From contig CAMKRZ010000026.1 of assembly GCA_946415315.1 (NCBI GenBank), positions 1-42,913 on the forward strand: a DNA stretch of 42,913 bases. The letters are read 5' to 3'. Source of the DNA: an uncultured Lachnoclostridium sp. (GTDB taxonomy: Bacteria > Bacillota > Clostridia > Lachnospirales > Lachnospiraceae). The notes beneath the pieces are model-generated. The model made no database searches. It had not been told where the DNA came from and saw only the letters and a program-made list of their open reading frames with translations. Of the stretch, positions 1 to 42,913 are shown piece after piece. A program made the translations under genes and the position numbers. Position 1 is the stretch's first letter. Every line of letters starts with the position of its first letter.

Positions 1-837
1 GAGAACCGCGGATACCCGGAGCGCGGCGAGGAGAACCGGGGGACAGAGGAAACTTCGGAGAAGCCGTCCGAGGTGGATCGGGCGATAACGGCCGAACTGG
101 AGAAACCTGATACCAATCCGGTGCCGGAGGGGATGATCCGCTGCAGAAATTGCTGGAGAGACAACCCGATTATCCTGACATATTGCCAGTATTGTGACCA
201 GAAACTGGATCGTCCTAAGAGAAAACCGGGGTCGGAGGAAAATGAGCCCGATAACGATGACGAGGTCGTGATCTGCGGTGTGTGCGGCAGAAAGAACAAA
301 GCTGACGAGATACGATGCTTTCACTGCGGGTCGAAGCTTCCCAACCGCTACCACGATGATCTGTCCATTTTCGGAAACTATCCTGAGGAGCACGATGAAT
401 TTGACGGGCTCTTCTCCGGGACGGTCGAAGCATTTTACAAAGCCCGCGCGCTGGATCAGATGGAAGAGCGCAGGAAGCGGGATGAGGAGAGAGAAAAGAT
501 CGAGCGCTCGAAGAAAAGCGGTTCCGTGAACTATTCCGTCCCGGGCAAGAAACGTTGTCGCTCCTGCTGGTACGACAATCCGCAGTGGGCTGAGAGATGC
601 CAGAAATGCGGCGCTCCGCTGAGCAAAGCCCAGGCTGGCAGAAAGAAGCCGGTTCCCGTCGAATATGAGTGCACGTGCGGATACGAGAACGCTCCGGACG
701 CTACCGTCTGCGCCAAGTGCGGAGGAGTTGTGATGAAAACTTGCCCTTCGTGCGGACATGCCAATTCACCTAAACTGTCATTCTGCGCGAAGTGCGGCGT
801 GAGGATCGCACCGCGGAAAAACAAGTTGACAGAGTAA
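1..837 (+). CDS. Multi zinc-ribbon protein, 5' end outside the window
   Basis: The frame is open from base 1 to the stop at 835-837. A GTG at 73 could start it, but no convincing ribosome site precedes it and the upstream codons encode a plausible Glu/Arg-rich linker, so I read this as the C-terminal part of a longer gene. Five CxxC pairs of zinc-ribbon type are visible: CRNC/CQYC, CGVC/CFHC, CRSC/CQKC, CTC/CAKC and CPSC/CAKC. A charged, helix-prone stretch rich in Glu, Arg and Lys (about bases 440-520) separates the first two ribbons from the last three. Such DZANK-like ribbon arrays usually bind nucleic acid or protein partners. No catalytic domain is seen, and the specific role is unknown. 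The next gene on the same strand is an ABC-class ATPase, but a strong promoter lies between them, so they are separate units. Confidence 0.7.
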   Translation, partial: ENRGYPERGEENRGTEETSEKPSEVDRAITAELEKPDTNPVPEGMIRCRNCWRDNPIILTYCQYCDQKLDRPKRKPGSEENEPDNDDEVVICGVCGRKNKADEIRCFHCGSKLPNRYHDDLSIFGNYPEEHDEFDGLFSGTVEAFYKARALDQMEERRKRDEEREKIERSKKSGSVNYSVPGKKRCRSCWYDNPQWAERCQKCGAPLSKAQAGRKKPVPVEYECTCGYENAPDATVCAKCGGVVMKTCPSCGHANSPKLSFCAKCGVRIAPRKNKLTE

Positions 838-938
838 AATGAGCATGACCGGGTCTGCCGATTCCGGGAGGAACAGCAGGCCCGGGTTTCTTTCCGGGAC
901 CGCATTCGCAGAAAGTCGCAGAAAAGGCCTTTTTGTAG

Positions 939-967
939 TTGACAGCGGGTGACAACCGTGATATAGT
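939..967 (+). promoter_or_regulatory. Sigma-A promoter of the ABC ATPase leader
   Basis: TTGACA at 939-944 and TATAGT at 962-967 are separated by exactly 17 bases. Transcription would begin near 974 and first read the leader ORF, not the ATPase. Confidence 0.8.
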
Positions 968-994
968 CCCAATCAGCGAAACAAACACTCCCCC

Positions 995-1033
995 AAAGGA
1001 GGTAATACGAAAAGTTCCGCTAAAGGAGGTAAT
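995..1033 (+). promoter_or_regulatory. Duplicated Shine-Dalgarno boxes
   Basis: The 12-mer AAAGGAGGTAAT occurs twice, at 995-1006 and 1022-1033, with a 27-base period. The second copy sits correctly before the ATG at 1039. The first has no standard start codon at a proper distance. The sequence TATTACCTC at 1079-1087, inside the leader ORF, is the exact complement of nine bases of the first copy (999-1007) and of eight bases of the second (1026-1033). One antisense segment can therefore mask either box. Confidence 0.6.
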
Positions 1034-1038
1034 TTGAG

Positions 1039-1104
1039 ATGTACGGCATGAATACTGCGAACAAGCTGAACAAAACCTTATTACCTCGGGAATCGGAGTC
1101 ATAA
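1039..1104 (+). CDS. Small leader ORF, 21 residues
   Basis: ATG at 1039 follows a full AAAGGAGGT ribosome site, and the stop TAA is at 1102-1104. The predicted peptide begins MYGMNTANKLNKTLL and ends in a charged tail; it has no signal peptide or known motif. It lies between a consensus promoter (939-967) and an intrinsic terminator (1144-1170), upstream of the ATPase at 1217. That is the usual arrangement of a regulatory leader peptide. Its codons 14-17 carry the anti-Shine-Dalgarno described above, so its translation may alter folding of its own ribosome site. It could instead be an independent small protein, or the coding capacity could be incidental; only the ribosome site and position support it. 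Confidence 0.5.
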   Translation: MYGMNTANKLNKTLLPRESES

Positions 1105-1143
1105 CGGAATTCGTCTGTCCATTTTGATACGTTTCACTTAGTC

Positions 1144-1170
1144 CCCGTGGCAGGTTTGTCGCGGGTTTTT
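1144..1170 (+). terminator. Intrinsic terminator in the leader
   Basis: The arms CCCGTGGCA (1144-1152) and TGTCGCGGG (1157-1165) form nine pairs including two G-U, with loop GGTT, followed by five T. It lies 46 bases before the ATPase start, so readthrough or antitermination would set ATPase expression. Confidence 0.7.
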
Positions 1171-1216
1171 CTATGCCTAAAAGTAAGTTCAATTCAACTG
1201 CAGAAAGGCTAAGAGG

Positions 1217-3163
1217 GTGACGGAAGTGATTCGACTAAAACGTTATTTACTGCAAATGGACAATTCAACAACAAACTATCGGGAAATGTACGAGGCGGAG
1301 GTGATGATCCCCGCGAGGAGCGTCGGGAATCCCTCGCCGCTTCCGCAGTTCGTGTCGGAACCCATGTTCTGGCACGAGGAGAACTCATTTACCGTGGAAC
1401 TCACAAACAAAATGTCGTGGGACAGACCGACATTTCTGTGTCAGATCCCTGCGGAAAATCTGGGGATCGACGCGTACGACACGATTGTGGCAGACCACTG
1501 TTACCGGGAGTTTATTCCGTATCTGGAGGCGCTGAACGCGGAACTGTACAACCGCCACAAGCCGCCGGAGCAGACAGGGTACTACTACATGGCGCATCCG
1601 GGCGGGGAGGTCCTTGTGCGGAACACGGCTTATTTTGCGATGAGGCCGCGGAAGGATTACGTGAACGGCAGCGGGAGGATCATCTACCACAAACCGCCTG
1701 AGGAGGTCGGCGAGCCGCAGATGTGCCTGTGCATGCGATTCCAGGTGCAGTTGCCGAGGAAACGGCTCAAGAAAGCGGTCACGATGCTCACGGAGGACAT
1801 GCCGCAGGCGGTGACGGAGTTCGTGCGTCAGTTCGATCGCAGACAGGTTCGTGATGTGATCGGGCTCGCCGGGAAGCAGCGGGAACTGCGCGAGTGGCTG
1901 GCGGAAAGCGAGTACTGTGCTTTTCTCGCAAACGGAAGCATTCTTCCGAGGGACGCGAAGACAGGCCTTCCGATGGAGGGGGCGATCCCGTTCGTGGCGC
2001 CTGCGAAGGAGGAGATCGAGGTCTGCGGGATCCGGGGGCTCGGCATCCGAAAAGGTGTCACGGTAATCACGGGCGGCGGTTATTCCGGCAAATCCACGAT
2101 CCTCGACACGATCGCGGCCTGCATCTACGACCACGTGCTCGGGGACGGGCGCGAGCTGTGCGTGACGGATCCGACGGCCATGTCGATCGGCGCGGAGGAC
2201 GGGCGATGCATCAAAAACATCGATATCTCTCCGTTTATCTCGTGGCTGCCGGGCGGCAGTACAGAGGATTTTTCGACGGACCACGCGTCCGGCTCCACGT
2301 CACAGGCGGCCAACATTCTGGAGGCTGTCGACTGCGGTTCAAAACTGCTGCTGATCGATGAGGACAGGAGCGCTACGAATTTCATGATCCGGGACCGGCT
2401 GATGAAGGAGCTGATCCGCAGGGAGCCGATCACGCCGTTCACGGAGCGCGTGAATGAACTGTACAAAACCTGCGGAGTTTCGACGATCCTGGTCATCGGC
2501 GGAAGCGGCGAATACCTTTCGGTCGCGGACACAGTCTACATGATGGAGGAGTATGTGATCTCCAACGTGACTGAGGCTGCGAAAGCGCTGGGTGCGGCAG
2601 ATGCGACGACGGCTGTGAAAGCGCAGGGTGTGGCAGAAGCGACGGTGTCTGTGAAGGCGCAGGGTGTGGCAGAAGCGACGGTGTCTGTGAAGACACCGGG
2701 CGAGTCGGACAATCGGAAGACGTCGGGAGTTTCGGAAAAACCTGTGGCAGCTTCGTTGAAGCCTGCAGCCTGGACGCAGAACCGTCAGCTGCTGGCAGAG
2801 GGCTTCTCACCATATCCGGAGCAGGCGTCGCAGGAGAAACTCGCGGTGCCGGACATCGGATTTATCATGATCGGGGATGAGAAAATTGACACAAGAGCCA
2901 TTCAGAACATCCTTTGTCAGGAGCAACGGACAGCTCTCGGATTCATGATCCGGCTTCTGGAAATTCGGCAGAATACCTCGGAAATACACTTGTCTACAGC
3001 TGTAGAAAAGATGGGGGCAGAGATCGGAAAAGAGGGACTGGACTCGGTTTACTCGGGCTTCTTCCCGGAGTGCGACCGGTTCCTGGCGCTTCCCCGCGTG
3101 TACGATCTGTATGCCGTGATCAACCGCATGAGAAGGCTTACCTACAGGAAGACAGAGACATGA
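1217..3163 (+). CDS. ABC-class predicted ATPase (PF09818/MRB1590-like)
   Basis: A 648-residue soluble protein that matches the family annotated as predicted ATPase of the ABC class, whose studied relative is the trypanosome RNA-editing protein MRB1590. The N-terminal 240 residues are the family-specific part. The P-loop is GGGYSGKST (about residue 287), the signature-like helix is SGSTSQAANILEA and the Walker B segment is KLLLIDEDRSATNFM. There is one nucleotide-binding domain and no transmembrane segment, so this is not a transporter. Residues 455-500 hold an Ala/Val/Lys-rich near-repeat (AKAQGVAEATVSV twice) that looks like a recent internal duplication in a linker. The GTG at 1217 is preceded by a weak AGAGG; a GTG at 1226 is an alternative start. 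The gene lies behind a leader ORF and terminator, suggesting conditional expression. The cellular role of bacterial members is not established. Confidence 0.85.
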   Translation: MTEVIRLKRYLLQMDNSTTNYREMYEAEVMIPARSVGNPSPLPQFVSEPMFWHEENSFTVELTNKMSWDRPTFLCQIPAENLGIDAYDTIVADHCYREFIPYLEALNAELYNRHKPPEQTGYYYMAHPGGEVLVRNTAYFAMRPRKDYVNGSGRIIYHKPPEEVGEPQMCLCMRFQVQLPRKRLKKAVTMLTEDMPQAVTEFVRQFDRRQVRDVIGLAGKQRELREWLAESEYCAFLANGSILPRDAKTGLPMEGAIPFVAPAKEEIEVCGIRGLGIRKGVTVITGGGYSGKSTILDTIAACIYDHVLGDGRELCVTDPTAMSIGAEDGRCIKNIDISPFISWLPGGSTEDFSTDHASGSTSQAANILEAVDCGSKLLLIDEDRSATNFMIRDRLMKELIRREPITPFTERVNELYKTCGVSTILVIGGSGEYLSVADTVYMMEEYVISNVTEAAKALGAADATTAVKAQGVAEATVSVKAQGVAEATVSVKTPGESDNRKTSGVSEKPVAASLKPAAWTQNRQLLAEGFSPYPEQASQEKLAVPDIGFIMIGDEKIDTRAIQNILCQEQRTALGFMIRLLEIRQNTSEIHLSTAVEKMGAEIGKEGLDSVYSGFFPECDRFLALPRVYDLYAVINRMRRLTYRKTET

Positions 3164-3170
3164 TTTCAGA

Positions 3171-3197
3171 GGGGACACCGGCCCGGTCGGTGTCCCC
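3171..3197 (+). terminator. Hairpin after the ABC ATPase gene
   Basis: GGGGACACCG (3171-3180) pairs perfectly with CGGTGTCCCC (3188-3197) over a seven-base loop, eight bases after the stop codon. No clear T run follows, so it may end transcription poorly or mainly protect the 3' end. Confidence 0.5.
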
Positions 3198-3204
3198 GTA
3201 TTCA

Positions 3205-3233
3205 TTGACAGAGAATGTCGGTTTTGCTACAAT
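3205..3233 (+). promoter_or_regulatory. Sigma-A promoter of the lipoprotein pair
   Basis: TTGACA at 3205-3210 and TACAAT at 3228-3233, spaced 17 bases. It gives a 5' leader of about 120 bases before the ATG at 3361. Confidence 0.75.
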
Positions 3234-3360
3234 GAATCGACGAAACGGAGCAGCGATTTGTGACAGGAGAACGTTTTTCTGCCGCGTAAGAGATGGGCTC
3301 ATGTGGGATAATTCAGAGAAAAGAATGATGGAATTGCCGGGACACAGGAGGATTGTGATC

Positions 3361-4731
3361 ATGAGAAAGAAACTGCTTATAACGGCATTGTTCCTTTGTG
3401 TTATGTTATCAGCCTGGGCGTGCGGGAAGGACGGAGGTGACAACAGTCCCTCACCGACCGGCGCAAACGAGGCGGTGACGCCGACAGCGGAGGCAACGCC
3501 GACGCCCGAAGTCACCGCGAACCCTGAAACGACACCGACACCTGAGACGACACCAACCTCGGAAGCAACAGCGACACCGGAGGCAACCTCGGCACCGGAG
3601 GCGACCCCAACGCCTGAGACTACTCTGACACCGGAAGCGACCCCGACGTCTACGGCAACACCGACGCCGAAGGCTACTCCAACGCCGGAAGCGACCCCGA
3701 CGCCAAAGGCTACTCCGACTGCGAAAGCCACACCGACGCCAAAGGCGACTCCGACGACGAAAGCAACCCCTACACCGACGGGAACGGAGCGTCGCAAAGA
3801 TTCCGATCCTCCGACAATTACGCTTGAGGGAGATGAGGTTGTTACGCTGGAAGGCGGCGTCTGGTACAAGGAGCCGGGATTTACCGCGACAGACAAGAAG
3901 GACGGCGATCTCACCAAATCGGTGAAGGTGGAAGGTGAGGTTAAGTATTGGCACGTCGGAACATACACGCTCAAATACAGCGTGAAGGACTCCGACGGCA
4001 ATGTGGCGACCGCAAAGCGCACGGTTGTTGTCAAGGCAAGAGAACTTCCGGAGCCGATCGATCCGGGCCCGATGACCATCTACCTGACCTTCGATGACGG
4101 TCCGAGCGGGTACACCCAGCAGCTTCTCGATGTGCTTGCCAAGTATGATGTGAAGGCGACATTTTTCGTGACACACAACCACAAGGAAGCTGACGACATG
4201 ATCATTGCGGAGCATGCGGCAGGACATACTGTTGCGATTCATACGAACACGCATGATTACAGCAAACTTTATAAGAGCGAAAAAGCGTATTTTGATGATA
4301 TGAACCGGATGGCTGACATCATTGAAGACCTGATTGGTGAACGACCGGCGATCATCCGGTTCCCCGGCGGAAGTTCGAACACTGTCAGCAAAAAATATTC
4401 AAAAGGTATTATGACGAAACTGACACAGGACATGAACGAGTTGGGAATCCTCTACTTTGACTGGAATGTCGACAGCCGTGACGCGAGCAGCGACTCGCCG
4501 AAGAACTCCACGAAATGGTGGGATCCGCTGGTCAACAATGTCATCAACGGAATTAAGAACCGTACCAAGAACGGCAAATTCTCGGTTGTGTTGCAGCACG
4601 ATGTAAAGAAATTCTCTGTCGCTGCCGTCGAAGACATCATCAAATGGGGCCTTGAGAACGGATACACGTTCAAGGCGTTGGATCTGACGACACCGACGAC
4701 AGGCGGTGTGCATCAAAAGGTGGCGAACTGA
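3361..4731 (+). CDS. Lipoprotein polysaccharide deacetylase with Ig-like domain
   Basis: 456 residues. The ATG at 3361 follows GGAGG and opens a signal peptide (MRKKLLITALFLCVML) ending at a lipobox-like Cys at residue 21, so the protein should be anchored on the outer face of the membrane. Residues 30-145 are a Thr/Pro/Glu/Ala linker, probably spanning the wall. Residues 147-232 form a DUF5011-type Ig-like domain. Residues 238-445 are a NodB-type deacetylase: TFDDGP (243-248), the metal-binding HTNTH (294-298), RFPGG, DWNVD and LQHD. All catalytic motifs are present, so it should remove acetyl or acyl groups from a wall glycan such as peptidoglycan or teichoic acid sugar; the substrate cannot be told from sequence. 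It has its own promoter and precedes, by 52 bases, a flavodoxin lipoprotein that shares its signal peptide and linker. Confidence 0.88.
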   Translation: MRKKLLITALFLCVMLSAWACGKDGGDNSPSPTGANEAVTPTAEATPTPEVTANPETTPTPETTPTSEATATPEATSAPEATPTPETTLTPEATPTSTATPTPKATPTPEATPTPKATPTAKATPTPKATPTTKATPTPTGTERRKDSDPPTITLEGDEVVTLEGGVWYKEPGFTATDKKDGDLTKSVKVEGEVKYWHVGTYTLKYSVKDSDGNVATAKRTVVVKARELPEPIDPGPMTIYLTFDDGPSGYTQQLLDVLAKYDVKATFFVTHNHKEADDMIIAEHAAGHTVAIHTNTHDYSKLYKSEKAYFDDMNRMADIIEDLIGERPAIIRFPGGSSNTVSKKYSKGIMTKLTQDMNELGILYFDWNVDSRDASSDSPKNSTKWWDPLVNNVINGIKNRTKNGKFSVVLQHDVKKFSVAAVEDIIKWGLENGYTFKALDLTTPTTGGVHQKVAN

Positions 4732-4783
4732 TCAGACAGCATCCGGAGGCCGATTTAAATCATAACAGGGGAGGTTTGAAATT

Positions 4784-5818
4784 ATGAGAAAGAAACTGCT
4801 TATAACAGCATTGTTCCTTTGCGTTATGCTTGTAATTGCGGCGTGCGGAAAGGACGGAGAGAACAACAGTCCCACACCGACCGGCGCAAACGAAGCGGTG
4901 ACGCCGACAGCGGAGGCAACGTCGACACCTGAGGCAACTCCGACGTCGGAAGCAACGCCGACACCGGAAGCGACCCCGACGACGGAAGCAACACCGACGC
5001 CCGAGGCAACTCCGACAACGGAACCGACGCCGACGCAGGTTGTCAACGTTCCGGAGCATGTGCTCGTGGTTGTATTTTCGGTGACAGGCAACACGAAGAA
5101 AGTTGCTGAGATGGTCGCGAAGGTTGAAAATGCGGACCTGTACGAGATCATTCCCGCGGAACCGTACACGAGCGAGGACATCAACTACAACAATTACAGT
5201 TGCCGCGCGTTGAAGGAGCAGAACAATGCCGCAGCAAGACCGGAGATCGGCAGCGAGGCAATCGATCTCTCCGGGTACACGAAGATTTACGTCGGTTACC
5301 CGATCTGGGCAGCCGGCGAGCCGCGGATCATGGACACATTTGTCGAGAAATATGATTTCAGGACGGCGACGGTGATCCCGTTCTGTACCTCCGGAAGCAG
5401 CGGCATCGGCACGACAGGGACTAAGCTGGCGACACTCGCCGGCAGCGGTAACTGGCAGGCAGGCAAGCGCTTTCCGGGAAGCGCGACGGAGAAGGATGTG
5501 CAGAGCTGGATCGGCGGCATGGAACCTGTGCAGCGTGAGTACTCCGGGGAAACGTACAGTATCAGCTACGACCTGAGCGAACTGGGAAGTTTGGCGGAGG
5601 AGCTCACCGCTCTTCCCGAGAGCGCACGCTCCGGCGAGATCGCTGAGATCCGGTCAAATGCGGTGCTCGATGCAGACATGCACATTTATCTCGACGGTCA
5701 GGAACTGAAAAAGACGCATTACGACAGTGATTACTGGGGCTGGGCGTTCGTCATGCCCGAGAGAAATGTCGTGATCACCGCGAAGCCTTACACCAAGGAA
5801 GAAATCTGGGGAGAATGA
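4784..5818 (+). CDS. Flavodoxin-domain lipoprotein
   Basis: 344 residues. The ATG at 4784 follows a GGGAGG site. The signal peptide is nearly identical to that of the upstream deacetylase and has a classical lipobox (IAAC). A Thr-Pro-Glu linker covers residues 30-85. Residues 88-255 are a Flavodoxin_4-type FMN-binding fold with the phosphate loop SVTGNTKKV near residues 99-107 and the second loop YPIWAAGEPRIMDTF. The last 75 residues are a small beta-rich domain. A membrane-anchored extracellular flavodoxin implies electron transfer or quinone reduction outside the cell, with FMN supplied outside or during export. It is probably cotranscribed with the deacetylase and ends at the strong terminator at 5892-5938. 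The shared N-terminus indicates recent duplication followed by cargo exchange. Confidence 0.85.
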   Translation: MRKKLLITALFLCVMLVIAACGKDGENNSPTPTGANEAVTPTAEATSTPEATPTSEATPTPEATPTTEATPTPEATPTTEPTPTQVVNVPEHVLVVVFSVTGNTKKVAEMVAKVENADLYEIIPAEPYTSEDINYNNYSCRALKEQNNAAARPEIGSEAIDLSGYTKIYVGYPIWAAGEPRIMDTFVEKYDFRTATVIPFCTSGSSGIGTTGTKLATLAGSGNWQAGKRFPGSATEKDVQSWIGGMEPVQREYSGETYSISYDLSELGSLAEELTALPESARSGEIAEIRSNAVLDADMHIYLDGQELKKTHYDSDYWGWAFVMPERNVVITAKPYTKEEIWGE

Positions 5819-5866
5819 CTAAACGAAGGGGTCATTGAGCGAAAGCACAACAGACATGGCAGTATA

Positions 5867-5938
5867 AACGGAACTGTTCCGTTACAATGATGGGTCTGTC
5901 GCAATACCGATTTACAAGTATTGCGACAGACCCTTTTT
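5867..5938 (+). terminator. Strong intrinsic terminator
   Basis: A 16-pair perfect stem (GGGTCTGTCGCAATAC at 5892-5907 with its complement at 5918-5933) over a 10-base loop, then TTTTT. A smaller hairpin (AACGGAA/TTCCGTT, 5867-5883) precedes it. It separates the plus-strand flavodoxin gene from the converging minus-strand anti-sigma gene. Confidence 0.9.
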
Positions 5939-5976
5939 GTGTCCGGCAGCTTTTGCTTCGAGAAGGCGGCTTCCGA

Positions 5977-7092
5977 TTATCGGATCGGAATTGTGACACC
6001 GTCTACGGTGACAGCAATAATCTCGCCGGCCGGAATCATGGACGTCATATCCTCCGGGGTGTCAAATGAGTGGTTCGGGATGAGAAGGTAGCGTGAGAAA
6101 GAGTATGAACGACCGGAATCGGGCGATTCTGTCCATCTGCCGCCGTCCAGACCGTAGAGTATCGTTGCTTTGGCGGGATAAACGGTACCGTCGGCAAGCG
6201 TAACGGAATCAATACGGAAACTGTCTTCGTCGGAGGAAGTTTTTTCGGCATAAACTGTCAGACATGTCGGTGAGAGGCGAACCTCAGTTACTGTCATCCG
6301 GCCTGCTGGTTTATTAATCGTGAAGATTTCTTCGTGGGAATCATACTTGCAATTCCAACGGAATTCAAACTTGCTGCCGGCATCGCTGTCGCCGACATGC
6401 ATGTCGAACATCAATGTGAAGTAGCCTTCGTTTATCGGAAGATCCCTGCAAGTAAAATACAACAGATACCACAGATAACCGTCCCGTGCGAACGGCATAC
6501 AAATCATAGTGTACCCGCCAAAGAAAATCGCATTGCTGTCAGGGTTCGTAAACTTCAAGCGCGGCAGTGATATATTGCCGGGAAACAGCGTCTTGTCGGA
6601 TGTAACAAATCCGTCCGGAACAGATTCCTTAAATTTCAGGTTGGTCTTAAGCTCTGCCCATTGGTTGTTCGAATCTCCGAAGGCGTCTACAATCGTTACT
6701 TCAACACCGTTGATTTCTTTGGTGAGCCCGATTTCATACCAGTTTTCTACCAGTTCCTTTGCCGGTTCCTTTAGGCCGAGTAGTTCCGCAATACGGGTAT
6801 TGAATTCGGTCTTTGCTGCGGCGACGACAGTTCCGAGGAGAAAAACGGCAACGCAGGCGGCAATCAGTGTAATCCGGAGATATCTGCGGCGTCCACTGTG
6901 GGACGGAGCGGACTTTACGGACTGCATTTTCTGCAGCTTTTCAAGAGCCAGATTCGCTACCTTGGTCTCGGAAAATGTGCCTGCATCGGGAGCAGCAGCC
7001 TCCATTTGTTCCGCTTCTGCGGAGGTCGGCATATTCGTAAAATAAGAATCGGTGCTGATGAGAGTGAAATTGTCATTTTTCGAATTCTTCAT
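5977..7092 (-). CDS. Anti-sigma factor, DUF4179-like, single-pass membrane
   Basis: 371 residues. The start is the ATG at 7092-7090, seven bases after AAAGGAG; it overlaps the end of the sigma gene by 20 bases, which implies translational coupling. Residues 1-70 are cytoplasmic and include an ANLALEKLQKM segment likely to hold the sigma factor. A transmembrane helix lies near residues 75-95 (ITLIAACVAVFLLGTVVAA). About 270 residues outside are beta-rich with no enzyme motif. This layout, next to an ECF sigma gene, is typical of DUF4179 anti-sigma factors in Firmicutes. There is no zinc-binding HxxxCxxC motif, so it is not a ZAS-type anti-sigma. The extracellular domain is the presumed sensor; its signal is unknown. 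Confidence 0.82.
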   Translation of the reverse strand: MKNSKNDNFTLISTDSYFTNMPTSAEAEQMEAAAPDAGTFSETKVANLALEKLQKMQSVKSAPSHSGRRRYLRITLIAACVAVFLLGTVVAAAKTEFNTRIAELLGLKEPAKELVENWYEIGLTKEINGVEVTIVDAFGDSNNQWAELKTNLKFKESVPDGFVTSDKTLFPGNISLPRLKFTNPDSNAIFFGGYTMICMPFARDGYLWYLLYFTCRDLPINEGYFTLMFDMHVGDSDAGSKFEFRWNCKYDSHEEIFTINKPAGRMTVTEVRLSPTCLTVYAEKTSSDEDSFRIDSVTLADGTVYPAKATILYGLDGGRWTESPDSGRSYSFSRYLLIPNHSFDTPEDMTSMIPAGEIIAVTVDGVTIPIR

Positions 7093-7654
7093 ATGAGGTG
7101 ACTCCTTTCTCCGCGAGAATCGAGCGTAGCTTCGATTTGCCGCGGTGAAGAATATTTTCTGTTTTCTTTTCGGAAAGTTGCAGATGCAACGCGATGTCCC
7201 GGACGCTTTTGCCTTCGTAATATCGTTCATAGAAGACGCTTCGCGCCGGATCTTCCAGTTCACTGATTGCGCTAAGAATGGTCTCGTGCAGCCAGTGTTC
7301 GGCGACGTTGTCCTCCGTGCGTTCTGAGGACTCAGGTTCCAGTCCGCTTTCGGCCGCCAGCTCCAGTGAAAGCGTTTCCGGTGATGCGCTTCGAAGCCTG
7401 TCTTTGCAGACATTTCTTGCAATGGCGAAGAGATAACTCTTGAGGGAATAGGTCTCGCTCAATTGAACATTCTCACGGTGTTGCCACAGCTTCACGAAGA
7501 CATCGGATTCTGCTTCCTCTATTTCCTCACACTGGCGCCCGGCGAGGAGAGAAGCGCAGATTTTATGTACCGAGGGGCCGAAAACATGAAGTATTTGCCG
7601 CATGCCCTGTTCCGCATCGGTTTTCAAAAGCATAAGCAAACGCTGCTCGTTCAT
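7073..7654 (-). CDS. ECF RNA polymerase sigma factor
   Basis: 193 residues. The ATG at 7654-7652 follows GGAAAGGAGGG. Region 2 spans about residues 25-95 (EEAESDVFVKLWQH, LKSYLFAIARNVCKDRLR) and the region 4 helix-turn-helix spans 120-175 (LEDPARSVFYERYYEGKSVRDIALHLQLSEKKTENI). A Glu/Ser-rich linker joins them; there is no region 3, as expected for ECF sigma factors. It is the first gene of a two-gene minus-strand unit with the overlapping anti-sigma gene, and probably directs a small envelope-stress regulon including itself. The promoter region is shared divergently with the HTH/nucleotidyltransferase operon. A TATAGT lies at the right distance upstream but without a good -35 box. Confidence 0.88.
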   Translation of the reverse strand: MNEQRLLMLLKTDAEQGMRQILHVFGPSVHKICASLLAGRQCEEIEEAESDVFVKLWQHRENVQLSETYSLKSYLFAIARNVCKDRLRSASPETLSLELAAESGLEPESSERTEDNVAEHWLHETILSAISELEDPARSVFYERYYEGKSVRDIALHLQLSEKKTENILHRGKSKLRSILAEKGVTSYEEFEK

Positions 7655-7750
7655 CGGAGCCCTCCTTTCCGCGAAGCTTTATCGCTTCACCACACTATAC
7701 GTAAAACGTAATCAAAACCACTCATTCATGTCGAAAAATGACAATGACAG

Positions 7751-7779
7751 TTGACATTGCAACGGTATAACGTTATAAT
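7751..7779 (+). promoter_or_regulatory. Perfect consensus promoter of the HTH/NTase operon
   Basis: TTGACA (7751-7756), a 17-base spacer, and TATAAT (7774-7779). Both boxes match the sigma-A consensus in all positions. The spacer contains the palindrome TATAACGTTATA (7766-7777), so a bound repressor would cover the -10 box. Confidence 0.88.
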
Positions 7780-7844
7780 GAAATATAAAACGGTGCACCG
7801 TTATATAAGCGTATTATACGATATACCGTTATAATTCGACAAGT
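7761..7844 (+). promoter_or_regulatory. Three 28-bp operator iterons
   Basis: The core CGTTATA occurs at exact 28-base steps (7771, 7799, 7827). The units start at 7761, 7789 and 7817. Units 1 and 2 share AACGGT plus CGTTATA; unit 3 has ACGATATACCGTTATAAT. Unit 2 contains the palindrome AACGGTGCACCGTT (7789-7802). The array overlaps the promoter and lies 30 bases before the HTH gene, which is the likely autorepressor. Confidence 0.65.
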
Positions 7845-7874
7845 ATCATTTTGCGACGACAGAGGAGAATTACG

Positions 7875-8441
7875 ATGTTCCGCGATTTATTGGGAAGCAG
7901 AAACATAACCGCATATCGTCTTTCCAAGGCAAGCGGAGTTCCGTACGCGACGATCAGTGATCTGTGCTGCGGGAAGACGAAGATTGAGAAATGCACTGCA
8001 GAAACGGTGTACCGCATTGCCAAGGCGCTTGACATGACGATGGAGGAGATACTTGAGAAGCGGATGTACCATAGGCCTTCATTTGATCTGTTTCGGAGTA
8101 ATGTGTGCCACAATGTCAAGAGACTCGGCGATCTGGATTTTCTGATTGAGACATTGAGCGGCGATGAAGCAGAGAAATACTATGAGCGGGGCTGGTACCC
8201 CGAGGCGTTATATCTTGTGGCGATGGTCGATTATCTGAGCAGAGTAAACGATATACCTTTGTGTGACAAATACGACTCGCTGCGTGATGTCAGATTGCAG
8301 AAACCCGTTTTTCCTTCGAGCCTTCGGATAGAGGCAAAGGTCATGCAGGACAATGCGCTTCTGGATGATGCGGTTGCCAATGCAATACCGGAGTTTGCAC
8401 GGTTTAATATCATAGAAAGTGAGGTGCGGGATGTCTGTTAG
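7875..8441 (+). CDS. HTH (XRE-type) regulator, probable antitoxin
   Basis: 188 residues. I start it at the ATG at 7875, nine bases after AGAGGAG; an upstream TTG at 7851 lacks a ribosome site. Residues 1-62 form an XRE/Cro-type helix-turn-helix (ITAYRLSKASGVPYATISDLCCGK, then ETVYRIAKALDMTMEEILE). The C-terminal 120 residues (YYERGWYPEALYLVAMVDYLSRV...) have no motif I recognise and may bind the partner. The gene overlaps the following nucleotidyltransferase by 11 bases. HTH plus NTase pairs of this kind are known in AbiE-like and related toxin-antitoxin families, where the HTH protein is the antitoxin and autorepressor. The iteron-covered promoter just upstream fits that reading. The pair is also tied to a two-component system downstream. 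Confidence 0.7.
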   Translation: MFRDLLGSRNITAYRLSKASGVPYATISDLCCGKTKIEKCTAETVYRIAKALDMTMEEILEKRMYHRPSFDLFRSNVCHNVKRLGDLDFLIETLSGDEAEKYYERGWYPEALYLVAMVDYLSRVNDIPLCDKYDSLRDVRLQKPVFPSSLRIEAKVMQDNALLDDAVANAIPEFARFNIIESEVRDVC

Positions 8442-9207
8442 TAATTCTGATGATAACAAGATGATCACCCGGGAAACACTGAATCGATACTTGTGCGAAC
8501 TGGCGAAAGAATATAAGAAAGGCGGAGGCAGAAATATCCCTGCGGAGATTATAATGGTGGGAGGGGCTGCAATCATTGCGGAGTATCAGTTTCGCGATGC
8601 GACTGAGGATATTGATGCCTTGATCCAAGCGGCATCTGTCATGAAGGAAGCGATTGCGAAGGTAGAAGAACGGTATCATTTGCCGCACGATTGGATCAAT
8701 ACGGATTTTACGAAGACGGCTTCATACAGCCGCGGATTGGTGATGTGCTCATCGTACTATCGAACATTCAGCCAGGTTTTCAATGTTCGGGTGGTGAAAG
8801 GCGAGTATCTGGTGGCGATGAAACTCCGGTCATATCGGGACTATAAAAACGATATATCCGATATTGTCGGTATTTTGGCTGCTCATAAGGAAAGAGGAAA
8901 TCCGATCACGATGGAAATGATCGATAACGCAGTCAGAGAACTGTATGGATCCTGGGAGGGAATCAGTTCTAACGCGACAAAGTTTATCCGGGAAGCAGTT
9001 GCTCGGACGGATTATGAAGATCTGTATTTCGAAGTGCGAAAAGGAGAACAGGAAGCAAGAGAGATCATGGTCGAGTTCATCGGACAATACACGGACCGCA
9101 TTTCCAAACTGAATGTATCAACTCTGATCGAACAGATCAGGCGTAAACGGCACCGAGAAGAACAAGACAATACGACAGACCAACCCGACCGGAGGAACGA
9201 GGAATGA
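8431..9207 (+). CDS. Nucleotidyltransferase-like protein (DUF6036/AbiEii type), probable toxin
   Basis: 258 residues. The ATG at 8431 follows GAGGTG and overlaps the HTH gene; a GTG at 8419 is possible but less well placed. Residues 30-60 carry the NTase signature IMVGGAAIIAEYQFRDATEDIDAL: a Gly-Gly helix start followed by the DxD-type metal pair (EDIDAL). The conserved later segment RVVKGEYLVAMKLRSYRDYKNDISDI matches the Lys/Asp part of minimal nucleotidyltransferases (K..A.R..KD..D). AbiEii-type toxins transfer nucleotides to RNA or tRNA; whether this one is toxic is inferred. The C-terminal 100 residues are helical and charged, ending in a Glu/Arg-rich tail. Its stop overlaps the response-regulator start (ATGA at 9204-9207), so it should be translated with that gene. 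Confidence 0.72.
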   Translation: MSVSNSDDNKMITRETLNRYLCELAKEYKKGGGRNIPAEIIMVGGAAIIAEYQFRDATEDIDALIQAASVMKEAIAKVEERYHLPHDWINTDFTKTASYSRGLVMCSSYYRTFSQVFNVRVVKGEYLVAMKLRSYRDYKNDISDIVGILAAHKERGNPITMEMIDNAVRELYGSWEGISSNATKFIREAVARTDYEDLYFEVRKGEQEAREIMVEFIGQYTDRISKLNVSTLIEQIRRKRHREEQDNTTDQPDRRNEE

Positions 9208-9875
9208 AACGGATTTTCCTGATCGAAGACGATTACGCGCTTGCACAGGCGGTGAAGAAACAGATTGAAAGCTGGGGCAACGAGGTCGTCACGGCGCGGG
9301 ATTTCCGCAACGTGATGGAGGAGTTTGCAGCGTGCGACCCTCAGCTGGTGCTCGTGGACGTGATGCTGCCGTTTTTCAACGGCTATCACTGGTGCACCGA
9401 GATCCGCAAGGTCTCGAACGTGCCGATCGTGTTCCTCTCGTCGGCGGCGGACAATATGAACATCGTGATGGCGATGAACCTCGGCGCGGATGATTTCATC
9501 CCGAAACCCGTGGATCCGATGGTGCTCACTGCGAAGGTGTCGGCTATTTTGCGCCGCGCCTACGACCTCGGCGAGATGCCGCAGGAACTGGAGCATCGCG
9601 GTCTTCGGCTGAATCTTGCAGATAACTCCGTGACGGTTGCGGAGGATCGCGTTGAGCTCACGAAAAATGAGTTCCGCATCCTCCGCACGCTCCTCGAAAA
9701 CAAGGGGAAGATCGTCTCGAGAGATCGACTTATGACGGCGCTGTGGCAGGATGACTGTTACGTGGAGGAGAACACACTGACAGTCAATGTGACCAGGCTT
9801 CGGAAGAAGCTGGAGGCATTGGGGCTTGCCGGGTACATCACCACCAAGGTAGGAAGCGGGTATATCATCGAATGA
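9204..9875 (+). CDS. OmpR-family response regulator, BceR-like
   Basis: 223 residues. The receiver domain covers residues 1-118, with acidic pocket EDD (8-10), phosphoacceptor Asp52 in LVLVDVMLP, and the Lys of IPKPVDP. The winged-helix DNA-binding domain covers residues 128-222 (LTKNEFRILRTLLENKGKIVSRDRLM and VNVTRLRKKL). It overlaps the NTase gene by four bases and the kinase gene by four bases. Receiver and kinase type match the BceRS family, which senses cell-wall-active peptides through its ABC transporter. The likely partner transporter begins at 14689. A likely target is the direct-repeat site at 14421-14451. Confidence 0.9.
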   Translation: MKRIFLIEDDYALAQAVKKQIESWGNEVVTARDFRNVMEEFAACDPQLVLVDVMLPFFNGYHWCTEIRKVSNVPIVFLSSAADNMNIVMAMNLGADDFIPKPVDPMVLTAKVSAILRRAYDLGEMPQELEHRGLRLNLADNSVTVAEDRVELTKNEFRILRTLLENKGKIVSRDRLMTALWQDDCYVEENTLTVNVTRLRKKLEALGLAGYITTKVGSGYIIE

Positions 9876-10882
9876 GATTTTTTAGGGAATTTTTGAAGGA
9901 CCGGGTTTATCCGATTATCTGGGGCTTTGCAGCCATCGCCGTGTGCGCGCTTGTATTCTGGCTGTACGGCGTCAGACGCGAAGCATTGATCTACGCGGTC
10001 ATGCTGTGTTTCGTGCTGGCGATTGTTGTGCTGACGCTGGATTTCATCCGGGAACTCCGCCGTCATCAGGCGAGACTCCGTAGTATCCGTACGGCTTCGT
10101 ACGAGAGAAATGATCTGATCGACGAGTACGGTGTGGCGGCGACGGATTACGCCGATCTGGCTCAGGCGCTCTGGAAGCGCATCGAGGATCTTGAGGACAG
10201 CCGTTTTGCGGAGCGCAGGGAGGCAAAGGATTACTACACGACCTGGGTGCACCAGATCAAGACGCCGTTGGCGGTCATGCAGATGCTCGTGAAATCCGAG
10301 GACACCGAACAGAACCGCGCTCTTGCGGCGGAACTGTTCCGCACGGAACAGTATGTTGAAATGGCGCTCGGATACATCCGGCTCGGGGAGGATGCCTCGG
10401 ACCTTGCGGTCCGCGAGTGCGACCTCGATGAACTGATCCGTGCGTCCGTGCGGCGGTACGCGCCGCAGTTTATCGCGAGGAAACTCTCATTTTCCTATGA
10501 ACCGAACACGGTTAAGGTTGTCACCGACGACAAATGGTTCACGTTCCTTCTGGAGCAGCTTCTCTCCAACGCGGTCAAATACACCTACGAAGGCGGTGTG
10601 ATGCTCACCCTCACGGATGACGCAAAGGTCATCGTGCGCGACACCGGCATCGGCATCGCGCCGGAGGATGTGCCGCGGATCTTCGAGAAGGGATTCACCG
10701 GATTCAACGGCCGTGCGGGGTCGGACGGAAGCGCCGACGGAGGGCGCGCCACCGGTCTGGGGTTGTACTTGTGCCGCAAAGTTGCGCACAAACTCAACGT
10801 CGGGCTTTCCGTGGAGTCGGAAGTCGGGAAGGGGACTGCGTTCACCATCGACATGCGGAAGGAAGAGATCAGGGCGGACTGA
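9872..10882 (+). CDS. Sensor histidine kinase, BceS-like (intramembrane sensing)
   Basis: 336 residues. Two transmembrane helices (about residues 13-33 and 40-58) are joined by only a few outside residues, so the kinase has no sensor domain of its own. The phosphorylated His127 lies in WVHQIKTPLAVM, the BceS-type H box. The ATPase domain covers residues 215-332: N box LEQLLSNAVKYT, G1 VRDTGIGI, F box IFEKGFTG and G2 ATGLGLYLC. In this family the sensory input comes from the BceAB transporter. Here the presumed partner is encoded about 3.8 kb downstream rather than next to it. The region after the stop leads into a separate promoter at 10969-10977. Confidence 0.9.
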   Translation: MRFFREFLKDRVYPIIWGFAAIAVCALVFWLYGVRREALIYAVMLCFVLAIVVLTLDFIRELRRHQARLRSIRTASYERNDLIDEYGVAATDYADLAQALWKRIEDLEDSRFAERREAKDYYTTWVHQIKTPLAVMQMLVKSEDTEQNRALAAELFRTEQYVEMALGYIRLGEDASDLAVRECDLDELIRASVRRYAPQFIARKLSFSYEPNTVKVVTDDKWFTFLLEQLLSNAVKYTYEGGVMLTLTDDAKVIVRDTGIGIAPEDVPRIFEKGFTGFNGRAGSDGSADGGRATGLGLYLCRKVAHKLNVGLSVESEVGKGTAFTIDMRKEEIRAD

Positions 10883-10968
10883 GGTTTTCGCACAGATCGA
10901 CAGCGACAATGTTCTGTCGTTTGTTTTGCACAATATATGGTGTGCAGCATTTATTTTCAGCGGAAATA

Positions 10969-10977
10969 TGGTATAAT
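10969..10977 (+). promoter_or_regulatory. Extended -10 promoter of the pdaA-like operon
   Basis: TGGTATAAT gives an extended -10 element with a perfect TATAAT. The -35 region 17 bases upstream (ATTTAT, 10949-10954) is weak. A sporulation-specific sigma cannot be excluded but no clear motif for one was seen. Confidence 0.55.
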
Positions 10978-11043
10978 AATTCTTTGGCAAGTTGCAAAAG
11001 AACACTTGCCGGTTCACGAACCAGGGATTTGGGGGAAGCGGAC

Positions 11044-12093
11044 ATGAATGGGAAAAAAGGGATCGTACTTTTGCTCGTTTGTCTTTTGTTCAGCAGTTTT
11101 TTCTGCGGATGTTATCATACTGCGCCGGGCACGGAGGTGCCGCCTACTGTTGCGGCGGTCCTGTCACCGGGAGGGGACTCCATGGAGGCGAAGAGGCAGG
11201 GAACGGAGGTGCCTGAACTGACGGGAACGGATCAGCATGGCGAGACGCCGGTCCTGACGGACACGCCGGCTCCTACAGACACGCCCTCACCGACGCCTAC
11301 GGACACACCGACACCGACGCCTACCATGTCTCCGCTTGAGAGGATCCGGGGAGTCAAGGCGGACCTTATGGCGAACGTCGAGTACTACAATTCGCTCGAC
11401 AACACGTCCGAGAGAACGTGGCAGTTTATCCGTCAGAAGGACCATTCGCAGTCCGGAACGCGGGAGTTCCTCACGATCGCGGATTACGGCGCATTTTACG
11501 TGGACAAGTCGGTCACCGACGATGACAAGGTCATGTATCTGACGTTCGACTGCGGGTATCCCTCCGACAACACGGTGAAGATCCTGGATACGCTCGCGAA
11601 GCACAACGCGAAGGCAAGTTTCTTCGTCACGAAGAACTACCTCAAGAAATGCAAGGATTACGCGATCCGCATGAAGGAGGAAGGGCATGCGGTGTGCAAT
11701 CATACGGTCTCACACTCGGACCTTCGGGTTCAGTCCGTGGAAAATGTCATCTCCGAGATCATGGACGTTGCGGAATATTTCTACGAGGAGACCGGCTATG
11801 AGATGGATCCGTTCTTCCGGACTCCGTCGGGATCCTACACCGTTCGGTTGCTGACTATCATCCGCGATGCGGGTTACCGCTGCGTGTTCTGGAGCATCGC
11901 GTACGGGGATTATGACAAGAAGAATCCTCCGGCACCGGGCTATGTGACCGATCATTTTAAGACCTATTATCACAACGGCGCCGTTGCGCTCATGCACAAC
12001 GACTGCCAGCAGAATGCGGACGAGCTCGATGCCGTACTGACCTTCCTGGAAGAGCAGGGCTATCGGTTTGCGCTGCTGGACGAAGTGCCGTGA
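11044..12093 (+). CDS. pdaA: PdaA-like polysaccharide deacetylase lipoprotein
   Basis: 349 residues. The ATG at 11044 follows GGGGGAAG. The signal peptide ends at Cys residues near 20 (FFCGC), so it is probably lipid-anchored; a short Thr-Pro linker follows (about 65-95). The region WQFIRQKDHSQSGTREFLTIADYGAFYVD, just before the catalytic domain, is typical of PdaA, the spore-cortex enzyme that de-N-acetylates muramic acid to allow delta-lactam formation. Catalytic motifs are TFDCGY (Cys replaces the second Asp; PdaA proteins likewise deviate from TFDDGP here), NHTVSH, RTPSGSY, FWSIAYGD and LMHND. It heads an operon with the three genes to 14352, which follow at gaps of 12, 20 and 13 bases. 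The family suggests sporulation, but I cannot exclude a vegetative role. Confidence 0.82.
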   Translation: MNGKKGIVLLLVCLLFSSFFCGCYHTAPGTEVPPTVAAVLSPGGDSMEAKRQGTEVPELTGTDQHGETPVLTDTPAPTDTPSPTPTDTPTPTPTMSPLERIRGVKADLMANVEYYNSLDNTSERTWQFIRQKDHSQSGTREFLTIADYGAFYVDKSVTDDDKVMYLTFDCGYPSDNTVKILDTLAKHNAKASFFVTKNYLKKCKDYAIRMKEEGHAVCNHTVSHSDLRVQSVENVISEIMDVAEYFYEETGYEMDPFFRTPSGSYTVRLLTIIRDAGYRCVFWSIAYGDYDKKNPPAPGYVTDHFKTYYHNGAVALMHNDCQQNADELDAVLTFLEEQGYRFALLDEVP

Positions 12094-12105
12094 GAAGGAG
12101 TTATC

Positions 12106-12780
12106 ATGCTGATCCCGTTTGACCCGCTTGAAGAATTCAGGCGGTTTGGAAATATCGAACAGAGAGATATGGGCGAGTTCGCAGTCATCCGCAAGAGCGG
12201 CAAGCGGTTTGAGTCGGCATCCTACCGGCTGGAGGGCGTGGGTTATTTTTCGACCATTCGGACGAAGGCGATGCTCGGACTTATGCAGATGGAGTCCCTG
12301 ATCTTGACACCGCTGGAAGTTGACATGCCTCTTATGTCGTACGATGTGATGCACCTTCCCGGGAAGGACCTTGTGCTGCTGGAACTCTATGACACGCAGC
12401 TGGTCCCGGCGGATCGCTCCGCGCCGGGGATGTTTGCCGGGATGGAGGAGGTGAAGGCGCGGTATGCGCATCTTCCGAATCGTGAGACGCCGCCGGGATG
12501 CTCGGCGGAGATGCTGCTGCCGCAGTCGATCGGCAAGAAGGGAAGAAAACTTTTGAAGAAGTCCGAAGCCATGGTGACGGAGTGGCTTGCGGAATACATG
12601 AAATTGCTCGCAGACGCGCCAAAGTGCGACCACGAGGAGAAGAGGAAAGCCACCAAGCGATACACGGACCGGCTTTTCACCGAGGGCGGTGTGGCGGTCG
12701 ATCAGTTTAAGAAAATGATGGGCGAAGAGGCAGCAGTGAAACTGTTAGGGGAATTCATATTCTGCTGTGATGCGCCGTAG
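12106..12780 (+). CDS. Unknown protein, paralog of the protein at 13666
   Basis: 224 residues, soluble, no signal peptide. I do not recognise it with confidence. It is clearly related to the protein encoded at 13666-14352: both have a central block G(Y/H)F.T...T...G........P....P....D.M..GK......YD and a C-terminal block (F/R)..R..TEG.......... G.E.A..F. The pattern of a beta-rich core with D.M...GK, and a C-terminal helix pair ending in a Gly-Glu-Ala motif, resembles the ferredoxin-dependent bilin reductase (HY2/RCCR) fold, but this is only a visual impression. It is the second gene of the pdaA-like operon, with a GAAGGAG ribosome site six bases before the ATG. A role in tetrapyrrole or redox metabolism is a hypothesis, not an assignment. 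Confidence 0.6.
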   Translation: MLIPFDPLEEFRRFGNIEQRDMGEFAVIRKSGKRFESASYRLEGVGYFSTIRTKAMLGLMQMESLILTPLEVDMPLMSYDVMHLPGKDLVLLELYDTQLVPADRSAPGMFAGMEEVKARYAHLPNRETPPGCSAEMLLPQSIGKKGRKLLKKSEAMVTEWLAEYMKLLADAPKCDHEEKRKATKRYTDRLFTEGGVAVDQFKKMMGEEAAVKLLGEFIFCCDAP

Positions 12781-12800
12781 CGCCGGAAAGGATCTTACGT

Positions 12801-13652
12801 ATGAAGGTTGTACTGGCAGGTGCGTTTGGGCACCTGGGAAGTGATATTTTACGGGAGCTGGTGAAGCAGGGGCACGAGGTTGTTGCGATCGGACGGCAGG
12901 TGCGGGAGGTTGAAGGCTGCGAGGGTGGTTTTTCCGCGGTGGAGGCCGATGTGCGCGATCCGGAGGCTCTGCGCGGGAGCTGCGACGGCGCGGATGCGGT
13001 GATCTCCGCGGTCGGACTCACGAAGGCAAGCGCACAAGTGACCTGCCATGAGATCGATTATCAGGGCAACTGCAACCTGTTAGAGGAGGCGCTCCGTGCG
13101 GGGGTGAAGCATTTTGCGTATGTGTCGGTGCTGAAGGCGGATATCAATCCGGATGTGCCGATCCTTGCGGCCAAGGCGGAGTTTGAAAAGGCGCTCAAGG
13201 CGAGCGGCATCGGCTGGACGATCTACCGGCCGGGCGGCTACTTCTACGATATTGCCAAAGTGTTCATGCCGATGGTGGAGAAGGGCAAGGTTACCCTCCT
13301 CGGGAAGAAGGCCGTTCACGCCAACCTGGTGGATACGCCGGACCTTGCGGAGTTCATCGTGCAGCACATGCTCGACGAGGGCGAGGTCTATGATATCGGA
13401 GGGAAGGAAACCTACAGCTACGAGGAGATGGCGAGGATGTTCTTTGAGGCCGCCGGCAAGACGCCGGTCATCAAGCGCGCGCCCGCATGGCTTTTCGACG
13501 TGCTCGCGTGGGTGAACAAGCGCAAGAAGAACGGCAAGGATGCCATCATCAAGTTTTCCAAGCACACGCTGACCGAGGAGATGGTCGGCGACACGGTCAT
13601 AGGTGAAGCGAGTTTCCGCGAATACATCGCCCGGTGTTATGCGGGAAAGTGA
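12801..13652 (+). CDS. NAD(P)-binding NmrA/atypical-SDR protein
   Basis: 283 residues. A Rossmann nucleotide site opens the protein: GAFGHLGSDI (residues 7-16), with the GxxGxxG spacing of atypical short-chain dehydrogenases. The acidic ADVRD, the AVISAVG strand and YRPGGYF are further family marks. The classical Tyr-x-x-x-Lys catalytic pair is not obvious: HFAYVSVLKAD and AKAEFEKALK occupy that region. It belongs with NmrA-like or NDUFA9-like members, which may be reductases or redox sensors. It sits between the two paralogous unknown proteins, 20 bases after one and 13 before the other, so the three probably act together, possibly as a reductase set. Its substrate is not readable from sequence. 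Confidence 0.82.
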   Translation: MKVVLAGAFGHLGSDILRELVKQGHEVVAIGRQVREVEGCEGGFSAVEADVRDPEALRGSCDGADAVISAVGLTKASAQVTCHEIDYQGNCNLLEEALRAGVKHFAYVSVLKADINPDVPILAAKAEFEKALKASGIGWTIYRPGGYFYDIAKVFMPMVEKGKVTLLGKKAVHANLVDTPDLAEFIVQHMLDEGEVYDIGGKETYSYEEMARMFFEAAGKTPVIKRAPAWLFDVLAWVNKRKKNGKDAIIKFSKHTLTEEMVGDTVIGEASFREYIARCYAGK

Positions 13653-13665
13653 GTAGCGATCGATC

Positions 13666-14352
13666 ATGGATCTGAAGACGATACAAAGTGAAGTGACGGA
13701 AGCGTTTCTGGACGGATTCCGCTTTGAGAAGGCAGAGCGGGATGCGTACAGTGAGTTTGCGTACCCAAGACATTGGAAAATGATGCGCTTCAACACGGAG
13801 CGGTACCGCGTTCCGGGCTACGGGCACTTCTTTACCATGCTTACGGATACCATTTTCGGAATGAAACTTCTGACGTGCTCGTTTATGCCCGGCGAAGGCG
13901 TTTCCGTGCCGTATCTTCTGATCGATATGATGACCGTCGGAAAGAAGAGAACGGTTTTCGTCGAGTATTATGACTGTACCGCGGATCATCCGGAGCTGCC
14001 GGAATTGTCGCGGGTTGCGGAGCGTTATGCAATGCTTGCGAACTATGCCGAGAAACCCGCATGGTACATCGGGGAGCGGACGGACGATTCCCTGATCAAG
14101 GCCGGTCGAAAGCCGGATGACGAAACACTGACCGCGATGATACACGATTCGGTGGCGGCTTACCGCGCTGCGGTCGATGCGACTTGCGGCGGAGACACGG
14201 ACAGTTCTCTTGCAGAGCAAAACCGCAGCGGACTGCTTGCTTTCCGCGAGCGCATGGTTACGGAGGGGAATCCTTCTTCCTCCGTGATGAACCGGGTGTT
14301 CGGGCAGGAGGGTGCGAAAGACTTTTTCACGCAGTGCGTCATGCCGTTGTAG
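13666..14352 (+). CDS. Unknown protein, paralog of the protein at 12106
   Basis: 228 residues, soluble. It is the last gene of the operon, ending at the terminator at 14378-14409. It shares with the 12106 protein the central block YGHFFTMLTDTIFGM...PYLLIDMMTVGKKRTVFVEYYD and the C-terminal block LAFRERMVTEGNPSSSVMNRVFGQEGAKDFF. The N-terminal 45 residues are extra and contain an Arg/Tyr/Trp-rich stretch (YPRHWKMMRFNTERYRVPG). Sequence identity between the paralogs is low, so the duplication is old and the two may form a heterodimer or act on successive intermediates. The same cautious comparison with bilin reductases applies; no cofactor motif is visible that would settle it. Confidence 0.6.
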   Translation: MDLKTIQSEVTEAFLDGFRFEKAERDAYSEFAYPRHWKMMRFNTERYRVPGYGHFFTMLTDTIFGMKLLTCSFMPGEGVSVPYLLIDMMTVGKKRTVFVEYYDCTADHPELPELSRVAERYAMLANYAEKPAWYIGERTDDSLIKAGRKPDDETLTAMIHDSVAAYRAAVDATCGGDTDSSLAEQNRSGLLAFRERMVTEGNPSSSVMNRVFGQEGAKDFFTQCVMPL

Positions 14353-14377
14353 GGCAGTGTTGCATACATGCTTAACA

Positions 14378-14409
14378 GGGAAATGCCGGCATAGCGGTGT
14401 TTCCCTTTT
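14378..14409 (+). terminator. Intrinsic terminator of the pdaA-like operon
   Basis: GGGAAATGCCG (14378-14388) pairs with CGGTGTTTCCC (14395-14405), eleven pairs with two G-U, loop GCATAG, then TTTT. Confidence 0.78.
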
Positions 14410-14420
14410 CCGACCTTACG

Positions 14421-14489
14421 AAAATGTCACATCTCTCCGGTAAAATGTAACCGGAATCGATGTTTTGTCATAGCCAAACGGCGTATAAT
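14421..14489 (+). promoter_or_regulatory. Probable response-regulator site and promoter of bceAB
   Basis: AAAATGTCAC (14421-14430) and AAAATGTAAC (14442-14451) are direct repeats 21 bases apart, two helical turns, on one face of the DNA. The same bases contain an inverted repeat GTCACAT/ATGTAAC. A TATAAT lies at 14484-14489 with no good -35 box, as expected for an activated promoter. The BceR-like regulator encoded at 9204 is the obvious candidate. Confidence 0.6.
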
Positions 14490-14549
14490 CGCAACCGTAA
14501 GCAGGAAACGGGCGGTTGTGTTCGCCGAAATCATGTGTGACCGAAGAAA

Positions 14550-14587
14550 GCCGAACGGCCGGACCGTGGGGGAGCGGCCGGTTCGGC
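14550..14587 (+). promoter_or_regulatory. GC-rich hairpin in the bceAB leader
   Basis: GCCGAACGGCCG (14550-14561) pairs with CGGCCGGTTCGGC (14575-14587), twelve pairs and one bulge, in a leader of about 190 bases. No T run follows, so it is a structured 5' UTR element rather than a terminator. Confidence 0.5.
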
Positions 14588-14688
14588 AAGACCAATGAGA
14601 AACACGGCACCGAACGGGGGAGAGCGCAGCGCGGCTGCCCGGAGTTCCTGCACGATCAGGCGGAGATGACCGCAGTATGGAGGGAATC

Positions 14689-15453
14689 ATGAGTATTCTG
14701 GAAGTAAGCAATCTGAAGAAAATCTACACCACCCGGTTCGGGGGCAACAAGGTGCAGGCGCTCACAAATGTGACATTTACGGTTGAGAAGGGGGAGTACG
14801 TGGCAATCATGGGTGAGTCGGGCTCCGGCAAGACTACGCTTTTGAACATTCTCGCTGCGCTCGACCGGCCGACTGCCGGCAAGGTGATCCTCGAGGGCAA
14901 GGAACTCTCGGGTATCAAGGAGTCGGAGATGGCAACGTTCCGCCGTGAAAATCTCGGCTTCGTGTTCCAGGAGTTCAATCTGCTGGATACATTTTCCATC
15001 CGGGACAACATCCTGTTGCCGCTTGTCCTGAACGGCGCAAAGCCCTCGGAGCTTGAAGGAAAGCTTCAGCCGATTGCCGAGAGACTCGGCATTTCGGACC
15101 TCCTCGCGAAATTTCCGTATGAGGTGTCCGGCGGTCAGAAACAGCGTACGGCAGTAGCTCGCGCGCTGATCACGGATCCGAAGCTGATCCTGGCGGACGA
15201 GCCTACCGGTGCACTCGACTCGAAGTCGACAGACGATCTCCTGCGCGTGTTCCGCGATATCAATTCGCAGGGACAGACAATTCTTATGGTTACCCATTCG
15301 ACGAAAGCCGCGAGTCATGCATCCCGCGTTCTGTTCATCCGCGACGGTGAGGTGTTCCATCAGATCTACCGCGGTGACTGCACGAACGAGCAGCTGTACC
15401 AGAAGATCTCAGACACGCTCACACTTCTTACGACAGGCGGTGAGAAACGATGA
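14689..15453 (+). CDS. bceA: ABC transporter ATPase, BceA-like
   Basis: 254 residues. I start at the ATG at 14689 because GGAGGG lies at 14679-14684; the ATG at 14677 would overlap its own ribosome site. Walker A is GESGSGKTT, Q loop FVFQEFNLLDTFS, signature VSGGQKQR, Walker B LILADEPTGALD, and the switch His is in VTHS. This is the MacB/LolD-type class used by BceAB exporters, which free the cell from bacitracin-like peptides and signal to BceS. It overlaps the permease gene by four bases (ATGA). Expression probably depends on the direct-repeat promoter upstream. Confidence 0.9.
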   Translation: MSILEVSNLKKIYTTRFGGNKVQALTNVTFTVEKGEYVAIMGESGSGKTTLLNILAALDRPTAGKVILEGKELSGIKESEMATFRRENLGFVFQEFNLLDTFSIRDNILLPLVLNGAKPSELEGKLQPIAERLGISDLLAKFPYEVSGGQKQRTAVARALITDPKLILADEPTGALDSKSTDDLLRVFRDINSQGQTILMVTHSTKAASHASRVLFIRDGEVFHQIYRGDCTNEQLYQKISDTLTLLTTGGEKR

Positions 15454-17576
15454 AACTCGGATTATTCTTCCGGCTGGCGTGCTCGAACATCAGGAAGAAC
15501 CACCAGCTGTATGTGCCGCATATTCTGGCCGGCACGGGACTTACAGGCGTCTTTTATGTTATGCTGACGCTCGCCAATGATGAGCGATTGGAAAACATCA
15601 AGGGAGGTTACGCGATCCCGGCCATCATGTCGATCGGTTGTGTCGTCGTTGCGATCCTCTCCGTGATCCTCGTATTTTTCACGAACAGCTTCCTGATGAA
15701 GCAGCGAACACGAGAGTACGGTATGTACAACGTGCTCGGCATGGAGAAGCGACATGTCGGACACATCATGTTTTTCGAAAATCTGATCTCCACCGTGATC
15801 TCGATCGTGAGCGGCGTGCTGTTCGGAATGCTGATCTACAAGCTTTGCTGCATGTTCATCTGCAAAATGCTCCATGTTGAGACGATCCTCGGATTCTATG
15901 TGGATCCGTGGTGCGTGCTGAAGACGATCGGCGGATTTGCCGCTATGTATCTCGCGGCGTTTCTGTGGAACCGTTTCCGGCTTGCCCGTCTTCGCCCTGT
16001 GGAACTCCTTGCGAGCGCGGGAACGGGAGAGAAGGAGCCGAAGGTCAAATGGATCCTGCTGGTGATCGGTCTTGCAACGCTCGGTGCGGGATATTACATC
16101 GCGCTCACGGTGGAGACGCCGCTGAGGGCCATTCCGAATTTCTTCAAAGCAGTTATTCTGGTTATCATCGGAACGTACGCGCTGTTCCTCGCCGGAAGCA
16201 TCGCATTTTTAAAGCTTTTACGCAAAAACAAAGAGTTCTACTATCGTAGAAAGAACATGATCGCAGTGTCCGATCTGCTGTACCGTATGAAGCAGAACGC
16301 TATCGGCCTCGCGTCGATCGCGATCCTTGCCACCGGCGTTATTGTCATGATGTCCACGACGGTCTGTCTTTACACCGGAACGGAGGAGACGATCAAAAAG
16401 TACTTTCTGGACGGTGATTCGGACGTCTTTGTGAAGACCTACGGCCGGTATTCGGAAGAAAAAGACGGAAAATGGGAGTCGTATCACTTCCAGCTTCCCG
16501 AGGAGACCGTCCGTGAACTGCTGGAGAAGACCGTCAAAGAGTACGGGTCGGAAGTGGTTTCCTTCAAGCCCATGCGCAATCTGTCGGATGTCTTCCATTT
16601 TGAGAACGGCAAGGGTACGATTTATCAGACCCGCAGTTCGTTTGCCCTGATCCCGGAAGGCACGGTTCAACTGATCATCATCCCGCTGGAGGATTACAAC
16701 GGGATCAGCGGGCAGTCGGTCACACTGGAGAACGGAGAGGTCGGCTGGTTTGCATTGTCCGATGACTCCCCGGAGATCACCAAGACCGTTCCGAAGCAGT
16801 TTACGATCGGCGGACAGAGTATGACGATCGGGAATAAAGTGAAGAAGCTTTCCCTTACGCCCGGTGAGGCATACACCGCGGATACGTACGGTATCATCGT
16901 TCCGTCGCTTGAGAAGTTGGAAGCGATCGTTGACGGACTGGACCGCGAACTGGATGAAGAGTACGGCGGAGACTCCCGGTATTATCTCTACGCATCTGTC
17001 AACTATACATACAGTGTTCAGGTTGCAGACCCGAAGAAACTTGCGGAAGTCGATACCGAGCAGCAGATGTCGAGCACGTTCGGAACGTATCTGCACGATC
17101 GCCTGGTCGAGCTGGGGTACGATGAGGACCACACGGACGCGTATGCCTACTGGGACTCCTCCTGGGGAATGCGCAATGAACTCTTTGCCATGTACGGCTC
17201 GCTGTTCTTCCTCGGAATCCTCTTAAGCATGGTGTTCCTGTTTGCAACCGCGCTGATCATCTACTACAAGCAGATCTCCGAGGGTTACGACGACCGCGGC
17301 AGATTCCAGATCCTGCAGAAGGTCGGTATGACGCAGAAGGAGACGAAGGGGACGATCCGCCGCCAGATCGTGATCGTGTTCTTCCTGCCGCTTGTGACGG
17401 CGGTGATCCATATGATCGTTGCGTATCCGGTCATCCGCAAGCTTCTCAAGCTGCTGATGATGCCCAACGACACGCTCTTCCTGCTTTGCACGGCAGCCAC
17501 GGTAGTGGCGTTCGCTCTCATTTACATGGTGATCTATCGCCTGACGGCGCGCACATACTACCGGATCGTTCGGTAA
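15450..17576 (+). CDS. bceB: ABC transporter permease, BceB-like
   Basis: 708 residues with about ten predicted membrane helices. The first FtsX-type domain covers about residues 10-180 (including the TREYGMYNVLGMEKRHVGHI segment typical of FtsX/BceB permeases). Helices continue to about residue 310. A large outside domain of about 220 residues (roughly 320-530), the BceB mark that recognises the peptide-lipid target and contacts the kinase, precedes the last three helices. RFQILQKVGMTQKETKGTIRRQ near residue 620 is the second FtsX coupling segment. The gene is the last of the unit and ends at the terminator 17587-17620. With BceA it should remove cell-wall peptide antibiotics from their lipid II-cycle targets; the exact peptide is unknown. 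Confidence 0.9.
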   Translation: MKLGLFFRLACSNIRKNHQLYVPHILAGTGLTGVFYVMLTLANDERLENIKGGYAIPAIMSIGCVVVAILSVILVFFTNSFLMKQRTREYGMYNVLGMEKRHVGHIMFFENLISTVISIVSGVLFGMLIYKLCCMFICKMLHVETILGFYVDPWCVLKTIGGFAAMYLAAFLWNRFRLARLRPVELLASAGTGEKEPKVKWILLVIGLATLGAGYYIALTVETPLRAIPNFFKAVILVIIGTYALFLAGSIAFLKLLRKNKEFYYRRKNMIAVSDLLYRMKQNAIGLASIAILATGVIVMMSTTVCLYTGTEETIKKYFLDGDSDVFVKTYGRYSEEKDGKWESYHFQLPEETVRELLEKTVKEYGSEVVSFKPMRNLSDVFHFENGKGTIYQTRSSFALIPEGTVQLIIIPLEDYNGISGQSVTLENGEVGWFALSDDSPEITKTVPKQFTIGGQSMTIGNKVKKLSLTPGEAYTADTYGIIVPSLEKLEAIVDGLDRELDEEYGGDSRYYLYASVNYTYSVQVADPKKLAEVDTEQQMSSTFGTYLHDRLVELGYDEDHTDAYAYWDSSWGMRNELFAMYGSLFFLGILLSMVFLFATALIIYYKQISEGYDDRGRFQILQKVGMTQKETKGTIRRQIVIVFFLPLVTAVIHMIVAYPVIRKLLKLLMMPNDTLFLLCTAATVVAFALIYMVIYRLTARTYYRIVR

Positions 17577-17586
17577 TAACAAACTG

Positions 17587-17620
17587 ACGGCAGCGTTACG
17601 CAAGTTTCGCTGCCGTTTTT
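17587..17620 (+). terminator. Intrinsic terminator after bceB
   Basis: ACGGCAGCG (17587-17595) pairs perfectly with CGCTGCCGT (17608-17616), loop of 12, followed by TTTTT. Confidence 0.85.
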
Positions 17621-17626
17621 CGTGAC

Positions 17627-17656
17627 TTGTAAAGAGAAACACGAATGTGGTACAAT
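17627..17656 (+). promoter_or_regulatory. Promoter of the RsgI-like lipoprotein gene
   Basis: TTGTAA (17627-17632), an 18-base spacer ending in TGG, and TACAAT (17651-17656), giving an extended -10. Confidence 0.6.
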
Positions 17657-17724
17657 CCGAAAAGGGTGTTCCGGGGGAAAAGTCTGCGTGAACTCCGTAA
17701 AACCATGTCGAAAAGGAAACGCCT

Positions 17725-19038
17725 ATGAAAAAGATCAAGTGGATCGTGACACTGTGCGCGGCGGTAATGTTATCATTTTCCGGATGCGAATCGAAGGAAA
17801 ACAAGGGGAACCTCTCGGTCACGGAAAAGCCTCAAAATGAAACACCTGTGCAGCAGAACGAAGAGCATAAAGGGGAGGATCCGCACCCGACCGGACAGGA
17901 ACAGGGGGGCGAGAATGACCCTGCGCAATCGCAGGAAATATCGCCGGAGCAGGCATTGAAATCGCAGACAGAGAGTTGGGAGTATGCGCTCGTCGTGAAG
18001 TTCAAGTCCGAGTTTTTGCTCTGTGTTGAGGATGAACAAGTAGTCGGTTGCGTTGCGATGAACCCGGATGCGAGGGTGATGGAAGACAAGATTTCTACGG
18101 AAGACCGCAGCTTGCGGGAGGCTCTGACAGAGATCATCCAAACGGCCTGCAAGGAGCAATACGTAAAGAACGGCGATGACGTGAAATTGCAGATGATCCG
18201 AAACGTTATGACCGGGAAGACCGCAGAGATGACAGCGGAGAGTGTCGCCTCGTTTATCCGCGACACAGCGAAAGCATACGGGGTTACGGTCAATACCGAA
18301 CTTGCGGATGAGTACCGGAACGTTGAATATGAGTATTTCGTTCCGTTGGGATACACGATCACCGTCAACGGAATAAAGCTGACGGAAGACTATAGAACCG
18401 GCATTTATCCGAAAGAGCTCGTACAGGCGGCAAAATTTGTGGATGCTCCGGTCAATGCGTTGTATCGCATTTCCTCCTGTGAGATCCTGGACAAGCCGGA
18501 GGTTCTTGTGTCGGACGCGGAAGGCAATCCCGTCGCGGTAACGGCAGATGACAGGGGATGGATTACGATACCGACGGTAAACGTAACAGGTGTGGAAATA
18601 CCGGAGGAGAAATACGATCTGGTCCTCGTAACCGCGCAAAAGTGGTTGGATTTTGATACGAATGATCTTCCCGGAGAGAATCACGGATTCGACGAGATCG
18701 GCCGGTATCTGACCGGGGGTTCGGCGCTGTATAAACAAGCGGAAGACTATTCGAAAATCGACATCACCGGAGTCGCTGAACACGTGGCCGGTGATCCGAA
18801 ATACACGAACCTGTCAATCAGCAACTATTGTGAATACGGCGAGAAATGTTTTTCCGTTCATGTTCATTTGGTTAAGAACATGCGACTTTTGAAGAGCGAT
18901 AATACAGTCACTTCGGAATTTGACAATGTATGTGTGTTCGTTTACTGTGATAACACGGACAACGGCGAGGATGATCCGCAATGGACTCTTTGCGATATGA
19001 TCGGGGTCAAAGAGGGAACACGGAGCGACTCCGAATAA
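17725..19038 (+). CDS. Lipoprotein with RsgI-like extracellular domain
   Basis: 437 residues. A signal peptide with lipobox FSGC puts the mature N-terminus at about Cys21; a Glu/Gln/Pro-rich linker follows to about residue 80. Residues 88-150 (YALVVKFKSEFLLCVEDEQVVGCVAMNPDAR..., then LREALTEIIQTACKEQYVK) resemble the middle domain of RsgI-type anti-sigma factors, where a short beta hairpin is followed by N.DA and an amphipathic helix. There is no cytoplasmic anti-sigma part and no sigma gene beside it, so it cannot be a whole anti-sigma factor. The remaining 280 residues are beta-rich with no known motif. It is a single-gene unit with its own promoter and terminator. Function unknown; probably an envelope sensor or scaffold. 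Confidence 0.7.
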   Translation: MKKIKWIVTLCAAVMLSFSGCESKENKGNLSVTEKPQNETPVQQNEEHKGEDPHPTGQEQGGENDPAQSQEISPEQALKSQTESWEYALVVKFKSEFLLCVEDEQVVGCVAMNPDARVMEDKISTEDRSLREALTEIIQTACKEQYVKNGDDVKLQMIRNVMTGKTAEMTAESVASFIRDTAKAYGVTVNTELADEYRNVEYEYFVPLGYTITVNGIKLTEDYRTGIYPKELVQAAKFVDAPVNALYRISSCEILDKPEVLVSDAEGNPVAVTADDRGWITIPTVNVTGVEIPEEKYDLVLVTAQKWLDFDTNDLPGENHGFDEIGRYLTGGSALYKQAEDYSKIDITGVAEHVAGDPKYTNLSISNYCEYGEKCFSVHVHLVKNMRLLKSDNTVTSEFDNVCVFVYCDNTDNGEDDPQWTLCDMIGVKEGTRSDSE

Positions 19039-19132
19039 CTGAGGTTAGGGGAGTCCGACGCGGGGAAAAACGCAGGTGGCAGCGGATTCACCGGCCTGCC
19101 CGGAAGAAAAATGCAGATCGGAAACGAAAAAT

Positions 19133-19171
19133 GACAGAACCACGGAGGCGGTGTCGGTTCTGTCTTTTTTT
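19133..19171 (+). terminator. Intrinsic terminator after the RsgI-like gene
   Basis: GACAGAACC (19133-19141) pairs perfectly with GGTTCTGTC (19156-19164), then a run of T to 19171. It lies in the 328-base gap 19039-19366, which otherwise holds only the promoter at 19253-19281. Confidence 0.85.
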
Positions 19172-19252
19172 GTCGCCGCAACACAGGAAAAAAGAAGGGT
19201 TTGTATCCTTCGTGTTTCTCGCGAAAGTGCGCGGCAGCGGAGAGGGTTTTCC

Positions 19253-19281
19253 TTGTGTTTCGCTGTCATATGAGGTATAAT
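19253..19281 (+). promoter_or_regulatory. Promoter of the DUF3298-like lipoprotein gene
   Basis: TATAAT at 19276-19281 with TTGTGT at 19253-19258, spacing 17. The -10 is perfect, the -35 only partial. Confidence 0.6.
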
Positions 19282-19366
19282 ATACGATATGTTAATGTGC
19301 CTTGCGGTACGGATATGCAAGTATGGACGAGAATTGAGAAAAGCAGTATCAAAGAGGAAATGAACG

Positions 19367-20947
19367 ATGATGGGAAAGTGTTCAATAAGAAGGTGCAGAA
19401 GCTGGATTTTCATTGTTCTTCTGGCGCTGTTGCTGTCCGGGTGCAGCGCGGAGAAGCCGGAGGAACGTGAGAACCGCAAGATAAGCCCCACCCCGATCAC
19501 GACGCAGGAAGACACACCGACGCCTCAGGCAACCCCGACGGACGTACCTGACGTGACGCCGACAGACACCCCCGAGGTGACACCGACGGATGTACCGGAA
19601 GTCAGCCCTACGGAAGCGCCGGAGATTACTCCGACAGAGGTGCCTACAGCGGCCCCGACGGCAGTTCCGACCGCAACGCTGACCCCTGCGACAGCCACGA
19701 CTGTCACACCAACACCGACAGCAACACCTACGCCGACGCAGGCACCGACGGCAACTCCTACGCCGACGAAAGCGCCGACACCGACGGTCACACAGGGAAA
19801 GCCCGCGGTTGCCGCGAAGGAAGGACCGCTGTACGTTATCGGAACCGTGTACTGCAAGGCCGGTTACGAAGCCTATGAAGAAGATTTCAGCGGAAGAATG
19901 TCGGCCGAGCAGATGTATCTTGTCGAGCCCGGGTACCCTAAGTTGATGGAGAAGATTCAGGAGACCAATTTCCGGGCACTTGAAATGTTGAACGATGTCC
20001 TCGAAAAATCCATAGAGGCAAGAGAGGACGGGAAGGGCACGGATGAGTTTTCTTTTTCGTGCAAGTTTGACATGGTGCGGTCGGATACTGTCCTGTTCAG
20101 TTTTGTTCAAAGAATTGCCTACTGTGACAGTCAGTGGGAAAAAGCATATACCGTGGGCAGTACGTTTGACACTGTGACCGGCGAAGAGATCTCGCTGCGG
20201 TCGCTGGTGAAAGATTATGCGCAGCTTCAGACGATCGTTACAAATAAACTCGAGGCGCGGTATAAGAACGATTTCCCGGAGTCTGACTGGAAGAGTGATC
20301 TGAATCTCTATTTCGAGAGTGACATTTTGAAATGGGTTGCGACAGAGGCAGGTCTTCGAATCTGGTTCTATGCAGGCGAACTGACGGATGAATCCGTCGG
20401 CGAGATTTATGTAGATTTAAAGATCAACGATTATCCGCAGTTGTTTGTGGAGAAATACATCGGCAATTACAACGGATCATTTTCTGTCAAGAGATTTGAT
20501 TACAGCAAAAACTGCCCGGCCGAGTACAACAAAGTTCTTGTCGAGCTGGTCCACGGGATCGGTAACATGACGTATAACGGAGTTCTGAACCTGTTTAAGC
20601 GCGGCGGAGTTGAGTATTTCGAGGGAGATGTCGTGGACAGTGAGCCATCGATCGGCATGTTCTTCTCAAGCGATAACTGGTATCTGTCCGGTGTGGATAC
20701 GCGCTTTGACCATGATGGCACGGAATATCTGACCTATGTATCAATAGGGGGATGTTTCGCGGGGATGATATACGATGATTCGGTGAAAAAAACGGTTGTC
20801 AAGTATGGCACGAGCATCAACGGCAGTTCTGATATCTTTGACGCGTGGGTGGACGTTTATTTCCCGAATCTGGAATCGATGGCACAGGCAGAATTCGGAT
20901 ATTCCCGCTATTATGAATATGCCGGGTATTATGATGACGAGGATTGA
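19367..20947 (+). CDS. Lipoprotein with Thr-Pro linker and DUF3298-like domain
   Basis: 526 residues. The ATG at 19367 (or 19370) follows GAGGAA. The signal peptide ends in the lipobox LLSGC at about residue 26. Residues 38-142 are a long Thr/Pro/Val/Glu/Ala linker. Residues 150-365 contain the pattern of RsiV/PdaC-type DUF4163-DUF3298 domains: FSFSCKFDMVRSDTVLFSFVQRIAYC, then YTVGSTFDTVTGEEISLRSLV, and GLRIWFYAGEL near the end. Such domains bind wall glycan or lysozyme in RsiV, but here there is no deacetylase or anti-sigma module attached. The last 140 residues are aromatic-rich and unknown. It is monocistronic as far as I can see. No clear terminator was found after it. Confidence 0.7.
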   Translation: MMGKCSIRRCRSWIFIVLLALLLSGCSAEKPEERENRKISPTPITTQEDTPTPQATPTDVPDVTPTDTPEVTPTDVPEVSPTEAPEITPTEVPTAAPTAVPTATLTPATATTVTPTPTATPTPTQAPTATPTPTKAPTPTVTQGKPAVAAKEGPLYVIGTVYCKAGYEAYEEDFSGRMSAEQMYLVEPGYPKLMEKIQETNFRALEMLNDVLEKSIEAREDGKGTDEFSFSCKFDMVRSDTVLFSFVQRIAYCDSQWEKAYTVGSTFDTVTGEEISLRSLVKDYAQLQTIVTNKLEARYKNDFPESDWKSDLNLYFESDILKWVATEAGLRIWFYAGELTDESVGEIYVDLKINDYPQLFVEKYIGNYNGSFSVKRFDYSKNCPAEYNKVLVELVHGIGNMTYNGVLNLFKRGGVEYFEGDVVDSEPSIGMFFSSDNWYLSGVDTRFDHDGTEYLTYVSIGGCFAGMIYDDSVKKTVVKYGTSINGSSDIFDAWVDVYFPNLESMAQAEFGYSRYYEYAGYYDDED

Positions 20948-20969
20948 GTCCGAGCATCGGCGATAGGCA

Positions 20970-21004
20970 AAAAGCCGCAGCGACGGGGAACAAAAGCCGC
21001 AGCG
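20970..21004 (+). repeat. 13-bp direct repeat in an intergenic region
   Basis: AAAAGCCGCAGCG occurs at 20970-20982 and 20992-21004, period 22 bases, between the lipoprotein and the GH39 gene. The copies are perfect. It may be a regulator site or chance duplication. Confidence 0.5.
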
Positions 21005-21091
21005 GTGACGAACAAAAAACGTGACGGTGATCGGCAGCCGTTCGGTTGAACAGTATTTTACGAGAAAAATAAGTTGCGAAGGAGTAAACAC

Positions 21092-22588
21092 ATGGCAAAA
21101 ACAGTGATTAATGTTAAGGGTACGGAGTCGGTTCCGTTTTTCAACAACGTGGACTATTGCGTCGGCACGGGGCGCATGGGATTAGCGCTCACGGAGGAAT
21201 ATCTGAAGGAACTGTCGTTCGTGCAGGACATCATCGGATTCAAGCACATCCGCGGCCACGGACTGTTTGCGGACGACATGGCGATCTACCAGAGACGCGT
21301 TGACTGGTTTACCAAAGAAGAGACCATTGAGTATAACTTTACGTACCTCGACCGCGTGATGGACGCGTATCTCGCGAGAAATATCGTTCCGTTCCTGGAA
21401 CTCGGTTTCATGCCGAAGGCACTTGCGAGCGGTGAGCAGACGATCTTCTACTGGCAGGGCAACACGACGCCGCCGAAGGAGTACGACGAGTGGACGAAAC
21501 TTGTGACGACGACGCTTGCGCATCTTGTGAAGCGCTACGGCGAGCAGGTGTACAGCTGGCCGATCGAGGTCTGGAACGAGCCCAACCTTCCGGGCTTCTG
21601 GAAGGATGCGAGCATGCCGGAGTACTTCAAACTCTTCAAGGAGACCTTCCTTGCGATCAAGGCTCTCGATCCCCGTTTCCGCATCGGCGGACCGGCGATC
21701 TGCGGCGTGCGCGATGAGGAGTGGATGAAGGCATTTTTCGACTTCTGCAAGGCGGAGGGGATCAAGCCCGATTTTGCGACGAGACACCACTACACGACCG
21801 AGATGCCCGTTCCGTCCGGCCACTACGGATACCAGAAACTCTCGGATCCGCAGCTCGGCTTCGACAACCTGCAGTCCTCGCGCGACATCATCGATTCGTA
21901 CGAGGAATTCAAGGGGATGGAGATGCATTTGACGGAGTTCAACACCTCCTACATTCCGAACAATCCGCTGCATGACACGAATGAAAATGCGGCGTACCTG
22001 GCATACCAGCTTGAGCGTCTCGGCGAGACCTCGTATTCCTACTCCTACTGGACGTTCGGTGACGTGTTCGAGGAGAGAGGCGTTCCGTTCTCGCTGTTCC
22101 ACGGCGGTTTCGGTCTCGTGGCGCACGGCTGCATCCCGAAGCCTACGTTCTGGACGTTCGCATACTACAAGAGACTGCAGGAGGCTGCGACGGCTTGCGT
22201 TTACAAGGGGAAAAATGCTGTCGTGGTCCGCACGGCGAACGGTTACCGTGCGGTGCTGTGGAACATGGGCGAAGAGGAGACGGAGATCGATGTGAAGCTC
22301 GCTGCGGACGCGAAGGAGTACACGGTGATCCGAGAGACCGTCGATGAGGTTACATGCAATCCCGTGAAGGTATGGCATGATCTCGGTGAGCCGAAAAACC
22401 CTTCCGATGCGCAGGTTGAGATCATCCGCAAGGCTGCGTTCCCGTTCACGGAGAGCGACATTGCGGTTCGTTCCCGCGGCAAGATCGGCATGACGGTGCC
22501 GGTGCGCTCGCACGGCGTTGTGTACCTCGACATCATCGAGCGCGAGTTCGAGGGAGACCGCGGATTTACGTACGGCCGTCGGTTCTGA
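21092..22588 (+). CDS. xynB: Glycoside hydrolase family 39, beta-xylosidase type
   Basis: 498 residues, no signal peptide, so the enzyme is cytoplasmic. The ATG at 21092 follows AAGGAG. It matches the GH39 beta-xylosidase fold along its whole length: a barrel domain to about residue 350 and a C-terminal beta domain. The acid/base is Glu163 in EVWNEPNLPGFW and the nucleophile is Glu282 in HLTEFNTSY; the spacing matches characterised bacterial GH39 xylosidases (near 160 and 278). RGHGLF, the HHYTTE loop and YSYWTFGDVFEE are further family motifs. It should release xylose from the non-reducing end of xylo-oligosaccharides taken up by the cell. No transporter or regulator for xylan is adjacent, so it stands alone here. 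Confidence 0.9.
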   Translation: MAKTVINVKGTESVPFFNNVDYCVGTGRMGLALTEEYLKELSFVQDIIGFKHIRGHGLFADDMAIYQRRVDWFTKEETIEYNFTYLDRVMDAYLARNIVPFLELGFMPKALASGEQTIFYWQGNTTPPKEYDEWTKLVTTTLAHLVKRYGEQVYSWPIEVWNEPNLPGFWKDASMPEYFKLFKETFLAIKALDPRFRIGGPAICGVRDEEWMKAFFDFCKAEGIKPDFATRHHYTTEMPVPSGHYGYQKLSDPQLGFDNLQSSRDIIDSYEEFKGMEMHLTEFNTSYIPNNPLHDTNENAAYLAYQLERLGETSYSYSYWTFGDVFEERGVPFSLFHGGFGLVAHGCIPKPTFWTFAYYKRLQEAATACVYKGKNAVVVRTANGYRAVLWNMGEEETEIDVKLAADAKEYTVIRETVDEVTCNPVKVWHDLGEPKNPSDAQVEIIRKAAFPFTESDIAVRSRGKIGMTVPVRSHGVVYLDIIEREFEGDRGFTYGRRF

Positions 22589-22742
22589 TCGGACAGAGTC
22601 TGAGCAAAATGACAGGTGAGTGAGCGGCTCGCCTGAGTGAAGAGGGAGTGCTTGCGGACACGGCAGTGGCGGGGCAGGCATTTCCCGAATGGTACGGGGA
22701 TCGGGCAAGGGAAGGTCGCGATCTCCGGTGTGGAGGGTTTAC

Positions 22743-24596
22743 ATGAAAGTGCTGGTAACCGGTTTCGAACCGTTTGGAAAGTTTTCGATCAACTCTTCGG
22801 AGCGCGCGGTCTCGATGCTTCCGAAATCGCTTGCGGGGAACGAGATTGTCACGATGATCCTGCCGGTATCGTACACGCGGAGCGAGAAGCAGCTGCTGGA
22901 TTGCATGCGCAGCGTCCGCCCGGACGCGGTTGTGTGCGTCGGACAGAATGCCTCTTCGGGTGAGATCCGTGTGGAGTCGACGGCGGGCAACTATGCTCAT
23001 TCGGAGGAAGAGGATGCGGACCACAATCTGTGGCTGTACCGTTCCATCGATATGAGCGGTGCGCCGTCGTATCGCGCGACGCTTCCGATCGAGGCGATCG
23101 TGCGCAATATCAAAAATGCGGAGATTGCAGCGGAGGTTTCCCATTCCGCGGGCACGTTCGTGTGCAATTGCCTGATGTATCAGGCTTTGCGCGCATGTGA
23201 GACGGAGTTCGCGGGTGTTCCGTGCGGTTTCGTGCACGTGCCGGCGCTGCCGGAACAGTGCAGCGATCCGGCGAGCCAGCCGAACATGCCGCCTGAGAAG
23301 ATTGCGGAGGCACTGCAGATCGCCGTTGCGACCGTGATCGATCCGACCGGTGACGGTGTGCTTGCTGCGGATGAGCCGGTTGAGGCAGGAGACGGTGAAG
23401 GATCGGCAAAGACCGAAGGCAGCGAAGGAACGGCGGAGACCGGCACGGTGACTGATGCCGCGGCGTATACCCCGGAAAGCAGCACGGTCACTGCCGGGAA
23501 TGCTCCTGAGGAAGTTCCGGATGAGGACGATGACGACGATGATTTCAGCATGGCAGCCGGTGTGACGCCGGAGATGTTCTCTGCGATCAACGATGACGAC
23601 GATGATGAACCGGAGAATACGGCAAATGCGGAACCGTCGGTTGAAGCGGTGAGCAGAAGTGTGTCCTCTGTGGAAAGCACCGATGATACAGCTGCTTCTG
23701 TGAAAAATGATACCGATGCCGTGCAGGATCACACGGATCCGCCGAAGGCGACGGACGCCGACTCTTCGGCAACGGCTGCGGAGCCGTCGAAAGCGACGAG
23801 CGCCGCGTCTGCGGCGATGGCTTATTTTTCGAAGACGAAGCGGGACAAGCAGATCCGCGACCGGGAGTTGATTGAGGAATCGGAGATCTATTACGGCGGC
23901 ACGAAGAAGAGACCGCAGGACGGAACCAAGACCGGGGAAGTGCTGAAGCGGATATCCGGGAGTGTTCCGGAGAGGGTGACGACGCAGGAGACTCCGAAGG
24001 AGACGCTGTTTGAGCCGGCGAGAGAGCGGGCGACGGTTGACCTGAAGGATTACCGCGTTTTTTCCGTGGATTCGAAATACCGCGGAACCGCGGAAGGGCT
24101 GGACCAGATGACGCTCACGGAGTTCATGGAAGAGTTTATCCCCGAGCGTGAGAAGACCGAGAAGGAACTTCGCGAGGAGGCGGCGAGAACGCTGATCCAC
24201 GAGGACGATGCGCGCGATCCGCGAACCTACCTTGAGCGCAAGGCACTCCGTGATGAGGCAAGGCGCAAGGAGGACGAGAAGGAGCACGTTGCGTTCGGCG
24301 ATCTCTACATCATGAACGAGACGATGCGCGCCATGGGCAAGACCGTGAACAAGAGTGTGCTGGTGGACGATGACGTTTACTCGCTTCTGTACACTGCGCT
24401 GGAGGACGGCGGGGACATCTGGGCTTACCACATTGCGGTGCTGGACAGCAAGGGAAACCTCACCGGACGCGTCATCGGGGAGCTTCCTGTGTATGCGATA
24501 AAGTACGAGCGGTATTATGTTTTCCGAGCTTTGACGGAAAACAAGAAGATAGTTTGCGACCCGGAGACGTATGAGATCCGGCTGGAAGATCTGTGA
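22743..24596 (+). CDS. Pyrrolidone-carboxylate peptidase fused to an acidic linker and unknown C-terminal domain
   Basis: 617 residues, almost three times the usual 215 of this family. The ATG at 22743 follows GGAGGG. Residues 1-205 are a peptidase C15 domain: TGFEPFG (6-12), Glu78 in IRVES, Cys141 in GTFVCNCLMY and His165 in FVHVPALPEQ. The triad is complete and spaced as in Bacillus Pcp (81/144/168), so removal of N-terminal pyroglutamate is likely. Residues 206-355 are a low-complexity acidic linker with two poly-Asp runs. Residues 360-617 form a charged helical segment (LREEAARTLIHEDDARDPRTYLERKALRDEARRKED contains many Glu/Arg) and a final beta-rich domain that I do not recognise. There is no signal peptide. 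The next gene starts 23 bases later and encodes a membrane protein, so the two may be linked. Confidence 0.82.
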   Translation: MKVLVTGFEPFGKFSINSSERAVSMLPKSLAGNEIVTMILPVSYTRSEKQLLDCMRSVRPDAVVCVGQNASSGEIRVESTAGNYAHSEEEDADHNLWLYRSIDMSGAPSYRATLPIEAIVRNIKNAEIAAEVSHSAGTFVCNCLMYQALRACETEFAGVPCGFVHVPALPEQCSDPASQPNMPPEKIAEALQIAVATVIDPTGDGVLAADEPVEAGDGEGSAKTEGSEGTAETGTVTDAAAYTPESSTVTAGNAPEEVPDEDDDDDDFSMAAGVTPEMFSAINDDDDDEPENTANAEPSVEAVSRSVSSVESTDDTAASVKNDTDAVQDHTDPPKATDADSSATAAEPSKATSAASAAMAYFSKTKRDKQIRDRELIEESEIYYGGTKKRPQDGTKTGEVLKRISGSVPERVTTQETPKETLFEPARERATVDLKDYRVFSVDSKYRGTAEGLDQMTLTEFMEEFIPEREKTEKELREEAARTLIHEDDARDPRTYLERKALRDEARRKEDEKEHVAFGDLYIMNETMRAMGKTVNKSVLVDDDVYSLLYTALEDGGDIWAYHIAVLDSKGNLTGRVIGELPVYAIKYERYYVFRALTENKKIVCDPETYEIRLEDL

Positions 24597-24619
24597 TCGA
24601 TGAAAGGAGCACGTGGAGC

Positions 24620-25648
24620 ATGAAACGATGGACTTGGAGAATCGGAATCGGGCTCTCGGCGCTCCTTTTGCTGTTTGTTGTGACAACCGTGCGGCGCGCC
24701 GGGGCGGCGACTACGCCGACACCGACACCCAGCCCGACACCGGAGCCGAACGTTTATGTGCAGGTCACGACGTCGTACGAGTCGACACATGCGGACTCCT
24801 GGACGGACGCTTTTGGCAATGAGATTCTCTTAAACGGCACCGATTGTGCCGCCGTCGTGGTTTCCTATACGGTCGGGCAGAACCGGGAGCCGGAAGCCAC
24901 GCAGCAGGAGATCAAGAGCGTTCTGGGATGGCCGGACTACGATGCGGAAACCGGCAGCGGCACGCTCAATCTCGGGCGCGGCGGCGAGATCATCCTCGAC
25001 ATGAACGTGTACCTGCACGATTCGGCGGGAATGTTCCTCTACATTTTCACGACAGGCAAGGATGAGGACAGGATGTCGGTCTCGCTCTCCGCGGACTGCC
25101 AGAAATGGTATGAGATCGAGCTGAAGAGCAAGGATTTTACGGGCCTGGACAAGTACACCAACATCCCGGCTTCCATCAAGCCCCGCTATGTCAAGATCCG
25201 TGACAGAAGCGAGTCGGGAAGCGGGGTCTGCATCGATGCCGTGCTGGCTTTCGACGCGGAGCCGATCGTGAAGGTGGTGAGCGGAAACGGTCCGAAGAAG
25301 GAATGGTATGAGAAGTTCGGCATGACGAAGAAGAGCACGACCGTTCTCTGCGTTGTTGTCGGCGGGATCCTTCTGTTGCTCTTCCTGCTTTGGCTCGTCC
25401 GGAGGATCAACATTTTCCGAAGAAAGAGGAGCCGGAAGCTTCATCTTGTCTACAGCAGAGCGCGCGACGGTGCGGTTTCGGACAATTCGGAGGAGACGCG
25501 CGGCAGCGGAACGGGAGGCACGGGGAAGAAAGCCCCAGGCAGTGCCGGCGCGACGGGAAAAGCAGGGAAGAAATCCGCGAACAGCGCAGGTGGGAAGCGC
25601 AAAGGGAAGAACCGGAACAATTTGTTCCGTGACAGAAACGGAGAGTAG
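24620..25648 (+). CDS. Secreted/membrane-anchored protein with basic cytoplasmic tail
   Basis: 342 residues. I start at the ATG at 24620, ten bases after AAAGGAG; the frame is open further upstream but without a better site. A signal peptide (LSALLLLFVVTTVRRAGA) is followed by a short TPTPTPSPTPEP linker, then an outside domain of about 190 residues rich in beta strands, with segments WTDAFGNEILLNG and DRSESGSGVCIDAVLAFDAE recalling a galactose-binding/discoidin-type sandwich. A transmembrane helix lies at about 242-265 (TTVLCVVVGGILLLLFLLW). The tail is strongly basic with Gly/Lys/Ser repeats, so the C-terminus is cytoplasmic and may touch membrane lipid or nucleic acid. No enzyme motif. It sits between the Pcp fusion and rarA, three bases before the latter. 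Confidence 0.7.
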   Translation: MKRWTWRIGIGLSALLLLFVVTTVRRAGAATTPTPTPSPTPEPNVYVQVTTSYESTHADSWTDAFGNEILLNGTDCAAVVVSYTVGQNREPEATQQEIKSVLGWPDYDAETGSGTLNLGRGGEIILDMNVYLHDSAGMFLYIFTTGKDEDRMSVSLSADCQKWYEIELKSKDFTGLDKYTNIPASIKPRYVKIRDRSESGSGVCIDAVLAFDAEPIVKVVSGNGPKKEWYEKFGMTKKSTTVLCVVVGGILLLLFLLWLVRRINIFRRKRSRKLHLVYSRARDGAVSDNSEETRGSGTGGTGKKAPGSAGATGKAGKKSANSAGGKRKGKNRNNLFRDRNGE

Positions 25649-25651
25649 TAT

Positions 25652-27016
25652 ATGCAGTCGATGCAGCAGTTATCGATATTTGACATGCAACCGGAGCGAA
25701 CGCCCCGTTCAATGCCTCTCGCAGGCCGTGTTCGTCCGAAGACGCTCGCGGAGTTTGTGGGGCAGGAGCATTTGCTCGGACCGGGCTGCATGCTCCGCAC
25801 GCTGATCGAACATGACAACATTTCCTCGATGATCTTCTGGGGCCCGCCCGGTGTCGGCAAGACGACGCTCGCAAGTATTATCGCCGGACAGACCAAATCG
25901 GAGTTCATCAATTTCAGCGCGGTTACAAGCGGCATCAAGGAGATCAAGGATGTCATGAAGCAGGCGGAGGATGCCACGCTTCGAGGGATCCGCACCGTGC
26001 TGTTTGTCGACGAGATCCATCGTTTCAACAAGGCGCAGCAGGACGCGTTCCTGCCGTACGTGGAGAAGGGGAGCATCATCCTGATCGGTGCGACCACGGA
26101 AAATCCTTCGTTCGAGGTCAACGGGGCTCTCCTGTCCCGGTGCAAGGTGTTCGTGCTGAAGCCTCTCACGGAGGACAATATCGTAGCGCTCCTTCGGCAT
26201 GCGCTGACCTCGAAGGATGGCTTCGGCGAGAATAACGTGTCGATGAGCGACGACCAGATCCGGGCGATCGCGGTGTTTGCCAACGGCGATGCGAGAACGG
26301 CCCTGAACACGCTTGAGATGGCGGTTCTGAACGGCACGATCAGCGCCGAGGGGATCACGGTGACGGATGAACAGGTGGAACAGTGCATCAGCCGCAAATC
26401 GCTGCTGTACGACAAGAACGGTGAGGAGCACTACAATCTCATCTCCGCGCTGCACAAATCGATGCGCAATTCCGACCCCGATGCCGCAGTTTACTGGGCA
26501 CTTCGGATGCTCGAGAGCGGCGATGATCCGCTGTATATCGCGCGCCGCATGGTACGGTTTGCGAGCGAGGACATCGGCCTTGCAGACTCCAATGCGCTTG
26601 CCGTGGCGATCAACGTGTACCAGGCGTGCCATTATCTCGGCGTTCCCGAGTGCAACGTGCACATCGCGCACGCAGCTACATACCTGGCGATGGCGCCGAA
26701 GTCAAACGCACTGGAAGTTGCCTGCATGGAAGTGAACGAGGATCTGCGAAGCGGTCGCGTGGAACCGGTTCCGCTCTGGATCCGCAACGCGCCGACGAAG
26801 CTGATGTCGGATCTTTCGTACGGCAAGGGATACCGCTATGCGCATAACTACGAGGGGGCACTGACGCCGATGCCGTGTCTGCCGGATGCGCTTGTGGAAC
26901 GTGAGTACTATCGGCCAAAGCAGGCGGGCGACGAGGCCGCGGTAGCCGATCGTCTTACGGAGATCAAGAAATGGAAGGCGGAACACCGGGATGAGTGGTC
27001 CGCGGAGAATGAATAG
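25652..27016 (+). CDS. rarA: Replication-associated recombination protein RarA (MgsA)
   Basis: 454 residues, normal family length. It is an AAA+ ATPase related to clamp loaders and acts at stalled replication forks. The N-terminal MQQLSIFDM resembles the clamp- or SSB-interacting tail of this family. RPKTLAEFVGQEHLL precedes Walker A GPPGVGKTT (about 64-72); Walker B is VLFVDEIHRFNK, sensor 1 IGATTENPSFE, and the Arg finger region is LLSRC. The C-terminal tetramerisation part (EHYNLISALHKSMRNSDPDAAVYW, DIGLADSNAL) is complete. The start follows the preceding stop by three bases with GGAGAG as ribosome site, so it is cotranscribed. No oddity was seen. Confidence 0.95.
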   Translation: MQSMQQLSIFDMQPERTPRSMPLAGRVRPKTLAEFVGQEHLLGPGCMLRTLIEHDNISSMIFWGPPGVGKTTLASIIAGQTKSEFINFSAVTSGIKEIKDVMKQAEDATLRGIRTVLFVDEIHRFNKAQQDAFLPYVEKGSIILIGATTENPSFEVNGALLSRCKVFVLKPLTEDNIVALLRHALTSKDGFGENNVSMSDDQIRAIAVFANGDARTALNTLEMAVLNGTISAEGITVTDEQVEQCISRKSLLYDKNGEEHYNLISALHKSMRNSDPDAAVYWALRMLESGDDPLYIARRMVRFASEDIGLADSNALAVAINVYQACHYLGVPECNVHIAHAATYLAMAPKSNALEVACMEVNEDLRSGRVEPVPLWIRNAPTKLMSDLSYGKGYRYAHNYEGALTPMPCLPDALVEREYYRPKQAGDEAAVADRLTEIKKWKAEHRDEWSAENE

Positions 27017-27060
27017 ACCGTCAACGGGGCGGAAATATCATTTTGCGATGGGAGAAAACC

Positions 27061-27321
27061 ATGGAGACACGGGTAGCAGTGATCAGTATTATCGTGGAGC
27101 AGACGGAGTCGGCGGAACGGCTCAACGCCATTTTGCACGAGTACGGACAGTACATCATCGGACGGATGGGGTTGCCGTATCGCTCGTGCGGCATCAACAT
27201 CATTTGCGTTGCGGTGGATGCCCCGCAGGACGTGATCTCCGCGCTGTCCGGCAAGATCGGCAGGCTGCCCGGTGTGACGGGGAAGACCGCGTACTCGAAC
27301 GTGATCCGGAGCGTGGAGTGA
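27061..27321 (+). CDS. TM1266-type iron-only hydrogenase system regulator
   Basis: 86 residues. The ATG at 27061 follows GGGAGA. The whole protein matches the small ACT/NikR-C-like family named after Thermotoga TM1266: RVAVISIIVEQTESAERLNAILHEY, then IIGRMGLPYR, INIICVAVD and LPGVTGKTAYS. The family usually lies with FeFe-hydrogenase maturation genes (hydE, hydF, hydG). None of those is visible in this window, so either it regulates them in trans or has another role. It has no DNA-binding domain of its own. It is 44 bases after rarA. Confidence 0.85.
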   Translation: METRVAVISIIVEQTESAERLNAILHEYGQYIIGRMGLPYRSCGINIICVAVDAPQDVISALSGKIGRLPGVTGKTAYSNVIRSVE

Positions 27322-27415
27322 GAAGGCCGTTCCGGGCGCGACACGGAAATGAAGAAGATCCCGTAACAGTTGCTGCAGGAAATGCCGTAAGCGGCATGGC
27401 AGAAAGGAGGCAGAC

Positions 27416-28414
27416 ATGATCACGATCGTGAATTACAGGGAACGTTACCAGAGTGATATCGAGGCGATGGATCAGGAGATGGCGGCGGAGATCGCGCGCC
27501 ATGCGGATGTCTGCCGGGATACGGTTTGCGTGGCGCTTTCGGACGGGAATTTCGCGGGAGCCGGGCTGATCGCGGAGACGAACCCGTGCCGTGTGAGCGA
27601 GGACGAAACGTGGCAGTACTACCGCGCGGAGTTTCGGGCGATACCGGGGATCGAGGATGAGGCGGAGGTGTCCATAACGCTCCTCGAGGAGCTTCAGTAC
27701 CGCTTCGGGCGGCTGCCCGGACGGGACGGGCGCAAGCCGGTGCTGCGGCTGTGGGTGAGCGCGGAGAACACGGCTTACACGGAGCTTTTATTTGACGAAG
27801 GATTCCGCGTCGGCAACGTGATGACCGTGATGACGCGGCCGATCGACGAGACCGACGAGTTGCTCGAGGAGGAGAAGGAGGAGCCGGAGGACAATCGGGG
27901 ACCGGCATATGAGCCGGAGCCGGAACCGCAGTTCAGCATGGGGTCCGATGAGAACTGGCGCGAGGATTCCGAGTCGGACGAGACGGAAATTCGGGAATTT
28001 TACGATTCTCCCGAGGAGTGGAGAACTTATTTTGAGGTAAACGCACGCAGTTTCGGGCAGCCGGACAGCGAGAACGAGATGCGCTACCGCCTGGGCAATC
28101 CGAACTGCCATGTGTGGGTGGCACTGCGCGATGATGCGCTTGTCGCTGCCGTTTCCGCGTGGCCGCTCGGCGACGGTGTCTACGCTACGGAAAACATTTT
28201 CTGCGACCCGAAGTATCAGCGCCGCGGGATCACCACGAGGCTTCTTTCGTATGCGCTCGGCAAACTCTACGACGAGGGGGCCGTGGCGGCGCGGCTGACG
28301 GTGTACGGGGATAATCTGCCGGCGATCCGGCTGTACCGGAAATTCGGTTACTCCGTCGCGTACCAGCTTCTGGAAATGCACTATTTCGGCAAGGAGGATC
28401 GCACGGAGGTATGA
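27416..28414 (+). CDS. Tandem GNAT acetyltransferase
   Basis: 332 residues with AAGGAGG before the ATG. Residues 1-143 form a degenerate first GNAT-like half. Residues 148-185 are an acidic linker (EEEKEEPEDN). The second half, residues 195-325, is a typical GNAT fold: VWVALRDDALVAAVSAWPL, then the acetyl-CoA loop YQRRGITTRLL and VYGDNLPAIRLYRKFGY. The lost acetyl-CoA loop in the first half suggests that only the second is active. The acceptor cannot be named. The stop overlaps the copA start by four bases (ATGA), so a link to copper handling or simple operon economy is possible. Confidence 0.82.
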   Translation: MITIVNYRERYQSDIEAMDQEMAAEIARHADVCRDTVCVALSDGNFAGAGLIAETNPCRVSEDETWQYYRAEFRAIPGIEDEAEVSITLLEELQYRFGRLPGRDGRKPVLRLWVSAENTAYTELLFDEGFRVGNVMTVMTRPIDETDELLEEEKEEPEDNRGPAYEPEPEPQFSMGSDENWREDSESDETEIREFYDSPEEWRTYFEVNARSFGQPDSENEMRYRLGNPNCHVWVALRDDALVAAVSAWPLGDGVYATENIFCDPKYQRRGITTRLLSYALGKLYDEGAVAARLTVYGDNLPAIRLYRKFGYSVAYQLLEMHYFGKEDRTEV

Positions 28415-31062
28415 GGACGTTTCAGGTCACGGGCATGAGCTGCGCAGCCTGCAGCGCCAGGGTGGAGAAGGCGGTCTCGGGAGTGCCGGGCGTGGACTCC
28501 TGTTCCGTCAATCTTCTGACCGGCGTACTGGGCGTGGAGGGCGATGCGGCCGATGAGGCGGTCGTCGAAGCGGTGGAGAAGGCCGGATACGGCTGCCGCC
28601 CGAAGCACGCGAGGACCGCGGAGAGCGGTACAGCAGGAAATCCGGGCGATGACATGACATCCGGTCTGCGGGAAGGAGCGTCTCCGGCTGAAGTCGGCGA
28701 TGCCGCCCGATCGGACGGGGAAGTGATGGAAGACCCGGGCAGGAGAGATTTCCTTGCGCTTCGGAAAATTCTGTTCATCTCCATTGGTTTTGTTCTGGTG
28801 CTCATGTATATCTCCATGGGCTATCATATGTTTTCGGCACCGCTGCCCGCTTGGCTGCGGAAACCGTCGGTCAATGCCCTGTGTCAGGCGGCGCTCGCCC
28901 TGACGGTAATGGGAATCAATTTCCGTTTCTTCCGAAACGGCGTGCGCGGCGTTCTTCACGGGGCACCCAACATGGACACGCTGGTTGCCCTCGGCTCGTT
29001 TGCCTCATTTGCCTACAGTGCGGCCCGAACCGTGCAGATTCTGGCGGGCGCGGACGGACACATGATCCTCGGCGACCTCTACTATGATTCCGCGGCAATG
29101 ATCCTGGCGCTGATCACGGTAGGCAAGACGCTCGAGGCGTACTCGAAGGGACGCACAACCGATGCGCTGAAGGGGTTGTATGATCTTGCGCCGAAGCAGG
29201 CGAAGCTGCTCCGCGGAGGGGAGACCGTGACGGTACCGATCGCGGAGGTACAGGTCGGCGACGTGTTTGTCGTGTTTCCGGGCGACGCGATCCCTACGGA
29301 CGGGATCATCCTGGAGGGGGAGAGCGCGATCGACGAATCCGCACTTACGGGCGAGAGCATCCCCGTGGACAAGAAGCCCGGCGATACGGTCGCGACGGCG
29401 ACAATGAACCGCTCCGGGCATCTCACCTGCCGCGCGACGGCAGTCGGGGAGGACAACACGCTTGCGAAGATCATCCGCATGGTGAGCGACGCGACGGCCA
29501 CGAAAGCGCCGATCGCGAAACTGGCTGACCGTGTTGCGGGTATCTTCGTGCCGGTGGTGATCGCGATCGCGGTCATCACGATCGCAATCTGGCTGCTGGT
29601 CGGACAGGAGTTCGGATATGCGCTCGCGCGGGGCGTTTCCGTTCTGGTCATCAGCTGTCCGTGTGCGCTCGGACTGGCGACGCCCGTGGCCATCATGGTC
29701 GGCAGCGGCGTCGGCGCAAAGCACGGGATCCTGTACAAAAGTGCGACGGCGCTTGAGCAGTGCGGCCGCGTGGAGATCGTAGCCCTCGACAAGACCGGAA
29801 CCATCACCGAGGGAGAGCCGAAGGTGACCGGCATAGTTCCCGCGGAGGGCGTGACCGAGGAAGAACTTCTCGCGTATGCATCCGTTGCGGAGCAGTACAG
29901 CGAGCATCCGATCGCGAAGGCGATCCTCGCCCGAAGCGCGGAGCTCGGGACAGGTGCTACATGCGCATGTGAGAGCACGGAAACACAGACTGACTGCGAG
30001 TGCGTAGCGTGCCCGGTCGAACGCGAATCGACGGGATCCTTTAGGGCGCTCTCCGGAAACGGGGTGCGCGGTCTGTATAAAGGCAAAGAACTGCTCGGCG
30101 GAAATCTCCGGCTACTCGGGGAGATCGTGCCGAAGGAAAGCTCGGAGGCGGCGGAGGCAGCTTCCCGCGAGGGCGGAACACCCGTATTTTTCGCGTATGA
30201 CGGGAAGTACATGGGGATGATCGTCGTGGCGGATACGCTGCGCAGCGACAGCACCGGCGCTGTATCACTTCTTCGGAAAATGGGGATCACCGCGGTCTGT
30301 GTGACCGGTGACCGCAGAGCGACCGCGGAGTATATCGCGGCGCGCGCGGGAATCACCGAGGTGCGCGCGGAAGTGCTGCCGGACGGCAAACAGCAGGTTA
30401 TCCGGGAATTGCAGGGTAGCGATGCCGGGCACCGGATCGTGGCCATGGTAGGCGACGGGATCAACGATGCGCCGGCGCTCACCGCGGCGGATATCGGCAT
30501 AGCGATCGGCGCCGGAACGGAGGTTGCCATCGATGCGGGCGACGTTGTGGTCATGAATCGCAGGCTCACGGACGTGTGTGCCGCGATCGACCTCGGGCGA
30601 AACACGCTGCGCATCATTCGCCAGAACCTGTGGTGGGCATTTTTCTATAACGTGATCGGCATCCCGCTCGCGGCCGGTGCGTTCGTCCGGCTGTTCGGCT
30701 GGGAACTGAATCCGATGTTCGGAGCCGCGGCAATGAGCCTTTCGAGTTTCTGCGTCGTGATGAACGCGCTGCGGCTGAACCGGTGGAAGTATCCGGCGAT
30801 CGCGGAAACCGGTGAGGAGCCGGAAAACAATACATCAAGTAGTTCGGAGGAGACAAAAATGAAGGAAGTTACGTTGCAGATCAAGGGAATGATGTGCATG
30901 CACTGTGAGGCGCGCGTGAAGAAATGTCTGGAGGAGATCCCTGGCGTTGCAGGGGCGATCGTGAGCCACGAGAAGGGCACTGCCGTGGTGACTGCGGAGG
31001 AATGCGTTTCCGAGGCTGCGATGGCTGCCGCGGTGACTGCACAGGGCTATGAGGTAGTCTGA
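28411..31062 (+). CDS. copA: Copper P1B-type ATPase CopA with C-terminal CopZ-like domain
   Basis: 883 residues. A cytosolic heavy-metal domain at the N-terminus has GMSCAAC (residues 8-14). A charged linker leads to eight membrane helices. The actuator loop has LTGES, the ion site is the CPC motif at 416-418 in SCPCALG, the phosphorylated Asp460 is in DKTGT, and the His-Pro pair is in SEHPIAK. GDGINDAPAL is the hinge. These mark a Cu(I) exporter. After the last helix, a Ser/Glu linker leads to a second metal domain, residues 817-883, with GMMCMHC. An internal GGAGGAG and ATG at 30859 could also give that domain as a free 67-residue chaperone. The nucleotide-binding domain carries an unusual insert with five Cys (518, 520, 529, 531, 534). 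Confidence 0.93.
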   Translation: MRTFQVTGMSCAACSARVEKAVSGVPGVDSCSVNLLTGVLGVEGDAADEAVVEAVEKAGYGCRPKHARTAESGTAGNPGDDMTSGLREGASPAEVGDAARSDGEVMEDPGRRDFLALRKILFISIGFVLVLMYISMGYHMFSAPLPAWLRKPSVNALCQAALALTVMGINFRFFRNGVRGVLHGAPNMDTLVALGSFASFAYSAARTVQILAGADGHMILGDLYYDSAAMILALITVGKTLEAYSKGRTTDALKGLYDLAPKQAKLLRGGETVTVPIAEVQVGDVFVVFPGDAIPTDGIILEGESAIDESALTGESIPVDKKPGDTVATATMNRSGHLTCRATAVGEDNTLAKIIRMVSDATATKAPIAKLADRVAGIFVPVVIAIAVITIAIWLLVGQEFGYALARGVSVLVISCPCALGLATPVAIMVGSGVGAKHGILYKSATALEQCGRVEIVALDKTGTITEGEPKVTGIVPAEGVTEEELLAYASVAEQYSEHPIAKAILARSAELGTGATCACESTETQTDCECVACPVERESTGSFRALSGNGVRGLYKGKELLGGNLRLLGEIVPKESSEAAEAASREGGTPVFFAYDGKYMGMIVVADTLRSDSTGAVSLLRKMGITAVCVTGDRRATAEYIAARAGITEVRAEVLPDGKQQVIRELQGSDAGHRIVAMVGDGINDAPALTAADIGIAIGAGTEVAIDAGDVVVMNRRLTDVCAAIDLGRNTLRIIRQNLWWAFFYNVIGIPLAAGAFVRLFGWELNPMFGAAAMSLSSFCVVMNALRLNRWKYPAIAETGEEPENNTSSSSEETKMKEVTLQIKGMMCMHCEARVKKCLEEIPGVAGAIVSHEKGTAVVTAEECVSEAAMAAAVTAQGYEVV
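30846..31062 (+). CDS. copZ: Possible internal start yielding free CopZ-like copper chaperone
   Basis: Inside copA, GGAGGAG (30846-30852) stands eight bases before an in-frame ATG at 30859. Translation from it would give 67 residues, the exact size of a CopZ chaperone, with the copper-binding GMMCMHC. The ribosome site encodes SSEE within the linker, which could serve both functions. The likely history is loss of a stop codon between copA and copZ. Expression of the short form is inferred only. The coordinates here include the ribosome site. Confidence 0.5.
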
Positions 31063-31176
31063 GCCGGTTGCGGGGAGCGAAAGGCCGACGAAGCTTGCGG
31101 AGCGTAAGCATACAGCCGGAACACCGAGGCTTTCGGGAAACCACAGTCAGACAGAAAAGCAAGGGAGGAACTTGCC

Positions 31177-32565
31177 ATGCCTGCTTCGGAAAATGTCCTG
31201 CAGCTGTTGATCAACCTTGACCGGAAACCGGTCGATGTGCCGGACTATGAGTGCCGGTACAGGCTTGCCGGATCGGTTTTTACGCTTTCGCTGTTCCCGG
31301 CGGGAGTCGCAGTCGACTGGGAGAACGGAGACTCCTGGTTTGAGGAAGGGAACAAGCCGAAGAAGGAGTTCTACGATGCCATCCGCAAGGCGTACCTTCT
31401 GTACGCGCTGTATTTCGGAGACGGGCTGAAGATTGAGCGATACACTGTCGTGCGGAACGGGATCCCGGAGAGCGCGATCTCGTACGGGGATGACGCTTAT
31501 TTTCCGTATATGGAGTCCGTGATCCTTCCGGGCGATCTGGTTCCCGAGGCGGGAGAGTTCAAGGCCGGGAAGATTTTCCGAAACCGCACGATCATGAATT
31601 TCATCGCGAAGAGCAAGCGGAGCGACGACCAGTCCGACACGAAGATCACGGCCTTGTTCGCGTATCTTCACAGCAAATGCAGGCGGTATGAGGTCGACCG
31701 TTTTCTGAATCTCTGGACAGCGATCAACGCGCTGTACAACGACATCAACCGCAGGCATACCAGATGGGTGGAAAAACTGGTCGACGAGATACCGGACGAT
31801 GTTCTCGAAAAACTGGATCTGCCGAGGGACCTGGTTCGGCAATTCTATACGGTCTCGGACAAGAACGACAACGAACCGAGGCGTCTGCTGATCAAACTCG
31901 TGCATGAGCGGCTGGATATTCACAGGAAAAACAAGAGCAGCAAGGAGCGCGTCCTGAAGGAGTTTTCCGGCGAGGACACGGACTTCTTTACCCCGTTCGT
32001 AACCGGGTATTCCGAGAGGAACGAAGGCCGGATGACGCCGGGGAGCAGGAGAGTGCCGCTTCTCGTGAAACGTTATTTCTATCGCGCGGTGCGCGCGGAC
32101 GCCGAGAGGCTCTCCGATGAGGCATCGGAGGACGAGCAGGAACTCTACCGCCGGCTGCGCGTGTGGGCGGACAGAACGGGCGCGTCTCTCTTCTCGTTTC
32201 TGACGTTTGAACTGCCGTATTACAAGCGAAACTATTACATTCACGGAAGCGAGGCGACGCTGCTGATCTCAAGCTGCTACAGCATCAGCTATCTCGCCTG
32301 CCTGAACTATTTCATGGAGCGTTTTCTGGAGAAGTACATACCGCAGATGTTCAATCCGCGGAAAATGGACGCGCTGATCCGCGAGTACCATCAGCTTCTG
32401 TATGAGGAGCGGAAGGGGCTGGATGACGTGTACACATCGGAAAATGAGGCGGACCCGAAGACGATGACGGCGATCGCGATCGCCAAGCTGTTGAGAAATC
32501 AGTTGAAAAAAGATTACGCGAAGGCCGAATGGATGGCGAAGGTGAAGGGTTTACTGCCGAACTAG
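31177..32565 (+). CDS. HEPN-like protein with RX4H motif
   Basis: 462 residues, soluble; the ATG at 31177 follows GGGAGGAA. No family is recognised for the N-terminal 155 residues, which look alpha/beta (FTLSLFPAGVAVDWENGDSWF). From about residue 160 the protein is helical. The segment YEVDRFLNLWTAINALYNDI is the kind of helix that opens Apea-type and related HEPN domains. Near the C-terminus KRNYYIHG holds Arg351 and His356, an RX4H of the kind that forms the RNase site of HEPN toxins and defence effectors, followed by a hydrophobic helix pair (LLISSCYSISYLACLNYF). A function in RNA cleavage is therefore plausible but unproven. It lies 114 bases after copA and 127 before the unknown gene at 32693. 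Confidence 0.62.
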   Translation: MPASENVLQLLINLDRKPVDVPDYECRYRLAGSVFTLSLFPAGVAVDWENGDSWFEEGNKPKKEFYDAIRKAYLLYALYFGDGLKIERYTVVRNGIPESAISYGDDAYFPYMESVILPGDLVPEAGEFKAGKIFRNRTIMNFIAKSKRSDDQSDTKITALFAYLHSKCRRYEVDRFLNLWTAINALYNDINRRHTRWVEKLVDEIPDDVLEKLDLPRDLVRQFYTVSDKNDNEPRRLLIKLVHERLDIHRKNKSSKERVLKEFSGEDTDFFTPFVTGYSERNEGRMTPGSRRVPLLVKRYFYRAVRADAERLSDEASEDEQELYRRLRVWADRTGASLFSFLTFELPYYKRNYYIHGSEATLLISSCYSISYLACLNYFMERFLEKYIPQMFNPRKMDALIREYHQLLYEERKGLDDVYTSENEADPKTMTAIAIAKLLRNQLKKDYAKAEWMAKVKGLLPN

Positions 32566-32588
32566 AGCGGTTGCAGTGAAGTATTTTG

Positions 32589-32617
32589 TTGCATTTGCCC
32601 CGGTAAAATAATATAAT
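32589..32617 (+). promoter_or_regulatory. Promoter of the gene at 32693
   Basis: TTGCAT at 32589-32594, a 17-base spacer, and a perfect TATAAT at 32612-32617. The leader is about 70 bases. Confidence 0.6.
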
Positions 32618-32692
32618 GGTTTCAGGGTCGGAACGCCCCGGAAATCCGCGGCGCCGAGACCGAAAACGGAACATGAGAACGGAGGGTTTGCC

Positions 32693-33205
32693 ATGTTAGA
32701 GAGTATTTTGAAGCGCCTGCTCCGCAGAAAAGTGGAACAGAAGGTAGAGAAGGTCGTAGACGAAGCACTGGACTCGGCGTTAAACAGCAATAAAGCGGCT
32801 CAGCCGACCGCGGGTGCCACACAGCCGGCAAGCCCGGTTGCCGCAGCGGACTACAGCGCAAACGCCGGTGCGGAGAACGAGTGGGATATCGAGTACAATC
32901 ACGATGTCAACTATTTCCGCCAGATCATCCAGGCGAATTTCCCGGAGTATGCGCTCGAGGAAAATGTTCCTTTTGCTCAGCTGGTGCCCGGTGTGAGATA
33001 TCAGTATCCGCCGTACACGTTTGTGATGCGCAAGAACGGCCAGATCGCGCTGGTCATTTCGCTTCAGAGCAAGTATTCCTACAAGAAGGGCCTGCACACC
33101 ATGTGCGAATGGAAGGCTCAGCTGCGTCATATCAATTTCTTTATTGAGTATCCGGATCGCCCTGAGTACGTGATCAACCGGATTCGTCAGTATCTTGCTT
33201 TTTAA
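32693..33205 (+). CDS. Unknown 170-residue protein
   Basis: I do not recognise this protein. The ATG at 32693 follows GGAGGG. The first 35 residues are a charged amphipathic helix (LKRLLRRKVEQKVEKVVDEA), followed by an Ala/Pro/Gln linker to residue 65. The rest is an alpha/beta domain of about 105 residues: a helix (NYFRQIIQANFPEYAL), then YTFVMRKNGQIALVISLQSK, which resembles the core beta hairpin of PD-(D/E)xK nucleases but lacks the acidic residues, and then CEWKAQLRHINFFIEYP and a final helix. If related to nucleases it would be inactive. The N-terminal helix suggests oligomerisation or membrane-surface binding. It has its own promoter and lies 256 bases before the reverse transcriptase gene, separated by a structured region. 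Confidence 0.6.
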   Translation: MLESILKRLLRRKVEQKVEKVVDEALDSALNSNKAAQPTAGATQPASPVAAADYSANAGAENEWDIEYNHDVNYFRQIIQANFPEYALEENVPFAQLVPGVRYQYPPYTFVMRKNGQIALVISLQSKYSYKKGLHTMCEWKAQLRHINFFIEYPDRPEYVINRIRQYLAF

Positions 33206-33224
33206 GCGGTAAATCGAGAAGAAC

Positions 33225-33398
33225 GCAAGTTTCTTGCACCTGCAGCGGGCGCAGCATGGTCCTTGTGGTACTGTGCAGGTAGTCGGCCATGTATCGTTCG
33301 GTAAGATTGGAAATTTTCCAATCTTTAAGGTTTTCTTCTCTTTACAATTGGCTCACCGGAAGCGCTGTTTTTCGCGTGAAAACAAAGGCTTCCCGGTG
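33225..33398 (+). ncRNA. Structured region upstream of the reverse transcriptase
   Basis: In the 256-base gap before the reverse transcriptase I find four stems in series: GCAAG/CTTGC (33225-33237); ACCTGCA/TGCAGGT (33238-33280, 29-base loop); AAGATTGGAAA and its perfect complement around one T (33303-33325); and a long imperfect hairpin with CACCGGAAGC (33354-33363) pairing to GCTTCCCGGTG (33388-33398, one bulge), with an inner stem TGTTTT/AAAACA (33366-33371 and 33379-33384). The third, with the T-rich bases after it, may be a terminator or a palindromic operator. Whether this is a separate RNA, the 5' UTR of the enzyme, or a template is unknown. It contains no good open frame. Confidence 0.45.
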
Positions 33399-33461
33399 GG
33401 CGAGTTTGTTTGTGCGGATGTGTTTTGCAAGTGTGGGAAAATGTGATCGGAGGCGTGCGGC

Positions 33462-34748
33462 ATGGAGTTTCTGGAAGGTCTTGTGAACCCCGAAGCGTGG
33501 GAGAAGTACTACGCGTACTGCTCCGGCCGGGACTTTATCACGATACCGGAACTGCGGCAGCTGCGCCGACAGATTGACCGTAAGGAATACCTGGAGCCAA
33601 TCACGCGCTGGCTGGAGGAGCGGCATTTTCCGTGTGCGACGCGCAAGGTCATCAACAAAATGGGGACGAGCCGGAAGCGCATCGTGTATACGTACGAAGG
33701 CGGGGAGCGACTGATCCTGAAGATCATCGCATATCATCTGCATGAGTATGACAGCTTGTTCGCGCCGAACCTGTTTTCGTTCCGCATGGGCAGCGGCGTG
33801 CGCAAGGCGATGACGCATCTGCGGTACCGTCCGAACATGGGAGACCGGTTCGTCTACAAGGTGGATATCCACGATTATTTTAACTCGATCGATCCGGAGC
33901 GGATCCTGCCGATGGTGCGGGATGCGCTCGGCGGAGAACCGCTTCTGTGCGGGCTGATCGAGGAACTGCTGACCAACCCTCGTGTGTATTGTGACGACGA
34001 GTTTGTGGAGGAGCGCAAGGGGATCATGGCCGGCGTGCCGGTCTCGTCATTTCTCGCCAACCTTTTTCTGAGCGGGATGGACTGGCACATGCATCGCGAG
34101 GGCGTGCTGTACGCGAGGTACGCGGATGATATCATCGTGTTCGCGGACAGCGAGGAGGAGATGCTCCGGCACAAGGCATACATCCTCGATACGCTCACTT
34201 CGTTAGGACTCACCATCAACCCTAAGAAGGAGTTCATAAGCCGCCCGGGGGAGGCTTGGACATTCCTCGGGGTGCAATACCACAATGGTGAGTTCGACGT
34301 CTCGGAGGCCTCCGCCGAGAAGATGAAAGGGAAAATGCGCCGCAAGGCGCGCCGGTTCCGCCGCTTGATGACGCGCGGCAAAAAGCCGCTTGGTGTGGAG
34401 GAAGCGATCCGGCGTTACATTGCGGTTTTCAATATCAAATTTTACGACAACCGGCGGGACAACGAACTGACCTGGGCAAGATGGTTCTTTCCGATCATCA
34501 CGACGTCGAAGACGCTGTCCGAGCTGGACCGGTACATGGTTGAATGCATTCGCTTCATCCGCACGGGAAAGCACACGAAGGGCAATTACCGGCTCCGTTA
34601 TGACACGATCAAGTCTTACGGATTCCGCAGCCTTGTGCATGAGTACTACCGCGGACTGAAAGCACCCGGGGAAGAGGGTCAGCAGGCGGCGTTCGATTCG
34701 GAAGAACTGCCGTGTGAGGCGGAATTGCCGGAGGAATGTGTGGATTGA
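33462..34748 (+). CDS. Free-standing reverse transcriptase
   Basis: 428 residues. The ATG at 33462 follows GGAGG. Conserved blocks: FSFRMGSGVRKAMTHL (RT2-like), YKVDIHDYFNSID with catalytic Asp135, GIMAGVPVSSFLANLFL (block 4), YARYADDIIVFA with the catalytic YADD at 220-223, TINPKKE and WTFLGVQY. Block 4 lacks the Gln of retroviral and group II enzymes (usually LPQGSPLS). The C-terminal 130 residues, with WARWFFPIITTSKTLSELDRYM and TGKHTKGNYRLRYDTIKSYGFRSLVHEYYR split over two helices, look like the thumb/maturase-like end of group II-related enzymes. There is no HNH endonuclease and no intron domain around it. It lacks the retron VTG and NAxxH marks and the SQ of diversity-generating enzymes. 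The gene may be a domesticated or defence-type enzyme. Confidence 0.9.
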   Translation: MEFLEGLVNPEAWEKYYAYCSGRDFITIPELRQLRRQIDRKEYLEPITRWLEERHFPCATRKVINKMGTSRKRIVYTYEGGERLILKIIAYHLHEYDSLFAPNLFSFRMGSGVRKAMTHLRYRPNMGDRFVYKVDIHDYFNSIDPERILPMVRDALGGEPLLCGLIEELLTNPRVYCDDEFVEERKGIMAGVPVSSFLANLFLSGMDWHMHREGVLYARYADDIIVFADSEEEMLRHKAYILDTLTSLGLTINPKKEFISRPGEAWTFLGVQYHNGEFDVSEASAEKMKGKMRRKARRFRRLMTRGKKPLGVEEAIRRYIAVFNIKFYDNRRDNELTWARWFFPIITTSKTLSELDRYMVECIRFIRTGKHTKGNYRLRYDTIKSYGFRSLVHEYYRGLKAPGEEGQQAAFDSEELPCEAELPEECVD

Positions 34749-34797
34749 GAGATGCGGCATGTCAGTGCGGGCATACGGCCGCAGAAGGGAGACAGAG

Positions 34798-36273
34798 ATG
34801 ACAGTTAATCGAAAAATGTGTTTCCTTGCCATTGTTATGGCGTTGATCGTTGCGTTGACGGCCTGCGGTTCCCGCGGCGGCAACGACAGCGAAGTGACGC
34901 CGACGCCGACCAACGAAGTGAAGATCACGCCGACAACGGAGCCGACGAGCGAGCCGACGCCTACGGAAACGGCAACGCCGGAGCCGTCGCCGACGGAAAC
35001 ACCGACGCCGGAACCGTCACCGACGGAAACACCGACGCCGGAGCCTACGCCGACCGAGACACCGACCCCGGAGCCGACGGAGGAGGTCACGCCCACGCCG
35101 GAGATTAGTGGTGAGCCGACGCCGGAGTTGACAGGAGAAGTCACGCCCACGCCGGAGATCAGCGGAGAGCCGACGCCGGAATTGACCGGAGAAATCACGC
35201 CCACGCCGGAGATCAGCGGAGAGCCGACACCGGAGCTGACCGGGGAGGTGACGCCTACACCGGAGATCAGTGGTGAGCCGACACCGACGGAGGAAATGAC
35301 ACCTACGCCCACGCCGATGGACGAGGTATCCTACCGCCTGCCGGGTCTTGTCTGCATCACGAAGGCGGACAGCATTTTCATGGAACCGTCGGACAGGTCA
35401 AACAAACTGGACGACGTACAGGTCGGCGAGTTTGTGGCGCTGGACATTGACACGAGCGTGTTTGACGATGACTTCTGGTATCGCGTTCAGTACCACAACG
35501 GACTGTACGGATATCTGCGCAAGGAGTCCACAACGGAGGAGATTCCTTCTTCCTGTATCGCGCTTGGACGTGAGTTCCTTGTCGCGGACGACTGGGTATC
35601 GCTGTGCGACGCGATCCGAAACGATTACTGGGAGACTCACGCGGGCACTCCCGAAGACGGGTATACCGAGCAGAAGGCTTCGTCGGACGACGCTGCCATA
35701 GCCGGGTATCGCTCGCGCTACAATTTTGAAAACGGCAGGAGCGATCGCCAGTTCCGGGAACTTGTCTACGCGGAGATCGTCGAGACAAAGCTCTACTTCA
35801 ATCCGAGCATAGACGGACCGAATTTTGTGGCGTACGGCTATGATGCGAACGGGCAGATGGTGTACCTTCAGGAGTTCATCCTTCACGAGGAGGAAGGCGC
35901 GACACCGTATGACAGCTGCAGGATCGCTACGGATCAGAGCGGAGAGCGTGTCAAGGAATACGAGTTCGTGTACAAGGGCGACAACCGCGTGCTGATCTTC
36001 GGAGAAGAGCATAAGCCGGAGGCGGTTCTGACCTACCACTACAACGAGGATGTCAGCGTGAGAATGCCGTATTGCAGACTCGACATGTTCTACAACGAAG
36101 AGGAGCTTCTGACGCACATCGTGATGACGTTCCCGGGAGATAATTCGCATCGGTACAACACATTTTTCGAGTACGAAACAGACAGCGCGACACTGATCCG
36201 CATGGTGGAGATCGCGGAGCGTACCGCCGACGGAGAGTGGACGGTACAGTCCGGGCGCGAGTTGGTGAAGTAA
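34798..36273 (+). CDS. Lipoprotein with 18-residue tandem repeats and SH3-like domain
   Basis: 491 residues. The ATG at 34798 follows AAGGGAG, 49 bases after the reverse transcriptase stop. The signal peptide ends in lipobox LTAC (about residue 22). Residues 32-95 are Thr/Pro/Glu-rich. From base 35083 a 54-base unit (EVTPTPEISGEPTPELTG) is repeated three times with a fourth partial copy. Residues 183-242 look like a bacterial SH3 domain (ADSIFMEPSDRSNKLDDVQVGEFVALD...WYRVQYHNGLYGYLRKES), which normally binds wall peptides. The last 240 residues are beta-rich and unknown. It ends at the terminator 36312-36341. It may share a transcript with the reverse transcriptase, though a link in function is not implied. 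Confidence 0.78.
   Translation: MTVNRKMCFLAIVMALIVALTACGSRGGNDSEVTPTPTNEVKITPTTEPTSEPTPTETATPEPSPTETPTPEPSPTETPTPEPTPTETPTPEPTEEVTPTPEISGEPTPELTGEVTPTPEISGEPTPELTGEITPTPEISGEPTPELTGEVTPTPEISGEPTPTEEMTPTPTPMDEVSYRLPGLVCITKADSIFMEPSDRSNKLDDVQVGEFVALDIDTSVFDDDFWYRVQYHNGLYGYLRKESTTEEIPSSCIALGREFLVADDWVSLCDAIRNDYWETHAGTPEDGYTEQKASSDDAAIAGYRSRYNFENGRSDRQFRELVYAEIVETKLYFNPSIDGPNFVAYGYDANGQMVYLQEFILHEEEGATPYDSCRIATDQSGERVKEYEFVYKGDNRVLIFGEEHKPEAVLTYHYNEDVSVRMPYCRLDMFYNEEELLTHIVMTFPGDNSHRYNTFFEYETDSATLIRMVEIAERTADGEWTVQSGRELVK
35083..35290 (+). repeat. 54-bp tandem repeat in a lipoprotein gene
   Basis: Three full units start at 35083, 35137 and 35191, with a partial fourth from 35245. Each encodes E(V/I)TPTPEISGEPTPELTG. 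Copies differ by a few synonymous bases, so the expansion is recent but not brand new. Confidence 0.85.
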
Positions 36274-36311
36274 TCATGAGTCGATAAGACGGAAAATAAC
36301 GCAGCACAGGG

Positions 36312-36341
36312 AGGGAACGTCGAGACCGGCGTTCCCTTTTT
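36312..36341 (+). terminator. Intrinsic terminator after the repeat lipoprotein
   Basis: AGGGAACG (36312-36319) pairs with CGTTCCCT (36330-36337), loop of ten, then a T run. Confidence 0.8.
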
Positions 36342-36367
36342 CTGAGCGGACAGCGGAAAGTGTATTT

Positions 36368-36420
36368 TTGTATACAAGTATGACTTTTGTATTTACAAAA
36401 CAGGCGGGTGGTGGTATTCT
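36368..36420 (+). promoter_or_regulatory. Promoter and paired operator palindromes of ddh
   Basis: TTTACA (36392-36397), 17 bases, then TATTCT (36415-36420) with TG before it. The palindrome TTTTGTATTTACAAAA (36385-36400) covers the -35 box and a second, TTGTATACAA (36368-36377), lies just upstream. They share TTGTA/TACAA half-sites, so a dimeric regulator probably binds twice. Confidence 0.6.
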
Positions 36421-36472
36421 ATGTGCTGTGACCAATATAACCCGCGCGAAAAATGCGGAAACGGAGGCATTT

Positions 36473-37456
36473 ATGGCTAGAATCGGTATTATCGGATACG
36501 GAAATCTCGGACGCGGAGTGGAGTGTGCGATCCGACAGAATTCGGACATGGAACTTGCGGCGGTGTTCACCAGACGTGACCCTGTAACGGTGAAAGTCCT
36601 GACGCCGGGCGTTCCGGTGGTGTCCGTGGCGGACGTGGCTGATTGGAAAGATAAGATTGATGTGATGATCATTTGCGGCGGCAGCGCGACGGACCTTCCG
36701 AAGCAGACGCCGGAGTATGCGAAACTCTTTAACGTCGTTGACAGTTTTGACACGCACGCACGCATCCCGGAGCATTTTGCAAATGTGGATGCAGCGGCGA
36801 AGGCGGCCGGCAAGGTGGCGCTCATCTCGTGCGGCTGGGATCCGGGCATGTTCTCCCTGAACCGCCTGTACGCGAACTGCATCCTGCCGGAAGGCAAGGA
36901 TTACACGTTCTGGGGCAAGGGCGTGAGCCAGGGCCATTCCGATGCGATCCGCCGTGTACCGGGCGTAAAGAACGGCAAGCAGTACACGGTTCCGGTTGAG
37001 TCTGCTCTTGAGGCGGTCCGCTCCGGCAGCAATCCCGAGCTGACGACGCGCGAGAAGCACACCCGCGAGTGCTTTGTGGTGCTCGAGGAGGGCGCGGATC
37101 CGGTGGCTGTGGAGACGGCCATCAAGACGATGCCGAACTACTTTGCGGACTATGACACGACAGTACACTTCATCTCCGAGGAGGAGCTCGCGCGCGACCA
37201 TGCGGGAATCCCTCACGGCGGTTTCGTAATCCGCACCGGTCAGACCGGCTGGAACAAGGAAAATAAGCACGTCATCGAGTACAGCCTGAAGCTGGATTCG
37301 AACCCCGAGTTCACGTCGAGCGTCATCGTGGCGTATGCGCGCGCGATCGCAAGAATGCAGAAAGAGGGCGCGACCGGCTGCAAGACCGTGTTCGATATCG
37401 CACCGGCATACCTGAGCCCGCTGAGCGGCGAGGAGATCCGTGCACACCTGCTGTAA
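36473..37456 (+). CDS. ddh: meso-Diaminopimelate dehydrogenase
   Basis: 327 residues, the family length. It makes meso-diaminopimelate from tetrahydrodipicolinate with ammonia and NADPH, in the single-step branch of lysine and peptidoglycan precursor synthesis. The ATG at 36473 follows GGAGG. The NADP site is IGIIGYGNLGRGVE (GxGxxG). Further marks of Ddh are FTRRDP, VVDSFDTHARIPEH, SCGWDPGMFSLNR, FWGKGVSQGHSDAIRRVPGV and ALEAVRSG. Nothing is missing. The gene is monocistronic, behind palindromic operators and followed by a hairpin at 37510-37536. Confidence 0.95.
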   Translation: MARIGIIGYGNLGRGVECAIRQNSDMELAAVFTRRDPVTVKVLTPGVPVVSVADVADWKDKIDVMIICGGSATDLPKQTPEYAKLFNVVDSFDTHARIPEHFANVDAAAKAAGKVALISCGWDPGMFSLNRLYANCILPEGKDYTFWGKGVSQGHSDAIRRVPGVKNGKQYTVPVESALEAVRSGSNPELTTREKHTRECFVVLEEGADPVAVETAIKTMPNYFADYDTTVHFISEEELARDHAGIPHGGFVIRTGQTGWNKENKHVIEYSLKLDSNPEFTSSVIVAYARAIARMQKEGATGCKTVFDIAPAYLSPLSGEEIRAHLL

Positions 37457-37509
37457 GCGGGAAGTTTTGTAAGAAAAGCAGCAAGCAAAAAAGAACCTTT
37501 GGAGCACAT

Positions 37510-37536
37510 GCGCGGTTTCCGTTTCGGGAGCCGCGC
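37510..37536 (+). terminator. Probable terminator after ddh
   Basis: GCGCGG (37510-37515) pairs with CCGCGC (37531-37536), with an inner TTCC/GGGA, followed by TTATT. The T tract is short. Confidence 0.45.
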
Positions 37537-37539
37537 TTA

Positions 37540-37568
37540 TTGCGTGCGGCGGTCGTTTATGATATACT
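37540..37568 (+). promoter_or_regulatory. Promoter of the S66 peptidase gene
   Basis: TTGCGT (37540-37545), spacing 17, TATACT (37563-37568). Confidence 0.55.
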
Positions 37569-37614
37569 TTTGCAAAACCGCGGGAACGTGAACGCGGGGA
37601 GAAAGGCGGGAACC

Positions 37615-38658
37615 ATGGGGATATTTTTACAGGACGGGGGAACCATCGGATTTGTCGCGCCGTCGTTCGGATGCGCGACGGAGCCGTATCAAACGGCGTT
37701 CAACAATGCGCTGCGCCGGTTGCGCGAGCGGGGCTTTCAGACCGTGCTCGGTCCGAACTGCTACCGGGGCGACGGGATCGGAATCTCCGCGCCGCCTGCG
37801 GAGTGCGCGCAGGAGCTTGCGGACATGGTCTGCCGGGACGACATCGATGCGCTGATGGCGTGCGGCGGAGGCGAAATGATGTGCGAGACGCTCGGAAAGA
37901 CGGACTGGGAGCGGATCCGCGCGGCAAAACCGAAGCTTCTGATGGGGTACTCGGACATCACCAACTTCATTTTCCCGTATGTGACGATGTGCGGCGGATA
38001 CGGCATCTACGGACCGTGCGCAAGCGCGTTCGGCATGGAGCCGTGGCATTCTTCGATCGAGGATGCCCTTGCGCTGATGCAGGGGAAAATCGATACGGTC
38101 CGAAGCTATCCGGCCTGGGAAGGGATCGACGACGGAAAGAAGGATGAGGAGCATCCGCTTGCGCCGTACAACTGTGTGCAAACTGCAGGAATTCATAAGT
38201 ATATCCACGGTTCTACATGCGTAGAACGAACGAGCGAAACCGTCTGCTTTGCGGGGCGTTTGCTCGGCGGTTGCCTCGACTGCCTTCAGGTGATGTGCGG
38301 AACGCCGTACCAGGATGCGATCGGTTACGCGGAGTCGCACAAGGAAGAGGGGATCGTGTGGGTTTTGGAGGCATGTGACCTCAATGTGTTCGGCATCCGG
38401 CGCGCTTTATGGCAGCTCCGCGAGGCCGGATGGTTTGCGCATGTGAAGGGTTTCCTGATCGGACGGCCGCTGTGTTATGGTCAGGAAATGATGGGGCTCG
38501 ATCACTACCACGCTGTTCTGGACATCCTCGGCGAGCTCGGTGTGCCGATCGTGATGGACGCCGACATCGGACATTTGCCGCCGCAGATGCCGCTTCTGAT
38601 GGGCAGTTACGCGAGTGTGACGGCGGATGAGAAGATCTCGATCACAATGAGACTGTGA
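37615..38658 (+). CDS. LD-carboxypeptidase family S66 (LdcA/MccF type)
   Basis: 347 residues. The ATG at 37615 follows AAGGCGGG. No signal peptide, so it acts in the cytoplasm. The nucleophile Ser113 lies in LMGYSDITN (the nucleophile elbow), with Glu252 in LEACDLN and His320 in DADIGHLPPQMPL; the Ser-Glu-His triad of S66 is complete. GFVAPSFG and ALMACGGGEMMCE are the other family motifs. LdcA trims the terminal D-Ala from recycled wall tetrapeptides; MccF relatives cleave microcin-type acyl-amino-acid adenylates and give immunity. At 347 residues and with the 'ALMACGGGEM' segment, it resembles the MccF-like branch as much as LdcA, so I leave the symbol open. It stands next to ddh and near other wall genes. 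Confidence 0.88.
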   Translation: MGIFLQDGGTIGFVAPSFGCATEPYQTAFNNALRRLRERGFQTVLGPNCYRGDGIGISAPPAECAQELADMVCRDDIDALMACGGGEMMCETLGKTDWERIRAAKPKLLMGYSDITNFIFPYVTMCGGYGIYGPCASAFGMEPWHSSIEDALALMQGKIDTVRSYPAWEGIDDGKKDEEHPLAPYNCVQTAGIHKYIHGSTCVERTSETVCFAGRLLGGCLDCLQVMCGTPYQDAIGYAESHKEEGIVWVLEACDLNVFGIRRALWQLREAGWFAHVKGFLIGRPLCYGQEMMGLDHYHAVLDILGELGVPIVMDADIGHLPPQMPLLMGSYASVTADEKISITMRL

Positions 38659-38739
38659 CGCGCAGTGAAAGCCGGCACAGGAACTGCGATAATCCGGCGA
38701 TACGATCGCCGGGACGATACTTGACAGGGAGTACGGAAA

Positions 38740-39669
38740 ATGCAAAACCTCACGATGCGACAATGTAACCTCTGTCCGCGACATTGCGGCATCGACCGTT
38801 CGGTGCGTAACGGCGTGTGTGGCTGCGGAGATACGATGCGTGTGGCGCGGGCGGCGCTTCACATGTGGGAGGAGCCGTGCCTGAGCGGAGAGCGCGGGTC
38901 GGGAGCCGTGTTTTTCGCGGGTTGCCCACTGCACTGCATTTTCTGCCAGAATTCGGCGATCAGCGGAGGAGATACCGGGCGCGCGTACACGCCGGACGAA
39001 CTGGCTGTCGAGTTTCTCAGGCTGCAGGGGGAAGGTGCCGCGAACATCAATCTGGTGACCGCCGGACAGTGGGCGACGGGCGTGCATGAGGCAATCGCGA
39101 TTGCCCGCGCGCAGGGGCTTCGGATCCCGATACTGTGGAACTCGAGCGGTTACGAGACGGAGGAGACACTGGCGCTTCTTAGAGACGACATCGATATCTA
39201 TCTCCCCGATCTCAAATACGCGAGTGAGGAACTCGCTCGGGATTTTTCACACGCTAAGGACTATCCCGAGGTCGCGAAGCAGGCGATCGCAAAGATGGTC
39301 GAGGCAGCCGGTGAGCCGGCATTTGACGCGGAAGGATACATGACGCGCGGTGTGATCGTGCGTGTGCTGGTGTTGCCGGGGCATCGCGATGAGGCCTGCC
39401 GTGTGATCGAGTATCTGCATAAGACGTACGGCGACCGGATTTACATCAGCATTCTCAACCAGTATACGCCGCCGGCCCGCGAGCTTGCCTATGGGGAGCT
39501 CAACCGCCGCCTGACCCGCTACGAGTATGATAAGGTCGTGGAGTTTGCAAGAAGTCTTCCCGTGGAAAATGGCTTTATTCAAGTCGGGCAGACGGCCTCG
39601 GAAAGCTTTATCCCGGAGTTCTGCACCTGGGAGCAGAAGCCGGAACAGGACCCGCCGGAAGATGCCTGA
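38740..39669 (+). CDS. Radical SAM protein, pyruvate-formate-lyase activase-like
   Basis: 309 residues. An N-terminal Cys-rich part (CNLCPRHCGIDR, GVCGCG) precedes the radical SAM cluster motif Cys62-xxx-Cys66-xx-Cys69 in AGCPLHCIFCQN. The Gly-rich stretch and ILWNSSGYE plus DIYLPDLKYAS belong to the PflX/activase-like branch (COG1313 type). It should bind a 4Fe-4S cluster and cleave S-adenosylmethionine, either to install a glycyl radical on a partner or to modify a peptide. No glycyl-radical enzyme is next to it, so the target is unknown. It follows the S66 gene by 81 bases with GACAGGGAG as ribosome site, and may share its transcript. Confidence 0.88.
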   Translation: MQNLTMRQCNLCPRHCGIDRSVRNGVCGCGDTMRVARAALHMWEEPCLSGERGSGAVFFAGCPLHCIFCQNSAISGGDTGRAYTPDELAVEFLRLQGEGAANINLVTAGQWATGVHEAIAIARAQGLRIPILWNSSGYETEETLALLRDDIDIYLPDLKYASEELARDFSHAKDYPEVAKQAIAKMVEAAGEPAFDAEGYMTRGVIVRVLVLPGHRDEACRVIEYLHKTYGDRIYISILNQYTPPARELAYGELNRRLTRYEYDKVVEFARSLPVENGFIQVGQTASESFIPEFCTWEQKPEQDPPEDA

Positions 39670-39745
39670 CGCCGCGTCGGAAGTGCTGTGGACAACGGGC
39701 GATCCGTCATACACAGGGATACGGTACGGCGTGGAACGCTGTGAT

Positions 39746-39791
39746 CACCGAATCTCCACGAAATCTTCCGTATTTTTTCGGGATTTCGGTG
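39746..39791 (+). terminator. Weak hairpin between radical SAM and TF-like genes
   Basis: CACCGAA (39746-39752) pairs with TTCGGTG (39785-39791) over a long AT-rich loop, then TCGTTTT. Too irregular for a firm call. Confidence 0.3.
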
Positions 39792-39812
39792 TCGTTTTGG
39801 GCGGTGATTGCA

Positions 39813-39841
39813 TTGCATTTTTCGAAAAATCATGATACACT
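39813..39841 (+). promoter_or_regulatory. Promoter of the trigger-factor-like gene
   Basis: TTGCAT (39813-39818), 17 bases ending in TGA, then TACACT (39836-39841), giving an extended -10. It lies in the 233-base gap 39670-39902. Confidence 0.55.
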
Positions 39842-39902
39842 ATGAAAGCCTGTTTTGCAGGTGATAATTATGCAACCCGTGTGGTGCGGGCGGAGGTTTA
39901 CT

Positions 39903-41189
39903 ATGAGTATTGAGAACAGACTTGCGGCGAAGAAGCGCAGCGAGAAGGCAAGACGCAACGCGAAATTGAAAGCAGCGGCAGAGCTCGGGGTGATCATTCT
40001 GCTTCCGATCATCATCCTGATCGTTGTGCTTGTGATCTATAACAATTCGATCCCGCAGTACAGCCGGTATCTTGACAAGGAAGGCAATATCAAGGGTTAC
40101 GATGTATCCAAGCAGATCGAACTTGCGGATCTGGATGCGATGGGTATTACTTACGATAAGTACCTGCCGACTAAAGATGAGCTTGAGGCGAGGATCGTCA
40201 GTGATCTGAAGACTGCTATTGAAGAAGAGGAGAAAGCTGCCGAGGCAGCGAAGGCTGCGAAGGGTGATGACAGCACGCCCGAAGGCGACGGCGATAAGAC
40301 CGAAGGTGACGGCAATACAACCGAGGGCAACGGTGATACGACCGGGGACAACAGCAGTACGTCCAGCAATTCGACGACAGAAGACGGGGATTCCAAGGAT
40401 TCGACTGACACGACCGGCACGACAGGCGATACCACCGACACGACAGGCGATACCACCGACACGACAGGCGATGCAGCGGATACGGCTGACGGTGAAAAGT
40501 CGGAGACCGAGATGACCGAGGAAGAGAAGAAGGCTGCTGAGGAGAAGAAGGCTGCCGAGGAGAAGGCCAAGTATATGGCTTTGTTCACGGACGAGAACGT
40601 CGAAAAGTATTTTGCGACTACACTCGGTGACAAATACGACCATACGACGGACGGTTACCGGAAATATTTGACGGAAACCATGCAGCTTTCGAATTTCAAT
40701 TCGAAAATACAGGCAGATATTCTGACGTATCTGGAAGAGAATTCCACGATCAAGAAGATGCCTTCCAACAGATTTATGAAACTGTGGAAGAAACTTGACA
40801 GACAGGAGTACGAAAACCAGTACAATGCCTTGATGGAAATCTACAAGAGCAACAATTATCCTACTGTTTCCATCTACGATTTTTATGATAACCGTGAGGA
40901 CAAGTCCGGCAAGAGCTCCAAGGAGTACTTTGAGGACAATGTTAAGATGGAGTCGGAAGCTCGCGTGAAGACTACCATTCTTCTGCTGGCTGCATTTGAG
41001 AAACTCGGGTTCACTTATGACAAGAGTGAAGCGGATGCGTATATCGAGGAGAGCTTTGTCACTTCCACGCAGACGCTTGAGCAGGCCCGTGAGACGTTCG
41101 GCGACGAATACATGATCCTTGCATGGAAGACCAGCAAGGCAATCCAGACGCTGACCGACCGTGTCCATGTAGAGCCGAAAAGTGAGTAA
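39903..41189 (+). CDS. Membrane-anchored trigger-factor/SurA-like extracellular protein
   Basis: 428 residues. The ATG at 39903 follows GCGGAGG. A short Lys/Arg-rich inside segment (RLAAKKRSEKARRNAKLKAA) precedes a transmembrane helix (about 27-47), so the protein is anchored N-terminus in. The outside part has a first domain (YSRYLDKEGNIKGYDVSKQI), a long low-complexity linker (about 118-215) rich in Asp, Thr and Gly with a GDTTDTT tandem, a charged coiled segment (EEEKKAAEEKKAAEEKA), and a helical C-terminal domain of about 200 residues (AKYMALFTDENVEKYFATTLGDKYDH..., RVKTTILLLAAFEKLGF, FGDEYMILAWKTSKAIQTL). That last domain resembles the trigger-factor/SurA helical chaperone fold, without a peptidyl-prolyl isomerase domain. 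A role as an extracytoplasmic folding factor is inferred. Confidence 0.65.
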   Translation: MSIENRLAAKKRSEKARRNAKLKAAAELGVIILLPIIILIVVLVIYNNSIPQYSRYLDKEGNIKGYDVSKQIELADLDAMGITYDKYLPTKDELEARIVSDLKTAIEEEEKAAEAAKAAKGDDSTPEGDGDKTEGDGNTTEGNGDTTGDNSSTSSNSTTEDGDSKDSTDTTGTTGDTTDTTGDTTDTTGDAADTADGEKSETEMTEEEKKAAEEKKAAEEKAKYMALFTDENVEKYFATTLGDKYDHTTDGYRKYLTETMQLSNFNSKIQADILTYLEENSTIKKMPSNRFMKLWKKLDRQEYENQYNALMEIYKSNNYPTVSIYDFYDNREDKSGKSSKEYFEDNVKMESEARVKTTILLLAAFEKLGFTYDKSEADAYIEESFVTSTQTLEQARETFGDEYMILAWKTSKAIQTLTDRVHVEPKSE

Positions 41190-41270
41190 CCGATAATACG
41201 ACGGATCCGCCTCGTTGCGTGACAACGCATATGCGGGTGCGCCGCAGATGGAAAGCTACATACGATACAA

Positions 41271-41299
41271 AACGGGCAGGGGTGCTTCCCCTGCCCGTT
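41271..41299. terminator. Bidirectional terminator
   Basis: AACGGGCAGGGG (41271-41282) pairs perfectly with CCCCTGCCCGTT (41288-41299), loop TGCTT. T-rich sequence follows on the plus strand (TTCGCTTTATTATTT), and TTGTATC on the minus. It separates the two converging genes. Confidence 0.82.
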
Positions 41300-41306
41300 C
41301 GCTTTA

Positions 41307-42218
41307 TTATTTCCAGTCTTTTATTTTGTACAGGTAATACGTTTCATTGCCGATATCCTGATAACCGTAGAACTGGAACCTGATCTCGCTGTATGACTTG
41401 CCGGTTTCCGCTTCCGGCCAGATGACCAGGCATCCGGAATCCGTATCATCGATAAACAGGTGATAAGCAGTGGAGCCGTCGTTCAGGGTAACCGCTTCGC
41501 CGACGGAAGCATTACGCAGGATGAAGGCTCCCTCCTTGCTGTAGACGACAGTCTGGTTTTTCAGCCTGGATTCGAGATGCTGTAGAATGGCTTCTTCACT
41601 CGGACGCTCGTACAATTCATCGGAGCCTTGTTCTTCGCGCTGGTTTTTATCGTTCGAAACCGGGGTTGGTGTCGCGGAGGACTTATCCTGAACTTCGTCC
41701 GATTCAGAGGGCGTATCCGAATGGCCTTCCTTTTCGGGAGACTGCTTTTGCTCGATCGGATCGGGCTGATCCGAAAATGCAGTCGGCGTCGTCATATCGT
41801 ATGCGGTTTTGGAATCTCTGCCCGCTGCAACATCGTCCTGCTTCGGCAACCGGTTGTTTAAAATGATCAGAATGCCGATGACGATCACCGCCGCAGCCAC
41901 ACCGGAAAGCGAGGTGATGATGCGGAACCGGTTGTTCTTCCGCTTGACCGGGGCAACTGACATGCGCTCAATTGATTTCTCAGCGTCTGCATTCCGGTTG
42001 ATCTGCTCCAGGATGCGCGGCATCAGATCCGGGGCCTGGTCTTTCGCGTATGCTGCAAAGGCCTTCTCCCATTCGGGAGTCGCCGGGATGTCCCCGACGT
42101 CATTCGGAAAATCTTCGGCATCGGCCGAAAAAGCTTCGTCATATCCTGCACTGCCGCCCGGCGATCGGCCATCGGGCTCATGCAGCGGAGTGACAAAGCG
42201 GTCTTTGTTATCCGTCAT
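41307..42218 (-). CDS. Anti-sigma factor with single transmembrane helix
   Basis: 303 residues. The ATG at 42218-42216 follows AAGGAGG, and it overlaps the sigma gene by 11 bases. Residues 1-92 are cytoplasmic and acidic, with a helical part (ATPEWEKAFAAYAKDQAPDLMPRILEQI) likely to hold the sigma factor. A transmembrane helix lies about 97-118 (SLSGVAAAVIVIGILIIL). Outside, a Ser/Pro/Glu-rich linker (about 125-200) leads to a small domain (VYSKEGAFILRNASVGEAVTLNDGST...). It differs in sequence from the anti-sigma at 5977-7092, so the two pairs are unrelated copies of the same plan. No zinc motif is present. The signal is unknown. Confidence 0.75.
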   Translation of the reverse strand: MTDNKDRFVTPLHEPDGRSPGGSAGYDEAFSADAEDFPNDVGDIPATPEWEKAFAAYAKDQAPDLMPRILEQINRNADAEKSIERMSVAPVKRKNNRFRIITSLSGVAAAVIVIGILIILNNRLPKQDDVAAGRDSKTAYDMTTPTAFSDQPDPIEQKQSPEKEGHSDTPSESDEVQDKSSATPTPVSNDKNQREEQGSDELYERPSEEAILQHLESRLKNQTVVYSKEGAFILRNASVGEAVTLNDGSTAYHLFIDDTDSGCLVIWPEAETGKSYSEIRFQFYGYQDIGNETYYLYKIKDWK

Positions 42219-42738
42219 ATCCGCACCTCCTTATCTTATTGACAGCTTCACGGTAAATCCATGCAACAGTGCCCTGAGGTTTCCCGGTCGCCTCCGCGAT
42301 CTCGCGGAACGTGAGGCCCATCAGGTGTTTCATGGAGACGATCTCCCGCTCGGTCGGAGACATCATGGCAAGAACCTGTTCCACGGCAATCTCATTGACG
42401 ATCTCGTCGGCAGACGAGGGTACCGCGCCGATGTCGGTCTCCTCTGCCGTGTCGATGGAGATTGTGCGGCTGTTCGCCCGCAGGTAATCGATGGCCCGGT
42501 TGCGCGCCATGGTTGCCAGATAGCCTTTGTGTCCCTTGCCGGGGCGGTACGCGGGCGGCGATTCCCAAAACTTCAGGAACAGATCTGACGTTACGTCCTC
42601 TGCATCCTCACGCTGTGATACGAGCGCGCTGACGACCTGAAAAAGATACGCGGAATACTCGTTGTATATGCGCATCAGACCGTTTTGATCGCGTCGCCGT
42701 ATCGCGTCTAAGCAATCGGCAAACTCCAGGTCTGTCAT
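42208..42738 (-). CDS. ECF RNA polymerase sigma factor
   Basis: 176 residues from the ATG at 42738-42736, seven bases after AAGGAGA. A GTG further upstream (42765) would add nine residues but has no ribosome site. Region 2 (residues 18-90: YNEYSAYLFQVVSAL, DVTSDLFLKFWESP, YLATMARNRAIDYLR) and region 4 (about 115-170: MMSPTEREIVSMKHLMGLTFREIAEATGKPQGTVAWI) are complete. It heads a minus-strand pair with the overlapping anti-sigma gene and should control a small regulon in response to an envelope signal. A palindrome at 42797-42808 lies in its upstream region. Confidence 0.88.
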   Translation of the reverse strand: MTDLEFADCLDAIRRRDQNGLMRIYNEYSAYLFQVVSALVSQREDAEDVTSDLFLKFWESPPAYRPGKGHKGYLATMARNRAIDYLRANSRTISIDTAEETDIGAVPSSADEIVNEIAVEQVLAMMSPTEREIVSMKHLMGLTFREIAEATGKPQGTVAWIYREAVNKIRRCGYDG

Positions 42739-42796
42739 GGAATCTCCTTCCCCGAAACCGCACATTTCCCGGACGGAACAGCGTCTGTCGGGGTTG

Positions 42797-42808
42797 TCTT
42801 GTACAAGA
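42797..42808. promoter_or_regulatory. Palindrome upstream of the sigma gene
   Basis: TCTTGTACAAGA is a perfect 12-base palindrome 59 bases before the sigma start. It may bind a dimeric regulator. No clear -10/-35 pair of either sigma-A or ECF type could be assigned in 42739-42913, which contains no gene. Confidence 0.4.
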
Positions 42809-42913
42809 TACGAAGTGCGTTCGAATTTTTATGGTAAAAAACAACATTCAACAAGAAGTAGTTGATTGCCAAAGTTATTTCTGATTCCAACTCCGGCTTT
42901 TGTTTTTGTCTGA

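Follow-up and report, generated by a model that had tools for sequence, protein, structure and literature searches.

A probable tripartite DRT unit of UG26 reverse transcriptase, RT-5 RNA and Vsr-like accessory protein in Lachnospiraceae

Described DRT systems and the layout of the locus

DRT10 is composed of a UG17 reverse transcriptase (RT), a SLATT protein and a ncRNA (PMC12632851). In the DRT10 ncRNA small stem-loops accompany a large central stem and the template follows a stem-loop, and DRT10 templates are marked by an A-B-A' pattern (PMC12632851). DRT9 consists of a UG28 RT and a ncRNA which has a U-rich template near its last stem-loop (PMC12483538). UG17, Drt3a and Drt9 have been assigned in the literature to the Class 2 UG RTs, and telomerase-like repeat synthesis has been reported for DRT3, DRT9 and DRT10.

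The locus examined here is 31177-34748 on the + strand of a 42,913-nt stretch from an uncultured Lachnoclostridium sp.; the whole stretch is called the window. It carries three ORFs on the + strand, with a ncRNA between the second and the third.

31177..32565, + strand: orphan gene of 462 aa, earlier called HEPN-like, outside the unit (0/54 loci, 1/299 genomes)
32693..33205, + strand: accessory protein of 170 aa, with an N-terminal helix (residues 3-30) and a Vsr/COG2852-like domain (about 69-170), from the RTasCOG2852 match and the fold
33216..33340, + strand: ncRNA, with the Rfam RT-5 core at 33234-33336 and closing stem P1 as an extension of it, from RF03026, fold and covariation
33216..33223, + strand: 5' arm of closing stem P1, GAGAAGAA, partner of 33333-33340 and not covered by the Rfam model
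33225..33237, + strand: P2, small hairpin whose length varies among relatives, from covariation
33238..33244, + strand: 5' arm of pseudoknot P3, pairs with 33274-33280, from covariation
33246..33300, + strand: long hairpin P5/P4/P3b with variable loop V (about 33262-33268), in the Rfam structure
33274..33280, + strand: 3' arm of pseudoknot P3, pairs with 33238-33244, from covariation
33304..33324, + strand: P6 hairpin, at the site of the DRT10 stem-loop that precedes the template, from the Rfam structure and fold
33324..33332, + strand: strip T, TTTAAGGTT, flanked by P6 and the 3' arm of P1; predicted template, placed by the DRT10 layout
33333..33340, + strand: 3' arm of closing stem P1, TTCTTCTC, pairs with 33216-33223, from helix score and covariation
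33462..34748, + strand: UG26 reverse transcriptase of 428 aa (PADLOC RT_UG26, E 4.7e-154)

The accessory protein, the RT-5 ncRNA and the UG26 RT probably constitute an uncharacterised tripartite DRT, for which a DRT9/DRT10-like working is proposed. Like DRT10 it is built of ncRNA, accessory protein and RT. However, the RT is UG26 and not UG17 (E 4.7e-154 vs 1.9e-28), the partner is Vsr-like in place of SLATT, and in most loci the RNA lies between the accessory gene and the RT, has a pseudoknot and offers a shorter strip. In a UG17 locus (L087) we read the RNA layout as last hairpin, strip and closing stem, as in the RT-5 unit. The likeness to DRT9 (PMC12483538) is a ncRNA template near the last stem-loop, predicted in position here; the template there is poly-U, whereas the one predicted here is UUUAAGG-like. 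The RT family also differs from that of DRT9 (Drt9 model 7.1e-22 vs UG26 4.7e-154).

The locus had been proposed in the initial annotation as a candidate new system. A functional test of UG26 was not found in the literature. The RT and the accessory protein are members of the UG26 and RTasCOG2852 entries of PADLOC (the library searched holds protein models only), and the RNA is a member of Rfam RT-5 (RF03026), to whose consensus structure the P1, P2 and P3 pairs are additional. Since each of the three families has such an entry, the unit is not wholly new.

The reverse transcriptase and its partner protein

Among PADLOC models the RT best matches RT_UG26, and the runner-up UG model is RT_UG4 (2.8e-30); the next-scoring RT groups are UG4, UG27, UG17 (DRT10), Drt3a and Drt9. 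Each of the 46 RTs in the alignment also gives an RT_UG26 match at E <= 1e-60. The YADD motif is intact at residues 220-223 (codon 220 at 34119). Tyr380 in the C-terminal part is invariant in 46/46 aligned RTs and is a candidate for the protein primer of the RT. The predicted fold has a pLDDT of 88.2, and the first-ranked DRT in a Foldseek search was the DRT9 structure 9vma (E 3.9e-14). In NCBIfam the RT falls under the cut-off for all 10 models matched, which include group II intron, retron, Drt2-5 and AbiA models. A group II intron RT is ruled out (maturase model 108.4 vs 300 bits cut-off) and so is a retron RT (St85 model 55.1 vs 235 bits). The enzyme had been set apart from the retron and CRISPR-linked classes at the outset, and this was borne out, the CRISPR-linked RT models of PADLOC scoring far lower than UG26. 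Phage and plasmid records gave no match to the RT at E <= 1e-50.

The 170-aa protein matches RTasCOG2852 at E 1.9e-7, as do 43/58 relatives (best E 9.6e-64); the profile is taken here as RT-associated and COG2852-like, not as UG26-specific. It was the sole PADLOC match of the protein and its relatives, and no SLATT family was matched in Pfam. The predicted fold is Vsr-like with a moderate Z. The active-site D and E of Vsr/COG2852 do not occur together at the aligned columns in any of 58 relatives, and the window copy has neither, so that the earlier description of a degenerate nuclease-like protein holds in outline. In L012 a TIR is fused to the accessory domain (TIR_2, E 3.7e-11), and this complete fusion was seen only once.

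The RNA and its predicted template

The hairpin-rich stretch that had been pointed out before the RT is confirmed as a structured RNA. RF03026 matches 33234-33336 with 75.5 bits (gathering cut-off 45.7), the folding z of 33214-33342 is -4.63 with 0/200 shuffles equally stable, and covariation in 46 aligned RNAs far exceeds that of shuffles; slid controls for covariation are partly beaten by construction, because the structure was derived from the same RNAs. The 49-RNA alignment leaves aside L024 and L044, which have long inserts, and the 46-RNA alignment additionally L018, L020 and L055.

Two conserved elements of the RNA are its closing stem and a pseudoknot. The P1 helix scored higher than shuffled flanks do on average in 51/51 RNAs, a count that includes L020, L027, L028 and L052, where the helix chosen is by eye not the canonical P1. 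In the 46-RNA alignment 93.2% of P1 cells are paired, with both-side changes in 7/8 pairs; the percentage is biased upward because the alignment ends were trimmed by the P1 helix of each RNA (40 RNAs), the other 6 being trimmed manually. P2 is paired in 97.9% of lettered cells with both-side changes in 3/4 pairs. For the pseudoknot P3 the values over 46 RNAs are 99.1% of cells and 6/7 pairs, and among 25 further RNAs all 7/7 pairs form in 23 and 6/7 in 2. The consensus structure line of Rfam RT-5 is without the pairs of P1, P2 and P3. P5, P4 and P3b are paired in 83.0, 88.9 and 89.1% of cells in the same 46 RNAs and P6 in 59.4%, where the MAFFT alignment is gapped.

By analogy with DRT10, strip T is the predicted template, with a predicted cDNA repeat CCTTAAA. 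An A-B-A' pattern in strip T showed no excess over either control: over 41 distinct rows of 49 the score was 3.27 vs 3.33 for swapped partners and 3.17 for shuffled letters, where 413/2000 shuffles reach 3.27. Since the strip is short, A' would need to invade P1, and in the nested minimum-energy fold part of the strip is paired with the P3 5' arm. It is conceivable, though unlikely, that loop V, midway along the RNA, is what the RT copies instead, with A in the P4 5' arm, A' directly before P3b and the rest of the template supplied by the variable loop that separates them. A and A' are more identical in loop V than in swapped partners (3.07 vs 2.53 +/- 0.13, 0/2000; 44 distinct RNAs of 49), and L003 carries an identical T-to-C change in both copies. 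The excess is weaker in 25 further RNAs (2.88 vs 2.55 +/- 0.18, 123/3000; 25 of 29 used, four duplicates removed). However, A and A' pair with the adjacent 3' strands of P4 and P3b, which may itself produce the identity, and loop V is not at the template position of DRT10 or DRT9. If the loop V reading were true, 9-nt cDNA repeats templated by TGGTCCTTG would result.

Linkage of the unit and its possible function

In different genera, and in two phyla, the RT, the partner protein and the RNA are genetically linked. Neighbourhoods of RT homologues were compared, as had been suggested earlier, in 54 related loci; these were found via six short peptide patterns, so they are close relatives and not a full census. 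In 52/52 assessable loci RT-5 precedes the RT on the same strand (50/50 genomes, L047 and L053; the contigs of L019 and L029 start about 60 bases before the RT). Searching 299 Lachnospiraceae genomes gave 33 RT-5 hits in 31 genomes, and a UG26-type RT is downstream on the same strand of all 33 (29 loci, the window's own, and by coordinates G225:C73, G089:C127 and G111:C58). The RT occurs at E <= 1e-60 in 32/299 genomes, 30 of them in common with RT-5 (Fisher 9.8e-38, a test that ignores relatedness). The RTs of G243 (UG26 by PADLOC, 9.7e-108) and G343 are UG26-like and without RT-5. Outside the family RT-5 is rare: two of 398 phylum genomes have it, the window's own and G230, both of the same family. 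Units are also present in Bacteroidales. RNA searches over more than 40 genomes used stricter filters.

The accessory protein was found in 24/299 genomes, 24/24 with RT-5, by a search profile built partly from genomes later counted. Its gene is absent from 9/52 assessable loci and from 6/29 RNA-anchored loci (two being the same genomes as among the 9/52), and thus is not strictly required. In L055 and L081 it sits between the RNA and the RT.

The initial annotation had grouped the 462-aa gene with the unknown protein, the RT and the RNA as a candidate system. The unit of RT, RNA and accessory protein is well supported, but the 462-aa gene is excluded from it: a homologue was present in 0/54 of the available flanks of related RTs and in 1/299 related genomes. 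The gene is absent at the equivalent site in L002 and L004 and looks like an unrelated insertion. Its HEPN-like character, read from an RX4H motif of RNase type, was not confirmed. The protein has one RX4H (R351-H356), at least one RX4H arises in 42% of its own shuffles, and no Pfam, PADLOC or NCBIfam model matched at cut-off. Plasmid records gave no match to the protein at E <= 1e-3. Nor were the separate promoters that had been invoked recovered: 30900-34900 holds 2 promoter-like matches vs 1.8 expected by chance, neither directly 5' of a unit gene.

In bacteria of the gut and rumen the unit is inherited as one, with a probable role in anti-viral defence. The RT would bind the RT-5 RNA, which would serve it as both scaffold and template, and would copy into repetitive single-stranded cDNA the short strip that follows the last hairpin (33324-33332); synthesis would probably be primed from the C-terminal tail of the RT, as happens in DRT9 and DRT10. 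Either the cDNA or the RNP may keep the accessory protein inactive, or may activate it. In this scheme the Vsr-like domain, which lacks a complete active site, would act as sensor, and the N-terminal part, variable among relatives (a short helix in most, TIR in L012), would exert toxicity once phage disturbs the complex.

Two other functions have to be weighed against this proposal. The accessory protein could be an active Vsr/COG2852-like endonuclease which uses or cuts cDNA or phage DNA, making this a nuclease-type DRT. Four relatives that carry E123 also have a D somewhere in columns 105-112, so a shifted active site is possible in those four; the lack of the residue pair at the aligned columns in all 58, and of both residues in the window copy, makes a nuclease highly doubtful. 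A domesticated or non-defence retroelement, with RT and RNA working for the host and the accessory protein dispensable, is quite doubtful too. It would fit the shared chromosomal neighbourhood of L002-L008 and units without accessory gene such as L007. However, RT-5 is patchy (31/299 family genomes), the neighbourhoods differ elsewhere, the unit extends to Bacteroidales, and every UG enzyme so far characterised by experiment has been implicated in phage defence (PMC12632851).

The RT-5 RNA family is now tied to one DRT type, UG26, and gains both a template open to testing and a fuller structure, with closing stem and pseudoknot. The unit is also a possible example of cDNA sensing by a nuclease-like fold that lacks a complete active site. 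Telomerase RNA is likewise pseudoknotted. We tentatively raise the possibility of a bacterial telomerase relative, in which a pseudoknotted ncRNA with a short template strip by the hairpin boundary would be copied by a small RT into telomere-like repeats (CCTTAAA predicted), the multivalent ligand of a nuclease-dead Vsr-like receptor with an exchangeable effector end (helix, zinc ribbon/Sel1 or TIR). If tandem repeats are made, telomerase-like synthesis would extend to a new group, one whose RNA is pseudoknotted.

The accessory gene, RT-5 RNA and UG26 reverse transcriptase

The accessory protein, the RT-5 RNA and the UG26-type reverse transcriptase (RT) form a real, conserved three-part unit of an already catalogued kind. 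The reading frames considered are

31177-32565, + strand: HEPN-like ORF, 462 aa
32693-33205, + strand: accessory protein ORF, 170 aa
33462-34748, + strand: RT ORF, preceded by a 256-base gap

For the RT the best PADLOC model is RT_UG26 (E 4.7e-154), followed among UG models by UG4, UG27 and UG17 (2.8e-30 to 1.9e-28). The RT carries YADD at residues 220-223, and its structural model (pLDDT 88.2) is closest to the group II intron RT 6ar3 (TM 0.72), the first DRT among the matches listed being DRT9 (9vma, E 3.9e-14). The accessory protein of 170 aa has a PADLOC RTasCOG2852 match (E 1.9e-7); since 43 of its 58 relatives match the same model (best 9.6e-64), it is a member of this family. The hairpin-rich non-coding stretch that had been noticed before the RT is confirmed as Rfam RT-5 (RF03026), which lies in the gap at 33234-33336 (75.5 bits, cut-off 45.7); the folding energy of this RNA has a z of -4.63.

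A pattern scan of a one-genome-per-species collection gave 54 related RT loci, by their titles chiefly from Clostridia and Bacteroidales of rumen and gut. Profile search placed the accessory protein 5' of the RT in 43/54, that is 43 of the 52 assessable loci, as the contigs of two (L019, L029) start about 60 bases 5' of the RT. The association proposed between the RT and the 32693 protein was upheld by the neighbourhoods. RT-5 was found in 50/50 genomes searched; among the four remaining loci it is present in L047 and L053, while L019 and L029 are not assessable, giving 52/52 assessable loci. The distance from RT-5 to the RT start is 18 to 338 bases; the exception is L055, where the RNA is 5' of the accessory gene, which separates it from the RT (626 bases; L055:5248-5972). 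On a single contig of the L042 genome (G039:C10) RT-5 occurs twice, with about 55 kb between the copies; at the second (L092) the ORF list gives a full unit with the RNA between accessory gene and RT. At L007:5651-6001 the neighbourhood is as in the window, with RNA and RT and no accessory gene.

A survey that did not start from the RT gave a similar linkage. RT-5 had 33 matches in 31 of 299 Lachnospiraceae genomes (two copies each in G089 and G225), and 29/29 fetched loci besides the window have a same-strand UG26-type RT downstream. At L064 this RT is truncated by the contig end, and L081, which is from the same genome as L055, has the accessory gene between RNA and RT. For the window's own RT-5 and the last three matches, the downstream RT was agreed by coordinates. 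Single-sequence search (E <= 1e-60) found the RT in 32/299 genomes, 30 of them RT-5 genomes; the G291 RT was detected by profile search only. G243 and G343 have a UG26-like RT and no RT-5 even at E 0.1. The G243 RT is UG26 by PADLOC, and at G243:C60:34460-35464 (L090) the RT domain lies inside a 1281-residue open frame, perhaps a fusion type of UG26, with no RT-5 nearby. A second RT in G139 is not assessable for RT-5, as its contig extends just 84 bases 5' of the RT start. The accessory protein occurs in 24/299 genomes, all of them RT-5 genomes; as its profile was built with members from these genomes, the informative part is its absence from the others. RT-5 was found in none of 14 control genomes and in 2/398 genomes of the phylum, both from the window's family and one the window's own.

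An orphan insertion before the accessory gene

The initial annotation had proposed a candidate new system of RT, RNA and protein with the HEPN-like gene as a member. The conserved unit stands; its kind is already catalogued and the HEPN-like gene lies outside it. No homologue of this gene was found in the flanks covered at the 54 related loci (0/54). It occurs in 1/299 family genomes, the window's own, with none in the 298 others (E <= 1e-8), and the 462-aa protein had no homologue in plasmids. At L002 and L004 the accessory gene directly follows a copper-ATPase gene with no gene between: L002 has 65 bases in place of window 31068-32578, and L004 has 38 in place of window 31056-32578. The RX4H motif, taken earlier as an RNase-type sign, occurs once in the protein and is expected in 42% of shuffles. 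It is concluded that 31177-32565 is an orphan insertion and a bystander to the unit.

The product of the frame 3' of the RT (34798-36273) is by eye a probable lipoprotein; it contains long Thr-Pro-Glu repeats, and its match to SH3_3 is weak (E 0.011). L012:2945-5575, 5' of RT-5 and a UG26 RT, encodes an 876-aa fusion of TPR, TIR_2 and then the accessory domain, with an N-terminus that by eye appears zinc-ribbon-like.

RT-5 structure and the predicted template

The closing stem P1, the small hairpin P2 and the pseudoknot P3 are missing from the structure line of Rfam's RT-5 model. P1 encloses the entire RNA (33216-33223 with 33333-33340); the best helix at this site in relatives (<=20 pairs) scores 28.9 on average against 14.1 for shuffled flanks, and higher in 51/51. 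In a structure-blind MAFFT alignment of 46 RNAs, P3 (33238-33244 with 33274-33280) is paired in 99.1% of cells, with both-side changes in 6/7 pairs. Over the whole structure 86.4% of cells are paired, where shuffles reach 72.6% and slid controls no more than 47.4%, and the covariation score is 0.450 against 0.220 (0/500); the structure was derived from these same RNAs and their ends trimmed by P1, which biases the P1 pairing share. In 25 further RNAs, P3 formed 7/7 pairs in 23 and 6/7 in 2, taken as the best placement over 41 positions, so that some fit is expected by chance. At L021, L023, L045 and others the P1 3' arm continues into a T tract 3' of RT-5, which makes the closing stem resemble an intrinsic terminator 5' of the RT. 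Two RT-5 RNAs (L024:5816-5972, L044:3462-3614) are about 50 nt longer than others, with extra bases around loop V, the variable loop of the central long hairpin.

A literature search on RT-5 RNA, RF03026 and the RT-5 motif found no paper. UG26 was reportedly first described in Mestre 2022 and RT-5 in Weinberg 2017, and these may already note parts of the present findings. UG26 RTs have been reported among cold-seep viruses (PMC10504277). No functional test of UG26 was found, including in the available portions of DRT papers since 2024 (PMC12632851, PMC12483538, PMC13174585), and a term search of PMC13213688 gave no match.

In DRT10, as described in PMC12632851, the template follows a stable stem-loop and has an A-B-A' repeat. 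A predicted RNA of a UG17 locus (L087), 5' of a small gene taken for a putative SLATT, folds into a closing stem, stem-loops, a last hairpin, a single-stranded strip and a 3' closing arm, and on our reading would share the RT-5 layout. In RT-5 the corresponding position is that of strip T (33324-33332), between the last hairpin P6 and the P1 3' arm. The A-A' identity of strip T (3.27) is not above that of swapped partners (3.33); shuffled letters gave 3.17 and reached it in 413/2000. UU is conserved near both ends and 2-nt re-annealing would be possible in most RNAs; this is conservation and no proof of re-annealing. Loop V shows an A-A' excess, weaker on new data, which may follow from base pairing. 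By position, strip T is favoured over loop V as the predicted template. DRT9 (PMC12483538) and DRT10 (PMC12632851) prime at the RT C-terminus, and the UG26 RT has in that region Y380, invariant in 46 RTs. By analogy with DRT9 and DRT10, from which its mechanism is inferred, the unit may work in a like manner.
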